DNA of 64,000 bases from NCBI GenBank assembly GCA_938031175.1, contig CALHGZ010000006.1:124001-188000 (forward strand). The letters run 5' to 3'. Below, in pieces: positions 1 to 64,000 of this stretch; the stretch's first letter is position 1; the number at the start of each line of letters is the position of its first letter. This stretch comes from Candidatus Kapaibacterium sp. (GTDB taxonomy: Bacteria; Bacteroidota; Ignavibacteria; Kapaibacteriales; UBA2268). The notes under the pieces were generated by a model. That model was not told the origin of the DNA and did not search any database. It saw only the letters and a list, made by a program, of their open reading frames with translations. The position numbers were made by a program, and so were the translations under genes.

Positions 1-2328
1 GGGCTTTTTTCAAACCGACCATACAAAAAATCAGCACGTTTAGTTGGTGAAGTACTTGGTAAATATCATCCACATGGCGATTCTGCTGTATATGATGCAA
101 TGGTACGTATGGCACAGGAATGGTCTATGCGTTATCCACTTGTTGATGGGCAAGGTAACTACGGATCAATAGATGGTGATTCCCCTGCAGCTATGCGATA
201 TACAGAAACAAGATTAGCTCCAATTGCTGCTGAATTATTAAGAGATATTGATAAAGATACAGTTGATTTCCAACCTAATTTCGATGAATCCCTTAGTGAA
301 CCAGTAGTTTTGCCATCATATATACCAACTTTACTGATAAATGGTGCCAGTGGAATTGCCGTCGGAATGGCAACTAACATACCACCACATAATCTTAGGG
401 AAATTGTTGCTGGATTAAAAGCATTATTATATAATCCTGATTTACCTGATGAAGAATTGTTTAAATTGATTCCAGCCCCAGATTTCCCAACAGCTGGTAT
501 CATTTATGGAATCTCCGGTGTAAGAGAAGCATATGCCACCGGACGAGGAAGAATTATTGTTAGAGCAAGAGCACATATTGATACTCTTAAATCCGGTAAA
601 CAACAGATTATTGTTACGGAAATACCATATCAAGTCAATAAATCAGCATTAATTGAAAAAATTGCTGATTTAGTACGTCAAAAAGTAATCGAAGAAATAT
701 CTGATTTACGCGATGAATCTGATAGAGATGGAATTAGAATTGTAATCGAATTAAAAAGAGACGCAATTGGTGAAATTGTTCTGAATAATTTATATAAGCA
801 TACCCAAATGCAGGTTACATTTGGCGCTAATCTTCTCGCTCTTGTCAATGGGATTCCTAAAGTCCTTACTCTGCGTGATTTGATGCTCCATTTCCTTCAG
901 CACAGAAATATAATATTAATAAGAAAAAGTCGATTTGAACTAGAAGCCTCAGAAAAACGAGCACATATATTAGAAGGCCTAATTATTGCACTTGACAATA
1001 TTGATGCTGTCATAAAAACAATAAAAGAAGCTAAAGATCCAAAAGAGGCATCTATTAAATTACAAAATAATTTTAAATTGACCGAAACACAGGCAAAGGC
1101 AATTCTCGAGATGAGATTGCAAAGACTAACAGGACTGGAAAGGGAAAAAATTCAAAATGAATACAAAGAAATTCTAAAAACAATTGAAAATCTAAAGGCA
1201 ATATTAGCAAGCGATACATTGCAAAAACAACTTATCTCAGATGATTTACAATATTTAGCTGATAAATACGGGGATGATCGCCGAACCGAAATTATTTATA
1301 ACGACCAGGATTTCTCAATTGAAGATTTAATTGCTGACGAAGATGTAATTGTTACTATTTCTCACAAAGGATTTATAAAACGTACAAAAGTATCAATTTA
1401 TAGACGCCAGCAAAAAGGCGGAAAAGGTATCAGCGGTGCAGGAACCTATGATGAAGATTTTGTTGAACATATTTTTCAAGCTTCAACCCACCACTTTATT
1501 ATGTTTTTTACTGATCTTGGTAGGGTTTATCGAGTAAAAGTTTATGATATTCCTGAGCTTGGACGGACATCAAAAGGTAAATCTATTGTCAATTTGATTA
1601 CATTACAACCCGGAGAAGTCATAACAGCTTATCTACAGGTACGCGATTTCAGTGACAAATCCTATGTTATGATGGCTACCAAAAATGGAACAATTAAAAA
1701 GACTCCACTTGAAGAATTTGAAAACATTCGTTCAACCGGTATTATTGCAATCAATTTGAACCAAAATGACAGACTTATTGCTGCAAGAATTACAAATGGA
1801 AACAATGAAATTATTTTAGGTACTCGAGAAGGTATGGCTTGCAGATTTAATGAAAATCAGGTCAGGCCTATGGGAAGAATTGCAACTGGAGTTAGAGGTA
1901 TCACATTATCTGATAACGACTATGTTGTCTCAATGGTTACTATTAATCATCCTGAAGCTCAAGTACTTGTTGTTAGCGAAAATGGGTATGGTAAACGTAC
2001 AAAATATCAGGAATTTAGATTAACCAACCGTGGTGCAAAAGGTGTCATTTCAATGAATATTACTGAAAAAACCGGCAAAGTTGTAGCTATGAAATCTGTA
2101 CTTGATTCAGAAGATTTAATTGTTATCACAACAAACGGAATACTAATAAGACAACCAATAGATAAAATTAGAACAATCGGCAGAAACACACAAGGGGTAA
2201 AGTTAATCCGATTAGAACCGGATGATAAAATTGCTGATATAACTACTGTTTTGCACGAAGAACAAAATGGTGATGAAAATAATGACTATGAAAAAAATGA
2301 ACAGGGCTTACAAGAAAAACTCTTATAA
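1..2328 (+). CDS. gyrA: DNA gyrase subunit A, 5'-truncated by window edge
   Basis: Catalytic subunit of DNA gyrase (type IIA topoisomerase), which cuts and rejoins DNA to introduce negative supercoils. The frame is open from base 1 and reads the family motif [21 protein letters not shown], so the true start lies upstream and only about 30-50 N-terminal residues are missing. The active-site tyrosine sits in AAMRYTE, with its codon at 199-201. The C-terminal beta-pinwheel domain contains [10 protein letters not shown] (near 1420), a variant of the GyrA box, which favours GyrA over ParC. The tail is acidic and ends with a TAA-type stop at 2326-2328. About 775 residues are visible, close to family length. 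The next gene starts 17 bases later on the same strand. Confidence 0.97.
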
Positions 2329-2345
2329 ATATCCGATGCCCCTAT

Positions 2346-4442
2346 ATGAAACCTTTTTGTAACAGGCATAAAAGTATTCATCAAAATTCAATAACACTAA
2401 AACCAATAACACTATTCTTTATAACATTAATCTTTTTAATTCTAACCGAAACAACCTACTCTCAACGTTCAAGAAGAGGAACTGAAAGTGATACACTTCA
2501 AATTAAACCAGACAAAACAGAACAAGAAAAAACTGATACTACAGCATCCGATATCGTAATAATAGAACAAGACACAATACCTCCACATAAGCCTTTACAA
2601 CAACACGGTAAAATTACTTTTTTACCAATTTCTAATATTAAAACAATATCCAAAAAGGAATTGAATTTTATAAACTATACATCTTTATTAGATATAATTT
2701 ATAATCAGGCTGAAGCCTATCCTCTATCAACAGGCATTTTTGGTAATATAAATCACTTTACAATATTTGGTTCAATGCCTGATGATATTGAATTTGCATC
2801 TAATGGTGTAAGTTTTAGTATTATAAGTCCTAAATTTTATAATCCTTCGGAATTTCCAGTTGAATTCATTGAGAATATAGAATTTCTCTATGGAAGTAAA
2901 GCTGTAATCTTTAGCAAAAATTCTTCATCATTTATTAATCTACAATCAATTATTCATAACACGGCAATACCTTTTACTCGTCTTTGGTTTTGCGAATCAG
3001 ATGGCAGATTAATGTCTGCCGATATAATTTATGCCCAAAATTTTTTCAAAAATTGGAATTTCTCCTTTGGAGTCCGAAGAGAAGGTGCTGACAATAGATT
3101 TGAATCCACCGATTTCGATTCTTGGAACTTTCGTGCTTTAATAAGATGGAACATTTCAGAATATTCAAATATTTCATTGTCTGAAAATTTTAGCAATCAT
3201 AAAATTTCTCTAAATGGTGGAATTGATAAAATAAAATCGGTTGACAATTTAGGAAATCAAAATATTTATAATGAAATATGGGCTAAAAGTTTTTATCAAA
3301 ACGTATCGGAGCAAAATCTTAGGCATGATGTAATATTAACATATTCTAATATTTTGGCAAACGACAGCTCTGCCTGTTTCAGCTCAAATCTATATTTTTC
3401 ATATAATAAAAATATCTTAAACCGTTCGGATGAAATATTTTTAAATGAAAACGATTCTCTTTTCAAATCTGAATTCATCGGTACTCTTATCGGTTTAAAA
3501 GTAAAATACGAACACCTAGCTTTTAAAAACTACTCGCAAGTAACAGGTTTATCTTTTGATTATCTGGAAAACCGCAATTGGAATGAATTAACTCAAAATC
3601 AAATCCTCACGACTGCAAATTACCATGGTGAACTTACAATTTTTGAAAAATTAATTTTATCAGGCGGTGTAAAAGTAACATTTTTTCAGAATAAGCCCTA
3701 TTTTGCTTTCGGTTCGATGATAAAGTATCAAATTGGTAAAAGTATTCATACCGGAATAGATATTTCATATTCTGAAAAAATTGATCTTTTTGAGACAAAT
3801 ATTAGCAAAGCTAATAGTCTAATTCTGGCATTCTTAAAATTCTCTAATACGATTGGAAACATAAATCTTGATGCATTTTATAAGAAAATCTATGAACAAC
3901 CTTTATACAAACTACTGAAAAATAATTTAGGGAAACCAGTACATTTTGATATTATCGGAAAAGACGATATAATAAAATATGGACTTAACTTTAGCATTGA
4001 TAAAAATATTGAAATTAATAAAGAACTATTCGATATTGGATTAATTTTTAACTATATTAATGTAAATTTTGATAATCAGTTAAATTTTTATAGGAATCCG
4101 CATACAAAAGAGCTTGTATTGCCCTTGTATCGTGGGATTATTACTGTTGCAGGTAACTTTTTATCAGGTAGAAGCTCAGTTAATTTAGGCTTTAATTATT
4201 TACTATTTACAGAGCACACTCCATTATATCTATTACAACCTGAGAGAATATATTTATATTCAAGTGATCAACAGGAATTTGAACCAGCGCTTTTTGGCAT
4301 CTTCCTTACTGCAAAACTTGGAAATGCATTTGTAAGAATTAAATACGAAAATATATTAAATCGTAATTATTACTTAATATCCATATATCCCGAGCGAGGC
4401 ACTCATTTACAATTTTCGCTATCCTGGTCATTTTTCAATTAG
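2346..4442 (+). CDS. TonB-receptor-like outer membrane beta-barrel protein
   Basis: Predicted outer membrane protein of 698 residues. A hydrophobic export signal lies at about residues 20-38 (LFFITLIFLILTETTYSQ), preceded by a long positively charged n-region. A Thr/Glu/Asp-rich linker follows. Residues about 95-190 look like a plug domain: a plug-like segment ending in EFIENIEFLYGSKAVIF, which resembles the region just before the barrel in TonB-dependent receptors. The rest alternates short aromatic beta strands and ends in SLSWSFFN, with a C-terminal aromatic pattern typical of BAM substrates. No TonB box or carboxypeptidase-like N-terminal domain is seen, so an active transport role is uncertain. 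The start follows gyrA by 17 bases with no clear ribosome site, suggesting read-through from gyrA. The stop overlaps the convergent PorU-like gene by 4 bases. Confidence 0.75.
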   Translation: MKPFCNRHKSIHQNSITLKPITLFFITLIFLILTETTYSQRSRRGTESDTLQIKPDKTEQEKTDTTASDIVIIEQDTIPPHKPLQQHGKITFLPISNIKTISKKELNFINYTSLLDIIYNQAEAYPLSTGIFGNINHFTIFGSMPDDIEFASNGVSFSIISPKFYNPSEFPVEFIENIEFLYGSKAVIFSKNSSSFINLQSIIHNTAIPFTRLWFCESDGRLMSADIIYAQNFFKNWNFSFGVRREGADNRFESTDFDSWNFRALIRWNISEYSNISLSENFSNHKISLNGGIDKIKSVDNLGNQNIYNEIWAKSFYQNVSEQNLRHDVILTYSNILANDSSACFSSNLYFSYNKNILNRSDEIFLNENDSLFKSEFIGTLIGLKVKYEHLAFKNYSQVTGLSFDYLENRNWNELTQNQILTTANYHGELTIFEKLILSGGVKVTFFQNKPYFAFGSMIKYQIGKSIHTGIDISYSEKIDLFETNISKANSLILAFLKFSNTIGNINLDAFYKKIYEQPLYKLLKNNLGKPVHFDIIGKDDIIKYGLNFSIDKNIEINKELFDIGLIFNYINVNFDNQLNFYRNPHTKELVLPLYRGIITVAGNFLSGRSSVNLGFNYLLFTEHTPLYLLQPERIYLYSSDQQEFEPALFGIFLTAKLGNAFVRIKYENILNRNYYLISIYPERGTHLQFSLSWSFFN

Positions 4443-7400
4443 CGGATTATAAATAATTTTCCGTAAACCGGCTCTGAATAATAATCACTTATTAAATTGA
4501 TTCTATAAAGATAAACACCAGTAGAAAGAGTATTGCCACGACTATCTCTACCCCACCATTGAAAAGTATTGTTACCAATATTTGGACTTATATAAGCAAA
4601 GTCAACTATTTTGCCATAAATATCATAAATCTCAAATTTAATCTTACCAACGAAATCAAATGATTTATAATCAAAAGATATTAGTGTTGAATTTGTAAAT
4701 GGATTTGGATAGTTTTGAACATTTTCTATAGAAATGTTTTGTGAAACGTTGATATAATTGAATAAAGTATCGCGGTTACCTGTCTTATCAGAAAGATAAG
4801 TTATTAATAAATTCCCCTTAGGTTCTAGGTCACCAGTATATAGAGTAAAGTCCAAAGGTTCACGTGGTTGAAATTCTAGCACTGCTTTTAAATTCGAATT
4901 ATTATTAATCGCGATAAAATTATAAAAATCAGTATTTTCAGATGTCAAAATCCTACCATTTAATCTAACTTTGATTAAATCAAAAGTAATGCCAAGAGGT
5001 GAATCGTCATAGATCTCAATTTTAAATAAGGGTTTGGAACGGACCCAGTCATAATTATTCAATTTAATGTCATCAGCATATATTATTGCTGAAGGTTTTG
5101 TTGTATCTTCAAATATATAACCAGTTAAGCTATGTGTATTATTGAAGCGATACAATTCATTATTCTGCTTATTTTTATCAATTAGAAAATAAAATATATT
5201 CTCAGAATATAAATTTTCAGTTGGAAATTCGCTGCTAAATAGATATTCAGCATCAGGATGCAAGGATTCAATCGTATGTTTGATTTCATACAAAGTCTCT
5301 TCTGAAGTACTGTGTATCTCAAAATTCAAATTAATCGTTGATGAAATGATTCTTGGTGACAAGTTTTTAATTGTAAAATTAAATTTATTAATATATCCCC
5401 GCAATATATTTAGAGATTCAACACCGGTACGAGAGGGTAAAATCGCCAATTCATCGGCAGGTATATAGTCCAATTCAATGGCACTAATGTAATTGTGAAT
5501 ATTCCTATCGGATATAGTAAAATCAAATTTAAGTTGAATAAAATTATACTTTTCAGCCTCAATAAAGCTTATGCTCTGTTCATCAGAGTTATCAGGCAAC
5601 TGGATATCATCGAATTCCCCGCTTTCTTTATATCCCCTAATTGTAATCAAACGATTTGCACCAAAATCTGTTTTAGCTCCACTTAATTTTAATTTATTCC
5701 ATCCTTTTGCCGGACCGATCCTTGGCGTCAAATATATTCCGGAGGTATCATATATAGTTAAAAAACCTCTGACAATAGCCGTATCACCATATTCATTGAC
5801 CATTTGCAATATAGAATCTGATGGTGCAAATTTCCATCCAAACATTGCGAACGACGCTTTTTTATTGAATTTTTCCGTTATTTCCACACCATATAATTCT
5901 AATGCTGCATAAATTGAGTCTATATAACCGGGATGAGTAGGTTGTAATTCCGATGGTGTCCAAAATGTAGCATCATTTGTGGCAATTATTACATATTCAT
6001 CATTTCTAATTGAATCCTTTAAATAAATTACCAAATCTCTACATATTTCAGGCGAAAGCCAGGTATCGAATTGTTTGTATTTTGCATTTCCTGAAAACAT
6101 ATTAACCGTCACAATATTAAATCCTCTTGCCCATTCCTGATTTACATAATCTATTTCATTGACTGCAATTCTGGAATAACGAATACTTGTCTCAGTACCA
6201 AATAAACCAAAGGCTATAAAAGGTAATTGTGTTTGTTTTAATCTAATATAGTTTGCATTTTTATCATATTCAATATTTTGCAATATACCCATTTGAAATT
6301 GCTCTTCAGAATTCATTTTCCATAGGGAATTATTAATTATATTCTTATCCGTAGTATTAAAGGGAATAATCAACCAAGAACTTTCTTTACCATTATCTTT
6401 AAAATCGTATAATTTTGCCCTCAACCAATAACTTTTTTGATCTAACAATTTATTTGATAAAACCCATTCAACATAAGTCTCGTTTTGCGAGATTTCATCA
6501 TCATGACTTACATAAACTATTTCACTAAATTCTTTGTCATTTGCTATTTCAAATCTGTATCTAAAATCTCCCTGGAAGTTCCTTGGATTGATGAATCTAA
6601 ATTTAGGATTTTTAGTTTCCACCGACCAGAAAGGTAATGGATCGAGTGGCATTAAGCCTGTTGTATATACCTCAATAACAAAGCTTATAGAATTGTTATT
6701 AATATTAACTTCACCACCAACATTTTCAGGATTTACCACTATTTGAATATTATGTTTACCTGGCATATTTTCAATTGGTAATACAAATTCAAATTCACTA
6801 AACAAGCAAATAGATTCAATTATTTGTTCATCGGAATATAATTGACCTTCATATTCACGGTATAGAATGATTTTAACTGGATCATCCAAACGTGTACCAG
6901 CATTATGTACTTTACCCTTTAGCATTGCAAATTTGTTACTTTCATCAATGACGTTAGAACTGTTATCTGAAATAGTAGAAATATCACTAATAAGTAAGTA
7001 CAAATCAGGGACGGTGTCAATTTTTAGACTGATTAATGGGTCGCTTAGAATATGATAATAAAATAAACCTCTGTATGACCATATAGAACCTTCGTATGTT
7101 CTGGTTTTACCATAATAAATTATGTCGGAAAATTGTCTATTGTTATTATTCGAAAAATATCTCATTGCATTAACAAGAGTACTAAGGTCAACATCCCACC
7201 TACTTGTTGTCGATCCACCGGCTGTTGCTATAAAACCTTTATCAGGAGCAAGTAAATAAGACTCATTACGAGAGTTGGAACCCGAATAACCAAAATCCCC
7301 CGAACTGCAGGAAATTGTAGTATAAAAACCATATCTGCCATTGTTTTGTAGTCTTTCAACCTGCCATCCATCCATATCGTAAACTAATACTGAGGCATGG

Positions 7401-10180
7401 CCTAAAAAGCAAGTCCATAATACACCATCATTAATATATTTTTTTATATAATTAGCTTCCATTTCACCACCAACAGCTGGGTCTTTTTTCTTGACACTGA
7501 GGGTATCACCGCATAAATTTTTATTCATTACAAAATCAAAAAAATATGGAACCCTTGCTTCATAAAATTTATCTCGTTCATTTTCAGTAATACCACCGGA
7601 AAGCCATAAAAATCTTTTCATCCAGGGACGGTTAGGAATTGAATCATAGAAAATAATTTTATTTACAATATCTTCAGCCTCCTTCTTTGATGCAACAGGT
7701 AAGCGGGTTAATATTACATCTGGCATAAAATCATCGCCAGAGAGCAGAGTGTACCAATAATCAGTCACTGGCCAACCATAAGAAGGTATGTAATCAATTC
7801 TATTACTAAATTCTAAAAATTGATGTGGGTCAAAACTTGCATCACCAAATAAAAGAACATATTTTGGCGGTTTTTGCCATTTATGGTATATGTTTTTCAG
7901 ATAATCTTTTATAGCATAAGGTGACTTTTTACCATAATTAAATTCCTTATAAATATCATCTACTCGAGTAACAGCTACATTTATATTATGTGTATTTTGA
8001 CGGTGTTGACTTAATCGAATAGCTTGTTCGTAAAATTCATCGTGAGTAATTATAATTAATTCCGAGTCAAAATCAGTCTCTTGTAAAGCAGTTGATTCAA
8101 CCTTTTTTATTACTGGATATTCAAATTTGCTTGCATCGTTGATATGAAGTTGATATTCTTGTCCTTTTTCGAAAACGAATTTAGCTGAATACGAAACACC
8201 TGTTTGATGAATGATAAAATCTTCAAATGTTAAATTCTTAGAAACTTCTTCTTTTATATAAGAACCGAATTTTTCTAAAGCAAAACACCAGTTGGAATTA
8301 AGTAAATTTTTAAATTTCGATAAACCCATATCAGAAAACAAATTTTGAAATTTTTGAGGAATTGCACTTGTACCATTGTAAATCCCAATTAATATACTTC
8401 CGCTTTGTAAGGTATCTAAAAGCATATAAAGTGCATCTGAGAATTCACTGAAGTAAATCGTTTTTACAGTTCCAAAATCACTTGCAGAAATAAATGCTAA
8501 ATGAAAGCCTCTTGATGTTGAATTATGATATTTATGGTTCAATGCTAAAAATACTTTCTCATCATTTGAGCTAATTATATAGTAACTTCCTTGATTTACC
8601 CGAGTTGGTCTAAATAAGATCTGGTTTATTGTATCAATTGCTATAATTTCCTTGTCTGAAAAACCTGGTATCTCAATAGTAACATTCTCGTTCTTTTTCT
8701 CAAGTATAAAACAACTTTCTCCATCTTTTGCATAGGGTTTTTGGTAGCCAGATACTTTTATGTAATCAATCAGAGTCATTCCTAATTTGAATGGATCCGA
8801 TTGCAAGGAGACTAATTTGATTTTGTTTAAGCCGTTTACCAAATTATTTCTACCAATATTTGCATTAAAAATCTTCTTTTTAAGATCATTAAAAGCTACT
8901 TCCTCAACCAATTCATCATTAAGTAAAAACTGTAATTGATAATAAGGCCTAACCCATTTACCTTGAGTAACGTTGTAAGCTGAATCTCGATAATTTGTTT
9001 TTAAAAATATATTTAGTTCTTCTTTAGGATCATTACCAAATAGTAAAAATAATTCATGTTCAAAGGTGTTAATTTTTGTTTGATCTAACAATTTCCAATA
9101 ATACCCTTCATTCGAGGAAGTATTGAAATCAATAATATCTTTGCCTTCCCAGTATTCTTTATCATGTTCTATGTGCAAGTCAAAAAGGACATTACCTTTA
9201 AAATCTATTGAATTTATATTTTGGTCAGCAATCTTCAATCTCTTCCCTATTTTTGACTCATCATAGTAAAGATAAAAAGGCTCGTAAGTTGATATATAAT
9301 CAATCCAGGTAGTATCCCCTAATGGTCTTAAACCTTTGAAAATTATGGAATCATTATCATCAATTTTACCATTTTCATCAAACAAGAAAATTGGATAAGG
9401 TTCACCAAAATGAATTAAATGTAAATATTTTGAATCTTTATTTTTCCAGTTTGGATAAATTTTTAGAATCTCACTCGCTTTGATTATAGCAATTCCATCT
9501 TTTTTAGTCTCAATTTTTATATAATCAATGTCGGGCTTATACCAATGTTCATCTTTTAGAATTAAATCATCTGAAGTATGAAATGATTTTGAATTAATTT
9601 TCTTAAAATGAGAGATATGGTATTTATTAACAAGATTGTCATAAAAAGGATCTAAATAAACCAATTTGGCTACGTCTATTTCAGTATTATTCATATTAAA
9701 ATAAATCTCAATTTCCGCAGAGTCAATTAGCAATAATTCACTATTCTCATACAGATAAGGTTGCAATTCCACAAGATGTACATTAATTCCACGTTGTATA
9801 CCCAGATATTTTGAAATCACATTGGGTTGAATCTTTTTAAAATCACTGCGATTTTCATAACCGGTTGAGTCGATATATTTCGAAAGATTGATTTTTCCGA
9901 GATTTGTAAGCTTATAAATCTTTAGATTAATATTAGGTTGAATTTCGTTTGGTGCTGCTATTTGTAATATGATAGTTTGGAGCGAGTATCCAGCTATATT
10001 TTTAAATTGTGATATTGCAAAATCATTATGGAAAATAACTGGTTGCTGTGTTTCTCTAATTTGATATACCTTATAGGATAAATCATTAATTGTTACACTA
10101 AGACCATCTGACTTATATGATACATTGCTGGCTTGAATTTCATTTAATAATAAGATTAGGACAAAAAAAATTATAAACAT
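4439..10180 (-). CDS. porU: PorU-like type IX secretion sortase (C25 gingipain family), 1913 aa
   Basis: Probable cell-surface cysteine peptidase that removes T9SS sorting tails and attaches cargo. A signal peptide occupies residues 1-17. The C25 catalytic domain spans about residues 690-1055; His928 lies in FLGHAS and Cys958 in TISCSSG, with the His-Cys spacing expected for gingipains. After it come CARDB/fibronectin-like segments, then at about 1350-1450 a segment resembling the ILEI (interleukin-like EMT inducer) fold, from GFNIVTVNMFSG to FAMFGWK. A T9SS type A tail begins at NYPNPF near residue 1822. PorU of Porphyromonas also keeps its own tail, which fits, but it is much shorter (about 1150 aa). 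The gene is preceded by a terminator hairpin and by a membrane protein gene on the same strand. Its stop overlaps the convergent gene by 4 bases. It could instead be a C25 cargo protease, but the long beta-rich N-terminal half before C25 favours PorU. Confidence 0.8.
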   Translation of the reverse strand: MFIIFFVLILLLNEIQASNVSYKSDGLSVTINDLSYKVYQIRETQQPVIFHNDFAISQFKNIAGYSLQTIILQIAAPNEIQPNINLKIYKLTNLGKINLSKYIDSTGYENRSDFKKIQPNVISKYLGIQRGINVHLVELQPYLYENSELLLIDSAEIEIYFNMNNTEIDVAKLVYLDPFYDNLVNKYHISHFKKINSKSFHTSDDLILKDEHWYKPDIDYIKIETKKDGIAIIKASEILKIYPNWKNKDSKYLHLIHFGEPYPIFLFDENGKIDDNDSIIFKGLRPLGDTTWIDYISTYEPFYLYYDESKIGKRLKIADQNINSIDFKGNVLFDLHIEHDKEYWEGKDIIDFNTSSNEGYYWKLLDQTKINTFEHELFLLFGNDPKEELNIFLKTNYRDSAYNVTQGKWVRPYYQLQFLLNDELVEEVAFNDLKKKIFNANIGRNNLVNGLNKIKLVSLQSDPFKLGMTLIDYIKVSGYQKPYAKDGESCFILEKKNENVTIEIPGFSDKEIIAIDTINQILFRPTRVNQGSYYIISSNDEKVFLALNHKYHNSTSRGFHLAFISASDFGTVKTIYFSEFSDALYMLLDTLQSGSILIGIYNGTSAIPQKFQNLFSDMGLSKFKNLLNSNWCFALEKFGSYIKEEVSKNLTFEDFIIHQTGVSYSAKFVFEKGQEYQLHINDASKFEYPVIKKVESTALQETDFDSELIIITHDEFYEQAIRLSQHRQNTHNINVAVTRVDDIYKEFNYGKKSPYAIKDYLKNIYHKWQKPPKYVLLFGDASFDPHQFLEFSNRIDYIPSYGWPVTDYWYTLLSGDDFMPDVILTRLPVASKKEAEDIVNKIIFYDSIPNRPWMKRFLWLSGGITENERDKFYEARVPYFFDFVMNKNLCGDTLSVKKKDPAVGGEMEANYIKKYINDGVLWTCFLGHASVLVYDMDGWQVERLQNNGRYGFYTTISCSSGDFGYSGSNSRNESYLLAPDKGFIATAGGSTTSRWDVDLSTLVNAMRYFSNNNNRQFSDIIYYGKTRTYEGSIWSYRGLFYYHILSDPLISLKIDTVPDLYLLISDISTISDNSSNVIDESNKFAMLKGKVHNAGTRLDDPVKIILYREYEGQLYSDEQIIESICLFSEFEFVLPIENMPGKHNIQIVVNPENVGGEVNINNNSISFVIEVYTTGLMPLDPLPFWSVETKNPKFRFINPRNFQGDFRYRFEIANDKEFSEIVYVSHDDEISQNETYVEWVLSNKLLDQKSYWLRAKLYDFKDNGKESSWLIIPFNTTDKNIINNSLWKMNSEEQFQMGILQNIEYDKNANYIRLKQTQLPFIAFGLFGTETSIRYSRIAVNEIDYVNQEWARGFNIVTVNMFSGNAKYKQFDTWLSPEICRDLVIYLKDSIRNDEYVIIATNDATFWTPSELQPTHPGYIDSIYAALELYGVEITEKFNKKASFAMFGWKFAPSDSILQMVNEYGDTAIVRGFLTIYDTSGIYLTPRIGPAKGWNKLKLSGAKTDFGANRLITIRGYKESGEFDDIQLPDNSDEQSISFIEAEKYNFIQLKFDFTISDRNIHNYISAIELDYIPADELAILPSRTGVESLNILRGYINKFNFTIKNLSPRIISSTINLNFEIHSTSEETLYEIKHTIESLHPDAEYLFSSEFPTENLYSENIFYFLIDKNKQNNELYRFNNTHSLTGYIFEDTTKPSAIIYADDIKLNNYDWVRSKPLFKIEIYDDSPLGITFDLIKVRLNGRILTSENTDFYNFIAINNNSNLKAVLEFQPREPLDFTLYTGDLEPKGNLLITYLSDKTGNRDTLFNYINVSQNISIENVQNYPNPFTNSTLISFDYKSFDFVGKIKFEIYDIYGKIVDFAYISPNIGNNTFQWWGRDSRGNTLSTGVYLYRINLISDYYSEPVYGKLFIIR

Positions 10181-10261
10181 TTATAACACAACTAATTTTG
10201 TTGACAAAAATTATTTTGATTAATCTATTTAACTATTAAAAGCTCAAATAATTGTAAATAA

Positions 10262-10294
10262 AAAACCGTATCAGATTAATTCTGATACGGTTTT
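10262..10294 (-). terminator. Perfect 14-bp hairpin terminator
   Basis: Bases 10262-10275 and 10281-10294 are perfect reverse complements with a 5-base loop, and both arms end in A/T runs (AAAA...TTTT). It lies just after the stop of the four-helix membrane protein gene and about 80 bases before the PorU-like start. It should end or attenuate transcription between the two. Confidence 0.8.
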
Positions 10295-10314
10295 ATAGTT
10301 AATTCTAAAGAAAA

Positions 10315-11667
10315 TTATTTTTTTGTTGCTTTAGCAACTTGTTGATCTTTTATACCTATTAAAATCTTTTCAGCAATTTCTTGAGCAACAACTTTTTTGA
10401 TATTATCATCACTTGTCAAGTAATCTGAAATCGCTGTTTCAACTCTTGAGCGAATAATTTCGGCAGTTTGACCAACTAAAGCATTTGCTAACTGGTGAAT
10501 ATCAGCTTGTTGTCCTTTCAAAGTTTCGAGCTGACTTCTATTGGCATCCTCCATTTTCTTTAACATTTTATCCATTCGTTCTTCTTCTTCGGTATAAAAC
10601 ATTGTAACAGCAAGCAATGTTAACATTGTGAATTCCAGAAATATAGCTAATAGTATGAATGAAGGTTTAGTTGCAGGGATAAACTTTAAACCTCGTATAC
10701 CAACCGCTACAATAAGAAAAGCTGCACCAAAGTATGCCATACCAGTTACATTATTTGAGTAGCGTTCGGTAAAGTGGTGGGCCATATATAATCTCAAGCC
10801 TTTGCCAAAAAGTAGATGATTTCTTTGCCATATCAAACCATCTTTAGTATCTTCAATTTCTTTCACTACAAAATCAGAGAAATATTCTTTAATTCGCCCG
10901 TAGAGAATTTCATTTCTAAATCGGACAATATCAGTATTCTCATCAAATAAATCTTCAAAATTATAGTGATGCTTTGATGAGGCCAATTCCTCGGTTTCGG
11001 TCCTGTCCCAAACTGTACGGAAATATTGTTCAACCTCCATATAATCTTTTTCAGCTAATTTATCATCAGGCATAATCAACACTTGAACTATATCGTCGGA
11101 GAAACCTGTCTGTAATCGTATTTTTGTTTTTGTATTTTCAATTTGTTTGTCGAAAAGTACAGCCATTACACCAATATTACTTGGCAAAATCATTGAAATA
11201 AAGGTAACAAGCATAACAGCAAGCACTAAAGCTAATATCCAGAAACCAACCCAAGGCTCTAAAATAATTGGATGCTCACCCATAACAGGAGACTTTGCAT
11301 ACCATTCATTCTTACCTTTGACGTAGCCATGTTCAGCATCATTTCGCTCTTGATAAGTGAAATCAAATATGAATTCCCTATTTATGTATTCTCTTTTAAT
11401 TTCTAAGTTCTTACCTTGTAAATTTGCTTCATTGTCTTTGCTGGTTGAAGCCCAAACAAGACCATTAAATTTAACAAATCCCATTTTTGTCAATTGTTCA
11501 CCAGAAGGACTGAATAAAGGTACAACAAATTGGGCTACTCCCCAAGGTATTAATTGATACATAAAATAAAAGAAAAAGGCAAGCAGAAGCACGATATAAA
11601 CTACTATTTGTGAGGGGCCTAACTTATGCTTCTTTTCTGCTGCTGCGGAATAAATGTTTTGTGTCAT
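10315..11667 (-). CDS. Four-helix membrane protein with C-terminal coiled coil; possible GldL-like motor protein
   Basis: Unassigned 450-residue inner membrane protein. Hydrophobic helices are predicted at about 20-40, 139-162, 308-326 and 335-357. A soluble beta-containing stretch lies between helices 1 and 2, and an acidic cytoplasmic-type domain (about 165-305) lies between helices 2 and 3. The last pair is a tight hairpin joined by GLKFIPATKPS. Helix 4 carries a buried Glu345 (AIFLEF), and a charged coiled coil follows (EEEERMDKMLKKME, about 360-415). This helix hairpin with membrane Glu and trailing coiled coil resembles the architecture of GldL/PorL, the T9SS motor stator, but the N-terminal half has no counterpart there; this is inference. 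The start is ATG with GGGAG upstream. It sits upstream of the PorU-like gene on the same strand, separated by a terminator. It could equally be an unrelated membrane protein. Confidence 0.7.
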   Translation of the reverse strand: MTQNIYSAAAEKKHKLGPSQIVVYIVLLLAFFFYFMYQLIPWGVAQFVVPLFSPSGEQLTKMGFVKFNGLVWASTSKDNEANLQGKNLEIKREYINREFIFDFTYQERNDAEHGYVKGKNEWYAKSPVMGEHPIILEPWVGFWILALVLAVMLVTFISMILPSNIGVMAVLFDKQIENTKTKIRLQTGFSDDIVQVLIMPDDKLAEKDYMEVEQYFRTVWDRTETEELASSKHHYNFEDLFDENTDIVRFRNEILYGRIKEYFSDFVVKEIEDTKDGLIWQRNHLLFGKGLRLYMAHHFTERYSNNVTGMAYFGAAFLIVAVGIRGLKFIPATKPSFILLAIFLEFTMLTLLAVTMFYTEEEERMDKMLKKMEDANRSQLETLKGQQADIHQLANALVGQTAEIIRSRVETAISDYLTSDDNIKKVVAQEIAEKILIGIKDQQVAKATKK

Positions 11668-12096
11668 TTTTTAACCTACTCCCAATATTAATATAATTTA
11701 TTTATTATTTAAAAATGTATTATTTACTAAAGCTTTAATTTAAGAAATATTGATAAGAAAAAAAATAACTTATTATGAATTCATTGAGAGAGGGTTATGC
11801 AATATAATAAATTCTCTATGATGTTTTTGATTTATTTATTTAGATTAATTGTCGTTTCAGCTTAGTATTTATTTTGTATTAATAAAAGGATTTTTTAAAT
11901 TTGTATTTATGAGAAGTAGAACAATAAAAGCAAGCAAACTACTTTACTCTGGTGGCACAATCAGAGGTAATTCATTTATTTCTTGCAAAGCTATTCTTGC
12001 AAATTTAATAATTTGTCTCCTCCTATTTAGCTCAATAGCTTAAATCCGTTTCTATCACTTTTTTTCAGTTTGTTTATTATTTTATGAAGGTGAAAT
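11668..12096. other. 429-bp divergent intergenic region
   Basis: The gap lies between the divergent membrane protein gene (-) and lysine 6-transaminase (+) and must hold promoters for both. It is very AT-rich. The only reading frame in it (11849-12043) has no ribosome site and no recognisable protein. Just before 12097 the sequence GAAGGTGAAAT provides a ribosome site for the transaminase. No RNA gene or clear operator was seen. Confidence 0.5.
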
Positions 12097-13461
12097 ATGT
12101 TTACACTAGTCCATAATAGTTATAAGCCCAAATTTTATGTATCACCAGAAAATGTAAGAAATGAATTATCCAAGCATATCCTAACAGATGGTTTTGAATT
12201 AGTAGCTGATTTATACGAAAGCAATGTTTCCGAATTTGTCGATGCTAGGAACGGCGATAGATATTTAGACTTTTTCACCTGTTTCGCTTCATTACCTTTA
12301 GGAATGAATCATCCTAAAATGAATAATCCCGAATTTATTGAGTATATGGGTAAAATTGCTATAAATAAACCATCTAATTCAGATTTATATTCTGATATCA
12401 TGGCTACATTTGTTAAAACTTTCTTCGAACTTGGGAATACAAGCGATTTCAAATACGCTTTTTTTATATCTGGTGGTGCTCTGGCTGTATGCAATGCTTT
12501 GAAAACAGCATTTGATTGGAAAGTTAGCAAAAACTTCAGGAAAGGGTATAGATTTGAAAAAGGACATATGATTATTCATTTCAAAGATGCATTTCACGGT
12601 CGTGAAGGATATACATTGTCCTTAACAAATACTGATCCAACAAAAACTGATTTTTTCCCTAAATTCCAATGGCCAAGGATTCTAAATCCTTATATCGAAT
12701 TCCCTTTGAATGAATACAATCTTAATAAAGTTATTCAGAAAGAGAAAATAGCTATTCAGGAAATAAAAAAAGCATTTTATAAAAATAAAGATGATATAGC
12801 CGCTATAATAATAGAACCAATTCAAGGCGAAGGTGGTGATAATCATTTCCGGAAAGAATTCTTAAATGAACTCAGAAATCTTGCCGATGAAAACGATTGT
12901 CTATTAATTTTTGATGAAATTCAAACCGGCGTTGGTATAACCGGCAAAATGTGGGCATACCAGCATACCGATATCGTACCAGATATAATTTGCTTCGGTA
13001 AAAAAATGCAAATATGCGGAATTCTTGTCACCGAAAAAATAGATGAAGTACCGAATAATGTTTTCCATACCTCTGGTAGGTTAAATTCAACTTGGGGTGG
13101 AAATATCATCGATATGGCAAGAGCCACAAAATATCTCGAAATAATTGATGAAGACAATCTTGTGGAAAATGCTAAAATTATGGGTGAACTTATCCAAAAT
13201 GAGCTTTTAATGTTACAGCTTGATTATCCTGATTTAATCTCAAATGTCAGAGGGAAAGGTTTATTTTGTGCTTTTGATTTACCAAATAAATTTATGCGTG
13301 ATAATTTTAAAAGACTATGTTACGAAAACAAATTATTAATCCTCGGTTGTGGGTTTAAATCTATAAGATTTAGACCAGCATTGAATATAAACTACGAAAA
13401 TATTGCTAAAGGAATCAAAATTATCAGAAATGTAATAGATGATCTAAGAAAGAAATTATAA
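12097..13461 (+). CDS. lat: L-lysine 6-transaminase
   Basis: Class III PLP-dependent aminotransferase that moves the epsilon-amino group of lysine to 2-oxoglutarate, giving alpha-aminoadipate semialdehyde and glutamate. It is 454 residues, the length of the mycobacterial LAT enzyme. Family-specific stretches are clear: GRLNSTWGGNIIDMAR, EPIQGEGGDNHFR, and the PLP lysine site FGKKMQ at residues 300-305 (Lys302 or Lys303). The acidic EIQTGVG that binds the PLP pyridine ring is present. The start ATG has GAAGGTGAA ahead of it. It is a single gene flanked by a divergent and a convergent gene, so the semialdehyde dehydrogenase that would finish lysine breakdown is not in this window. Some bacteria use this enzyme under stress or in stationary phase; whether that holds here is unknown. 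Confidence 0.9.
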   Translation: MFTLVHNSYKPKFYVSPENVRNELSKHILTDGFELVADLYESNVSEFVDARNGDRYLDFFTCFASLPLGMNHPKMNNPEFIEYMGKIAINKPSNSDLYSDIMATFVKTFFELGNTSDFKYAFFISGGALAVCNALKTAFDWKVSKNFRKGYRFEKGHMIIHFKDAFHGREGYTLSLTNTDPTKTDFFPKFQWPRILNPYIEFPLNEYNLNKVIQKEKIAIQEIKKAFYKNKDDIAAIIIEPIQGEGGDNHFRKEFLNELRNLADENDCLLIFDEIQTGVGITGKMWAYQHTDIVPDIICFGKKMQICGILVTEKIDEVPNNVFHTSGRLNSTWGGNIIDMARATKYLEIIDEDNLVENAKIMGELIQNELLMLQLDYPDLISNVRGKGLFCAFDLPNKFMRDNFKRLCYENKLLILGCGFKSIRFRPALNINYENIAKGIKIIRNVIDDLRKKL

Positions 13462-13479
13462 ACCGGGGTCTATTAATCA

Positions 13480-13504
13480 AAGAGGCTTCGTAATGAAGCC
13501 TCTT
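13480..13504. terminator. Bidirectional terminator between lat and nrnA
   Basis: A 10-bp GC-containing stem (AAGAGGCTTC with its complement) and a 5-base loop GTAAT sit exactly between two convergent stops. The plus side is followed by a T-rich stretch and the minus side by CTTTGATTAA, so it probably serves mainly the plus strand and partly both. Confidence 0.7.
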
Positions 13505-13511
13505 ATATTTT

Positions 13512-14528
13512 CTAATTATTTTGTAAAACTTCATAACAATCTTCAATTACTTTCTTCTTAATATATTCAATTTTTTGATTATAAACTCTTGCCCCGGCAG
13601 CTTCCAAATGCCCACCACCACCGTATTTTACAGCAACATCTCTAACATTGAACCCACTTTTTGCTCGAAATGATATCCTCAATTCATTTCGTTCTATAAT
13701 CTCGGATATTAATACACCAATTTTTGCACCTTTAACTTGAAGTATTTTTTCAGCAAAATTTTCTATATCCTGCTCTTTTGTATTGGTCATTTTGAACATC
13801 TCATTGGTAATACAAATAATAACAAGTTTACCATCATAATAATCCTCTGCTCCGGCATAAGCACTGCCAAGTAATCTCAAAGCATTGATAGGTATTTGAT
13901 TGTAAACAGAATCATAAATAAAAGCGGGATCTGCACCTGCTTCTACAAGTTCTCCTGCAATTGTATGCACTTCTTTGTCTGTTCTTGGAAATCTAAATCC
14001 ACCAGTATCGGTCAAAATCGCAGTATAAAGTGCAGTTGCTGCCTCTTTACTGAATTTATAATGCGGATCACATTTGATAACTTTCCAAATTAACTCACCC
14101 GTCGAACTTGCATCAACATCAATGAGCATTAAATCAGCTTTATACTTGGGATCAATGTGATGATCAATAAGAATTTTAGTAGCTTTTGATGACATAACTG
14201 CTTCGCCGAGTACCTGCATTCGCGAAAGATTGTTCAAATCCAGAATGAAAACAACATCGGCCTCATCAATATTCATTTTATGTTGCTCTGCCTGATAAAT
14301 TTCTATTTTTTCAATACCTTCCAGAAAATGATAGTGATAAGGAGGTTCATCAATTGAATAAATCCTTGCTATCTTACCAGTTTCAAACAAATAATAAAAC
14401 AAAGCTAATTGAGAACCAAGTGAATCACCATCGGAATTAGTATGACTTATTATAACAAATTTATTTGAGGTATGGATTTTCTGCCAAATTTGTTGTATAA
14501 GTAAATTGAGTTCGTTTGTGTTTTCCAT
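13512..14528 (-). CDS. nrnA: DHH-family phosphoesterase, bifunctional oligoribonuclease / pAp phosphatase
   Basis: Cytoplasmic DHH/DHHA1 enzyme that degrades very short RNA oligomers and dephosphorylates 3'-phosphoadenosine 5'-phosphate. The N-terminal metal motif is HTNSDGDSLGS, a Ser variant of the usual DADALGS, the signature LIDHHIDP follows, and the DHHA1 motif GGGGHLEAAGA lies near the C-terminus. Length (338 aa) fits NrnA. The longest frame starts at a TTG (14552), but the internal ATG at 14528 is preceded by AGGAAATTAAAG and gives the usual N-terminal length, so it is preferred. The gene is single, convergent with lat (shared terminator) and divergent from the PASTA gene 64 bases away. 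GdpP-like or RecJ identity is excluded by the lack of extra domains. Confidence 0.88.
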   Translation of the reverse strand: MENTNELNLLIQQIWQKIHTSNKFVIISHTNSDGDSLGSQLALFYYLFETGKIARIYSIDEPPYHYHFLEGIEKIEIYQAEQHKMNIDEADVVFILDLNNLSRMQVLGEAVMSSKATKILIDHHIDPKYKADLMLIDVDASSTGELIWKVIKCDPHYKFSKEAATALYTAILTDTGGFRFPRTDKEVHTIAGELVEAGADPAFIYDSVYNQIPINALRLLGSAYAGAEDYYDGKLVIICITNEMFKMTNTKEQDIENFAEKILQVKGAKIGVLISEIIERNELRISFRAKSGFNVRDVAVKYGGGGHLEAAGARVYNQKIEYIKKKVIEDCYEVLQNN

Positions 14529-14592
14529 CTTTAATTTCCTGATTTGATACAAAAGTTTTAATTTAACTATTTATAGAAAGACAAATTTATTA

Positions 14593-15375
14593 TTGTTTTT
14601 TAAAATACCTATAAAAATTCATTTGAGAAATAACAAGAAAAGCAGAACTAAAAATTATATTCAATACCTTCTCATTACAATAGGTTTTATACTGTTCATT
14701 TTTCTCATAATTTTGGTATTTGACAAACTTATAATGCCATCAATTGTTCAAAGCAAGAAAATAGTAATAATCCCCAAAGTTACAGGTCTTCCAATTGAAG
14801 ACGGTAGCAAAATAATAAAAGAAGCAGGCTTACAATATCAAATAGCAGGAGAACAATTCAGTTATGATTATCCCACAGGTACTATTATAAAGCAAACACC
14901 AGAAGCATTTTCAAAAGTTAAAATCGGAAGACGGATCTATTTAACAATAAGTAAAGGGAGAGAAGTCGCTATTGTTCCTTATTTGATTGGTCAAAATTAC
15001 CAAAAAGCAGTTTTTATGCTAATGGAACGAGGTTTTATCTTGGGTGATACAACTTATGAACATAGCGAATTATATGAAAAAGACACTATAATCGCTCAAA
15101 GTAAAAGAGCTGGCTCCACTGCATTTTATGGGGATACCATTGATCTTGTCATTAGTCTTGGCTCAATCAGCTCAGTTGAGATGCCACAACTTATCGGAAA
15201 ATCTATCGAAGAGGCTGAAGAACTTCTACATACTCATGGTCTTATCATTGGTGCCACTCACTATATCAAAAATGATGGTACCTACCTACCTCACACTGTC
15301 ATTAATCAAACTCCAAAAGCAAATGAAATTGTACGAAAAGGTTCAGAAGTATATCTCATCGTAGTTGGGAAATGA
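14593..15375 (+). CDS. Membrane-anchored protein with three PASTA domains
   Basis: 260-residue protein with a short basic cytoplasmic N-terminus, one membrane helix (about 24-46) and three PASTA repeats outside the membrane (about 57-121, 125-190 and 194-258). Each repeat shows the pattern xVPxLIGxxxxxAxxxLxxxGL followed by VIxQxPxxxxxxxxG. PASTA repeats bind peptidoglycan-like or lipid II-like ligands in penicillin-binding proteins and Ser/Thr kinases, but here there is neither kinase nor transpeptidase domain. The start is a TTG at 14593; no ATG exists upstream before the in-frame stop at 14545, and no clear ribosome site is visible, so the exact start is uncertain. It is a single gene. In related bacteria free-standing PASTA proteins of this layout occur, with unknown role. 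Confidence 0.85.
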   Translation: MFFKIPIKIHLRNNKKSRTKNYIQYLLITIGFILFIFLIILVFDKLIMPSIVQSKKIVIIPKVTGLPIEDGSKIIKEAGLQYQIAGEQFSYDYPTGTIIKQTPEAFSKVKIGRRIYLTISKGREVAIVPYLIGQNYQKAVFMLMERGFILGDTTYEHSELYEKDTIIAQSKRAGSTAFYGDTIDLVISLGSISSVEMPQLIGKSIEEAEELLHTHGLIIGATHYIKNDGTYLPHTVINQTPKANEIVRKGSEVYLIVVGK

Positions 15376-15471
15376 TTAAACTAAATCGATAATTATTGTG
15401 TCTATTGAAAATAAATTGAATTCAAACGTAAAAATATTATAGTTTATTAACAATAAAAGAAAGGAATTCCT

Positions 15472-16446
15472 ATGAAAGCTATAAATCTTCTTATTTTAAA
15501 CACAATTTTACTGATATCCTTGTATTCTCATACAAATGCCTGCCAAAATCATTACACTAAAATTGATCCTGAATCCTGGAAACAAATGAAAATCGAACTC
15601 CAAAATTATTACGAAAATGAAATCATACCTTATATGATCAAATGGAAAAACCAATTGGATAATGCTATGACAAAAGCTGATTTAAACAAGCTCAACGAAT
15701 TACGTTTTCAAGCAAAAGAACTTAAAGAAAATATTAAATTAAATTTTTTCAAAAGAAATAAAACTTTTCCGGGAAAAAATAAAGATTCAGAGATAGAAAA
15801 AGCTAATTGCGAATTTAAAAACCATAGTGAGCAATTTGAAAACATTATAAATCAGGTTAAACCATTAGCTGATAAATACGAAAGTACAATTGTACTTCTG
15901 AAAAACGAAGCAAATGAATTAATTCCAAAATGGCGGGACGACTATAAAAATATCTGGAATAAATATTTTGAAAATCAAAACAATAAAAATGAAGTTAATA
16001 GATGTAATCATCATAAATATTCACATAAAATGCATATTGGTCTTTATTCTGGTCTTGATTTCACCACTAAGCATAAAGCAGTAATGTTTATGCTTTGGAA
16101 TGGACAAGAAAAAAATCAAGAATTTATAACCAATTCTTCATCAATATTGTCTTCAGTTGAAATAAATGACGATAATGACAACTTCAAAAATTATCCAAAT
16201 CCATTTAAAGATAATACCACTATATCATTTTACCTCGAAAAAGAAGACAATATAAAAATCACAATTTTAGATTCACGTGGAAGTCAAATAACCGTTCTTT
16301 ATGAAGGTAAACTTCCTGCTGGTGAACATCAATTCAATTATACCCCAAAAGCAGATAACCTCAGTCAGAGTTCTGCCGGTGTTTATTACTTCCAAATCGA
16401 AGGTGAAAACATAAAACGAACTGGCAAAATGTTACTAGATAAATAA
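15472..16446 (+). CDS. Secreted helical protein with type IX secretion tail
   Basis: 324-residue exported protein of unknown function. A signal peptide (1-23, cut after HTNA) is followed by a Lys/Glu/Asn-rich helical region (about 24-190) that looks like a coiled coil, then a His-rich patch (HHKYSHKMH) and a linker. A T9SS type A tail (about 243-324) begins at NYPNPF, includes LPAGEHQF and SSAGVYYFQI, and ends KMLLDK. The start is ATG with AAAGGAATT upstream. It is expected to be carried across the outer membrane and processed by the PorU-type sortase. It is followed by a strong terminator, so it is transcribed alone. No catalytic motif was recognised; a structural or metal-binding role is possible but unproven. 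Confidence 0.8.
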   Translation: MKAINLLILNTILLISLYSHTNACQNHYTKIDPESWKQMKIELQNYYENEIIPYMIKWKNQLDNAMTKADLNKLNELRFQAKELKENIKLNFFKRNKTFPGKNKDSEIEKANCEFKNHSEQFENIINQVKPLADKYESTIVLLKNEANELIPKWRDDYKNIWNKYFENQNNKNEVNRCNHHKYSHKMHIGLYSGLDFTTKHKAVMFMLWNGQEKNQEFITNSSSILSSVEINDDNDNFKNYPNPFKDNTTISFYLEKEDNIKITILDSRGSQITVLYEGKLPAGEHQFNYTPKADNLSQSSAGVYYFQIEGENIKRTGKMLLDK

Positions 16447-16469
16447 AGATTTTCCAAAATTATACTGAG

Positions 16470-16500
16470 AAAGGGTGATTTAAAATAATCACCCTTTTTT
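16470..16500 (+). terminator. Rho-independent terminator
   Basis: The 11-bp stem AAAGGGTGATT with its perfect complement, a 6-base loop and a run of T follows the stop of the T9SS cargo gene by 23 bases. This is a textbook hairpin-plus-T-tract on the plus strand. Confidence 0.9.
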
Positions 16501-16616
16501 GTACATATAAGGATTTTCTTTTGTTCAAAAACCACAAATCTGTAATAATTTCATATCTTTCAACTTTTTTATTAGCTTTGTATTTTATTTGATTTAATAA
16601 TTTTATTTATGGTGTG

Positions 16617-18677
16617 ATGATGAAAAAAATGTTTTATGCTATTGCTTTTTTTGTTTCACTATTATTTTTTATATCCTGCGCAGAGAAATCAAAAGACGAA
16701 ACGAAAATTGAGGAAATTCGTGAATTTACACAGATGGATTTATTGAATTGTATAAGGATCAGCTCACCACAAGTTTCACCAGATGGTAATTGGGTAATCT
16801 TTCAACAAAGTATACCAATCTTTGAGGAAAATAGACTAAATAGTGAAATTATGGCTATTTCTATCAATGGAGCTAAATTACTTAATTTATCGAATCATAG
16901 CAAATCTGACCATACCCCAGCTTTCTCTCCTGATGGGAAGAAACTTGCTTTTATTTCTAACAGAAATGGCTCACATCAAATATATATAATGGATTTTCCA
17001 AATGGTAAACCACGAAAAATAACAAATATCCCTAATGGTACAGCAAACTTGATTTGGTCACCCGATGGTCAATATTTGCTTTGGACAAGCGATGTAAAAA
17101 TTGACCAATCTCCACTCGAAAAGTATCCTGAACTCAAGAAAGCAAAAGTAAGAATCTATAAAGAACTACCCGTCCGGCACTGGGACGAATGGAATGATGA
17201 ATATTATCAGCATATATTTATAATGCCTGCTAATGGAGGTGAAGTGGTTGATATTATGGAAAATGAAAGATTTGAAGCTCCGATGAAACCATGGGGTGGT
17301 CGTGAACAAATTGATTTCTCCCCCGATGCTTCTGAAATTGCATATACCGCTAAAAAAGTACCTGACTATGCCCTTAGCACAAATTCTGATATTTATATTT
17401 ATAATATTAAAACAAAAGAGACTAAAAATATTACTGAAGGAATGCTCGGTTATGATATGGATCCACTTTATTCGCCAGATGGAAAATGGATCGCTTTCAG
17501 AAGCCAAGAGCGAGCTGGATTTGAATCTGATCGTATTAGACTAATGCTTTACAATAGACAAAACCGGAAAATATCTGAACTATCAAAAGATTTAGATCAA
17601 TGGGTCGAGGAAATGATTTGGGCTCCAGACAGCAAATCCTTATACATTACCATTACGGATTCAGGTACATACCAAATTTACAATATAGACTTGAATGGAA
17701 AATATGAAAAAATTACTAATGGACTGTATAATTTCGGACGAGGCATCACAATTACACCTGATGGTAAAGAACTCATTTATTGTAAACAAAATATGAAAAC
17801 ACCTGTTGAATTATACAAAATAAACTTAAAAAATAAACAGGAAATAGCTCTCACAAATGCAAACACAAAAAATTTTGAAAAATTTAAAGATGTCCAAATT
17901 GAGGAACGCTGGTTCACGGCCATAGACGGGAAGAAAATCCACAGTTGGATAATTTATCCGCCTTCTTTCGATAAGAACAAAAAATATCCTATGCTTACAT
18001 TTTGCCAAGGTGGACCACAAAATATGGTATCCCAAGTATTCCATTATCGATGGAATTTTTACACAATGGCTTCGCACGGTTACATAATAGTAGCACCAAA
18101 TAGGCGTGGTTTACCTGGCTTTGGACAAGAATGGAACGACGCGATTAGTCGTGATTGGGGTGGAAAAGCAATGCAGGATATTCTAAGTGTTACTGATGCA
18201 ATGGCTAATGAACCGTATGTTGATAAAGAACGGCTCGGAGCTATTGGAGCAAGTGCTGGAGGATATGCTGTTTTCTGGCTTGCTGGTAATCATAACAAGC
18301 GTTTTAAAGCTTTTGTAGCTCATACAGGCGTTTATAATTTAGTAAGTATGTATGGCTCAACAGAAGAATTATGGTTTACTAACTGGGAAAATGGTGGACC
18401 ATATTGGGAAACTCAATATGCCGAATACTACAAAAAGCATTCACCACATGAGTATGCGAAAAATTGGGATACTCCGATTATGATTAGTACGGGAGAACTC
18501 GACTTCAGAGTTCCATATACACAAAGTTTAGAAGCATTTACAGTTGCTCAATTAAAAAAATTACCATCAAAATTCATTATTTTCCCAACGCAGGGACACC
18601 TTATTTTGTCGCTGCAAGAGGCTGTTCTCTGGTATAATGAATTTTTTGAGTTCCTGGATCAATATTTAATGAAATAA
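16617..18677 (+). CDS. S9 family prolyl oligopeptidase-like lipoprotein
   Basis: Periplasmic or surface-anchored serine peptidase of the prolyl oligopeptidase family (acylaminoacyl-peptidase or DPP-IV-like). The signal ends in a lipobox (LLFFISC), so the mature protein starts with a lipid-modified Cys. A TolB-like seven-bladed propeller follows, with repeated SPDGK motifs (about residues 40-400). The C-terminal alpha/beta hydrolase has nucleophile Ser546 in GASAGG, Asp629 in GELDFRVP and His661 in TQGH. Length (686 aa) is normal. The start region reads GTG-ATG-ATG; the first ATG (16617) was chosen, but 16614 and 16620 are possible and no clear ribosome site separates them. The gene is single between two terminators. 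It probably trims short peptides for uptake. Confidence 0.9.
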   Translation: MMKKMFYAIAFFVSLLFFISCAEKSKDETKIEEIREFTQMDLLNCIRISSPQVSPDGNWVIFQQSIPIFEENRLNSEIMAISINGAKLLNLSNHSKSDHTPAFSPDGKKLAFISNRNGSHQIYIMDFPNGKPRKITNIPNGTANLIWSPDGQYLLWTSDVKIDQSPLEKYPELKKAKVRIYKELPVRHWDEWNDEYYQHIFIMPANGGEVVDIMENERFEAPMKPWGGREQIDFSPDASEIAYTAKKVPDYALSTNSDIYIYNIKTKETKNITEGMLGYDMDPLYSPDGKWIAFRSQERAGFESDRIRLMLYNRQNRKISELSKDLDQWVEEMIWAPDSKSLYITITDSGTYQIYNIDLNGKYEKITNGLYNFGRGITITPDGKELIYCKQNMKTPVELYKINLKNKQEIALTNANTKNFEKFKDVQIEERWFTAIDGKKIHSWIIYPPSFDKNKKYPMLTFCQGGPQNMVSQVFHYRWNFYTMASHGYIIVAPNRRGLPGFGQEWNDAISRDWGGKAMQDILSVTDAMANEPYVDKERLGAIGASAGGYAVFWLAGNHNKRFKAFVAHTGVYNLVSMYGSTEELWFTNWENGGPYWETQYAEYYKKHSPHEYAKNWDTPIMISTGELDFRVPYTQSLEAFTVAQLKKLPSKFIIFPTQGHLILSLQEAVLWYNEFFEFLDQYLMK

Positions 18678-18698
18678 TTAAATTTTCAACTAATCGAC

Positions 18699-18733
18699 AC
18701 TCCGCAATTTAACTACAAATTGCGGAGTTTTTT
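18699..18733 (+). terminator. Rho-independent terminator
   Basis: The 12-bp perfect stem ACTCCGCAATTT / AAATTGCGGAGT with a 6-base loop and a T6 run lies 22 bases after the S9 peptidase stop. Confidence 0.92.
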
Positions 18734-18902
18734 CTAATAAATTATAAATACAAAAAGCTATTTTACCATTATTTCTACATTGCCAATCAAGGGATTTAAG
18801 GTAAAGTTCAACTGATATGATAATAATTTGATTATATAATTTGCGACAATCATTTTTTTTAATTATTTTTTAAAAATCATCGGTCAACAGCGGAGCTTAA
18901 AG

Positions 18903-21900
18903 ATGAGAAAAATTTTCCTATTACAATTATTATTCCTTTTCAACTATCTAATGCAAGCAGGCGAGGTTGTAATTCAATATGATAATGGAATACCTCGAAC
19001 TCAATATTATGAACGCCCTAATTGGGAAGAGTCTATAATTTTTCAATTCGATGGACCTTGCGAAATATTGGAGATTCAAATTTATTACACTGGAACAACA
19101 CCAGGTAGGGACACAGTTTATATAGTTGGTGATCCTGCTGAAGGAACCGTACCACCTACATTCTGGGTATTGCATTATAATCAGCGTTCAAATCCAATTT
19201 TTGTAGACTATGATGGCAAAGCAGGTTGGCGATATCTTACAGTCAGTAATCTACGTTCTGATGGTTACGATCGAATTTGTATACAACATCGGCTAAAATC
19301 AGGTGGTCCCTGGTGGGCTGTAGATAACAATGGGACAAGTGTACCTTACCGTTCTTTTACCATGAATCCTGCAGAAACAAATCAACTCGGCGGTCCGGGA
19401 AGATACTATTTAGCCGATGGTGATTATATGGTACGACTTAAAATCAAATATGATTACCCAAAAGGGAATTCATCTGAACCACCACCAGTACCAATTTTGA
19501 TGGATGTAACAAAATCTGCAGGTTTGGTTGACGTAAATGGAAATTTTATCCGTTCAGCCGATGTTAGCGTTGTTGATTTCAATGCTGATGGCTATGATGA
19601 TATAGTCATTGGTTCAAATTTTTTCGAAAATCAAAAAGACGGTACTTTCAAAAATGTAAGTTCAAGGATAAAGATTTCAGCAAATGCAACTTCGTGGGGT
19701 GATTTTGATAATGATGGCTTTATTGATTGTTACGCACAGCTTAATGGCTCCTTCGATATGAATAAATCAATGGTATTAAGTAGAGATAGAGTCTATAAAA
19801 ATAATGGAGATGGTACATTTACTGCAATTGACCCAAAAACTATGTTCAAATTACCTTATCCAAGTCCGAGTATTGATTTTAATTTGAATCCTTCGGGACT
19901 TCAAGACTCAATTTTTAATCCATATTCGAATATTACACCACTTTGGCTCGACTATGACGGTGATGGCTGGCTCGATTTATATTTAGCAAATAATAGGACT
20001 GGTTATAACGATGCTTCCGGTAATTATAGAGAAATTTACTACCCCGACCAGCTCTGGAAAAACGATGGTACCGGTAAATTTACTAATGAACGTAAAAATG
20101 CAGGTATAGACATTGCCGAACCATTCGGACAAAGTGGTTACCATGATTGTTATGGAGCCAATGCCTGCGATTATAATCAAGATGGTAAGATTGATATTTT
20201 CGTTGCAACATACAGGTTAGTGCGCGATATATTATATCATAATTATGGCGATGGTACATTTGAGGACGTAGCTGCTCGAACCGGTGTCAGAGGTATTCCG
20301 ACTGCAGCTGAAGGGTATTTTGGTCATGGTATGGGCTCTGAATGGGGTGATTTCAATAATGATGGCTATCCTGATTTGTGTGTGGGTAATCTAGGACATC
20401 CCGATTGGCGTGGTATGTATTCGAACCCATCCTTGATATTTAAAAACAACGGTCCACCCGATTATTACTTCGAAGAAGTACATCAAAAAATGGGTTTAAA
20501 ATTTTATGAAATGAATGCAGGTGTCTGCTGGGTTGATTTGAATTTAGACGGTTATCTCGATTTGATACACGGACAAATATCTTATGATGCAAAGGGAAAA
20601 GGAGCAGACAGATTAACAAGAATTTATCTCAATGAAGGTCCGAATAAAAATTTCAAATTGAGAGATATAACTTGGCTCGCAGGTGCATTAATTCACGGTG
20701 CTTGGACGCCTATTAGAATCGATTTCGACAATGACGGCGATATGGATTTACTTATTGCCAGCAGTCAGGAACATGTTAAATTATTCAGAAATGATTTTAT
20801 TCGCAAAGGTAATTGGATAACGTTCAAATTAATTGGTAGCCCTCAGGATGGAGTAAATATGGATGCTTACGGTAGTAAAATTCTTATAGAAACCCACGGG
20901 AAAAAATTTTACCGAGAGTTGATGGGTAGTATCACCGGGAACAGGTGTAGCCAAAATAGTTCTGAAATCCATTTCGGACTTGGCGATATTGACAAAGTTG
21001 AAAAAGTTACTATAAGTTACCCAAATGGAAAACAAAATATCATTACCAATTTAAAAACAAACAAAAAATATTTAGTTCGTTATTTGAATAAACCAATCCA
21101 AAGAATTTTAACTGCTCCTCAGCAATATTCACCATCGAATTACGCAACAAATTTGTCAAAGGAAAATCTTAAATTCGCATTTTATTCTACTGGTGTCAAT
21201 CTTTACAATTTAGAAATTTTTCAAAAGAATAATGATTCATTGAACTTATTAAAGTCAATTTCTTTTCTAAGTTTTACTCCTGAAGAATTAATACAGTACA
21301 TAGTTTACCCTTATAAATTAGAATGCGGAACTTATTATTGGCGAATTAAAGCTTATGATAGTGATTCAGCAGTATCAGACTTTTGGGTATTCACTGTATG
21401 CGCTCCTAAACCATTAGCACCAGCATTAAAATCACCTGAAAATGGTTCAAATAATGTTTCAGTTAAAACATCATTTGAATGGTTCCCCGCCCAATATGAA
21501 ACTCAAACACAAGCAGAAACAGAATACATACTTGAAATCTTTTTGAAAGAAAATCTAAATGAACCTATTTATAAATCAGATCCTTTAAAAACATTAATTC
21601 ATCAACCGAACCAACCACTTCAACCCGGAAAAACATATTTATGGCGTGTTCAAAGTAAAAATGAAGATGTATTCGGTGAATACTCCGATTTTTGGGAATT
21701 CTCCACTATGCCTCTACCCGAACAACCAAAATTATTAATTCCTGAAAACAAAGCTGAAAATGTTGATCTGAAGCCACGATTCCGATGGGAAAGAATTGAA
21801 AATGCTATTGGATACCATCTTCAAATAAGTAAGGATATAGAATTTCATAATATATATTATGAAAAAGATGATATTATGTGGATAAGCTATAATTTACCAG

Positions 21901-22292
21901 CAGAACTCGAAGCCGGTATGACTTATTGGTGGCGCCTGCGTGCATTTAATGATGGTGGTTTTGGTAACTGGAGTGAGAAGTTCTCATTTACTACAACTAC
22001 ACAGGTAAGCGTAAGCTATTCACCCGAAGAGCAATTTGATTTCGAAATTATACCTAATCCAGTAAATAATCAAAACATAAAAATTAATTTAAAAGATTCA
22101 GGAAATAATAATTATACATTATTGATTTATAATGGTTTAGGTGAATTGATTTACTCAAACAATAGCATACATTCAGCTAGTGTAATTACAGAAATTGAAA
22201 TTCCATCTTCATCGTTAAACCTAGGTGTTTATTTTATTAAGATAAGTAATAATTTCTATTGGAAAACAAGAAAGCTTATCATAGTGAATTGA
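18903..22292 (+). CDS. FG-GAP/ASPIC (CRTAC1-like) surface protein with type IX secretion tail
   Basis: 1129-residue exported protein. A signal peptide (1-19) is followed by a beta domain to about 190 and then a seven-bladed FG-GAP/VCBS propeller (about 200-640) with many Ca-binding repeats such as DFNADGYDD, DFDNDGFID, DYDGDGWLDL and DFDNDGDMDL. The UnbV/ASPIC domain follows (about 655-725, with HFGLGDIDKVEKVTISYPNG). Two fibronectin-like domains come next (about 810-1010), each with repeated 'L.P.N...V..KP.F.W' openings. A T9SS tail (about 1045-1129, FEIIPNPVNN... to KLIIVN) ends it. Such proteins are typical large surface adhesins or binding proteins; the ligand is unknown. No promoter element was recognised in the 169 bases upstream. 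The stop is directly adjacent to the convergent DacB stop. Confidence 0.88.
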   Translation: MRKIFLLQLLFLFNYLMQAGEVVIQYDNGIPRTQYYERPNWEESIIFQFDGPCEILEIQIYYTGTTPGRDTVYIVGDPAEGTVPPTFWVLHYNQRSNPIFVDYDGKAGWRYLTVSNLRSDGYDRICIQHRLKSGGPWWAVDNNGTSVPYRSFTMNPAETNQLGGPGRYYLADGDYMVRLKIKYDYPKGNSSEPPPVPILMDVTKSAGLVDVNGNFIRSADVSVVDFNADGYDDIVIGSNFFENQKDGTFKNVSSRIKISANATSWGDFDNDGFIDCYAQLNGSFDMNKSMVLSRDRVYKNNGDGTFTAIDPKTMFKLPYPSPSIDFNLNPSGLQDSIFNPYSNITPLWLDYDGDGWLDLYLANNRTGYNDASGNYREIYYPDQLWKNDGTGKFTNERKNAGIDIAEPFGQSGYHDCYGANACDYNQDGKIDIFVATYRLVRDILYHNYGDGTFEDVAARTGVRGIPTAAEGYFGHGMGSEWGDFNNDGYPDLCVGNLGHPDWRGMYSNPSLIFKNNGPPDYYFEEVHQKMGLKFYEMNAGVCWVDLNLDGYLDLIHGQISYDAKGKGADRLTRIYLNEGPNKNFKLRDITWLAGALIHGAWTPIRIDFDNDGDMDLLIASSQEHVKLFRNDFIRKGNWITFKLIGSPQDGVNMDAYGSKILIETHGKKFYRELMGSITGNRCSQNSSEIHFGLGDIDKVEKVTISYPNGKQNIITNLKTNKKYLVRYLNKPIQRILTAPQQYSPSNYATNLSKENLKFAFYSTGVNLYNLEIFQKNNDSLNLLKSISFLSFTPEELIQYIVYPYKLECGTYYWRIKAYDSDSAVSDFWVFTVCAPKPLAPALKSPENGSNNVSVKTSFEWFPAQYETQTQAETEYILEIFLKENLNEPIYKSDPLKTLIHQPNQPLQPGKTYLWRVQSKNEDVFGEYSDFWEFSTMPLPEQPKLLIPENKAENVDLKPRFRWERIENAIGYHLQISKDIEFHNIYYEKDDIMWISYNLPAELEAGMTYWWRLRAFNDGGFGNWSEKFSFTTTTQVSVSYSPEEQFDFEIIPNPVNNQNIKINLKDSGNNNYTLLIYNGLGELIYSNNSIHSASVITEIEIPSSSLNLGVYFIKISNNFYWKTRKLIIVN

Positions 22293-23828
22293 TTAATCCT
22301 TTTTGCGTGAAAAACTTGCAAGCCTCATACAAATGAGGTCCTGCAAGTTTTCAACTGAACTCAGTGTAGTTGTAAAATTCAAAATCATAATACAGAAAGC
22401 TAAAGGCTCATCATCCCTTGTCCAGATGTAACCAGCTAAATTTGAGATGTTATTTAAAGTGGCTGTTTTAGCTTTAACTTTGTTTTCAGCAAGTGAGCGC
22501 GTCATACGCCTTGCAAGAGTACCAGGTTTGCTAGGTTCAGCCAATGAATTTATAAAAATATCGCTGAAAGAACTGCGGTAAATATAAGATAATAATGTTA
22601 CAATATACTTAGAGGAAATAATATTATATCTCGAAAGCCCCGAACCATCAACAATATTCATTCTTTCAGGGTCAATACCAATTTTTGAGCAAAAGTTTTT
22701 TGTAAAATATATTCCTGTATTGAATGAACCTTCACCTGCTTTTTCCTTGGCTATAGTTTTCAACAATAATTCGGCACCTAAATTGTGGCTATGCTTATTT
22801 ATCTTGGCAACAATTGTTTTTAATGGTGGAGATAAATGCTCACAAATTAAATTTAACTCTCCATAATTAATACGTTCGTATAATTGATTAACATCAATAA
22901 GATTACCTCGTACTTTAATATTTCTTCTTAAAAGTGCTTCTTTGAAAAGATTTAGGAAGAATCTCGGAGGATTATCTATAGTTATTTCTAATTCATAGCT
23001 TTTTGGATTTTTGGACGTATCCAAAGAAATTGAACCGGTTAATTCAATTATATTCGTATGTGGTTCTCTGTATTTTGAGATTAAAGTAGAAACATCAGGA
23101 CGTACTGTGTTGATATTATTTATTATTTGCACATAATTATTTTCAGGATAAACAAAAATTTTTGCTTGTTTATTAATACTATCGCCGGACTTAACGGTTA
23201 TCCTTATTTTGTTATCAAAAGAGGATAAAGCACTTACTTGTGCAGAATATGGATTCAAAAAATCATCCCAACACCAACCCGGTGGATAATAATTTTCATC
23301 AAAAAAATTATGGTCGGCAATGAGATTTCCTTTAATTGAGCGAATTCCAATAGAATCAATCTTCCAAGCCCAATCTTCGAATACGCTCATGGGGTCAGCC
23401 ATATATAAATCAGATATACTCGGATCTCCACTCCCCCTTATTATCAAATTCCCTATAAATTCACCATTTTGTTTAAGTACCCCATCAAGATATAATTGAG
23501 TTTTGTATTGATAATCCCCACCTAGATAATATAATGCTGAACTTGTAGTTAGTAATTTTGTCAAGGAAGCAGGTATGCAATTTTTTGACTCTTCTCTTCT
23601 GTATATTATCTCACCATTTTCAATTGATTGGATTAGAATGCTCACTGTTGCACCCGATAAATCAGGGTTATCAAGAATGTAATTAATATCTTGTCTAAGT
23701 TCCTCAATTGGTGGAATCCGTGGTATTTTAAATTTTGAAGTATCCGGTCGGATTACCTGGCTATAAATCTGGTTTGTAATTATTCCTAAGAATACAAATA
23801 TTATTAATAAATGCTTGTAAATTTTCAT
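22293..23828 (-). CDS. dacB: D-alanyl-D-alanine carboxypeptidase/endopeptidase (PBP4, S13 family)
   Basis: Periplasmic penicillin-binding protein that trims or cleaves peptidoglycan cross-links. A signal peptide covers residues 1-23. The nucleophile motif is S88LTK91, the second motif is S347HN349, and the third, usually KTG, reads K454TA456. The S13 stretch DGSGLSRYN (about 394-402) is clear. Length (511 aa) fits. The KTG-to-KTA change replaces the small glycine of the substrate-lining strand; the enzyme may still work, but this is unusual. There is no strong ribosome site before the ATG. The 3' end touches the convergent FG-GAP gene with no space for a terminator. Confidence 0.9.
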   Translation of the reverse strand: MKIYKHLLIIFVFLGIITNQIYSQVIRPDTSKFKIPRIPPIEELRQDINYILDNPDLSGATVSILIQSIENGEIIYRREESKNCIPASLTKLLTTSSALYYLGGDYQYKTQLYLDGVLKQNGEFIGNLIIRGSGDPSISDLYMADPMSVFEDWAWKIDSIGIRSIKGNLIADHNFFDENYYPPGWCWDDFLNPYSAQVSALSSFDNKIRITVKSGDSINKQAKIFVYPENNYVQIINNINTVRPDVSTLISKYREPHTNIIELTGSISLDTSKNPKSYELEITIDNPPRFFLNLFKEALLRRNIKVRGNLIDVNQLYERINYGELNLICEHLSPPLKTIVAKINKHSHNLGAELLLKTIAKEKAGEGSFNTGIYFTKNFCSKIGIDPERMNIVDGSGLSRYNIISSKYIVTLLSYIYRSSFSDIFINSLAEPSKPGTLARRMTRSLAENKVKAKTATLNNISNLAGYIWTRDDEPLAFCIMILNFTTTLSSVENLQDLICMRLASFSRKKD

Positions 23829-23959
23829 AAGAATTTAAATTTTATTTGATTTACAAAATTAAGAATATTAAACTTTTTTATTTCAATATATTATAGTAAA
23901 AATCGTCAAAAATACTTTTAAAAGATGTTTTTTCCTAAATAAACTATCTGAGGTTTAAT

Positions 23960-25828
23960 ATGTCTGAAGATAATACTTCTTTCCGCGAGTATGAATACAA
24001 AGCAGAAATGAAGCAATTATTGAATATTATCATTAACTCACTTTATTCCAATCCCGATATTTTCATAAGAGAATTAGTATCAAACTCCTCAGATGCACTC
24101 AATAAATTAAGATTTTTATCACTTATAAATAGCGAAAAATATAATGCACCGAGTCAATTTCAAATTAAAATCAATCTCGACAAGGATAGATCAATATTTA
24201 GTATTGAAGATAACGGTATCGGTATGACTGAGGACGATCTAATTAATCGAATTGGTACAATAGCAAGTTCGGGCACTTTATCTTTTCTGAATGAAATGAC
24301 AAAAAATGGTAAAAAATTAGATTTAAATCTCATTGGTCAATTTGGTGTTGGTTTTTATTCAGTTTTTATGGTAACAGACAAAATTTCCATTGAAACAAAA
24401 TACGCTACAAAAGAATCCAAAGGCTTGTATTGGGAATCAATTGGAGAGGATAAATTTATCATTAAAGAAATTGAAAAGCAAGAAAATGGTACAAAAATTT
24501 ATTTCAAGTTAAAAGAAGAGCATAAAAAATACGTTGATGAACATGTCGTAAAGTCAATATTAAAAAAATATTCCAATTTTGTTGACTTTCCAATCTATCT
24601 CAATGGCGTTCAAATCAACACAATTTCCGCATTATGGCATAAAAACAAAGGTGAAATTACAGAAGACGAAGCGAATGAATTTTATTCATTTTTAACTGGT
24701 GACAATATCAATCCGCTCGCTTTTATACATTTCAAAGTAGAAGGAAATATTAACTTAGAATCTCTTTTGTTTATACCCGGAAGAAGTATCAACCTGTGGT
24801 TTCGCGATGACTTAAACACGGGCTTACATTTATATTCTGGGAGAATTTTTATTACTGACAAATTAACTGATTTATTGCCTGATTATCTCAAATTCATTCG
24901 TGGAGTAATTGATACTGTTGACTTACCGCTAAATGTATCTCGAGAGATAACTCAATCAACTCCATTACAAACAAAAATAAAAAATATCTTAACTAGTAAA
25001 ATTTTATCATTTTTAGATGAATGGGCTTTATCTAATCCTCAAAAATATAATCAATTTTATGATAATTTTGGTTCATTATTTAAATTGGGTCTTAATTCTG
25101 ATTATGAAAATCGAGAAAAATTACTCGAATTAATGCGCTATGAATCCACTTTCACTACTAATAAAGAAAAAATATCACTGAAAGATTACGTCTCAAGAAT
25201 GAAAGATAGTCAAAAAGAAATTTATTATTTAATTGGTGACAATAGAGATACAATTTTGAAAAACCCTAAACTTGAATATTTTTTAAAAAATAACATCGAG
25301 GTACTTTTACTAACAGATCCATCAGATTTTATAACACTCCCCTATATTTCTACATACCAACACAAACCAATTCAATCAATTGAAAAATCTGAACTTGACA
25401 TAAGTCCTGAAAATAAACAAGATAATGGACTTAGCGAAGAAGCAGTTAACTCACTTATTAAGCTCTTTAAAGAAACACTCGCAGACAAAATTCAGGATGT
25501 TGTCCCTTCTAAACGATTAGTCGACTCACCTGTAACTCTGGTATCTTCAGAAGGTGGATTAGACACTCAAATGGAAAAAATATTCAAACAATTCGACAAA
25601 AATTTTAAAACCTCAAAAAAAATATTAGAAATTAATACATCCCACGCATTAATAAAAAATTTATGGAAATTGCATATTTCCACCAAAAATCATGAATTAT
25701 TAATACAGATAATCAATCATCTTTACGAAGGTGTATTAATTATTGAGGGACAATTGGAGAATCCAATAGATTATATCAACAGATCTAATGAACTATTATT
25801 GAAAATTACTGAAAAATTTTTGGATTAA
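23960..25828 (+). CDS. htpG: Chaperone HtpG (Hsp90)
   Basis: Cytoplasmic ATP-dependent chaperone. The N-terminal GHKL ATPase shows E38LVSN with Asp45 nearby, D84NGIGM and the lid motif GQFGVGFYS. The middle domain has the catalytic-loop region DLPLNVSREI (around residue 325), and the C-terminal dimerisation domain ends LLKITEKFLD. Length (622 aa) matches the family. The start ATG follows TGAGGTTTAAT, a fair ribosome site. queA follows after 15 bases, so the two are probably co-transcribed. No CIRCE-type inverted repeat was seen upstream. Confidence 0.97.
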   Translation: MSEDNTSFREYEYKAEMKQLLNIIINSLYSNPDIFIRELVSNSSDALNKLRFLSLINSEKYNAPSQFQIKINLDKDRSIFSIEDNGIGMTEDDLINRIGTIASSGTLSFLNEMTKNGKKLDLNLIGQFGVGFYSVFMVTDKISIETKYATKESKGLYWESIGEDKFIIKEIEKQENGTKIYFKLKEEHKKYVDEHVVKSILKKYSNFVDFPIYLNGVQINTISALWHKNKGEITEDEANEFYSFLTGDNINPLAFIHFKVEGNINLESLLFIPGRSINLWFRDDLNTGLHLYSGRIFITDKLTDLLPDYLKFIRGVIDTVDLPLNVSREITQSTPLQTKIKNILTSKILSFLDEWALSNPQKYNQFYDNFGSLFKLGLNSDYENREKLLELMRYESTFTTNKEKISLKDYVSRMKDSQKEIYYLIGDNRDTILKNPKLEYFLKNNIEVLLLTDPSDFITLPYISTYQHKPIQSIEKSELDISPENKQDNGLSEEAVNSLIKLFKETLADKIQDVVPSKRLVDSPVTLVSSEGGLDTQMEKIFKQFDKNFKTSKKILEINTSHALIKNLWKLHISTKNHELLIQIINHLYEGVLIIEGQLENPIDYINRSNELLLKITEKFLD

Positions 25829-25843
25829 AATATTGAGGATTGA

Positions 25844-26887
25844 ATGAAACTTTCAGAATTTCGTTACACCGTAGCCAAAAGCCAAATTGCAAAATTTCCA
25901 GCAGAGCCACGTGATAGTTCACGTTTGATGGTTGTCGATAGAAAAACCGGCACAATCACAAATGATGTTTTCAGTAATATTGTCAATTATTTTGATAAAG
26001 GTGATTGCCTTGTTTTGAATGAAACAAAAGTTTTTCCCGCTCGCCTTTTTGGAAAAAAAGAAAAAACAAATGCAAAAATCGAAGTTCTTTTATTACGCCA
26101 ATTAAAAGCAGAAGATAGAATTTGGGATGTGATAGTAGAGCCAGCAAGAAAAGTACGCATCGGAAATAAAATTTACTTTGACAATAATCAATTTTACTGC
26201 GAAGTTATCGATAATACAACCTCACGTGGCAGAACTGTTCGGTTTAGTTATGATGGTAACTTATTCGAAGTTATTCAACGAATCGGTGAAATGCCATTAC
26301 CATCATACATAAAAAGAGAACCGACCGAACTCGATAAAGAAACTTATCAATGTGTATTTGCAAATGATAACTACTTAGCTTCAATTGCACCTCCAACTGC
26401 CGGATTACATTTTACTCCCGAATTACTTAAAAAAATTGCTGAAAAAGGGGTAAGAATTGCCAATATTGTTTTGCACATCGGTCAAGGAGTGTTTGAGGAA
26501 ATCGAGGTTGAAGATTTGACAAAACACAGAATGTATTCAGAATATTTTGAAATATCCCGTCAATCTGCGGAAATAATCAATAAATCACTAAAATCTAAAA
26601 AGAAAGTTTTCGCTGTTGGTGCTTCAGTCGTTAGAGCACTTGAATCATCAGTTCTTACTTCCGGCACCATAAAGCCAAACAAAGGATGGACCGATAAATT
26701 CATCTATCCTCCTTATGACTTTAAAATTAGTACTCATTTAATTACTAACTTCCATCCACCGGCAACTCCATCTTTGCTTTTAACAGCAACTTTTGCTGGA
26801 AAAGATTTACTTTTTAAAGCTTATAAAAAAGCGATGAAAGATGATTATCGTTTTTTTGCTTATGGGGATGCAATGCTTATTTATTAA
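25844..26887 (+). CDS. queA: S-adenosylmethionine:tRNA ribosyltransferase-isomerase
   Basis: Transfers and isomerises the ribosyl part of S-adenosylmethionine to 7-aminomethyl-7-deazaguanine in tRNA, making epoxyqueuosine at the wobble position. Clear QueA motifs: RDSSRLMVVDR, LNETKVFPARLFG, and APPTAGLHFTPELL, followed by NFHPPATPSLLLTA. Length (347 aa) is normal. The start is ATG 15 bases after htpG. mutA follows after 54 bases. No queuosine riboswitch was seen. Confidence 0.96.
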   Translation: MKLSEFRYTVAKSQIAKFPAEPRDSSRLMVVDRKTGTITNDVFSNIVNYFDKGDCLVLNETKVFPARLFGKKEKTNAKIEVLLLRQLKAEDRIWDVIVEPARKVRIGNKIYFDNNQFYCEVIDNTTSRGRTVRFSYDGNLFEVIQRIGEMPLPSYIKREPTELDKETYQCVFANDNYLASIAPPTAGLHFTPELLKKIAEKGVRIANIVLHIGQGVFEEIEVEDLTKHRMYSEYFEISRQSAEIINKSLKSKKKVFAVGASVVRALESSVLTSGTIKPNKGWTDKFIYPPYDFKISTHLITNFHPPATPSLLLTATFAGKDLLFKAYKKAMKDDYRFFAYGDAMLIY

Positions 26888-26941
26888 ATTTGCTTCAATT
26901 ATAACTAATTTTAATATTATTCATTTTTATAAAATTTATTG

Positions 26942-28996
26942 ATGATTAACTACGATACTCTCGACTTTTCAGAATTTGAGAAATCTAATTACGAGCAATG
27001 GCTGACCACAGCTAAAGAATCGCTAAAAAAAACTGCAGATGAAAAACGACTTTTTAAAAAAACATCGGACAATATTGAGCTTAAACCTATCTTTTATCAA
27101 AATGATCTTGAAAACATCAAACATTTAATTTCTACCTTTCCCGGATTATTTCCATTTCTAAGACATAATAATATCAGCGGTTATTTGATTAAATCTTGGG
27201 AAATATTACAATGCTTCAATTATGAAAATCCAGACGATTTTAATGATGCAGCCTTAAATGCTTTGAATAATGACCAGGATTCGATAAAACTTCTTATAGA
27301 AAGCGATAAATACTCACATAATGAGCTAAAACCTTTAAAAATACAAAATATTGAAGACCTATCTAAGGCGTTATTCAATATTGATTTGACATCCATTCCA
27401 CTTTATATCGATGCAAATGGTCACTCTGCTGAATTTTTGCCATTACTCAAACTATTCTGTGATAACAATCATTTTAATTCTAACGAAATAATTGGTGGTA
27501 TTTATTACGACCCAATAGCTCACTCACTACTTTCTGGAAGATTGTCAATTGAAAAATCACTCCAACAAAGCTTCGGGCATTTATATAATTACATTAGCCA
27601 AAATTTCAGAAATTTTAAATTTATAACATTACGAGCTGATATTTATCATAATTGCGGTTCCAACTCATCATTAGAATTAGCATTAGCTTTATCAACTGCT
27701 GTCTATTATCTTAGAATTTTTGAAGAATTAAATATTGACCTTGAAAAAGTAATTCCAAAATTTATACTTGTTCTCGGTATTTCAACTGAATTTTTTAATC
27801 AAATTGCCAAAATCCGAGCTTTTAGAATTCTCTGGTCAAAATTAACTGAGGAAATAGGAATTCCCAAAGAATTAAGAAAAATCAGTATTCATAGCATTAC
27901 TTCTCAAACAAATAAATCATTACTAGACGAAAATTCAAATATCCTTCGTTCAATAATTGAAACATACGCCTCTGTATTAGGTGGAGCAGATGCAATAACA
28001 GTTTTAACATTTGACTATTTAAAACAACTTCCAAACGAATTTTCCGATAGAGTAGCCAGAAATATCCAATTAGTTATTAAATATGAATCACTTGTCAACA
28101 GAACAATTGACCCCGCTGGAGGCTCTTATTTAATAGAAAAATTAACTTATGAGTTGGCTGAGAAAGCCTGGAAAATATTTAAGGAAATCGAAAAAAACGG
28201 TGGCATTTATAAAAATATTATAAGCGGCATAATACAAGAATATATTTCAAAAATTGCCGAAGAGAAGATTATTAAAGCACAATCCAGGAAAGATTCATAC
28301 ATAGGAGTAAATGTATTTGCTAATGATTCTGAATCAATTTTTATTCCTGAAAAGGAAACCAAAGTTTTTAACAAAAAAATGAAATATTCCATTACTGATA
28401 TAAACGCTTATAATGAGAATATCTACAGTAGTTTATACGAATTCTATAAAAAAAATTATAATTTTTCAGACATTAACGAAGCCATTGAGAGATCCACAGA
28501 ATTTTTAGATATACAAAAAATATATCTTACAAGATTTCCCAAATTTTTCGAAGAATTAAGAATAAAAGCAGAAATATTAAAAATTAACAAGAATCCATTG
28601 CCTAAATTTTTGATATTGAATTTTGGGACAATTGAACAATACATGGCACGACGTGATTTCTCAATCGATTTTATGCATATCGGTGGATTTGAAACTGAAA
28701 TTAGCACAGCCTTTGAACCGAATATATTTGGAATCGAAGATGCAATTAATTTTACCATTAACAATGGATTTAAATCTATAATTCTCTGTTCTAGTGATGA
28801 CATTTATCCCATATTCGTAAGCAAATTAGTAAAAGACTTAAAAAATAGACAAACCGGAACATTCATCCTCTTAGCAGGCTATCCTGAAAATTATATCGAC
28901 GAATTTAAAAATTCAGGTGTTGATGATTTCATACACATAAAAACAAATGCTTATACCTTTTTAAAATCACTGCAAGATAAATATTCACGCCTTTGA
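26942..28996 (+). CDS. mutA: Methylmalonyl-CoA mutase, small (beta) subunit
   Basis: Non-catalytic partner subunit of B12-dependent methylmalonyl-CoA mutase, which interconverts methylmalonyl-CoA and succinyl-CoA in propionate metabolism. The TIM-barrel part shows GGADAITVLTFD and TIDPAGGSYLIEKLTYELA, as in the mutase family. The C-terminal flavodoxin-like domain (about 555-684) lacks the DxHxxG cobalamin motif, as expected for the small subunit. The ATG at 26942 is chosen; the frame could also begin one codon earlier at TTG. No clear ribosome site is visible. The catalytic mutB is usually the very next gene but here it is not; the next gene is an Omp28-like protein. The gene is about 684 aa, slightly long. 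Confidence 0.85.
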   Translation: MINYDTLDFSEFEKSNYEQWLTTAKESLKKTADEKRLFKKTSDNIELKPIFYQNDLENIKHLISTFPGLFPFLRHNNISGYLIKSWEILQCFNYENPDDFNDAALNALNNDQDSIKLLIESDKYSHNELKPLKIQNIEDLSKALFNIDLTSIPLYIDANGHSAEFLPLLKLFCDNNHFNSNEIIGGIYYDPIAHSLLSGRLSIEKSLQQSFGHLYNYISQNFRNFKFITLRADIYHNCGSNSSLELALALSTAVYYLRIFEELNIDLEKVIPKFILVLGISTEFFNQIAKIRAFRILWSKLTEEIGIPKELRKISIHSITSQTNKSLLDENSNILRSIIETYASVLGGADAITVLTFDYLKQLPNEFSDRVARNIQLVIKYESLVNRTIDPAGGSYLIEKLTYELAEKAWKIFKEIEKNGGIYKNIISGIIQEYISKIAEEKIIKAQSRKDSYIGVNVFANDSESIFIPEKETKVFNKKMKYSITDINAYNENIYSSLYEFYKKNYNFSDINEAIERSTEFLDIQKIYLTRFPKFFEELRIKAEILKINKNPLPKFLILNFGTIEQYMARRDFSIDFMHIGGFETEISTAFEPNIFGIEDAINFTINNGFKSIILCSSDDIYPIFVSKLVKDLKNRQTGTFILLAGYPENYIDEFKNSGVDDFIHIKTNAYTFLKSLQDKYSRL

Positions 28997-29110
28997 ATTA
29001 TAATTCAATCTATTTTAGGATTCATAAAAATAATTTTTCAAATGTTATGAAATTTGATTATTTTAGGTAACAATTATTGACTATTGTAAATTTAAAAACA
29101 GGAGTTGCCT

Positions 29111-31123
29111 ATGAAAAAATTTTATTACCCATTAATAACAGCAATTGCTATTTTCAGCACCCTGAATTTATATTCAGCATCCCCTCTAATGACTTTAGTT
29201 GAAGAAGTAACAAGTGGCAATTGCGGTGCTTGTGCGGCACAAAATCCTGCTTTTTATGATTATATAAAAAAGAATTTAGACAAAATTATACCAGTAGTAT
29301 ATCATAGTGGTAATGGATTGGACGAACCAATGTATGACCATAATCCTCAAATGCTTGGAAATCGTATTTGGGGAACCTATGTTTCTGGTACTCTTGGTAC
29401 TCCTGCAGCTTGGGCAAACGGCAAAAAAGTCTCTCTATCACAGGTTCAAGGAGAAGTAATACAAAATTCTAAGAAAGAATCTCCAATTTCTATGTTCGTT
29501 TTAGAGAAGAGACAGGGCAATTCTGTTACAGTTAGTGTTATAGTTCACTCAGATGAAGCTATTATTGGGGACAAAAGAATGTTTTTAGTCATTGTAGAAG
29601 ATGAAATAATAACACCAAAGCCACTTCGAAACGGTGAAAGAATATTCCCTTGGGTTGCCCGAGCTATGATTCCCGGGGCTCACCCAAATCAAGGTGAAAA
29701 AATCAATCTTGCCCCAAATCAATCTAAAACATTTAAATACACATTCCAGATGCACCCTGACTGGAATCCTGAAAAAATATGGGTTGCTGCATTTATTCAA
29801 GATTATGCCGACCAAAATAAAAAAGTTTTACAATCCGCAAAAACTATGGACAATTCCAAAGCTAAACCACAAATCCAACTAAGTTCCAATACCATTGACT
29901 TTAAACGAGTTGATGATTCTAAAATAATGAGTCTGGAAATTCATAATAAAGGTTTAGCCGACTTAATAATCAATGAAATGACCATTGTTAATGATAATGA
30001 TGGTGTTTTCAGACTGGTTAATGCCAACGTCAATACCATTGAACCTTATCAAACTACAATCATTGATATCGAATTTACTCCAAAAGCAAACAAAAATTAT
30101 AGTGCTGTATTGAAAATAAAAAGTAATTCCGCTACGGGCGCTTTGCAAGATGTTCAATTGTATGGAGTTGGTTTCGGAGTTGTTCCTAAGCCCAAAATTT
30201 TATGTGAAACCAAAGACTTAGACTTTGGTGAAACCTCTGATAGTTCATCAAAAACAATTGCAATAACAAATATTGGAACCGCTTCCTTGTTACTTCAGGA
30301 TATAACAATTGAATTTGATGAAGATAAAGTTTTTTCGATAGATGCAAAATTACCTGTAAATATCGAACCTTCCGCTACATTTGATTTAAAAGTATGGTTT
30401 AAACCAAAGTATAATAATATCTTTGGCGCTCAAATGAAGATTAAATCCAATGATGCTTCTAATCCAGAGATTTCAATCAATCTCGTTGGTGTTGGTGAAG
30501 GCGTAAAAACCTATGCCTTACTATCAACAGATGTTCAGACACTCGATTTCGGAAAAACTCATTCATCTAAAACATTACCCATCTCTCTCGTCAACTCAGG
30601 TTATAAAACACTTGAATTTGATGAGTTTTCCATAACAGGCACAGATGAAAAATTCTTCAGTATTACAGGCAAAAAGCCTTTAAAATTATTTTATAATGAT
30701 ACACAAAATGTATATATAAAATTTGAACCTAAAGAAGACAGGCAGTATATGGCTGAACTTGTTATTAAATCCAATGCTGATAATACCCCAATTCTCAATA
30801 TCCCTTTAGTTGGAATAGGTGAAGGGTGGTCATCAATTTATGAGAGTGTATCTAATGAAGAATTTGAACTAATTATCTCCCCGAATCCATCGAGCAATAA
30901 TACACAAATTATTATCATTAATAATTTGAACTATATTAATAACATTAAATATGAAATTTTTAACTCAACGGGATTTAAATCAAGTGAGGGATTCATTGAA
31001 AATATTCATACGGGTTTAAACATCTATCAAATTCAATTAAATAATTTATCTAGCGGATTATACTTCATCCGTGTTAATATTGACAATACTATATTATTTA
31101 GCCCTTTAACAATAATTAGATAA
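29111..31123 (+). CDS. Omp28-like thioredoxin-fold protein with ASH-type repeats and type IX secretion tail
   Basis: Exported 670-residue protein. A signal peptide (about 1-23) is followed by a thioredoxin-like Omp28 domain (about 25-235) opening LVEEVTSGNCGACAAQNP, with a CxxC pair (NCGAC), the expected redox site. Three ASH/choice-of-anchor-D-like Ig domains follow (about 245-560); each ends with 'I.SN...P...I.L.G.G'. The T9SS tail lies at about 590-670 (LIISPNPSSN... to SPLTIIR). The start at 29111 is taken because AGGAG sits 7 bases upstream, which the longer TTG frame (29105) does not need. It is a likely cell-surface or secreted thiol protein; the redox partner is unknown. It is transcribed alone; a 114-base gap separates it from mutA. 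Confidence 0.85.
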   Translation: MKKFYYPLITAIAIFSTLNLYSASPLMTLVEEVTSGNCGACAAQNPAFYDYIKKNLDKIIPVVYHSGNGLDEPMYDHNPQMLGNRIWGTYVSGTLGTPAAWANGKKVSLSQVQGEVIQNSKKESPISMFVLEKRQGNSVTVSVIVHSDEAIIGDKRMFLVIVEDEIITPKPLRNGERIFPWVARAMIPGAHPNQGEKINLAPNQSKTFKYTFQMHPDWNPEKIWVAAFIQDYADQNKKVLQSAKTMDNSKAKPQIQLSSNTIDFKRVDDSKIMSLEIHNKGLADLIINEMTIVNDNDGVFRLVNANVNTIEPYQTTIIDIEFTPKANKNYSAVLKIKSNSATGALQDVQLYGVGFGVVPKPKILCETKDLDFGETSDSSSKTIAITNIGTASLLLQDITIEFDEDKVFSIDAKLPVNIEPSATFDLKVWFKPKYNNIFGAQMKIKSNDASNPEISINLVGVGEGVKTYALLSTDVQTLDFGKTHSSKTLPISLVNSGYKTLEFDEFSITGTDEKFFSITGKKPLKLFYNDTQNVYIKFEPKEDRQYMAELVIKSNADNTPILNIPLVGIGEGWSSIYESVSNEEFELIISPNPSSNNTQIIIINNLNYINNIKYEIFNSTGFKSSEGFIENIHTGLNIYQIQLNNLSSGLYFIRVNIDNTILFSPLTIIR

Positions 31124-31129
31124 AAAAAA

Positions 31130-31158
31130 TGGCAGGTTTGGAATTTCCGAACCTGCCA
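31130..31158 (-). terminator. Terminator for the GNAT-like gene
   Basis: Long stem TGGCAGGTTTGG / CCGAACCTGCCA (one wobble) with the minus-strand T8 run given by the A-tract at 31122-31129. It lies just after the stop of the minus-strand gene and between two convergent genes, so it may also act on the plus strand. Confidence 0.85.
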
Positions 31159-31162
31159 CTTC

Positions 31163-32299
31163 TCATTTTAACAATTTTTTATAGATCCTTCTTCTTTTGT
31201 GCAATACAGGATTAAAAAATTTCCATTCAGATTGAACCTTTGTATTAGTTTCCAATTCCTGATTCGACTCTGCATATTTAAAACCTAATCTCATAGCTGT
31301 TTTAACAATGTCCGCAGCCATAATAACATCAACACCAAGTCCACGATATTCCTTCTTAACACCAGCTAAATAGAAATCAAGAATTTCAAAGGTTCTCAAC
31401 GCTTTTAAAATATAGATAAAACCCAAAGGATATAGTTTACCTTTAGCTTTTTGATATGCCTTAGACAAGCTTGGCATTGTTATAAGAAAGCCAATTAATT
31501 CATCTTTTTTATTCAAAACATATTTGATAAATTTCTTATCAATATATGTGATATATTTTTTGATATAATATTCAATTTGTTTATCGGTAAGAGGAATAGT
31601 ACCATAATTTTCAGAAAAACTCTCATCGAGTAATTTAAATAATTCCCACCCTCTCTTTTGATATTGCTTTTTTGATGGATAATTTGCAAGATGAAAGTTT
31701 TTCTTTTTCTCAATCCATTCAGCAGTTTTAAATAATTTTTCTAATGAGGGAGTAATTTCAGTTGGAGTTGTTGACCAAAATTCGACAAAATCAACATCCT
31801 TAACAAAACCGCATCTTTCAATCAATTTAAAATAATATGGCTTATGATAATAGCCAGCGATTGTTGGTAATCTATCGAAACCCTCAATGAGCAAACCTTG
31901 TGGATCTAAATCACAAAATCCGTGTGGTCCAGTAATCGAATCATATCCAAGTTGATTTGCCCAATCTTCAGCTTTGTTAAATAAAGCTTCAACTACTTCA
32001 ATGTCTTCAACGAATTCAATCCAGCTAAATCTTAGATTTTTTGTTTCCCATTTCCGATTAGCAATTTTATTATCAATTAAAGCTATTCTGCCAAGTATAT
32101 CTCCTCTATCGTTTTTTGCAAGAATAAATTTAGCGTCAGAGTACTCAAAAGCTGGATTTCGATTCTGCATAAATGTATCAAGTTCATCATTTATCAACGG
32201 TGGTACAAAAAGTTTTTCATCCTTATATAAAGAAAATTGAAATTTTATAAAACTTAATAAATCTCTCTTCGAACTTATTTCAACCAAATCAATTGCCAT
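31163..32299 (-). CDS. GNAT-fold N-acetyltransferase-like protein
   Basis: 378-residue cytoplasmic protein with two GNAT-like halves. The N-terminal part (about 1-130) contains GRIALIDNKIANRK and ends in the conserved GYDSITGPHGFCDLDPQG. The C-terminal half holds an acetyl-CoA-loop-like KKEYRGLGVDVIMAADI. This double layout matches a widespread uncharacterised YghO-like family; the substrate is unknown. The ATG start is at 32297-32299. The gene is divergent from the TonB receptor gene (138 bases apart) and ends at a terminator. No neighbour suggests a pathway. Confidence 0.7.
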   Translation of the reverse strand: MAIDLVEISSKRDLLSFIKFQFSLYKDEKLFVPPLINDELDTFMQNRNPAFEYSDAKFILAKNDRGDILGRIALIDNKIANRKWETKNLRFSWIEFVEDIEVVEALFNKAEDWANQLGYDSITGPHGFCDLDPQGLLIEGFDRLPTIAGYYHKPYYFKLIERCGFVKDVDFVEFWSTTPTEITPSLEKLFKTAEWIEKKKNFHLANYPSKKQYQKRGWELFKLLDESFSENYGTIPLTDKQIEYYIKKYITYIDKKFIKYVLNKKDELIGFLITMPSLSKAYQKAKGKLYPLGFIYILKALRTFEILDFYLAGVKKEYRGLGVDVIMAADIVKTAMRLGFKYAESNQELETNTKVQSEWKFFNPVLHKRRRIYKKLLK

Positions 32300-32437
32300 A
32301 ATAACTATTTAGAAAGTTAATATTACAAACTATAATATAAAAAAATATTTATCATATTTTTCAATTTTTTTAAAATACGACAATATTAATCGTATTAAAA
32401 GCGTCTATAACATATGTTTATCAACTGGAATTAAAAT

Positions 32438-34726
32438 ATGGCAATAAAAACTTTAAAATTAATAATATTAATATTCTTTACAATTCATTCAGTATTAATA
32501 TCAGAAAATAGCTTAGTTTCAATATCAGGTACAATTACAAGTTCATCAACAAAATCACCTTTACCCGGCATTACTGCAAGAATTATAGGAACTGATTTAG
32601 GTGCTATTTCACGGTCTGATGGCAGGTTCGAGATAAAAAATGTACCACCTGGAATTTATGCAATTCAATTTACTGGTATCGGTTACGAAAGATATGTAGA
32701 ACCAAACGTCTCAATCACAAGTGGAAAGCCTGTAACTTTGAAAATAGAAATGGTAGAAAAGATTATCGAACTAAAAGGAGCAGAAATTAGAGCAAGCTAT
32801 TTTCAAAAAAGGATTGAATCGGTTGCAAGTACTCAAACACTCAATTCACAAGATATCCGAAGAGCACCCGGCGTACAGGAAGATGTTATTCGCGCAACAG
32901 CTCTCCTACCTGGTGTTGGTGTAACACAGGCTGGAAGAAACGATCTAATTGTACGTGGTGGTGCCCCTTACGAAAATTTATTTATTGTTGATGGAATTGA
33001 AGTACCAAATATCAACCATTTTGGCTCACAAGGAGCTTCAGGAGGTCCACTATCAATTATCAATATTGATTTTGTACGAAGTGTGGATTTTTCCGCTGGT
33101 GGTTTCAATGCAAAGTATGGCGATAAACTCTCATCTCTTACTAATATTACTCTGCGAAATGGTTCCGACCAGCGCATTGGAGGGGAAGTTAATCTATCTG
33201 CAACAGGTTTCGGTGCTATTTTAGAAGGACCTATTGATAATAATTCCAACTTCTTATTCAGTGCAAGAAGAAGTTATCTAGATTTAATCTTTAAAGCTGC
33301 CGGTTTCGGATTTATACCTGAATATTGGGACTTTCAGGGAAAGCTTAACTACAAAATTGACCAGAAAAATACTTTGTCATTTCTTACAATAGGGGCTTTG
33401 AATTCAGTATCACTGAACAATAATGATGAAGATAAGCGTTATGGGAACAGCAGAGTTGCTATACCAAATCAACAACAATATTTTTCAGGGTTAAATTGGC
33501 AGACTCTATTTAAAAATGGATTCGCAAACTTTTCAATTGCTAGAACTTTTACAAATTTTGATACATACCAAAATGATTCTCTTCTTAATCCAATATTTAT
33601 GAATAAATCTAAAGAAGGAGAAATAACAATTAAAGCAGAATTTGATTTACAGTTAAATCCAAAGACGCAACTTAGTTTTGGTAATCAGCTAAAATTTGCA
33701 TCTTTACTAGATTACAATATCAAAATACCTGGATTTATTCGTACAGACGCTAATTCAGCACCACAGGAATTAACAATTGATACAACTTTTAAAGCAATCA
33801 GAAATGGCATCTATGGAACTATTACTACTTCCATCGATAATTTCAAATTCACAATTGGTTCCAGGCTTGATTATTATAATTTTACATCTGATAAATTATA
33901 TTTATCACCACGAATTTCTGGTATCTATCAAATCAATCCCGTTTCAGGCATTCAACTAAGTTATGGAAGATTCTATCAACCACCATCATTTGTCTGGTTA
34001 GTTGGAGGACAAACTGAATTATTGAACGCACTTAACTCTGATATAATTATTTTAGGTTATCAGCATACTCCACTTGAAGAAGTTAAGGTTCAGGTTGAGC
34101 TTTATTATAAATTTTACAACAAATATCCCGGCAGAATTTTCCGCCCCCAGTCAGTTCTTGCTCCTTCAGGATTTGATGATATCACAACTGACATTCCATT
34201 TGGTTTAGAGCCTCTATCAATGGAAGCGACAGGATTTTCCAGAGGCATAGAAATTTTCATACAAAAAAAACTAAGCGAAATTCCTCTTTATGGCTTACTT
34301 AGTTTAACCCTCAGCCAGAGTCGATTTAAAAGTTTGGATGGAGTCGAACGCATAGCTCCATTTGATACACCTTTTATATTCAATATAGCTGTTGGTTATA
34401 GATTCGACCAAGAATGGGAATTAAGTAGCAAATTTAGAATCTCATCTGGACTACCGACTACACCATTTAAGGACGATAATAGCGGTAAGCTTGATTATAC
34501 CAAATACAACGAAGGTGATAGATTACCATTATTCCACCAACTTGACATACGTTTGGACAAAAGATGGAATCTAAGCTCATTCGGTCTTATTACCTACATT
34601 GACATACAAAACTTATATGCCCGCAAAAATGTTTCACAAATTAGGTGGAATTATAGAAATTCTGATAAAGAATTTTTATCATCAATTGGAATTTTGCCCA
34701 GTATAGGAATAATTTTGGACTTCTAA
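32438..34726 (+). CDS. TonB-dependent receptor with carboxypeptidase-like N-domain
   Basis: 762-residue outer membrane receptor. A signal peptide (about 1-22) is followed by a CarboxypepD_reg-like Ig domain (about 27-110, SISGTITSSSTKSPLPGITA). The plug domain (about 125-235) contains ALLPGVGVTQAGRNDLIVRGG and FIVDGIEVPNINHFG, and a 22-strand-type barrel ends with an aromatic C-terminus (GIILDF). The ATG is preceded by GGAATTAAAAT. Its substrate is unknown. It is convergent with menG/ubiE with a one-base gap and divergent from the GNAT gene. No iron- or vitamin-linked gene lies beside it. Confidence 0.88.
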   Translation: MAIKTLKLIILIFFTIHSVLISENSLVSISGTITSSSTKSPLPGITARIIGTDLGAISRSDGRFEIKNVPPGIYAIQFTGIGYERYVEPNVSITSGKPVTLKIEMVEKIIELKGAEIRASYFQKRIESVASTQTLNSQDIRRAPGVQEDVIRATALLPGVGVTQAGRNDLIVRGGAPYENLFIVDGIEVPNINHFGSQGASGGPLSIINIDFVRSVDFSAGGFNAKYGDKLSSLTNITLRNGSDQRIGGEVNLSATGFGAILEGPIDNNSNFLFSARRSYLDLIFKAAGFGFIPEYWDFQGKLNYKIDQKNTLSFLTIGALNSVSLNNNDEDKRYGNSRVAIPNQQQYFSGLNWQTLFKNGFANFSIARTFTNFDTYQNDSLLNPIFMNKSKEGEITIKAEFDLQLNPKTQLSFGNQLKFASLLDYNIKIPGFIRTDANSAPQELTIDTTFKAIRNGIYGTITTSIDNFKFTIGSRLDYYNFTSDKLYLSPRISGIYQINPVSGIQLSYGRFYQPPSFVWLVGGQTELLNALNSDIIILGYQHTPLEEVKVQVELYYKFYNKYPGRIFRPQSVLAPSGFDDITTDIPFGLEPLSMEATGFSRGIEIFIQKKLSEIPLYGLLSLTLSQSRFKSLDGVERIAPFDTPFIFNIAVGYRFDQEWELSSKFRISSGLPTTPFKDDNSGKLDYTKYNEGDRLPLFHQLDIRLDKRWNLSSFGLITYIDIQNLYARKNVSQIRWNYRNSDKEFLSSIGILPSIGIILDF

Positions 34727-34727
34727 A

Positions 34728-35435
34728 TTAAACAACCATACCTTCATATATAAATGCAACACCATTAAATATTGGTATTGCATTAGAATTTTTAAAAAAA
34801 TTTGTACTTTCCATCATTTCTATAAACTTTTCACCGGACGGAAATTGAGAAGATGTTTCTGCGAGATAATAATAAGCATGTTTATCGCCGGTTATTATTC
34901 TTCCTATAACTGGCATTAGGAATTGTCTATATGGTTCATAGAATATTTTCACTACACCACGTGGGTTGCCGAATTCCAGAATATAGACTTTTCCTCCAGG
35001 TTTAACCACTCTTGACATTTCCTTGAGACATCGAATAGGGTCAACAACATTTCGTATGCCAAAACAAATTGTGGCAATATCAAAATAGTTATCTTCAAAT
35101 GGTAGATTCAATATATCTGACAGCATAAAGCTGATAGTCAAATTATGCTTCCTCATTCTTTTAAAAGAAATCGAGAGCATTTCTTCAGAGAAGTCAACTC
35201 CACATATGCTTATGTTAAGAGAATTTTGAGCTAATAAGAGTGGTAAATTACCTGTGCCTGTGGCACAGTCAAGTATTTTCATACCTTCTTTTATTTCAAT
35301 TTTGTCAATTAATCTCCTATACCAATTTTTATAAAATCCCATTGAAAGAATAGCATTAGCTATATCATATTTTGATGAAATATTGGAGAACATTTCTTTT
35401 ATTTTATCAGGATCTTTATTTTGAGTAGGAGGCAT
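34728..35435 (-). CDS. menG: Demethylmenaquinone methyltransferase
   Basis: SAM-dependent C-methyltransferase of the UbiE/MenG family, last step of menaquinone synthesis (or ubiquinone). Motif I is LDCATGTGNLPLLLAQ; the family's YDIANAILSMGFYKNWYRRL and the late KPGGKVYILEFG-PRG motif are present. Length is 235 aa. The frame extends to a GTG at 35468, overlapping purA by 29 bases, but the ATG at 35435, 4 bases after the purA stop, gives the usual N-terminus and is preferred. It is the last gene of the secD-secF-STAS-purA-menG run and ends 1 base from a convergent receptor gene. FCB bacteria normally use menaquinone, hence the symbol. Confidence 0.88.
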   Translation of the reverse strand: MPPTQNKDPDKIKEMFSNISSKYDIANAILSMGFYKNWYRRLIDKIEIKEGMKILDCATGTGNLPLLLAQNSLNISICGVDFSEEMLSISFKRMRKHNLTISFMLSDILNLPFEDNYFDIATICFGIRNVVDPIRCLKEMSRVVKPGGKVYILEFGNPRGVVKIFYEPYRQFLMPVIGRIITGDKHAYYYLAETSSQFPSGEKFIEMMESTNFFKNSNAIPIFNGVAFIYEGMVV

Positions 35436-35439
35436 ATTA

Positions 35440-36717
<1,278 letters not shown>

Positions 36718-36758
36718 TTAGCACCAGTTACTAAATAAATTTACAAGCCATCTATTTA

Positions 36759-37118
36759 TTATTGCTTTAAATTTGCTATGGCTTCATCAAAATTACTAAA
36801 TATATTAAAAATTTCATTGAGATGGGTCATTTCTAATATCGAATATATTTTCTCAGGTACATTTATAAAAACCATATCGAGGTTATTTTTTTTCAATGTA
36901 CTCATACCTCCAACGAGCATCCCTAATCCTGAGCTATTAAGAATTTTGACATCATACATATCTATGATAACATATTTGATATTTTTTTTAATAACTTCAC
37001 GTATCAAATTACTGAAATGAAGTGCTTCACTACCTCCGATTACATTCTCTGAAAGTTTAATTACTGCTAAGTATTGATAATTCTCAGGGATAGTATATTC
37101 ATAAATATTTTGTTCCAT
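36759..37118 (-). CDS. STAS-domain anti-sigma factor antagonist-like protein
   Basis: 119-residue single STAS domain, as in SpoIIAA/RsbV, which bind and release anti-sigma factors depending on phosphorylation of a conserved serine. The motif DVKILNSSGLGMLVGG contains the candidate phosphoserine. The ATG at 37118 is preceded by AAGATAGGTGAAC, a good ribosome site, so it is favoured over the GTG two codons upstream. No kinase/anti-sigma (RsbW-like) or PP2C phosphatase gene lies beside it. The gene sits 17 bases after secF and 41 before purA. Confidence 0.85.
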   Translation of the reverse strand: MEQNIYEYTIPENYQYLAVIKLSENVIGGSEALHFSNLIREVIKKNIKYVIIDMYDVKILNSSGLGMLVGGMSTLKKNNLDMVFINVPEKIYSILEMTHLNEIFNIFSNFDEAIANLKQ

Positions 37119-37135
37119 GTTCACCTATCTTTTAA

Positions 37136-38083
37136 TTAAATTTTCGCAGTTGCGGTAGCTACCTTTTTATCTACACCTTCGACGTTAATTTTTTTTACTT
37201 TTTCAAAATACCAGATAACAAATGAACTTGCAATATAAATTGATGAATAGGTACCAATGATAATACCAACCAACATTGTAAATGCAAACCCTTGGAGAAC
37301 AGGACCTCCAAATACAACCATAGTTACAAGGACTAGCAAGGTAGTTCCAACCGTATTAACTGTCCTACTCAAAGTTTCATTTATACTTAGATTCACAAGC
37401 TTTGTAAAAGCTAACCCTTTATGCACTTCGCGATTTTCACGAATTCGGTCAAATATAATCACTGTATCATTTATAGAATAACCGACCACGGTAAGCATGG
37501 CTGCCAAAATTGACTGATTGATTTCTAAATTTAATGGTGTTAAATGATTAACTATGACTATAGTAGTAAATGTGAATATGACATCATGAATAAGTGCTAC
37601 AATTGCACCCAATCCAAAAGTAAATTCAAACCTAAAAGCAATATATATAAGTATAGCAGCCACAGCCAAAATGACGGCGATAAATGCTTGTTCCCTTAAC
37701 TCAGCACCAATTTTAGGACCAATCTTATCAATTTTTAAAGTTTTAAATTCAATCTCAGGAAATTTATTTTTCAATAGTTCCTCAATCATTTGAGGTGCTT
37801 TCTCTGATTCTTTTACTCTAATTAGATATTGATTTTCTTGACCAAAAGATTTAATTTCGCTTCCAGTGAAACCGGCACCTTCGATAGCATCTCTGAGAGC
37901 TTCCGTGGGAATAGGTTTTTCAAATTCGATTGCTATTTCAGTACCACCTTGAAAATCGATCCCGTATTGAACACCGACTATGAAACTGACAATTATTCCA
38001 GAAAGAATTAGTATAAATGAAAGATAAACAAAAATTTTCCTGGATGCGACGAAATTAATATTTGTTTTTTCAAACCATCTCAT
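37136..38083 (-). CDS. secF: Protein translocase subunit SecF
   Basis: Inner membrane partner of SecD that uses the proton gradient to finish Sec-dependent export. It shows the N-terminal helix, the periplasmic GVQYGIDFQGGTEIAIEF and the helix motif VVGYSINDTVIIFDRIREN. Length (315 aa) fits. The ATG has AAAGG 9 bases upstream. It follows secD by 19 bases. Confidence 0.96.
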   Translation of the reverse strand: MRWFEKTNINFVASRKIFVYLSFILILSGIIVSFIVGVQYGIDFQGGTEIAIEFEKPIPTEALRDAIEGAGFTGSEIKSFGQENQYLIRVKESEKAPQMIEELLKNKFPEIEFKTLKIDKIGPKIGAELREQAFIAVILAVAAILIYIAFRFEFTFGLGAIVALIHDVIFTFTTIVIVNHLTPLNLEINQSILAAMLTVVGYSINDTVIIFDRIRENREVHKGLAFTKLVNLSINETLSRTVNTVGTTLLVLVTMVVFGGPVLQGFAFTMLVGIIIGTYSSIYIASSFVIWYFEKVKKINVEGVDKKVATATAKI

Positions 38084-38102
38084 GATAATAACCTTTCTTT
38101 AA

Positions 38103-40199
38103 TTAAGCCTCAACAATTTTGGGTTGTCCGAAGTTGAATGTACTTGCACCTCTTGCCATAAATAATTCGATTATAGCCCTTGTGATCAATATGGCTGTAA
38201 ATAATGTGCTAAAAATACCGATCATAAGAGTCATTGCAAATCCCTGTATTGGACCCGTTCCGAAGTAAAATAAAATGATAGCAGTTAAAAGAGTAGTAAT
38301 ATTGGAGTCTAAGATAGCGCTGAGAGCTTTCCTAAATCCATCATCAATAGCAGAACGGATTGATCTGCCCTTGAATAATTCTTCACGAATACGTTCGAAT
38401 ATTAGAACATTAGCATCAACAGCCATACCAATTGTTAAAATTATACCTGCAATACCTGGTAAAGTTAATGTTCCACCAAAAGCAGATAATACAGCAAGAA
38501 CTAAGGTAACATTTAATATTACAGCAAATACAGCCACACCACCGCCAGCGTTATAGTAAAAAATCATATACAATACTACAAGTGCAATTGCAATTAAGCT
38601 TGCTGTCACACCACTTCTGATCGAATCTTCGCCAAGAGAGGGACCTACTACACGTTCTTCGATTATTTGTACTGGTGCTTTTAAGGCTCCTGCCTTTAAA
38701 ACTATTTCTAAAAGATTAGCTTCCTCTAAATTAGCCATCCCTGTAATTGAAGATCTTCCTCCAGTAATTTTTGTTTGAACAACTGGAGCTGAATAAACAC
38801 GTCCATCGAGAACAATAGCAATACGTTTTTTTATATTTGCACCGGTTATCTTAGACCATCTGTCAGCCCCATCATCATTCATTACCATTAATACTTCTGG
38901 CGAATTTGTAGTCGGATCAAAGGTTGCCCGTGCATCAGTGACAACATCACCTGTTAACTCTGGATCTTTTTTCAAACAATATATATCATAAATAATTACA
39001 TTTTGTTTAGCAGCTATTCTATCGGGTTTAGCTGAAAGTGCTATTTCTAAATCGAATGGAATCAATGCTTTTACATTGGGCTTTTGCAAGTAACTTTGGA
39101 ATTTTTCAATAGAATCACCACTTATTCTGAATAAATACTCACCTTCGGGTATATTTTGATTTATGTATGAAAATGCAACTGGACGTTCATTGGGACCTGG
39201 AAGGTAATAAGTTGCAAATAAAGATGTAAAGGGGTGGTCTTGCATATAGCGACGAACTGCTTCTTCTTCAGGCAACCCTGCATAAGGATTAGTTGTATCA
39301 CTGACTGCAGCTGTATCCACTTGAGCTGTTTTGGTTGTGTCTTGAAGAGTTTTTGAAGTTGTATCCGATGCAAGAGTTAGTGTATCTGGCTGTCTTTCAG
39401 CAATCGTTTCTCCTTTTTCTGATTTTCTTTTTAATTCACTTGCGATAAGTTGGTCTATTTTATAAAAAGTTTTTACTATTTGCTCATTATTTCTGACAAG
39501 TTTAAATTCAAGACGTGCTGTAGTTTGTAGCAAATCTCTCATTTCGGTTTCATTTGTAACACCTGGTAATTCAAGTAAAATTCTTCTTAATCCTTGCTTT
39601 TGTATATTGGGTTCAGCAACGCCATATTTGTCGATTCTTTGCCTCATAACTTCAAGAGCTTGATCAATAGCTTTTTCTGAATTATCCCGTAATTTTTCAA
39701 TGATTTTTTCTTCCGAGGCATCCCTTAAATCACCAATATCAAAATATGAAATAAGTGATTTCCCTTTAGGGCGAGCAAGCGAATTAAAATTTCTAAGGAA
39801 TATATTTAAAGCATCTTCCTCTGAGGTTTTTGCTTCCTGTCTTGTTGCAGCTAGTACATTTTCAAATGTTTCATCAATAGCCTCACGAATTGCAGATTCT
39901 TCGATTAACTTTATAACATCCACTTCAATTGTGACATACATACCACCACGCAAATCTAAACCGAGCTTTAATCTATTTTGCTTTGCCTTCTTTAAATCTT
40001 CACCATAAGTTTTATTGAATTCATCTCTGATCCGATATGCTTCGTCCGGATTGCCTGCCTGTTCAGCTTTCATTGCTCTATCTTCAGCCTTAGCTTGCAA
40101 TTCCATCAAACGAGAGGCTTCGTAAGTAGGGTATAGCAAAAAAAGTGCTGCTATTATTGGCAACAATATCAAGAGCAGTTTTCCATAATGCTTTTTCAA
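38103..40199 (-). CDS. secD: Protein translocase subunit SecD
   Basis: Large subunit of the SecDF export-driving complex. The N-terminal helix is followed by LGLDLRGGMYVTIEVD, and the C-terminal six-helix domain carries AVDANVLIFERIREELFKG and SNITTLLTAIILFYFGTGPI. The start is TTG at 40197-40199, supported by GGAGGTGTATTC directly upstream, an unusually strong ribosome site for this window. At about residues 265-320 there is a Thr/Asp/Ala-rich low-complexity insert (TLASDTTSKTLQDTTKTAQV), and the protein (698 aa) is longer than E. coli SecD (615 aa). It opens the operon secD-secF-STAS-purA-menG. Confidence 0.95.
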   Translation of the reverse strand: MKKHYGKLLLILLPIIAALFLLYPTYEASRLMELQAKAEDRAMKAEQAGNPDEAYRIRDEFNKTYGEDLKKAKQNRLKLGLDLRGGMYVTIEVDVIKLIEESAIREAIDETFENVLAATRQEAKTSEEDALNIFLRNFNSLARPKGKSLISYFDIGDLRDASEEKIIEKLRDNSEKAIDQALEVMRQRIDKYGVAEPNIQKQGLRRILLELPGVTNETEMRDLLQTTARLEFKLVRNNEQIVKTFYKIDQLIASELKRKSEKGETIAERQPDTLTLASDTTSKTLQDTTKTAQVDTAAVSDTTNPYAGLPEEEAVRRYMQDHPFTSLFATYYLPGPNERPVAFSYINQNIPEGEYLFRISGDSIEKFQSYLQKPNVKALIPFDLEIALSAKPDRIAAKQNVIIYDIYCLKKDPELTGDVVTDARATFDPTTNSPEVLMVMNDDGADRWSKITGANIKKRIAIVLDGRVYSAPVVQTKITGGRSSITGMANLEEANLLEIVLKAGALKAPVQIIEERVVGPSLGEDSIRSGVTASLIAIALVVLYMIFYYNAGGGVAVFAVILNVTLVLAVLSAFGGTLTLPGIAGIILTIGMAVDANVLIFERIREELFKGRSIRSAIDDGFRKALSAILDSNITTLLTAIILFYFGTGPIQGFAMTLMIGIFSTLFTAILITRAIIELFMARGASTFNFGQPKIVEA

Positions 40200-40381
40200 G
40201 AATACACCTCCAATTTACATTAATCTGAATTTTTACATTTTGCATTATACAAGAATACAAAACTATGTTTATTTTTGGAAATAATCAACGAAATTATTCA
40301 ATTCAATTATATTTAAATATACGAATTAGATAAATATGCATTTATGAAAAAAAGAATTACTAAATTTGAAATTTTTTATAT

Positions 40382-41353
40382 ATGATTAACAACTTATCAA
40401 TGGATGTATATTTGGAGTCAGCAAAAGTTGATATTGTCATTATTTCCTATAATTCCAGGAAATTAACCGAAAATTGCATCAATTCTCTAATTAATGGTAA
40501 TGAAAGTTTAATTAAAAAAATAATACTTGTTGATAATGCCTCCCAGGATGATACTGTAAGTGTAATTAAAAAAAAATATCCATCAATTGAATTAATATTA
40601 AATTCTGAAAATTTAGGATATGCTAAAGCTGTAAATATTGGCATTAAATACACCAATACAGAAATAGTAATAATTTCAAATTCAGATATTATTTATCCTC
40701 CGGGTTCGGTGCAATCAATGGTACAATACATTAATAAATCATTAGAAATAGGTTGCATAGCCCCCCAGCAAATATATCCAAACGGTGCCTGGCAAAGAAG
40801 TTATGGTTTCTATCCAGGATTAAAACACGCTCTGATGGATTTACTATTTTTAACTTCATTCAATAATTTATTTAAAAAAATGTTCTGGAAAATATTACCA
40901 ATAGACCGGAACCCAAAGTATGTAGAATATTTAGACGGTGCCTGTTTATTTATTAGAAAAGAAGCATTCGCACAACTTAATGGTTTCGATGAAGATTATT
41001 TTTTTTATACTGAAGAAGCTGACTTTTGTTATAGATTGAATCGAAGCCAATGGCAAGTTGTTTTTTATCCAAAAGTTAAAATTATTCATAATAGAGGTGG
41101 CAGTTCACAAAGTAATCATTCTGATTTCATTAAAATGTTAATCGAAAGCAAAATACTTTTCTGTAAAAAGCATTATACTAATTTCCACACAAAGCTATTT
41201 ATTAAGATCGAAAGTTATCATTCGATAATAATGAAGTTTTTATGGAGATTTATTTCTTTATTTTCAAGTGGAAATACGAAGATTAAAGCTCAAAAAAAAA
41301 TCAATTTTTTCAATACTTGCTTAACAGTATGGAGAGAAAATGAAAAAATTTGA
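40382..41353 (+). CDS. Family 2 glycosyltransferase
   Basis: Predicted GT-A transferase of 323 residues, rhamnosyltransferase-like. VDIVIISYNSRKL opens the nucleotide-binding fold, IILVDNASQDDT follows, and the DXD-like element is SNSDIIY (about 96-102). The acceptor-site acid motif GFDEDYFFYTEEADFCYR lies at about 201-218. The sugar donor is unknown. The ATG lies in ATATATG with no obvious ribosome site. The last 14 bases overlap the next glycosyltransferase-like gene, so the two are likely translationally coupled. They probably act on a surface glycan. Confidence 0.85.
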   Translation: MINNLSMDVYLESAKVDIVIISYNSRKLTENCINSLINGNESLIKKIILVDNASQDDTVSVIKKKYPSIELILNSENLGYAKAVNIGIKYTNTEIVIISNSDIIYPPGSVQSMVQYINKSLEIGCIAPQQIYPNGAWQRSYGFYPGLKHALMDLLFLTSFNNLFKKMFWKILPIDRNPKYVEYLDGACLFIRKEAFAQLNGFDEDYFFYTEEADFCYRLNRSQWQVVFYPKVKIIHNRGGSSQSNHSDFIKMLIESKILFCKKHYTNFHTKLFIKIESYHSIIMKFLWRFISLFSSGNTKIKAQKKINFFNTCLTVWRENEKI

Positions 41354-42164
41354 CCTAGCCATAGCTCTTAGAGTTTATCCAGGAATCTCAAAAGTACCTC
41401 CTTTGTATCCTAATAATAAATTTAAATTGATAGAATTATGCTTCGACTCATTTGTTAAATTTTTGGGTAATGTAAAACCTTATATCTGGATTATTTTAGA
41501 TGCATGCCCTGAAAATTATCAAGAAATCTTCGCAAAATATAATCATTTAAATGTGGAATTCATTAAAGTCAGTAAAATCGGAAATGCTAAAACTTTTGAA
41601 CTCCAATTAAACATCTTACTTGAACAAACAAAAAGCGACATTCTTTATTTTGCTGAAGATGATTATTATTATTTACCTAATAAAATGATTTATATGCTCG
41701 ATTTTCTTGAAAATCACAGAAATGCCCATTTCATAAGTCCCTACGATCACCCTGATTACTATAATCTTGACCTACATTTTGATTTTAAATCAGAACAAAA
41801 AATTGAGAATAATGTAACCTGGCACAAAAGAGCTTCGACTACGATGACTTTCTTAACACACAAAAACATTCTTAAAGAAACAGAAAGAATATTTCGTTCC
41901 TATACTCAAAATAATTGGGATTCAAGTATGTGGTTAAGTCTATCTAAATATCGAGTAAACACAATTAAATTTGCATTAAAGTCTTTTTTATCAAACAAAT
42001 ACTATTCAAAAATCATACTAAAAGCCTGGTATTACAATCTTTTCCAAATATTATTCGGGAAACAATATAATTTATGGGTACCAACCCCATCATTTTCAAC
42101 ACATATGGATAGTTCTCACCTGGCACCAAACATTGATTGGAAAAACATTTTCCAACACATTTGA
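41340..42164 (+). CDS. Glycosyltransferase-like protein (GT-A type)
   Basis: 274-residue protein starting at an ATG with GGAGAGAAA upstream and overlapping the previous gene by 14 bases. It shows an N-terminal Rossmann-like beginning (LAIALRVYPGI), a metal-type acidic motif YFAEDDYYY (about 101-109), and HFISPYDHPDYYN. A later NWDSSMW and a hydrophobic aromatic C-terminal region follow. The fold resembles nucleotide-diphospho-sugar transferases, but the family was not identified with certainty. Coupling to the preceding GT2 gene suggests both build one glycan. Confidence 0.6.
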   Translation: MKKFDLAIALRVYPGISKVPPLYPNNKFKLIELCFDSFVKFLGNVKPYIWIILDACPENYQEIFAKYNHLNVEFIKVSKIGNAKTFELQLNILLEQTKSDILYFAEDDYYYLPNKMIYMLDFLENHRNAHFISPYDHPDYYNLDLHFDFKSEQKIENNVTWHKRASTTMTFLTHKNILKETERIFRSYTQNNWDSSMWLSLSKYRVNTIKFALKSFLSNKYYSKIILKAWYYNLFQILFGKQYNLWVPTPSFSTHMDSSHLAPNIDWKNIFQHI

Positions 42165-42222
42165 TAGAATTTATTTGTTAAATCTTGAAATATTTATTAT
42201 GTTTAAAATCGTAATTGTCTCA

Positions 42223-42247
42223 TTATTCTTAACTTAGATAAGAATAA
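42223..42247 (+). promoter_or_regulatory. Inverted repeat upstream of ferredoxin gene
   Basis: TTATTCTTA at 42223-42231 and TAAGAATAA at 42239-42247 are perfect reverse complements separated by 7 bases, ending 39 bases before the ferredoxin ATG. The position fits an operator or mRNA leader hairpin. No regulator is identified, and the AT-rich background makes chance possible. Confidence 0.4.
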
Positions 42248-42286
42248 GAGAATTGTTAAACACAACTAAATTTTTGGAGGTTAACA

Positions 42287-42481
42287 ATGGCTTTAATGAT
42301 TAATGAGGATTGCATTAATTGTGGTGCATGCGAGCCAGAATGCCCGACTGAAGCGATAAGTGCAGGCGACGATATTTATATCATTGATCCAGATAAATGC
42401 GTCGAATGCAAAGGATACTTTGACGAACCGCAATGCATATCTGTGTGCCCTGTTGATTGTATCTTCCCATTAGAAGCTTGA
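42287..42481 (+). CDS. 4Fe-4S dicluster ferredoxin
   Basis: 64-residue electron carrier with two [4Fe-4S] binding motifs: CINCGACEPECP and CVECKGYFDEPQCISVCP. The second contains an 8-residue insertion between its second and third cysteines, as in YfhL-type ferredoxins. The ATG is preceded by GGAGGTTAACA, the strongest ribosome site nearby, consistent with a highly translated protein. A terminator follows directly. The inverted repeat 40 bases upstream may control it. No partner oxidoreductase lies in the window. Confidence 0.95.
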   Translation: MALMINEDCINCGACEPECPTEAISAGDDIYIIDPDKCVECKGYFDEPQCISVCPVDCIFPLEA

Positions 42482-42508
42482 TATATTTTTAATATATTGT
42501 GTATATTT

Positions 42509-42536
42509 ATGCCGACAGTTTTGTCGGCATTTTCAT
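42509..42536 (+). terminator. Ferredoxin gene terminator
   Basis: The 9-bp stem ATGCCGACA / TGTCGGCAT (loop GTTT) is followed by a T-rich run (TTTCATTTTT), 28 bases after the ferredoxin stop and just before the amidohydrolase ATG. This argues that the amidohydrolase start is 42545, not the in-frame TTG at 42497, which would place this hairpin inside the coding sequence. Confidence 0.85.
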
Positions 42537-42544
42537 TTTTCACT

Positions 42545-44065
42545 ATGGAAGCATTTCAAGGAAATATATATATTGAAAATGGTAAAATTAAAGTTGCCGA
42601 GCCAGCTAAAGGTTATATACAAATATTTGAGGGGAATTCATTTCATAAATTTGAAAATTGTTTTATATTTCCTGGCTTTGTAGATAGTCATTGTCATTTA
42701 CTTGGCTTAGGAGAAAAAATTAGCGAAATTTCTCTTGAAAATTGTGAATCACCTGAAGAGTGTGCTATAGCATTGACAGAGGCTAAGCCACGCAATAATT
42801 GGCTGATTGCAAGAGGTTGGAATCAAGAAAAATGGAATAAGTTAGAATCCTATGATAAGAAGTTACTTGATTTCTATTTCCCCGATATTCCTATATTTTT
42901 TATAAGAATTGACGGTCATTGCGCTTGGGTTAATTCAAAAGCTTTGGAAATTGCCGGTATTAATAATCTTACCCCTGACCCTGAAGGTGGAAAAATTTTG
43001 AGATACAAATCAGGTGAACCAAATGGATTATTGATTGATAATGCAATTAATCTTGTTGCAAACCTCATTCCTAAATATGCCAGAAATGAATATAAAGAAT
43101 TCATAAAAAAAGGAGCTTATGAATGTTTAAAATATGGAATAACTGAAATACACGATATGGATGTCAATCCAGATTTCCTTAATATTTATTATGAATTAGA
43201 TAAAGAAGGTCTTCTCCCATTAAAAATTAACATATTTCTTTCTGCCCAGAATTATCCCTTAACTATAGAAAATTTTAATACTCAAAAAATTAATAATGTA
43301 AACATAATAGGACTAAAATTTTTTATGGATGGTGCTTTAGGCTCGCGTGGTGCTGCTCTATCGTTAGCATATAAAGACCAACCTAATTACAAAGGTTTAA
43401 TATTGATAAACAAATTTAAATTAATTGAAAAAGTTAAAAAAGGTATTGACAGAGGATTCGATATAGCTATACACGCAATTGGCGACAAAGCCAATAAAAT
43501 TGCACTAGATATATATGAAAATGTATATCAAATGGCAAATATAAATAAAGTAAATCTTAGAATTGAACACGCTCAAATCGTCTCCGAAACCGATTTAGAA
43601 CGTTTTTCAAAATTTGGGGTATTAGCATCGGTTCAGCCAATTCATTGCATTAGCGATGCCTCAATGGCTGAGAAAAGATTGCCTCCAACTTTACTTAAAG
43701 ATAGTTACCGCTGGAAATCATTCATTGATAAAGGAATAAAAGTAATTGCTGGTTCAGATTTCCCTGTTGAATCCCCTGACCCACTCCTTGGCATTTATGC
43801 ATTTATAAATAGGATACCATTTGATTCTCAAAAGCCTTGGTTTCCAAAAGAGAAAATTTCTATTGAAGAAGCGTTAAAAGCATATATAATTACTCCCCGC
43901 CAAATAATCTCACAAGATATAGCAATTGAGCCATTAAAAATTGCTGATTTTATAGTTGTTAACAATAATTTCTCGAAGGAATTAAGCGATGAAACCCGAG
44001 TTTTAGGCGTTTATACAAACGGCATTTTTTATGATTTTCGAGAAAAATCACCTTTTGAAAAGTGA
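42545..44065 (+). CDS. Amidohydrolase (YtcJ-like, amidohydrolase_3 family)
   Basis: Predicted cytoplasmic metal-dependent amidohydrolase of 506 residues. The N-terminal metal motif is FVDSHCHLLGLG (His49 and His51). The DXDXXG-like middle is DGALGSRGAALS, and the later HAIGDKANK and GSDFPVESPDPL carry the further metal and catalytic residues. Such enzymes hydrolyse formamides or other N-acyl compounds; the true substrate is not known. The start was set at the ATG at 42545, after the ferredoxin terminator; the longer frame would begin inside it. No clear ribosome site is seen. A minus-strand terminator follows the convergent gene. Confidence 0.85.
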   Translation: MEAFQGNIYIENGKIKVAEPAKGYIQIFEGNSFHKFENCFIFPGFVDSHCHLLGLGEKISEISLENCESPEECAIALTEAKPRNNWLIARGWNQEKWNKLESYDKKLLDFYFPDIPIFFIRIDGHCAWVNSKALEIAGINNLTPDPEGGKILRYKSGEPNGLLIDNAINLVANLIPKYARNEYKEFIKKGAYECLKYGITEIHDMDVNPDFLNIYYELDKEGLLPLKINIFLSAQNYPLTIENFNTQKINNVNIIGLKFFMDGALGSRGAALSLAYKDQPNYKGLILINKFKLIEKVKKGIDRGFDIAIHAIGDKANKIALDIYENVYQMANINKVNLRIEHAQIVSETDLERFSKFGVLASVQPIHCISDASMAEKRLPPTLLKDSYRWKSFIDKGIKVIAGSDFPVESPDPLLGIYAFINRIPFDSQKPWFPKEKISIEEALKAYIITPRQIISQDIAIEPLKIADFIVVNNNFSKELSDETRVLGVYTNGIFYDFREKSPFEK

Positions 44066-44189
44066 TTAATTTATATCGTAATTCAATTTTAAGCGATAAA
44101 TCTTAAAATTTAGTTAATCGATTATTCGAATTAATTAAAATATTGACCTATTGTAATCACTTCTTTGGATTTTAGCAATATTAAAAAAA

Positions 44190-44211
44190 AAGGCGTTCTA
44201 TTGAACGCCTT
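44190..44211 (-). terminator. Terminator of the Oar-like receptor gene
   Basis: Perfect 9-bp stem AAGGCGTTC / GAACGCCTT with a 4-base loop; on the minus strand it runs into T9 (A-tract 44182-44190 on the plus strand). It lies 22 bases after the minus-strand stop. Confidence 0.88.
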
Positions 44212-44232
44212 ATTATAACGATTCTTTTTAAT

Positions 44233-47200
44233 TTAATTGAAAAGATATCTGATTGTTAATTGAAAATTATAAACATCATTTATGTTAGCAGTTGTGGTAT
44301 AAGATTTACTAATTAACTCATTATTTATAGCTCTCAATCTGTAAACAGGTTTACCATCAGAACCAGCTGGTCGTGCTATCAAAGGCTGATTTGTTATAAG
44401 AGTTTTACCAACACCCCAATCTTTGTTTAGTAAGTTAGTTAAATTAAAAATATCAAATCTAAAAATTATAGCATTTCTTTTCCCAAAAAGATTTGTATAA
44501 AATTCTTGACTTATACTTAAATCTAAAGTTGATTTTGCTGGCAAAACTACACCGTTTCTCTCAGCATATTGCCCTCGTCGATTCTTTAGATAATCATCCT
44601 GCTGAATGTATTTTTCCCAAGCTTCTTCTTGTTCAGCAACAGTAAAGGTTTTATCACCAACTTTATATTCTTGGAAATTCATTTCAGATTTATCTTTTGG
44701 AATATAAATTAAGTCGTTGCTAGTACCACCATCACCATTGAAATCACCAGCAAAAACATAACTCGTTCTAGGACCGGATATTGTCTCCCAAAACAATGAG
44801 ATAGTTGTAGCTCCAAAATTGAAATAATCTAATTTATAAGACAATGCAGCGAAAAATCTATGATCTGGTGAATATGCCGAAAAGGATAATGGTGGCTTGT
44901 TTGGATTTCCATTGTGTTGATTATTATTCCAAGAACCAAAAGCAATTGAGCCAGGGTCAACTGTATTTTTCGATTCACCATAAGAATACCCAATTTTCCC
45001 AAAGAAATTATCAATAAAAGGTCTTTCTAACGATGCTGAAAACATCCATGAATATCCTATGTCTTGATTTTTGAGGACTATGGCATTATCTATTTTCGAA
45101 TTGATACGATTTGAACCAGTCCAGCGAGGTCGACTATCAGAACCGACATATTTTGCATCGGGATCCTTTAGATTTGCATTAATATAATATATGCCATTTA
45201 TATCTTTTGAATAAATGAATTCCAGAGTTCCTATTACATCAAATAATAATTTTTGATCAAGTGCTATGTTGGACCGCCAAATCTGAGGGAATTTAAAATT
45301 TGGGTCGGTGAGAGCTAATTCATAATTAGCAGCTGGTTGTCCTGTAATGTTAGCCGGCTTGTAAGCATTCGGATTTGGATTGAATGGTCGGTAGGTTAGT
45401 GGATTATTATCAGCATCATCATTACGTATAAAACCGGTCAATATTCCATTATTACCTATTTGATTTGAAATCCATACAAATGCTGGTTGTCCAGTAAATA
45501 TTCCTGTTCCACCTCTGATCTGAGTAGTTTTGTTATTCCCTAAATCAAAATTGAATCCCAAACGTGGAGAAATCAATGGATTAGGGTCAGGTAGCTTATC
45601 TGTGGAGTATTTGACGGTGGCCCCGTTTTCATCCATGAAATTCAGCGTTTCTACTTCCGGATTCCTGTATCCGGTTTTTTCAAAGAATGGTACATCCACG
45701 CGCAAACCCAATGATATCTGTAGATTATCTAATAATGACCAATTATCTTGGGCATAAATTCCACCATATATAACTTTAAGAGGCTGTATTGGAATGTCTT
45801 GACCAGGAATATTGGAATAACGATATTGGAATCTTTTTAATCTTATTGGAGATGTTGTTCTATTAGGATTTTGCAGATAATCATTTGCATCTGTGAAGAA
45901 ATCATCTAATGAATTATATACATAAACACTTTGCGAACCTGGGAAGAAAACATTTTTGGACTCAAATCTTTCAAGACTTAAACCAAATAGTAAGCGATGT
46001 TCTTTCAGAAATATGTTCAGATTATTTTGTAACTGTAGTGTGCTATAAGTCAAAGCATTTTCGGGGGTAAATGGCTCAGTTCCAAAAGATGTATATGTAG
46101 TATTGTCTTTCAAAATGTCAACAAAGGGAAATAATTTTCCTGGCTGTTCTCTACTTTCATCATGAAATCTATACCCAATTATCAGATTATTGGAGACATT
46201 GTCACTCAAAATACCATTCCATTCACCTATTATTGATCGAATATTTTCTAATATGGCATAATTTGAATTCTTAAAATTCAAAGCTGATATATTGCTTCTT
46301 CTATTGCCGAACCCGAGCGATGAAGAATTTGATAGCAGAATATCTGATTTTGAATCCAAATGATTATATCTTAAACTAAATTTATTCTTATCATCCAAAT
46401 TGTAGTCAAATCTAAATACAAATCTTAGTGCTGGTGTATTAAAGTCATAACCTTGATAAGGACCGGTTTCATAACCAAATTTATCTCTCAAAAATGAACT
46501 TAATTTGTCAAGATCTCCTTTCAAGACCCTAGTAACGTTACCACCAGCTTGTTGAGTACCGTCATTTGCAATAAAAGTTGTCCCCGGCTGCACTAAATCT
46601 TCAGTTTCGAAATTACCAAAAAAGAACAATTTATTTTTTATGACAGGTCCGCCCAATCTTACACCAATCATATTAAATTTGAATGTACCAGGGTCAAAAT
46701 TAGCATCTGATGCCTTAGTACCTATGAAAGATTCATTCCGTGTTTGATAATAAATTGAACCTGTGAAATTGTTAGTACCGCTTTTTGTAACCATATTAAC
46801 TCCGGCACCAACAAAATTGCCTTGACGAACATCGTAAGGCGCAACGCTAACTTGAATTTGCTCAATTGCATCAAGAGATATTGGTGCAACTCTTGTTCTA
46901 TCACCTGGCTGCCCGGCTAATCCAAACGAATTATTAAAATATGAACCGTCAACAGTTATATTATTGAGCCTATTATCCATACCGGAGAAGGAACCTTCTT
47001 TAGAGGATTGAGGAGTTAATCTTAAAAAGTCATTAATTCTTCTTGATATAGTTGGCAAATTCTCGATATTTTCTGTCAACACTGATGTTGCGGCTCCTGT
47101 TCTATCAGAATTAAAAACAGCATCAGCCTTACCATAAATAACCACCTCCTGCTTTTTAACTGCCGTTTCTTTAAGCTTCATATTTAACTCACTCGTATTT

Positions 47201-47496
47201 CCAAGCCTAATATAAATATCATCTATTTGATATTTCTCGTATCCTAAAAAGCTTACAACGACTCTATATGGGCCACCTACCCGCATACCTAATATTGTAA
47301 ATCTTCCCAGTTCACGTGTTATAGCACCATAGCTAGTTCCAGATGGCAAATGCGTTGCTACAACCGATGCTCCAACCATTGGTTTATCTGTTTCGTCCAA
47401 TACTCTACCAGTAAGTGAACCAGTTGTTACTCCCTGCCCAAAACTCGCTATAGATAACATCAAAATAATGAGGAAAAAGATAAAAAATCTAATCAT
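44233..47496 (-). CDS. TonB-dependent receptor, Oar-like (carboxypeptidase-like domain)
   Basis: 1087-residue outer membrane protein resembling Myxococcus Oar. A signal peptide (about 1-20, ending SFGQ) is followed by a CarboxypepD_reg Ig-like domain (about 25-110, GSLTGRVLDETDKPMVGASV), a plug (about 130-240: NLPTISRRINDFLRLTPQ, DAIEQIQVSVAPYDVRQGNF) and a long barrel to the end (RYLFN). The ATG is preceded by AGGAG, a good ribosome site. The leader contains a possible A/T hairpin (47526-47556). It transports or binds an unknown ligand; such proteins are also implicated in surface adhesion. It ends at a clear terminator. Confidence 0.88.
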   Translation of the reverse strand: MIRFFIFFLIILMLSIASFGQGVTTGSLTGRVLDETDKPMVGASVVATHLPSGTSYGAITRELGRFTILGMRVGGPYRVVVSFLGYEKYQIDDIYIRLGNTSELNMKLKETAVKKQEVVIYGKADAVFNSDRTGAATSVLTENIENLPTISRRINDFLRLTPQSSKEGSFSGMDNRLNNITVDGSYFNNSFGLAGQPGDRTRVAPISLDAIEQIQVSVAPYDVRQGNFVGAGVNMVTKSGTNNFTGSIYYQTRNESFIGTKASDANFDPGTFKFNMIGVRLGGPVIKNKLFFFGNFETEDLVQPGTTFIANDGTQQAGGNVTRVLKGDLDKLSSFLRDKFGYETGPYQGYDFNTPALRFVFRFDYNLDDKNKFSLRYNHLDSKSDILLSNSSSLGFGNRRSNISALNFKNSNYAILENIRSIIGEWNGILSDNVSNNLIIGYRFHDESREQPGKLFPFVDILKDNTTYTSFGTEPFTPENALTYSTLQLQNNLNIFLKEHRLLFGLSLERFESKNVFFPGSQSVYVYNSLDDFFTDANDYLQNPNRTTSPIRLKRFQYRYSNIPGQDIPIQPLKVIYGGIYAQDNWSLLDNLQISLGLRVDVPFFEKTGYRNPEVETLNFMDENGATVKYSTDKLPDPNPLISPRLGFNFDLGNNKTTQIRGGTGIFTGQPAFVWISNQIGNNGILTGFIRNDDADNNPLTYRPFNPNPNAYKPANITGQPAANYELALTDPNFKFPQIWRSNIALDQKLLFDVIGTLEFIYSKDINGIYYINANLKDPDAKYVGSDSRPRWTGSNRINSKIDNAIVLKNQDIGYSWMFSASLERPFIDNFFGKIGYSYGESKNTVDPGSIAFGSWNNNQHNGNPNKPPLSFSAYSPDHRFFAALSYKLDYFNFGATTISLFWETISGPRTSYVFAGDFNGDGGTSNDLIYIPKDKSEMNFQEYKVGDKTFTVAEQEEAWEKYIQQDDYLKNRRGQYAERNGVVLPAKSTLDLSISQEFYTNLFGKRNAIIFRFDIFNLTNLLNKDWGVGKTLITNQPLIARPAGSDGKPVYRLRAINNELISKSYTTTANINDVYNFQLTIRYLFN

Positions 47497-48209
47497 AAAA
47501 ATACTCCTGATTTAAAAAACATAACAACAACAAAATTATCCTCATTTTTTGTTGTTACTGTTAGTTTACATTTAAGATTCAGAAAGCTTATGACTATATT
47601 ATTGCGATTATATCTTGAATATCTATTAAATATTGTAATTTATTGATAATTCACAACTTCAAATAATTAATGCAAGCAAGAATACATTTAAAATAGGGGA
47701 TTTATTATAAAAAAATTTTGTAGAATTAAACATATTTTTAACACATAAAGGCTACCTATTTCAATCTTTTATCGTTCAACAAATACTAACCCAAACATAT
47801 AAGCTATAAAAATTTAAAGCCAAAGTAAAAGTTGAAAATTATAACTCTAATTAAAAGTCAGGCGAGATAATAAAAGCAATTCGAAGTTTATTTAAAATAT
47901 CCACTTTTATAATCATAAATGCCAATATTTGTAAAATAAAATTAGCGGTTTACGCTTTTGTTAGGATTTCAAAATATAACAGATAATATGATTTAAAAAC
48001 ATAGCCGATGTAATTAAACATTAAGTTCTACAGATTCTTAGTGCGTTAAAACATCCAACTTTTGAAATTCTGTATTGTTTACACTCAGCTCTTTCATTAA
48101 TATCTCTTCTATTACCTAATTCAAAAAGAATAAACACTAAATTAAATGATAATTAATTGATGGTTTTTAATTTTGTATAAAATTTTGTTAACAATTGAGT
48201 TGAAATAAA
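47497..48209. other. 713-bp gene-free divergent intergenic region
   Basis: The gap separates the divergent Oar-like receptor (-) and the S1/P1-nuclease-like gene (+). It is very AT-rich with no frame longer than a few dozen codons and no RNA gene recognised. A weak inverted repeat (AACAACAAAA at 47526-47535 and TTTTGTTGTT at 47547-47556) lies in the receptor leader. It is long for two promoters, so a degraded gene or an unannotated RNA remains possible. Confidence 0.5.
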
Positions 48210-48908
48210 ATGAAACTTTTAACAATTATCATATTGGCAATAACATTAAACATTCATCATTTACAAGCTTGGCACGATCAAACTCACATGGCAATTGCAA
48301 AAGCTGCTGGTATGAAAAAAGCTTATATGGCTGTTGGTGCTGATATGGCGAAAATTAAAGCTGGGGATAAAGAAAATTTCAACCACTGGCATAGTAATGA
48401 ACCTGATGAAATTGTTACTCGGGAAAAGGTAATCGCACAAATTCCCAAATATAATTCTACTGAACCCGAAGAAAAGAAAGGTCATTTATACGGTGCAATC
48501 ATTGCTTCTATTAACGAATTCAGGACTACTTTGGAAATAGGAAAATTTGCAGAATATCATATTGGATATTTGGCTCACTATGTCGGCGATTTAAGTATGC
48601 CTTTGCATAATACTAATTATAATGATTTCAATAAAGCACGTCACTTGATCAATGATGGTATAATTGAGGATGAAGTAGCCAATAATATTCATAAAATAAT
48701 TATTACTGAGATTGAAATCAATAGCCTTGACGATATCATTGATCATATTGTAAAAATTGCTAATGAATCCAAAGAATTAGGTTATAAAATGGAGCGAGAA
48801 AATCGAAATATGACAAAAGAAGAAGCATACATTCAAATTTCCAAATCAGCAAGTTTATTGCGAGCTATTTTAAAATATCTGAATTATCCTGTTGAATTAA
48901 ATCAATAA
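48210..48908 (+). CDS. S1/P1-nuclease / phospholipase C-like secreted Zn protein
   Basis: 232-residue exported protein. The signal peptide is about 1-19 (cut LQA|W), so the mature protein would begin W-H-D-Q-T-H: Trp at position 1 and His at position 6, the Zn ligands expected at the N-terminus of S1/P1 nucleases and Zn phospholipase C. A second hallmark, HYVGDLSMPLH, matches the HxxGDxxxPLH Zn site of this family. The protein is shorter than P1 nuclease (270 aa), and disulphide cysteines are absent. Whether it hydrolyses nucleic acid 3' ends or phospholipids cannot be told. It is convergent (6-base gap) with the arsG-like gene. The ATG has only a weak ribosome site. Confidence 0.75.
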   Translation: MKLLTIIILAITLNIHHLQAWHDQTHMAIAKAAGMKKAYMAVGADMAKIKAGDKENFNHWHSNEPDEIVTREKVIAQIPKYNSTEPEEKKGHLYGAIIASINEFRTTLEIGKFAEYHIGYLAHYVGDLSMPLHNTNYNDFNKARHLINDGIIEDEVANNIHKIIITEIEINSLDDIIDHIVKIANESKELGYKMERENRNMTKEEAYIQISKSASLLRAILKYLNYPVELNQ

Positions 48909-48914
48909 AATTGA

Positions 48915-49610
48915 TTAAAAAAATGAATTCCAGATATATAAGTAACTTAAATAAAATCCAATAATTATAAATACAATACCGGTAATTCTTTGAGCCCACC
49001 ACTCAATCTTTGTTAAAATATTGAACGCACGCGATACATAGTGAGCAGCATAACTAATAATAAAAGCAAATACAATTACTGGCAAAGCTGTACCAATACC
49101 ATAAATTGAAGGAATAATTATTGCTGAATTGTATGATAATGATAGTGGAATCAAAGAACCAAAGTACAAACCAGCAGATAAAGGACAGAAAGATAAAGCA
49201 AATATAAATCCAAGAATCAATGCTCCGAAAAAGCCTTTCTTTTCGGCTTTGTTTTTTAAATTTTCAGCGAATTTTGAGAAACCACCAATTCCGATTTTTA
49301 TAATTTCGAGTAAAAATAAGCCAATAATAATCAGTAAAGGACCAACTATTAAATTAAAATAGTTTTGAAGAAATCTTGCGATTTCAGGTATCGATAGCAA
49401 ACTCAAAACAATTAATGCAGCAATGGATAAATAAGCAATCGTTCTTCCTAAAGTATAGAATAATCCAGTAAGTAATACCTTTTGAGGATTATCCACCTGT
49501 TTACCGATGTAAGAAATTGCGACAATATTAGTTGCTAAAGGGCAGGGACTAATCGAAGTTAAAATTCCAAGCCAAAGAGCTGGTAGTAAAGCCAATGAGA
49601 TGAATTCCAT
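48915..49610 (-). CDS. arsG: ArsG-like (DsbD/CcdA-type) membrane transporter
   Basis: 231-residue inner membrane protein with about six helices of the CcdA/DsbD type. Redox-type cysteines are at Cys23 (SISPCPLATNI) and Cys142 (ALSFCPLSAGLYF), the paired positions of this superfamily. Together with the preceding ArsF-like thioredoxin-fold gene it matches the family annotated as the aromatic aminobenzylarsenical efflux permease ArsG. The start codon shares one base with the ArsF stop (TAATG), showing translational coupling. The name ArsG rests on gene order and memory of the family; a generic CcdA-like electron carrier is possible. Confidence 0.65.
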   Translation of the reverse strand: MEFISLALLPALWLGILTSISPCPLATNIVAISYIGKQVDNPQKVLLTGLFYTLGRTIAYLSIAALIVLSLLSIPEIARFLQNYFNLIVGPLLIIIGLFLLEIIKIGIGGFSKFAENLKNKAEKKGFFGALILGFIFALSFCPLSAGLYFGSLIPLSLSYNSAIIIPSIYGIGTALPVIVFAFIISYAAHYVSRAFNILTKIEWWAQRITGIVFIIIGFYLSYLYIWNSFF

Positions 49611-50029
49611 TATAATGCCTTTAAATATGAACTAACTTCGGATTCGATATAATTAAAAAAAGTTACTTTATTTTTAACATTTACCCATATTTTTTCACAG
49701 TTTTTGTACTCTACCTCCTTAGCTTTTTGATATCGTACCATAATCAGCGTTTGAGTGTATAAGTTATATTTTTTTATATAATGTTTATTTTTGGGTTCAT
49801 CAAAATTAATTACCTCAAGCTTTACTTTACCTTTCTTTATGTCTTCCTCGAAAATTGTTTCGACTGCCTCTTTAGTGTATTCCTCAATAAGCTTGCAGGT
49901 ATAACACCTGTTTTTCCCGTGGAAATAAATTACTTTAACATAATCATTGCTACTGCTACTGAAAGCAATATCATGGTATAATATAGTTATGATCGAAGTT
50001 ATAAGAAACAACAAGATAAATCGCCTCAT
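49610..50029 (-). CDS. arsF: ArsF-like thioredoxin-fold protein
   Basis: 139-residue exported protein. A signal peptide (about 1-23) is followed by YFHGKNRCYTCKLIEE, with a CxxC pair (Cys42, Cys45), and a later CEKIWVN cysteine. The layout fits the family annotated as nitrophenyl compound nitroreductase subunit ArsF. The longest frame begins at 50098, inside the permease gene; the ATG at 50029 is preferred because GAGGTCTAAA precedes it and it leaves a true signal peptide. It is coupled to ArsG (one-base overlap). It probably passes electrons to or from the membrane partner. Confidence 0.65.
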   Translation of the reverse strand: MRRFILLFLITSIITILYHDIAFSSSSNDYVKVIYFHGKNRCYTCKLIEEYTKEAVETIFEEDIKKGKVKLEVINFDEPKNKHYIKKYNLYTQTLIMVRYQKAKEVEYKNCEKIWVNVKNKVTFFNYIESEVSSYLKAL

Positions 50030-50057
50030 TTTAGACCTCAAATTTTTATTGAAAAAA

Positions 50058-51356
50058 CTAAAAAAAGTTCCCATATAATAAACCTGTAATCGTCGCAATA
50101 ATTATAACTAATGTAATATAAACGAATGTCTTTTTGAAACCGATAACGCTTTTGATTACCAACATATTGGGTAATGAAAGTGCTGGTCCAGCAAGAAGTA
50201 AAGCAAGAGCAGGTCCTTTCGCCATACCATTTCCAATAAGTCCCTGTAATATTGGCACTTCAGTTAAAGTAGCAAAATACATAAAAGCTCCTACAAACGA
50301 TGCAAAAAGCGTTGATGGTATGTCATTTTTACCCACCGAGTAAGTAATCCATTCAGTAGGCACAAGCGCTTCATTACCTGGGGTACCAAGCAAAAAGCCA
50401 GCAATTAATACTCCATAGAAAAGCAATGGCATAATCTGCTTGGCAAAATCCCAGGTAGATGAGAACCAGCTTTGATTTTCATCACCACTTTTAACGAGTA
50501 AATAGGATAACCCAACTACGGCCACAATGAATGGAATCAATGGATTATCATTTAAAATAATTGAAAATACTATAACGATTGAAGTAATAATTAATAGCAT
50601 AAATTTCTCAACCTTCAGCCAAAACATCAAAACAAAGAACAAACCCGCAGCAAATATTGATACTAAATACCACTTTATAGAATAAATATAAGTCCAGAAA
50701 TTTGCGGAATCATCGGCTGCACTCCAATTTGCAAATACTAAAATTCCAATCATCAGGAAAAAGAAAATAGCATTTTTCCAAAGTGGCCTGTTAACCTCAG
50801 GAATCGGAAGATTCATCTGCGCATCAATCTTTTCCTGTTCTTCTTTTCGAAATATAAATTGCATCAAAAGACCTATAACAATACTAAATAGGATTGCTCC
50901 GATAGCTCTGGCAATTCCCAATTCAATCCCCAACACTTTTGCAGTTAACACAACTGCCATAATGTTGATAGCTGGACCTGAATACAAAAAGGTTGTAGCT
51001 GGTCCTAACCCAGCCCCCATTCTGTAAATTCCTGCAAAAAGTGGAAGTATCGTGCAAGAGCAAACAGCTAAAATTCCACCAGAAACAGAAGCAACCCCAT
51101 AAGCAAGAATTTTATTTGCCTTAGCACCAAGGTATTTCATCACGGATTGTTGACTTAGGAAAACGCTCAAAGCTCCAGCAATGAAAAAAGCAGGTATGAG
51201 ACATAAAATAACGTGTTCACGCGCATACCATTGTGTAAGTTGGAGTGCTTCAAAAATAGCATTATCGAACCTTGCTTCACCTATTGGTAGAAAGTAAAAA
51301 GCGATAAAAACCAAACCAATAGCAAGCATCACCTTCCATTCTTTATTCCAATCCAT
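50058..51356 (-). CDS. arsP: ArsP/DUF318-family permease
   Basis: 432-residue inner membrane permease with about ten helices. The family motif AVCSCTILPLFAG (Cys99 and Cys101) and ATTFLYSGPAINIM are clear, and a repeated second half has TLTEVPILQGLIGNGMA. ArsP of Campylobacter, in the same family, exports trivalent organoarsenicals. The ATG start reads ATGGATTGGAATAAAGAA. It is the first gene of the three-gene set arsP-arsF-arsG, 28 bases before ArsF. Its own substrate is not proven. Confidence 0.7.
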   Translation of the reverse strand: MDWNKEWKVMLAIGLVFIAFYFLPIGEARFDNAIFEALQLTQWYAREHVILCLIPAFFIAGALSVFLSQQSVMKYLGAKANKILAYGVASVSGGILAVCSCTILPLFAGIYRMGAGLGPATTFLYSGPAINIMAVVLTAKVLGIELGIARAIGAILFSIVIGLLMQFIFRKEEQEKIDAQMNLPIPEVNRPLWKNAIFFFLMIGILVFANWSAADDSANFWTYIYSIKWYLVSIFAAGLFFVLMFWLKVEKFMLLIITSIVIVFSIILNDNPLIPFIVAVVGLSYLLVKSGDENQSWFSSTWDFAKQIMPLLFYGVLIAGFLLGTPGNEALVPTEWITYSVGKNDIPSTLFASFVGAFMYFATLTEVPILQGLIGNGMAKGPALALLLAGPALSLPNMLVIKSVIGFKKTFVYITLVIIIATITGLLYGNFF

Positions 51357-51503
51357 AATCAGTTATCACCATTAAATTAAATGTGCAAAAGGATCAAATT
51401 ATAATATAGACAATAAACGAATTTTTAATGCATATAATTTTCAATTATGTAACCATTATGTAAACAATTGAAAAATTCATTTTTTAAAAAAAAGAAAAAA
51501 TAT

Positions 51504-51511
51504 TATTTTTG
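51504..51511 (+). promoter_or_regulatory. Candidate -7 element of the tRNA-Lys promoter
   Basis: TATTTTTG matches the Bacteroidota -7 consensus TAnnTTTG and ends 10 bases before the tRNA 5' end, where a start site would be expected. No matching TTTG -33 box is found at the usual 19-21 base spacing, so support is partial. Confidence 0.3.
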
Positions 51512-51521
51512 TATTTTGTTT

Positions 51522-51593
51522 GACCCCGTAGCTCAGGGGTAGAGCATTTGACTTTTAATCAAAGGGTCGCAGGTTCAAATCCTGCCGGGGTCA
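51522..51593 (+). tRNA. tRNA-Lys (UUU)
   Basis: Complete cloverleaf: acceptor GACCCCG pairs with CGGGGTC, D arm GCTC/GAGC, anticodon stem TTTGA/TCAAA with loop CTTTTAA (anticodon TTT at 51554-51556), and T arm GCAGG/CCTGC with loop TTCAAAT. It is 72 bases long with a discriminator A. The 3' CCA is not encoded. A terminator follows. Confidence 0.97.
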
Positions 51594-51596
51594 CTA

Positions 51597-51622
51597 AAGC
51601 CGGATCTATCTGGCTTTTTTTT
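51597..51622 (+). terminator. tRNA-Lys terminator
   Basis: AAGCCGGAT pairs with ATCTGGCTT (one G-T wobble) and a T8 run follows, directly after the tRNA. Confidence 0.85.
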
Positions 51623-52125
51623 ATTATTCAAAATTATTTTTTTGACTAATAGCTTTTGTAGAATTTATTCTGATAATTCATAATTCTTTAGTTAAAAAGT
51701 TTAATATTAATACAAGTGCTTTTTTATTCGCAGCAAAATTTTGTTTATATCATCTGGAATTATAAATAATGATTTTTAAATACCTTAGAATCATTAATTC
51801 AGAAATATAATTATAATTGGATCTTACAAAAAATGAAATTTATCTCCATTAGTGAAGTTATTAAAAATAAATTTACTATGAAAATTAGCAAGTTTAATGC
51901 ATTCACAGTTTTAAAAAACAATTATAGTTAGCCATGATTAATTAATAAATCCAGAAAGTAATCTTAAGGATCTAAATTATTTATAATTTCAATCAAAATT
52001 TAATTTAAACTTTAAAAATGTGAAAAAACTATTTTAGCAAGTAAAAATCAAATTTTAAAATTACATTTGCGTCAATTTACTTATATTATTCGAGATTCTT
52101 TAAAAGGATAAATTGGAGACAATTA
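51623..52125. other. 503-bp region upstream of ftsH
   Basis: AT-rich gap between tRNA-Lys and ftsH with no gene recognised. A 32-codon frame (starting near 51833) has no ribosome site and was not called. The ftsH promoter should lie here; the ribosome site is TTGGAGACAATTA before 52126. Confidence 0.5.
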
Positions 52126-54147
52126 ATGGCTGAAACCCCAGATAATAAAGATGATAAGAAATTCAATTTTTTCAATGATTTTAATAGACCGGGTGCAGGA
52201 GGTAATCCACAAAATCGTTTTATGAGAAATTTTATTCTCTGGATGATCATTGCTGCCGGAATATTTTCTATCTATTTCTTTTCTCAAACCGACAAACGAG
52301 GCACCGCCAAAATCTCTTATACAGAGTATTTGCGACTTTTAGAACAAGATTTAATAAAGTCAGCTGTAATCAAGAAATCACAACTAAATGATTATGAATT
52401 TTACGGTGAATTAAAAGAACAAGTAACAATAATGGACGGCGGAAGACCTAAACAAATCACTTCCTTTATAACTAAACTCGGGGTACTCGATTCAAAGACC
52501 GAAGAAGTATGGCTTTCCAAAGGTATAACTTGGAAATACGAGGAAGGCGATAGTCCATTTTGGGGAACATTGATTTCTCTGTTACCATTAATTTTGCTTG
52601 TACTATTCTTTATTTTTATTATGCGTCGTATGCAATCAGGAGGCACAAAAGGTATCTTTAACTTTGGAAAAGCAAGAGTGAAATTGCATTCGAATAGCCA
52701 AAATCGAATAACTTTCAAAGATGTAGCCGGTGCTGATGAAGCAAAATATGAATTAGAAGAAATCATAGAATTCTTAAAAGAACCAAAGAAGTTTCAGAGA
52801 CTTGGTGGCAAAATTCCCAAAGGAGTACTTCTTTTGGGACCACCTGGAACTGGCAAAACACTTTTGGCTCGTGCTGTTGCAGGAGAAGCCAACGTTCCAT
52901 TTTTCTCAATATCGGGTGCTGATTTTGTTGAGATGTTTGTTGGCGTCGGTGCTAGTAGAGTAAGAGACCTATTTGATCAAGCCAAGAAAAATGCACCATG
53001 CTTAGTATTTATTGATGAAATTGATGCAGTTGGTCGTCATCGTGGAGCAGGTCTTGGTGGTGGTCACGACGAAAGAGAACAGACCCTTAATCAATTACTT
53101 GTCGAAATGGACGGCTTTGAACAAAATAGCGGTGTTATCGTAATTGCTGCAACAAATAGACCAGACGTTCTTGACCCTGCATTACTTAGACCGGGAAGAT
53201 TCGATAGGCAAGTAGTTGTTGATCGACCTGATGTTCGTGGTAGAGAAGGTATTTTCAAGGTTCATACCCGCTCAATACCATTGGGTAGCGATGTAGATTT
53301 AAAGGTATTAGCTAAAGGAACCCCTGGATTATCAGGAGCTGATATAGCCAACATTGTAAATGAAGCTGCTCTATTAGCTGCAAGACGTAATAGCGATGTA
53401 GTTACCATGTATGATTTCGAAAATGCAAAAGATAAAGTATTAATGGGCATCGAAAGAAAAAGTCTAGTCATTTCTGAAAAAGAAAAAGAAATGACTGCTT
53501 ATCACGAAATGGGACATGCTCTTGTAGGTAAATTACTCGATGGGGATCCTGTACATAAAGTAACTATCATTCCACGCGGACGTGCTTTAGGAGTAACATC
53601 TTACTTACCTAATGAAGAATTTCATTCCTGGTCAAAAGATTATATTGAGAAAAAAATAATAATACTTCTGGCGGGTAGAGCAGCTGAAAAAATCATTTTC
53701 GGCAATCTATCAACTGGTGCCGCCAATGACTTGCAAAGAGCAACTCAATTAGCTCGTAAAATGGTTTGTGAATGGGGTATGAGCGAAGTATTAGGTCCGG
53801 TTACATTCAATAACCAACACGAAGAGGTTTTTTTAGGACGTGAAATAGCTCAACCGAGAGACCACAGTGAGCATACAGCCCAGATCATCGACGCTGAAGT
53901 TCGAAAAATACTTATCAATGCAAGTGATAAAGCTGATGAATTACTAAGGAATAATATTGATTTGTTACACAAAACTTCTAAAATCCTACTCGAAAGAGAA
54001 TACCTCGACGGCGAGGAACTGGATTTAATTATCAAAGGTGAAGAATTGCCCCCAATAAATAAAAAAACTATTAATGCTATCAGGGCGATGAAATTTAATG
54101 GTAATAATGAGGAAGTCAGCGAAATCAAAGAAGAAAATAATAATTAA
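52126..54147 (+). CDS. ftsH: ATP-dependent zinc metalloprotease FtsH
   Basis: Membrane-bound AAA protease that removes misfolded and regulatory membrane proteins. Two helices (about 34-52 and 147-166) flank a periplasmic domain. The Walker A is GPPGTGKT at 238-245, Walker B is [11 protein letters not shown], and the SRH reads [20 protein letters not shown]. The zinc site is HEMGH at 460-464, with the usual Ala replaced by Met. Length (673 aa) is normal. The start ATG has GGAGA upstream. The gene is alone; its stop faces the DprE2-like gene 5 bases away. Confidence 0.97.
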
Positions 54148-54152
54148 TCTTT

Positions 54153-54890
54153 CTACAAATTCATTCTCTTGAATACTCGTTCGGGTATCAATTTTATGAT
54201 TGTCATTATACACTTCCAGTAGAATGGCAAGTAAACAACATCTTTACCTTTCATCATTGCATTATAGATGCCTTTGGCAATCGTTTCAGCCGATGTGAAA
54301 AGGAAATTTTTTTTCAGGTGAGCAGTCATTGGAGTATCAACCAAGCCCGGTTTGATAGTAATAATTTTAACATTTGATTTGCCAAACCTATTTCTTAAAC
54401 CTTGCAAAAATATACTTACAGCTCCTTTAGCCGAACCATAAATATAATTACTTTTACGTCCCCTATCACCTGCAACAGAGGAGATAACTGCTAATGTCCC
54501 TTTGTTGATTTTCTCAAAATAATTTGAAATTAATGATGTAAGCAAAATCACACTGGTTGCATTAGTTGAAAATTCTCGAGCTATTTGTTCTGGATCATTG
54601 ATTATTTCTTCATGATTTGCTAGTGTGCCATAAGCAATCAATACATAATCAATTTGACCCAGTTTATTTAAAGCATCTTTTAAAATTTGATCGTGTTTGT
54701 CAAAATGATTTGCATCCATTTCATTATAATAAACCTCCCCAGCACCGAATACTTTTAAATCATCTACAATAATTTTCAAACGCTCGAGCGACAAATCAAC
54801 CAAATAAAAATGGAAATTATCTCGGGCAAATATTCTTGCTGTTTCTTGAGCTATTGCAGATGCTGCTCCTATTATAAGTATTGTTTTCAT
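54153..54890 (-). CDS. dprE2: DprE2-like short-chain dehydrogenase (2-keto reductase)
   Basis: 245-residue SDR-family enzyme. The Rossmann loop reads GAASAIA (residues 8-14), with the same Ile-Ala ending as mycobacterial DprE2. The catalytic Ser lies at about 137-138 (VISSVAGDRGRKSN) and the YxxxK is Y151GSAK155; the stretch RKSNYIYGSAKGA matches DprE2 closely. DprE2 reduces decaprenylphosphoryl-2-keto-ribose to the arabinose form using NADH. It follows the DprE1-like gene by 24 bases on the same strand. A different SDR activity is possible, but the gene order supports the call. Confidence 0.78.
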   Translation of the reverse strand: MKTILIIGAASAIAQETARIFARDNFHFYLVDLSLERLKIIVDDLKVFGAGEVYYNEMDANHFDKHDQILKDALNKLGQIDYVLIAYGTLANHEEIINDPEQIAREFSTNATSVILLTSLISNYFEKINKGTLAVISSVAGDRGRKSNYIYGSAKGAVSIFLQGLRNRFGKSNVKIITIKPGLVDTPMTAHLKKNFLFTSAETIAKGIYNAMMKGKDVVYLPFYWKCIMTIIKLIPERVFKRMNL

Positions 54891-54914
54891 AATTTCTCAG
54901 TTAATTTATAACAC

Positions 54915-56228
54915 TTATTTACTAACTCTTCTCCAAAAACTTGATGAAAACTTCTCATCAATAAATTTAGAGAAATATTCCCATTGGGGATAAAACCTCT
55001 TAAAATCCATTGGGTTCATTCTTGAATCCTTAGCAGGATAATGTCCACCACCTACCTCACGCACAATACTATCTAAGCGATTTAACATTTCTAAAGTTTC
55101 TTTACCATCCATTGGAAAATCAATTGCTAATGTTATACCTTTGCGTGGAAAGGACATCAAACCTGGCGATTTTTTATCTCCAAATGTTTTCAATACAGTC
55201 ATAAAAGATTTTTTGTTTGATTGATGAATGATTTTCATTATGTCCTTTATAACAAAAGCTCCATCTTCTATTGGAATTACAATTTGATACTGGATAAATC
55301 CATTCTTACCATAAGCAAAATTCCAATTGTTTATTCCATCCAAAGGATAAAAAAATTTGTTGTAATGGATAATTTTTTTTTCTTCTCTGAATATTTGTTT
55401 ATTGTAATAAATACTATTTAGTAGGCTTGTTGTGAAATTATTCATCAATTTCAATTCAAAAGGAAATGGAATTTTCAATTCTTTATGCTGTAACTTTTTA
55501 GTCTCTTTATAGGCAGTATGATTACCCCTTATATATATACCACGTGGATTGCAACCAAAGGGAAAACTAGCATCAACCCAAGCAACTGTATATTCAAATT
55601 TTTGCTCGGATTCATAATTAATTGCAAAAAATTCATCTAAATTATCAAACTTGATAAATTCTGCATCAATAAAAATTCCCGGTATATTTTTTAGTTTTAT
55701 TTTAGCTGTTGTAATAATCCCTGTTAGACCAAGTCCCCCAATAGTAGCTTTGAATAAATCACTATTTATTTTTTCATTGCATGTCAGAACTTCACCATTT
55801 GAACGCAATAACTCGAATTCTTGAACATAGCAACCAATAGTACCATTTATATGATGATTTTTCCCATGTACATCATTTGCAATAGCTCCGGCAATAGAGA
55901 TATGTTTTGTCCCTGGAGTAACAGGTAAAAAATAATTATATGGAATTATTAATTTCAAAATCTTATCTAATGTTACACCTGCCTCACATTTTAAAGTACC
56001 ATTGATTTGATCGAATTCAATAAAATGATTGAGTCGTTTTATATCTACCAAATATCCGTCTTTGTTCAGGCAAGAATCACCATAACTTTTGCCAAAAGCA
56101 TAAGGTAAAACAGTAGAATCTAAATTCTGTAAATTGGGCTTTTCATTTCTCCAGCTCATATGTAAAACATTTTTAGGATAATATTTAGGATATCGTCCCC
56201 AAGATAAATAATTATTCAGCTCAATCAT
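54915..56228 (-). CDS. dprE1: DprE1-like FAD-dependent oxidoreductase
   Basis: 437-residue VAO/PCMH-type flavoprotein, the partner that oxidises the 2'-OH of polyprenylphosphoryl-ribose. FAD motifs are AFGKSYGDSCLN (about 45-56), VTPGTKHISIAGAIANDVHG and GKNHHINGTIG. The C-terminal part (TVLKTFG...GITLAIDFPMDG) aligns with the DprE1 segment that carries Cys387, but here the residue is Ala368. The first codon overlaps the HAD-UbiA stop by 4 bases (ATGA), showing coupling. Length is close to mycobacterial DprE1 (461 aa). Confidence 0.8.
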   Translation of the reverse strand: MIELNNYLSWGRYPKYYPKNVLHMSWRNEKPNLQNLDSTVLPYAFGKSYGDSCLNKDGYLVDIKRLNHFIEFDQINGTLKCEAGVTLDKILKLIIPYNYFLPVTPGTKHISIAGAIANDVHGKNHHINGTIGCYVQEFELLRSNGEVLTCNEKINSDLFKATIGGLGLTGIITTAKIKLKNIPGIFIDAEFIKFDNLDEFFAINYESEQKFEYTVAWVDASFPFGCNPRGIYIRGNHTAYKETKKLQHKELKIPFPFELKLMNNFTTSLLNSIYYNKQIFREEKKIIHYNKFFYPLDGINNWNFAYGKNGFIQYQIVIPIEDGAFVIKDIMKIIHQSNKKSFMTVLKTFGDKKSPGLMSFPRKGITLAIDFPMDGKETLEMLNRLDSIVREVGGGHYPAKDSRMNPMDFKRFYPQWEYFSKFIDEKFSSSFWRRVSK

Positions 56229-57646
56229 ATTGAAGCTCCAACAACAATAAGGACAATAAGCAAACCGACGATATAACTTATTCTATCTTTAACAGTAAAA
56301 ACAAGAGGATCCTCCTTTATTTCTCCTCTTTCTGCTAAAAACCAAATTCGAGTAATCCAAAAAAGTAATAATAATGCAACCGCCCAAAGTAGTGATGGAT
56401 GTGTATATAAAGCTATGACATCTTTGCTATTAATATATAAAGCAAATACCATAATTGATATGTATGCGCTAGCAGTTCCTAGACTTCTCATTAAATCAAT
56501 ATCCTTTGTTAAATATCCCCTACCTTTTGATTCAATATGATTATTGAGCTTTAGATTCTTTAATTCTGTGTATCGCTTTACAATGGCTAAGCTCAAGAAA
56601 ATAAACATAGAAAAAGTCAATAACCAGGGCGATAAGTAAACCTCAGCGATGACTCCACCTGATATTATACGAATTGTGTAAAGCGAAGCTAAAATTAGAA
56701 TATCCAGAATGATAATTTTTTTGAAATATAATGAATAGCTGATTGTAATAATTATGTATAAAATTAATAAAAATAAAAATTTTAATGGTAAAAATAAATA
56801 GGAAATAATTATGCTAACTAAAATAAGTATCGGAGCTATGGTTAGTACAGATAAAACAGGAAAATCTCCTGCTGCCAATGGTCTATTTTTTTTAACAGGA
56901 TGCAATCGGTCATTGTTTATATCAAACAAGTCATTAATTGCATAAATGGCTGATGCAGCAAAACTAAATGCAAAGAAGCCTATTAATAGCAATAAGAATT
57001 TATTATAATCCAAAATTTGATGTGCCATCAAAATTGGTAGAAAAAGTAGTATATTTTTTGTCCATTGGTGGATTCTAAATTGTTTCAGAGCTAACTTAAT
57101 TATATTGCTTTTGTCTTTTATTAAAATCACGTCTGAGTTAATTTTTTTTACCTTTTCATAGAGTGAGCGATTATTGGAAACTATCACAGCGATCGAAGCT
57201 GACTGCCATACGGGTAGATCATTAATACTATCACCAATATAGATATAATTTTTTTTGCCAAATCTAGATTCTAAATAATTTCTCTTATTCTCTTTTTTCA
57301 GATTAATTGATTCATCACTACCAATACAATCATCAAAAAGCTTCAGGAAATTACAAATTTTATTGGCTATCAGTTGGTGTGAGGCAGTAATTAAAATGAT
57401 CTGGTGACCCTTGGATTTGTAATCATTAATTAAATTGATCACTTGTTGATTGTATGGTAGTAAGTTTGCATTTAATGACGATTTTATCGAGACTTTTTGT
57501 TTAAAATAAAGCAAACCTTTAAATAACCAGATTGGTATGAGAAATATATACAGAAGGTTTTCGCGAAGCAGACTAGCTAAAGCTTCAATTAAAGTATCAG
57601 TCTTAACAAGAGTTCCGTCGAGATCAACACAAACAGGTTTATTCAA
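56225..57646 (-). CDS. HAD phosphatase - UbiA prenyltransferase fusion (polyprenyl-phosphate phosphoribosyltransferase-like)
   Basis: 473-residue protein with two domains. Residues about 1-190 are a HAD phosphatase with the catalytic Asp motif DLDGTL (8-13) and a late GDSINDLPVW. Residues about 195-473 are a UbiA membrane domain with about eight helices and the first acidic motif N238DLFD followed by HPVKKNRPLAAG. The UbiA part resembles mycobacterial decaprenyl-phosphate phosphoribosyltransferase (Rv3806c), which joins PRPP to the lipid. The HAD part could remove the 5-phosphate next. It is 45 bases downstream of prkA and overlaps the DprE1-like start by 4 bases. The polyprenol length and product are not shown by sequence. 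Confidence 0.78.
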   Translation of the reverse strand: MNKPVCVDLDGTLVKTDTLIEALASLLRENLLYIFLIPIWLFKGLLYFKQKVSIKSSLNANLLPYNQQVINLINDYKSKGHQIILITASHQLIANKICNFLKLFDDCIGSDESINLKKENKRNYLESRFGKKNYIYIGDSINDLPVWQSASIAVIVSNNRSLYEKVKKINSDVILIKDKSNIIKLALKQFRIHQWTKNILLFLPILMAHQILDYNKFLLLLIGFFAFSFAASAIYAINDLFDINNDRLHPVKKNRPLAAGDFPVLSVLTIAPILILVSIIISYLFLPLKFLFLLILYIIITISYSLYFKKIIILDILILASLYTIRIISGGVIAEVYLSPWLLTFSMFIFLSLAIVKRYTELKNLKLNNHIESKGRGYLTKDIDLMRSLGTASAYISIMVFALYINSKDVIALYTHPSLLWAVALLLLFWITRIWFLAERGEIKEDPLVFTVKDRISYIVGLLIVLIVVGASI

Positions 57647-57691
57647 TTTCTATACACCATCTGATTTTCTTAATTAAGACTTAAAAACAGT

Positions 57692-59770
57692 TTAGGTAAC
57701 ATCTTCCTGAGTGCAAAAATATTCAATAGTTTTTTCCGCACAAGTATTGCAATAGCCCAATTTAGTAACCATCGTATTAATCATTCTATTGTATAGCTTT
57801 TGATTTTCCTCATTAGTCCTGTTGGATAGAGCTCCAACAAGACTACCAGCTCCTGCAATATCGGATTTTAATCTAACATCAGTAACAGCTTTAACAAGTT
57901 CATTATTGTCCATAAAATTATAATTCGGATCTTTAATCATTTTCTGGCCGTAAATCTTAGCAATTGTCGTACGAAAACTTTGCTTTTGTTCCTTGTTTTT
58001 CAATCCGAGTCTTTCCTCAACGCTGTTGATGAAAGTTTCGTCAATTTTAAGCGGTACTAATTTACCAGTTTGTGGGTCTCGATAAGTCCAAATCTTATCT
58101 GGTCCTAAATTTTTAGCATCAATTCCAATAACCATGTTAACATAATTAAGTACATCTTTTTCAATTGCACCTGGTTCATCCATATATGCATTGAAAATAG
58201 TTGTCATTACATTTTTTCTATGCAAGCTTCTAGCAATTTTTAGGTCATTTAGATACTTAATTCTATCGTTCGGGTCTTGGACATAATCGAGTATAACACA
58301 TTCCAAAGCAGGGAAAATATCACCAGCGTACATACATTTTCCTTCCTGAGTTTCAGAGCGTTCGAGCAAAATTTGTAAAGCTCTTCCCAAATTTCTATGT
58401 CCCAAACCTTTTTGTCCAAATCTCTTGGTAATATCAGGATCATTATTCAATTCATTAATAACTTCGCTCAAAGTTTTTATACTTTTTTCTCCGGCAACTT
58501 CTCCGGCAGCAAGTTTCATCATTTCAACAGGGGTTAATTTATCACTTGGTGGCATTCTTGTAAGTACTACTGCCACGGATAAAGCATAATTTAAATTTGG
58601 GTCTATATGCATCTTTTCACCGGCAAAATTTGTTTTTTCCTTGCTACCAATAGCATAAGAAGTAAGTTCTTGTTGCAATATATAATTAGTATTATGAGCC
58701 ATATATGTTAAACGGCAACGATCAACAATTGGTGCTTGTTCTTTTTCCTCTAAAAAGCGTGCAAATTCGGAATTATTACTGGTTGCTAATATTAATGTAT
58801 CGAGTGGCCATTTGAATCCTTCAATATCAATTGTTCTATTCTGTATAACACCAAGATATACTTGTATTAGATCTTTTTTGTTTTTAAATATTTCATCTGC
58901 AAAATGGATACCGCCACCTGCTACTCTTGCAAGTGCACCTCGGCGCAAATCAAATCTGTATGGATTATCTGCATCACTAATATTCAAGATTCTGGTTATG
59001 GATTCTTCGCCAAGCAAATCGACTGCAGATGAGGTAATTTTATCTTTAGCGGCGTATTTACCTGTTAGTGTACCACGTGATTCACTTATAGGTACAGGAA
59101 ATATTTCTATAAATTCCAAAATTTTGTTTATATCACCATCGCAATACTCACGTATCTGATTTAATATGTAATATGTACAAGCACCAAGAGGTCTATAATT
59201 TTTGTAAAAATGTTGAATTTTTTTGGAACTTGCCCCCAAAGCTTCTAATAATTTGATATTTTCCTCTTTTTCATTACTCAAATTCATCGCTAAAACCATA
59301 GGATCTTCATAGGTTTGTGACTCTATTCTGGTGATTTTACCATATCCACCTATTTTATCCATATTAATGAATCTGAACGAATACCTTCGATTCTCTGGTA
59401 AGGATATAAAATCGCGATATAGTCCCGATAGAAAATCTACAAAATAAGTTTTGCCATTACCAGGTTCTCCAATTAAAACAAAAGCCATTTCAGCTGATGA
59501 TCCACCTTCAGCTGCATCCTTTACAAATGAAACAAAACTATTGATTTCATCAAACATACCAACTATATGCTTTTTCCCAGTCCTGAATACTTTAAAATCG
59601 TAAGTTTGCCTACCATTAACAGTTACTTTTTCAATTTTGTTCGGTCCTTCCAATATCATTCTAGAAACAGATTGATAAACATTTTCAAATCTTCGCTTAC
59701 CACTAAGAACTTGGAGAATATGATGTGTCAAACTTAGCTCTTTGTTAATTGTAATTTCATTTTTTCTCAT
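57692..59770 (-). CDS. prkA: PrkA-family AAA protein kinase/protease
   Basis: 692-residue cytoplasmic protein of the PrkA/YeaG family. The AAA part has the P-loop GEPGNGKT (101-108) and a region with the family's HFADEIFKNKKDL. PrkA was described as a serine protein kinase in enterobacteria and as a Lon-like protease in Bacillus; which applies here is unknown. The last 20 residues form a cysteine cluster (C674xxC677 and C686), which suggests a metal site. The usual partners YeaH and SpoVR are not in the window. The gene precedes the arabinose-donor cassette on the same strand by 45 bases. Confidence 0.92.
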   Translation of the reverse strand: MRKNEITINKELSLTHHILQVLSGKRRFENVYQSVSRMILEGPNKIEKVTVNGRQTYDFKVFRTGKKHIVGMFDEINSFVSFVKDAAEGGSSAEMAFVLIGEPGNGKTYFVDFLSGLYRDFISLPENRRYSFRFINMDKIGGYGKITRIESQTYEDPMVLAMNLSNEKEENIKLLEALGASSKKIQHFYKNYRPLGACTYYILNQIREYCDGDINKILEFIEIFPVPISESRGTLTGKYAAKDKITSSAVDLLGEESITRILNISDADNPYRFDLRRGALARVAGGGIHFADEIFKNKKDLIQVYLGVIQNRTIDIEGFKWPLDTLILATSNNSEFARFLEEKEQAPIVDRCRLTYMAHNTNYILQQELTSYAIGSKEKTNFAGEKMHIDPNLNYALSVAVVLTRMPPSDKLTPVEMMKLAAGEVAGEKSIKTLSEVINELNNDPDITKRFGQKGLGHRNLGRALQILLERSETQEGKCMYAGDIFPALECVILDYVQDPNDRIKYLNDLKIARSLHRKNVMTTIFNAYMDEPGAIEKDVLNYVNMVIGIDAKNLGPDKIWTYRDPQTGKLVPLKIDETFINSVEERLGLKNKEQKQSFRTTIAKIYGQKMIKDPNYNFMDNNELVKAVTDVRLKSDIAGAGSLVGALSNRTNEENQKLYNRMINTMVTKLGYCNTCAEKTIEYFCTQEDVT

Positions 59771-60032
59771 TAATTCACCTTATTCATATTTGATTTCTAT
59801 CTTAATTTTAAAGTTAATAAAATTTTTCTTTTTTATATGATTTCTTTTTTGGACAATTTATGTCCAGAGATAAATTAAAAATTTTAGTTGTAAAAAAATT
59901 AAAAAAATCATAATTTTGAAATCTAAAATTATTTCTTAAATTAATGTAATATACTTAAAAGCATATTAAAAGCTGGGATAGTCTTATTTAAATTTTCATT
60001 ACTTTAATGTTCCCCAAAACTAAATTGAAAAA

Positions 60033-62042
60033 GTGCAAATTTTATTATTTTATTTAATATTTATATTCCTAAGTAAAAATCCTTTAGATTCAGTAATAAA
60101 GGTCAAATCGCATCTTGAAGAAACTGTTTTAATCGATAGTTTAATATCGATTGGATTTAGCTATACTGATTTCGATTTTGTAACCGCTTCTGCTTTCGCT
60201 AATGAGGCAATGAATCGTTCTCTAAAAATTCTATACAAAAACGGTATCGCTGATAGCAAATATCTGCTTGCATCTATTCATTTTTATCAAGGAAATTTTA
60301 AAGCCGCAATCGATACTTCTACAAAAATTCTAACTTATTATCAAAAGATTAATGAAAAGCTTAAAGAGGTTAAGACGCTAAAGTTAATTGGAGATAGTTA
60401 TTTCAAAATGAGTGAGTACGATTTAGCAATTAGTTTATATAATCAAGCAAAAAAAATTATAGATACCCACAAAGATGATAAATTAAAAAATGACATTAAT
60501 AAAATCCTCCCCAAGTTACTTGTAAGTATTGGTCTCTTATATGCTGAAAGAGGTGATATTGATATTGCATCTGAATATTATTGGAATGCTCTCAGTATTG
60601 CAAAAAAAACTAATGAAATCAATGTAGAAACCTCAGTATATATAAATTTTGGAACACTACATTTTAACATTGATAAATTCGATAGTGCTCTTTTTTATTT
60701 CAAAAAGGCAAATAAATTAGCAAGAGAGAATAACAATCAACGCTTCTTGTTGAGAACTCTAACAAATATGGGTCAGGTATTAAATTTTCTGAATAGAAGT
60801 GACGAAGCTCTGAAATGTTTACTCGAAGCATATAACATTCTTGAAAATTATGATGATAAACTTTCAATGTACAACACTTTATTTACCATATCTCAGATTT
60901 ATATGAAAACAGGCGATTATGCAAATGCCCTCAGAAATCTCGAAAGTTCAAAAGAATTAGCTTTAGAAATCGGCAACAAAAGAGATCTTATACCTATATA
61001 TTATCAATTAGCTTTAGCTAATGAAAAATTGAATAAAATCACAAGTGCAATTGCCTATTATAAGTTATATGCTCAACTAAAAGATTCCCTTTATGATATC
61101 GAAAAAGAGAGTTTATATGCTGAATTACAAGCTAATATGAGATTAGAAGACGAAAAAAATAAAAATAAAATAAATGAAATCACAATAGAATCCCAAAATA
61201 AGATTATGCTCATTTTGATTATCAGTTTAATTTTTTCATTAATATTACTATTTATTATTATTTTTCTTTTACGCATAAAAACAAGAATTTATAAAAAAAT
61301 TGCTCAACAAAAAGATGAAATTACTAAGGTCAATTTAGAGTTAAATGAACTTAATGCAACAAAAGATAAATTTTTTTCAATTATTGCACATGACATCAAA
61401 AGTCCACTGGCAATAATAACAAACGTCTCTGAATATTTACTCAGCAATTCTACTAATATATCAAGTAAAGAAACAAATGAACTAATCGAAAGAATTAAAG
61501 TCACAAGCCAAAGTTTATCTAATTTATTAGAAAACTTACTTGAATGGTCTAGGTCACAAACCGGTAAAATCAAATTTAATCCACAAATGATAGATTTGCA
61601 TAATCTTATATTCGAAACAACATTCCTTTTACGCAAAACAGCCGCCAACAAAGGAATAATCATTGAGAATAATGTAAATAAGGATACAAAAGTATATGCC
61701 GATAGATATATGCTTGAAGTTATAATGAGAAACCTTGTTTCAAATGCAATAAAATTTACTCCAGAAAACGGCAAAGTCTCAATTAATGCTACAAACGATA
61801 TAAACGGTATAAAAATATCTGTAGAGGATAATGGTATTGGAATTCCTGAGGATATGATCCCTAAAGTTTTTGATATTAAAGAAAGTATTATCCGACCAGG
61901 AACAAACAACGAACGTGGTACTGGGCTGGGACTTATTTTATGTAAGGAATTTATTGAGAAGCATAATGGTAAAATTTGGTTTGAAAGCCAAATCAATGTC
62001 GGTTCAAAATTTATCTTCACCTTAAATAGTTTAAATAACTAA
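60033..62042 (+). CDS. TPR-containing membrane histidine kinase
   Basis: 669-residue sensor kinase. An N-terminal signal-like segment (1-15) is followed by a TPR array (about 40-365) with repeats such as ASEYYWNALSIAKK, a membrane helix (about 389-412) and a coiled coil. HisKA carries the phosphoacceptor His453 in IIAHDIKSPL. HATPase_c has NLVSNAIKFT, DNGIGIP and GTGLGL. The sensing TPR domain is presumably periplasmic. The start is a GTG at 60033; no in-frame ATG lies near. No response regulator is adjacent. Its stop lies 3 bases from the tsaD stop. Confidence 0.9.
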   Translation: MQILLFYLIFIFLSKNPLDSVIKVKSHLEETVLIDSLISIGFSYTDFDFVTASAFANEAMNRSLKILYKNGIADSKYLLASIHFYQGNFKAAIDTSTKILTYYQKINEKLKEVKTLKLIGDSYFKMSEYDLAISLYNQAKKIIDTHKDDKLKNDINKILPKLLVSIGLLYAERGDIDIASEYYWNALSIAKKTNEINVETSVYINFGTLHFNIDKFDSALFYFKKANKLARENNNQRFLLRTLTNMGQVLNFLNRSDEALKCLLEAYNILENYDDKLSMYNTLFTISQIYMKTGDYANALRNLESSKELALEIGNKRDLIPIYYQLALANEKLNKITSAIAYYKLYAQLKDSLYDIEKESLYAELQANMRLEDEKNKNKINEITIESQNKIMLILIISLIFSLILLFIIIFLLRIKTRIYKKIAQQKDEITKVNLELNELNATKDKFFSIIAHDIKSPLAIITNVSEYLLSNSTNISSKETNELIERIKVTSQSLSNLLENLLEWSRSQTGKIKFNPQMIDLHNLIFETTFLLRKTAANKGIIIENNVNKDTKVYADRYMLEVIMRNLVSNAIKFTPENGKVSINATNDINGIKISVEDNGIGIPEDMIPKVFDIKESIIRPGTNNERGTGLGLILCKEFIEKHNGKIWFESQINVGSKFIFTLNSLNN

Positions 62043-62045
62043 TAT

Positions 62046-63059
62046 TTAATGATTTTTGAGTGTATAGGCTTTAGTAGTAAAATCTAATCTTTTAAAATCA
62101 TCTAATGTTGCATTAATAATTTTTTTTTCAGCAAGAAAACCAATCATTGCTGCATTATCTATACAGTATGACAAGGAAGGAGCAATGAATTTGATCCCGC
62201 GAAGTGCAGATTCTTGAGCAAATTTTCTTCTTAAAAGTGAGTTGGCAGAAACCCCACCAGCAACAACTAAGTACTTACTTGAATAGGCAATTGCAGCTTT
62301 AATTGCTTTTATGACTAATACATCAACAATTGCTTCTTGAATAGAAGCACAAATATGAGTTAGTATTTTTTCATTAACACCATCTGGAAAATTCTTATTA
62401 ATATAGTTTTTGACAGCCGTCTTTAATCCACTGAAACTAAAGTTATAATCCCCGCTATTTATCATTGCACGTGGGAAGTTTACATAATTTGGATCGCCAT
62501 CTTTAGCAAATTTATCAATTAAAGGGCCTCCGGGATAGCCTAAACCTAACAATTTAGCAGTCTTATCAAAAGCCTCTCCGGCTGCATCATCAATAGTTGT
62601 ACCAATTAACTGATATTTAAGGAAGGATTCAACATAGAACAAAGCTGTGTGCCCACCGCTGACAACCAAAGATATATAAGGGAAATTTATTTCTTCATTC
62701 TCTATCATCCCTGAATATATATGTCCTTCAATATGATTAATAGGTACAACTGGAATATTGTATCTTAAACCCAATCCTTTTGCAAAGTTTGCCCCCACAA
62801 TCAGAGAACCAATCAAGCCTGGTTGGGTTGTTACAGCAATAGCAGAGATTTCATTTATATCTGAATGAGCTAAATTTAAAGCATTTTTGACTATTGTTAC
62901 AATTGAATGCAAATGAGCTCTTGAGGCAAGTTCTGGAACTACACCACCGTATTTCGAGTGAAAATATTGAGAAGATACAACATTGCTTAATACTTGCGAA
63001 TTTTCGATTATTGCTGCAGAAGTTTCATCACATGATGTTTCTATTGCTAGTATTTTCAT
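62046..63059 (-). CDS. tsaD: tRNA N6-threonylcarbamoyladenosine transferase TsaD
   Basis: Transfers the threonylcarbamoyl group to A37 of ANN-decoding tRNAs. It has the ASKHA fold starting MKILAIETSCDETSAAI, the metal site H109IEGH113, and GGHTALF and VVAGGVSANSLLR. Length (337 aa) is normal. The ATG lies 1 base after the cinA stop, so the two are probably co-transcribed. The partner genes tsaB and tsaE are not in this window. Confidence 0.96.
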   Translation of the reverse strand: MKILAIETSCDETSAAIIENSQVLSNVVSSQYFHSKYGGVVPELASRAHLHSIVTIVKNALNLAHSDINEISAIAVTTQPGLIGSLIVGANFAKGLGLRYNIPVVPINHIEGHIYSGMIENEEINFPYISLVVSGGHTALFYVESFLKYQLIGTTIDDAAGEAFDKTAKLLGLGYPGGPLIDKFAKDGDPNYVNFPRAMINSGDYNFSFSGLKTAVKNYINKNFPDGVNEKILTHICASIQEAIVDVLVIKAIKAAIAYSSKYLVVAGGVSANSLLRRKFAQESALRGIKFIAPSLSYCIDNAAMIGFLAEKKIINATLDDFKRLDFTTKAYTLKNH

Positions 63060-63060
63060 T

Positions 63061-64000
63061 TCACTTTACAGATTTTAATTTATTCATAAGTAGTGATAAC
63101 GCAGTACCAACCGAACGATTTCTATTAACAGCTCTATCCTTTGAGAAAATGTAGTGATAAGCTTCAACATTATTTCTGTCGGCAATGCCAATCCAAACAG
63201 TGCCAACAGGCTTGCTTTCAGTTCCGCCATCAGGTCCAGCTATGCCTGTGATTGATATTCCATAGTCAGTATTGAATAATTTACGTACATTTTCAGCCAT
63301 CTCCAAAGCTGTTTCTTTACTTACTGCACCATATTTTTCAATAGTATCTTTCTTAACATTCAAAATTGACATCTTTGCTTCATTGCTATAAGAAATGATA
63401 CCACCAATAAAATATTGTGAACTACCCGGTACTTCCGTGATTACCCCACCGAGCATTCCAGCAGTGCAAGATTCAGCTACTGCAACAGTTGCTTGATTGC
63501 TTTTTAAATATTCACCTATCATTTTATTAATCGGTTTATCATCAGTTGATATAACATATTTGGAGACTTTTCCTAAAATTATATCTTGTACCCTATCTAA
63601 TTCCTTGATAGATTCTTCATAATTTTTGCCACTTACTCCAATCCTCAATCTCACACCGTAATACGATGGTAGAAATGCCAAAGTGCATTCACCAAGAAAT
63701 CTTGATGGTTCTCCTATTAAATCCGCCAACACTGATTCGAAAATACCAGTTGTGTGTATAGTTCGGTACAATGTTACATCATGCTTACCCTCTGTCATTA
63801 AGTTTGAAATAATTGGCAACACAGAATCGTTCAAAATAAACATCATCTCAGATGGTACACCCGGAAGAGAAAAATAATGCTTGTTATTTTCGACAAAATA
63901 AAGACCAGGTGCTGTACCTAAGAGATTCCTCAAAGCTTTACTTTTAGATGGAATTAAAGCTTGGGATTTATTTCTCTCGCTTACTTGACGATTTGAACGG
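63061..64000 (-). CDS. cinA: CinA-family protein, nicotinamide-nucleotide amidohydrolase, 5' end cut by window
   Basis: The frame is open to base 64000; upstream of the TTG at 63933 it continues reading NRQVSERNKSQALIPSKSKA, matching the CinA N-terminal domain, so the true start is beyond the window. The seen part covers the end of the MoCF (COG1058) domain (GTAPGLYF near the edge, then VPSEMMFIL) and the PncC deamidase domain (VAVAESCTAGMLGGVITEVPG, GISITGIAGPDGG). PncC converts NMN to nicotinate mononucleotide. The stop is 1 base before tsaD. Confidence 0.94.
   Translation of the reverse strand, partial: RSNRQVSERNKSQALIPSKSKALRNLLGTAPGLYFVENNKHYFSLPGVPSEMMFILNDSVLPIISNLMTEGKHDVTLYRTIHTTGIFESVLADLIGEPSRFLGECTLAFLPSYYGVRLRIGVSGKNYEESIKELDRVQDIILGKVSKYVISTDDKPINKMIGEYLKSNQATVAVAESCTAGMLGGVITEVPGSSQYFIGGIISYSNEAKMSILNVKKDTIEKYGAVSKETALEMAENVRKLFNTDYGISITGIAGPDGGTESKPVGTVWIGIADRNNVEAYHYIFSKDRAVNRNRSVGTALSLLMNKLKSVK

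Follow-up and report, generated by a model that had tools for sequence, protein, structure and literature searches.

The closest described counterparts of the locus analysed here are the three-component pentofuranose systems, in which the HAD-UbiA fusion of Citrobacter youngae (ORF15, PRP-PPPRS) has been characterised biochemically (PMC11127046). An N-terminal HAD phosphatase is there fused to a UbiA phosphoribosyltransferase; this architecture makes farnesyl-P-Ribf from PRPP, and a HAD mutant leaves the 5-phosphate on. The HAD loop-I Asp and the UbiA N-D-x-x-D-x-x-x-D motif are required residues of ORF15-type synthases. DprE1/E2 partners are reported in the arabinofuranose (Araf) systems, a MATE-family or GtrA/SMR-type flippase and a GT136/GT-C transferase are encoded with the donor genes, and ArnT is the nearest sequence relative of the founding GT136 pentofuranosyltransferase (PMC11127046). 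The mycobacterial decaprenyl-phospho-arabinose (DPA) pathway uses Rv3806c, a separate phosphatase (Rv3807c), DprE1 and DprE2. For rhizobial Nod-factor arabinosylation (noeCNHOP), noeC, noeH and noeO are the donor genes, corresponding to the UbiA, DprE1 and DprE2 steps, while noeN encodes a phosphatase and noeP the arabinosyltransferase (PMC5080398). The pilin D-Araf cluster PSPA7_6245-6251 of P. paraeruginosa has its transferase, TfpW, with the pilin gene (PMC12369383) and a separate phosphatase (PMC11127046).

We analysed a 64-kb stretch of a Candidatus Kapaibacterium sp. genome (the window, 64,000 nucleotides; Table 1). Three minus-strand open reading frames fill positions 54153-57646 exactly. 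Those for the HAD-UbiA fusion and the DprE1-like protein share 4 bases, and between the latter and the DprE2-like gene there is a gap of 24 bases. An FtsH gene on the left is convergent with the cassette, and the fusion has a PrkA-type kinase gene 45 bases upstream. The original prediction of three overlapping or closely spaced genes of these kinds was borne out, as reading frames and Pfam, NCBIfam and PDB matches agree far beyond chance; its placing of the cassette in a T9SS-bearing genome is confirmed by a Por_Secre_tail protein in the window. The glycosyltransferases that it noted elsewhere in the window exist as a GT2 pair, but this lies 12 kb away, outside the cassette. In one relative (G043, locus L051), homologues of the GT2 pair are encoded on the opposite strand, a few genes away from the module.

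Table 1. Features of the cassette, its surroundings and genes discussed with it. Plain positions refer to the window; C5 and C8 are contigs of the same genome (G000), and L numbers are loci of other bacteria.
Feature	Location	Strand	Remarks
HAD-UbiA fusion	56225-57646	-	473 aa, TTG start
N-terminal HAD phosphatase domain	57113..57646	-	approximately residues 1-178; predicted phosphoribose 5'-phosphatase
C-terminal UbiA domain	56225..57103	-	approximately residues 182-473; predicted polyprenyl-phosphate 5-phosphoribosyltransferase
DprE1-like FAD oxidase	54915-56228	-	437 aa; predicted polyprenyl-phosphoribose 2'-oxidase (FAD_binding_4, DprE1 model, 4aut, motifs)
DprE2-like SDR	54153-54890	-	245 aa; predicted 2-keto reductase (adh_short, PRK07102/DprE2 models, PDB match, motifs)
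FtsH gene	52126-54147
PrkA-type kinase gene	57692-59770
Por_Secre_tail protein	15472-16446
GT2 pair	40382-42164
RlpA to glf block	C5:270566-277719		includes Polysacc_synt flippase
DUF444-SpoVR-PrkA2	C5:265182-270488
TMTC-like GT-C	C5:277943-279838		TPR-bearing
ArnT-like GT-C	C8:14423-16057
PAP2 phosphatase and ArnT-like GT-C genes	C8:13759-16060		overlapping
521-aa GT-C	C8:255132-256694
PFWDxW GT-C-like family	L093:13378-15192, L096:13569-15299, L100:13527-15260, L121:5493-7118, L146:13530-15158, L148:9148-10986, L150:3462-4805

The cassette shares with the Citrobacter system the fusion of an N-terminal HAD phosphatase to a UbiA phosphoribosyltransferase, and with the Araf systems the accompanying DprE1/E2 homologues (PMC11127046). 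Its three enzyme families and their closest solved structures are those of the mycobacterial DPA pathway, but the phosphatase is a fused HAD domain where mycobacteria and P. paraeruginosa have a separate protein, and the lipid is probably undecaprenyl. It resembles the P. paraeruginosa cluster in specifying a putative D-Araf donor pathway in a Gram-negative organism (PMC12369383). The likeness to a noeC/H/O/P set holds for the donor genes noeC/H/O, whereas noeP is an arabinosyltransferase gene and the sets are not strictly equivalent (PMC5080398); counterparts of noeN and noeP are not beside the Kapaibacterium module, in which the phosphatase is fused. In further contrast to the three-component systems, there is no GT-C gene in the module cluster, and a Polysacc_synt flippase is encoded with glf on another contig.

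Pfam matches divide the fusion into HAD (5.5e-9) and UbiA (7.9e-23) domains. It scored 573.3 bits over residues 2-472 with the PRK08238 HAD-UbiA model (NF006088; cut-off 351), which makes it a member of that family, and fell below the curated cut-off of the PRK12324 equivalog. The HAD motifs DLDGT (8), TAS (87) and GDSIND (138) and the UbiA motif NDLFDINND (238-246) are present, with N238, D239, D242 and D246 invariant in 17 sequences; the protein thus carries the ORF15-type signature of a HAD loop-I Asp and a UbiA N-D-x-x-D-x-x-x-D. DPPR synthase 8j8j was its best PDB sequence match (4.7e-30) and the top fold match of its AF2 model (pLDDT 91.6; TM 0.82 by target length); UbiA structures of the lipid and quinone types ranked well below it. 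The N-terminal part of the model matched HAD phosphoserine phosphatases.

The DprE1-like protein contains an FAD_binding_4 domain (PF01565, 6.4e-20) and the conserved HGKNHH (121-126), K347 and K400, His/Lys motifs that are invariant in the aligned family; it has in these the domain and motifs of a VAO flavoprotein. The DprE1 model (NF053785) gave 326.5 bits (E=3.3e-97, curated cut-off 500), about 270 bits above every other FAD-oxidase model, and mycobacterial DprE1 4aut was the best PDB sequence match (4.5e-65). Where mycobacterial DprE1 has the Cys of VCVDFP, the residue exploited by covalent inhibitors, the Kapaibacterium protein has Ala368, and none of 14 aligned relatives has Cys at this position. 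The DprE2-like protein matched adh_short (2e-33) and, above the cut-off of 267, the SDR model PRK07102 (283.2 bits); the DprE2 model (NF053786) came second with 164.7 bits, short of its cut-off of 250. Its best PDB sequence match was DprE2 (21gq_C, 5.5e-27), 44 bits above the next, and it has Ser137/138 and Y151-GSA-K155. Among named models, DprE1 thus led by a wide margin for the oxidase and DprE2 came second for the SDR, both scores lying under the curated cut-offs. Because the equivalog cut-offs were not reached, the proteins are assigned no further than to the broader groups PRK08238, DprE1-like and PRK07102. All three contain the motifs expected from the decaprenyl-phospho-arabinose route, as had been claimed, and their closest solved relatives are mycobacterial enzymes, including a phosphoribosyltransferase for the UbiA part, rather than unrelated SDRs or FAD oxidases. 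By sequence and fold, the cassette proteins are predicted to work like DPPR synthase/phosphatase, DprE1 and DprE2 enzymes.

We consider it probable (about 0.82), from sequence, models and analogy, that the three-gene module makes polyprenyl-phospho-D-arabinofuranose from PRPP. The UbiA part would transfer Ribf-5-P from PRPP to polyprenyl phosphate, and the HAD part would remove the 5-phosphate to give polyprenyl-P-Ribf. Oxidation at the 2' position by the DprE1-like protein, followed by 2-keto reduction by the DprE2-like protein, would then yield polyprenyl-phospho-beta-D-arabinofuranose in the cytoplasm. This outcome is to be expected from the biochemistry of HAD-UbiA enzymes and the presence of DprE1/E2 in Araf systems (PMC11127046).

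The original prediction implied that such a cassette would be surprising in a Gram-negative lineage. Gene sets of this kind had, however, already been described (PMC11127046, PMC12369383, PMC5080398), and they are widespread, in hundreds of Gram-negative genomes; by sequence, the cassette is a further case of a known gene set. An alignment search with the fusion found at least 565 relatives, in Proteobacteria, Chlorobi, Acidobacteria, Verrucomicrobia and others, a Candidatus Kapaibacterium MAG (Bacteroidota) being among the matches. A full-length DprE1-like gene (E1) was present in 45 of 59 sampled relatives of the Kapaibacterium genome. Among 36 relative loci, UbiA adjoined E1 in 31 and the SDR gene did so in 23; a separate tally of E1 beside UbiA genes is circular for the relatives, whose loci were fetched by E1, and was not counted as evidence. 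Outside this group, 46 loci with good flanks had E1 alongside in 24 cases and both E1 and the DprE2-like gene (E2) in 20. DprE1-like genes were also found on 64 plasmids, mostly rhizobial. In some relatives (L055, L056 and L058 of family f2; L060 and L061 of family f8) the UbiA protein has no HAD domain though E1/E2 follow, so the 5'-phosphatase must there be separate or lost.

No flippase adjoins the module in the 64-kb window. Relatives have the gene order RlpA-TPR-DUF3467-GH57-flippase-glf-HU-E1-E2, where HU is HAD-UbiA, most completely in L033, L040, L042 and L045; within the fetched neighbourhoods, glf accompanied the module in eight relatives and the flippase in six. In the Kapaibacterium genome the operon is split. 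RlpA, TPR, DUF3467, GH57, Polysacc_synt flippase and glf (UDP-galactofuranose) are together in the same order on another contig, with DUF444, SpoVR and a second PrkA gene after them, and HU-E1-E2 is preceded by PrkA instead. This linkage of the module to glf and a flippase in relatives, and its splitting here, is new. PrkA-DUF444-SpoVR is a common operon, and the PrkA gene of the window is apart from DUF444-SpoVR-PrkA2. Apparently the same rearrangement separated glf from HU and this PrkA gene from DUF444-SpoVR-PrkA2; we infer that one swap of the glf/HU and PrkA/DUF444 junctions would explain both places. Co-occurrence of glf with the module across genomes was not beyond chance (p=0.22). A search of the Kapaibacterium genome found no GtrA family protein, with positive search controls. 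For flipping the donor, the likeliest protein would then be the Polysacc_synt flippase whose gene accompanies glf, an assignment that follows the relatives' gene order and is tentative.

Nor does the window have a GT-C transferase gene next to the module. The genome was queried with PMT_2, GtrA and specific GT-C proteins, and the PMT_2 search found six GT-C candidates; these queries identified none of the Emb/Aft arabinosyltransferases that belong to the mycobacterial arabinan machinery. The best was an ArnT-like protein (PDB 5ezm, 1.5e-19), with a fold match to ArnT from a model of pLDDT only 73.8. At E<1e-100, 25 of the 45 relatives with the module have it and none of the 14 without (Fisher p=1.2e-4), leaving 20 module-bearing relatives with no orthologue at this threshold. 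The association persisted within the family (Fisher 0.019), outside it (0.022) and in a permutation within size and family strata (p=0.017); several candidates were tested, of which this is one, and relatedness is only roughly controlled. As controls, the same permutation gave p=0.40 for glf and p=0.10 for a TMTC-like GT-C which, at E<1e-30, occurred only in module-bearing genomes and was not significant once size was stratified for; genome size may therefore account for part of the ArnT-like signal. The genome-wide check thus yielded a candidate that co-occurs with the module, but none that adjoins it, and the association is suggestive. A PAP2 phosphatase gene overlaps the start of the ArnT-like gene; none of the relatives inspected had a PAP2-like gene beside the orthologue.

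A GT-C enzyme would then act on the donor outside the membrane; the ArnT-like protein is the best candidate found, at rather less than even odds. The chances are about even that the same donor module serves another GT-C, such as the 521-aa protein or the TMTC-like protein. The TMTC-like gene adjoins the glf/flippase cluster, but with genome size considered its family did not associate significantly with the module. In the 521-aa protein, a DDSFFY...NGYHPLW motif recalls the GT-Cs encoded next to the module in KSB1 and Novosphingobium, and a weak relative of the protein lies near the module in G004; against this, the protein was matched in only 12 of 60 genomes. Fast evolution of GT-Cs keeps such candidates alive. 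A 526-aa GT-C inside the G004 operon (L040) was rejected as the transferase, with no relative in the Kapaibacterium genome; neither it nor the 521-aa protein matched a solved structure by sequence. In Chlorobi and Gammaproteobacteria the module is flanked by genes of a GT-C family (query A3) that had no match in 60 genomes, a set that holds no positive control. In these two groups a GT-C-like membrane family (PFWDxW ... HNEHR) directly follows HU-E1-E2, and most of the loci also have a GtrA gene farther along. Pfam gave no match for the two members searched, and the family is a candidate for an uncatalogued arabinofuranosyltransferase family.

The product of the module could instead be polyprenyl-phospho-ribofuranose or another epimer, with diverged E1 and E2. 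The DprE1, DprE2 and PRK12324 scores stay under their cut-offs, which leaves some doubt about epimerisation to arabino; the products of the Citrobacter systems are Ribf or Xylf (PMC11127046), and E1 is missing from about half of the HAD-UbiA loci inspected in other Gram-negatives. We regard this as improbable, since the DprE1 model far outscores other FAD-oxidase models, the His/Lys motifs are invariant, the SDR matches DprE2 best in the PDB, and E1 and E2 are kept with the fusion in most relatives. That the UbiA domain is an ordinary quinone or lipid prenyltransferase, the flavoprotein and SDR acting elsewhere (for example on a sugar lactone or polyol), would fit the breadth of the Pfam families and is very improbable in view of the 573-bit PRK08238 score, the lead of 8j8j in sequence and fold, the phosphatase fused to UbiA and a three-gene order conserved across phyla. 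The polyprenyl-P-Araf donor originally proposed is well supported, by way of homology, by the sequences and their motifs, the predicted fold and the order of the genes, with the three cut-offs missed.

D-Araf from this donor would be put on a surface glycan, which may also contain galactofuranose. The surface D-Araf glycan of the original prediction is plausible, though its transferase and acceptor are ones that we infer. The former linkage with glf and the Polysacc_synt flippase suggests a glycan bearing Galf and Araf. A fuller version, in which the lineage makes an arabinogalactan-like surface glycan with D-Araf and D-Galf from an ancestral glf/lipid-donor-flippase/polyprenyl-P-Araf operon, with the ArnT-like GT-C as arabinofuranosyltransferase, is unlikely.

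With these results, the route to lipid-linked pentofuranose from PRPP extends to an uncultivated lineage on the Bacteroidota side, where it is nearly core, and the ArnT-like protein is a testable GT-C candidate. DprE1 is a tuberculosis drug target, and its relatives are common among environmental Gram-negatives. D-arabinofuranose is a building block of the tuberculosis cell wall, and the predicted donor route is found here in an unrelated Gram-negative, pointing to a possible glycan of Araf and Galf outside Actinobacteria.
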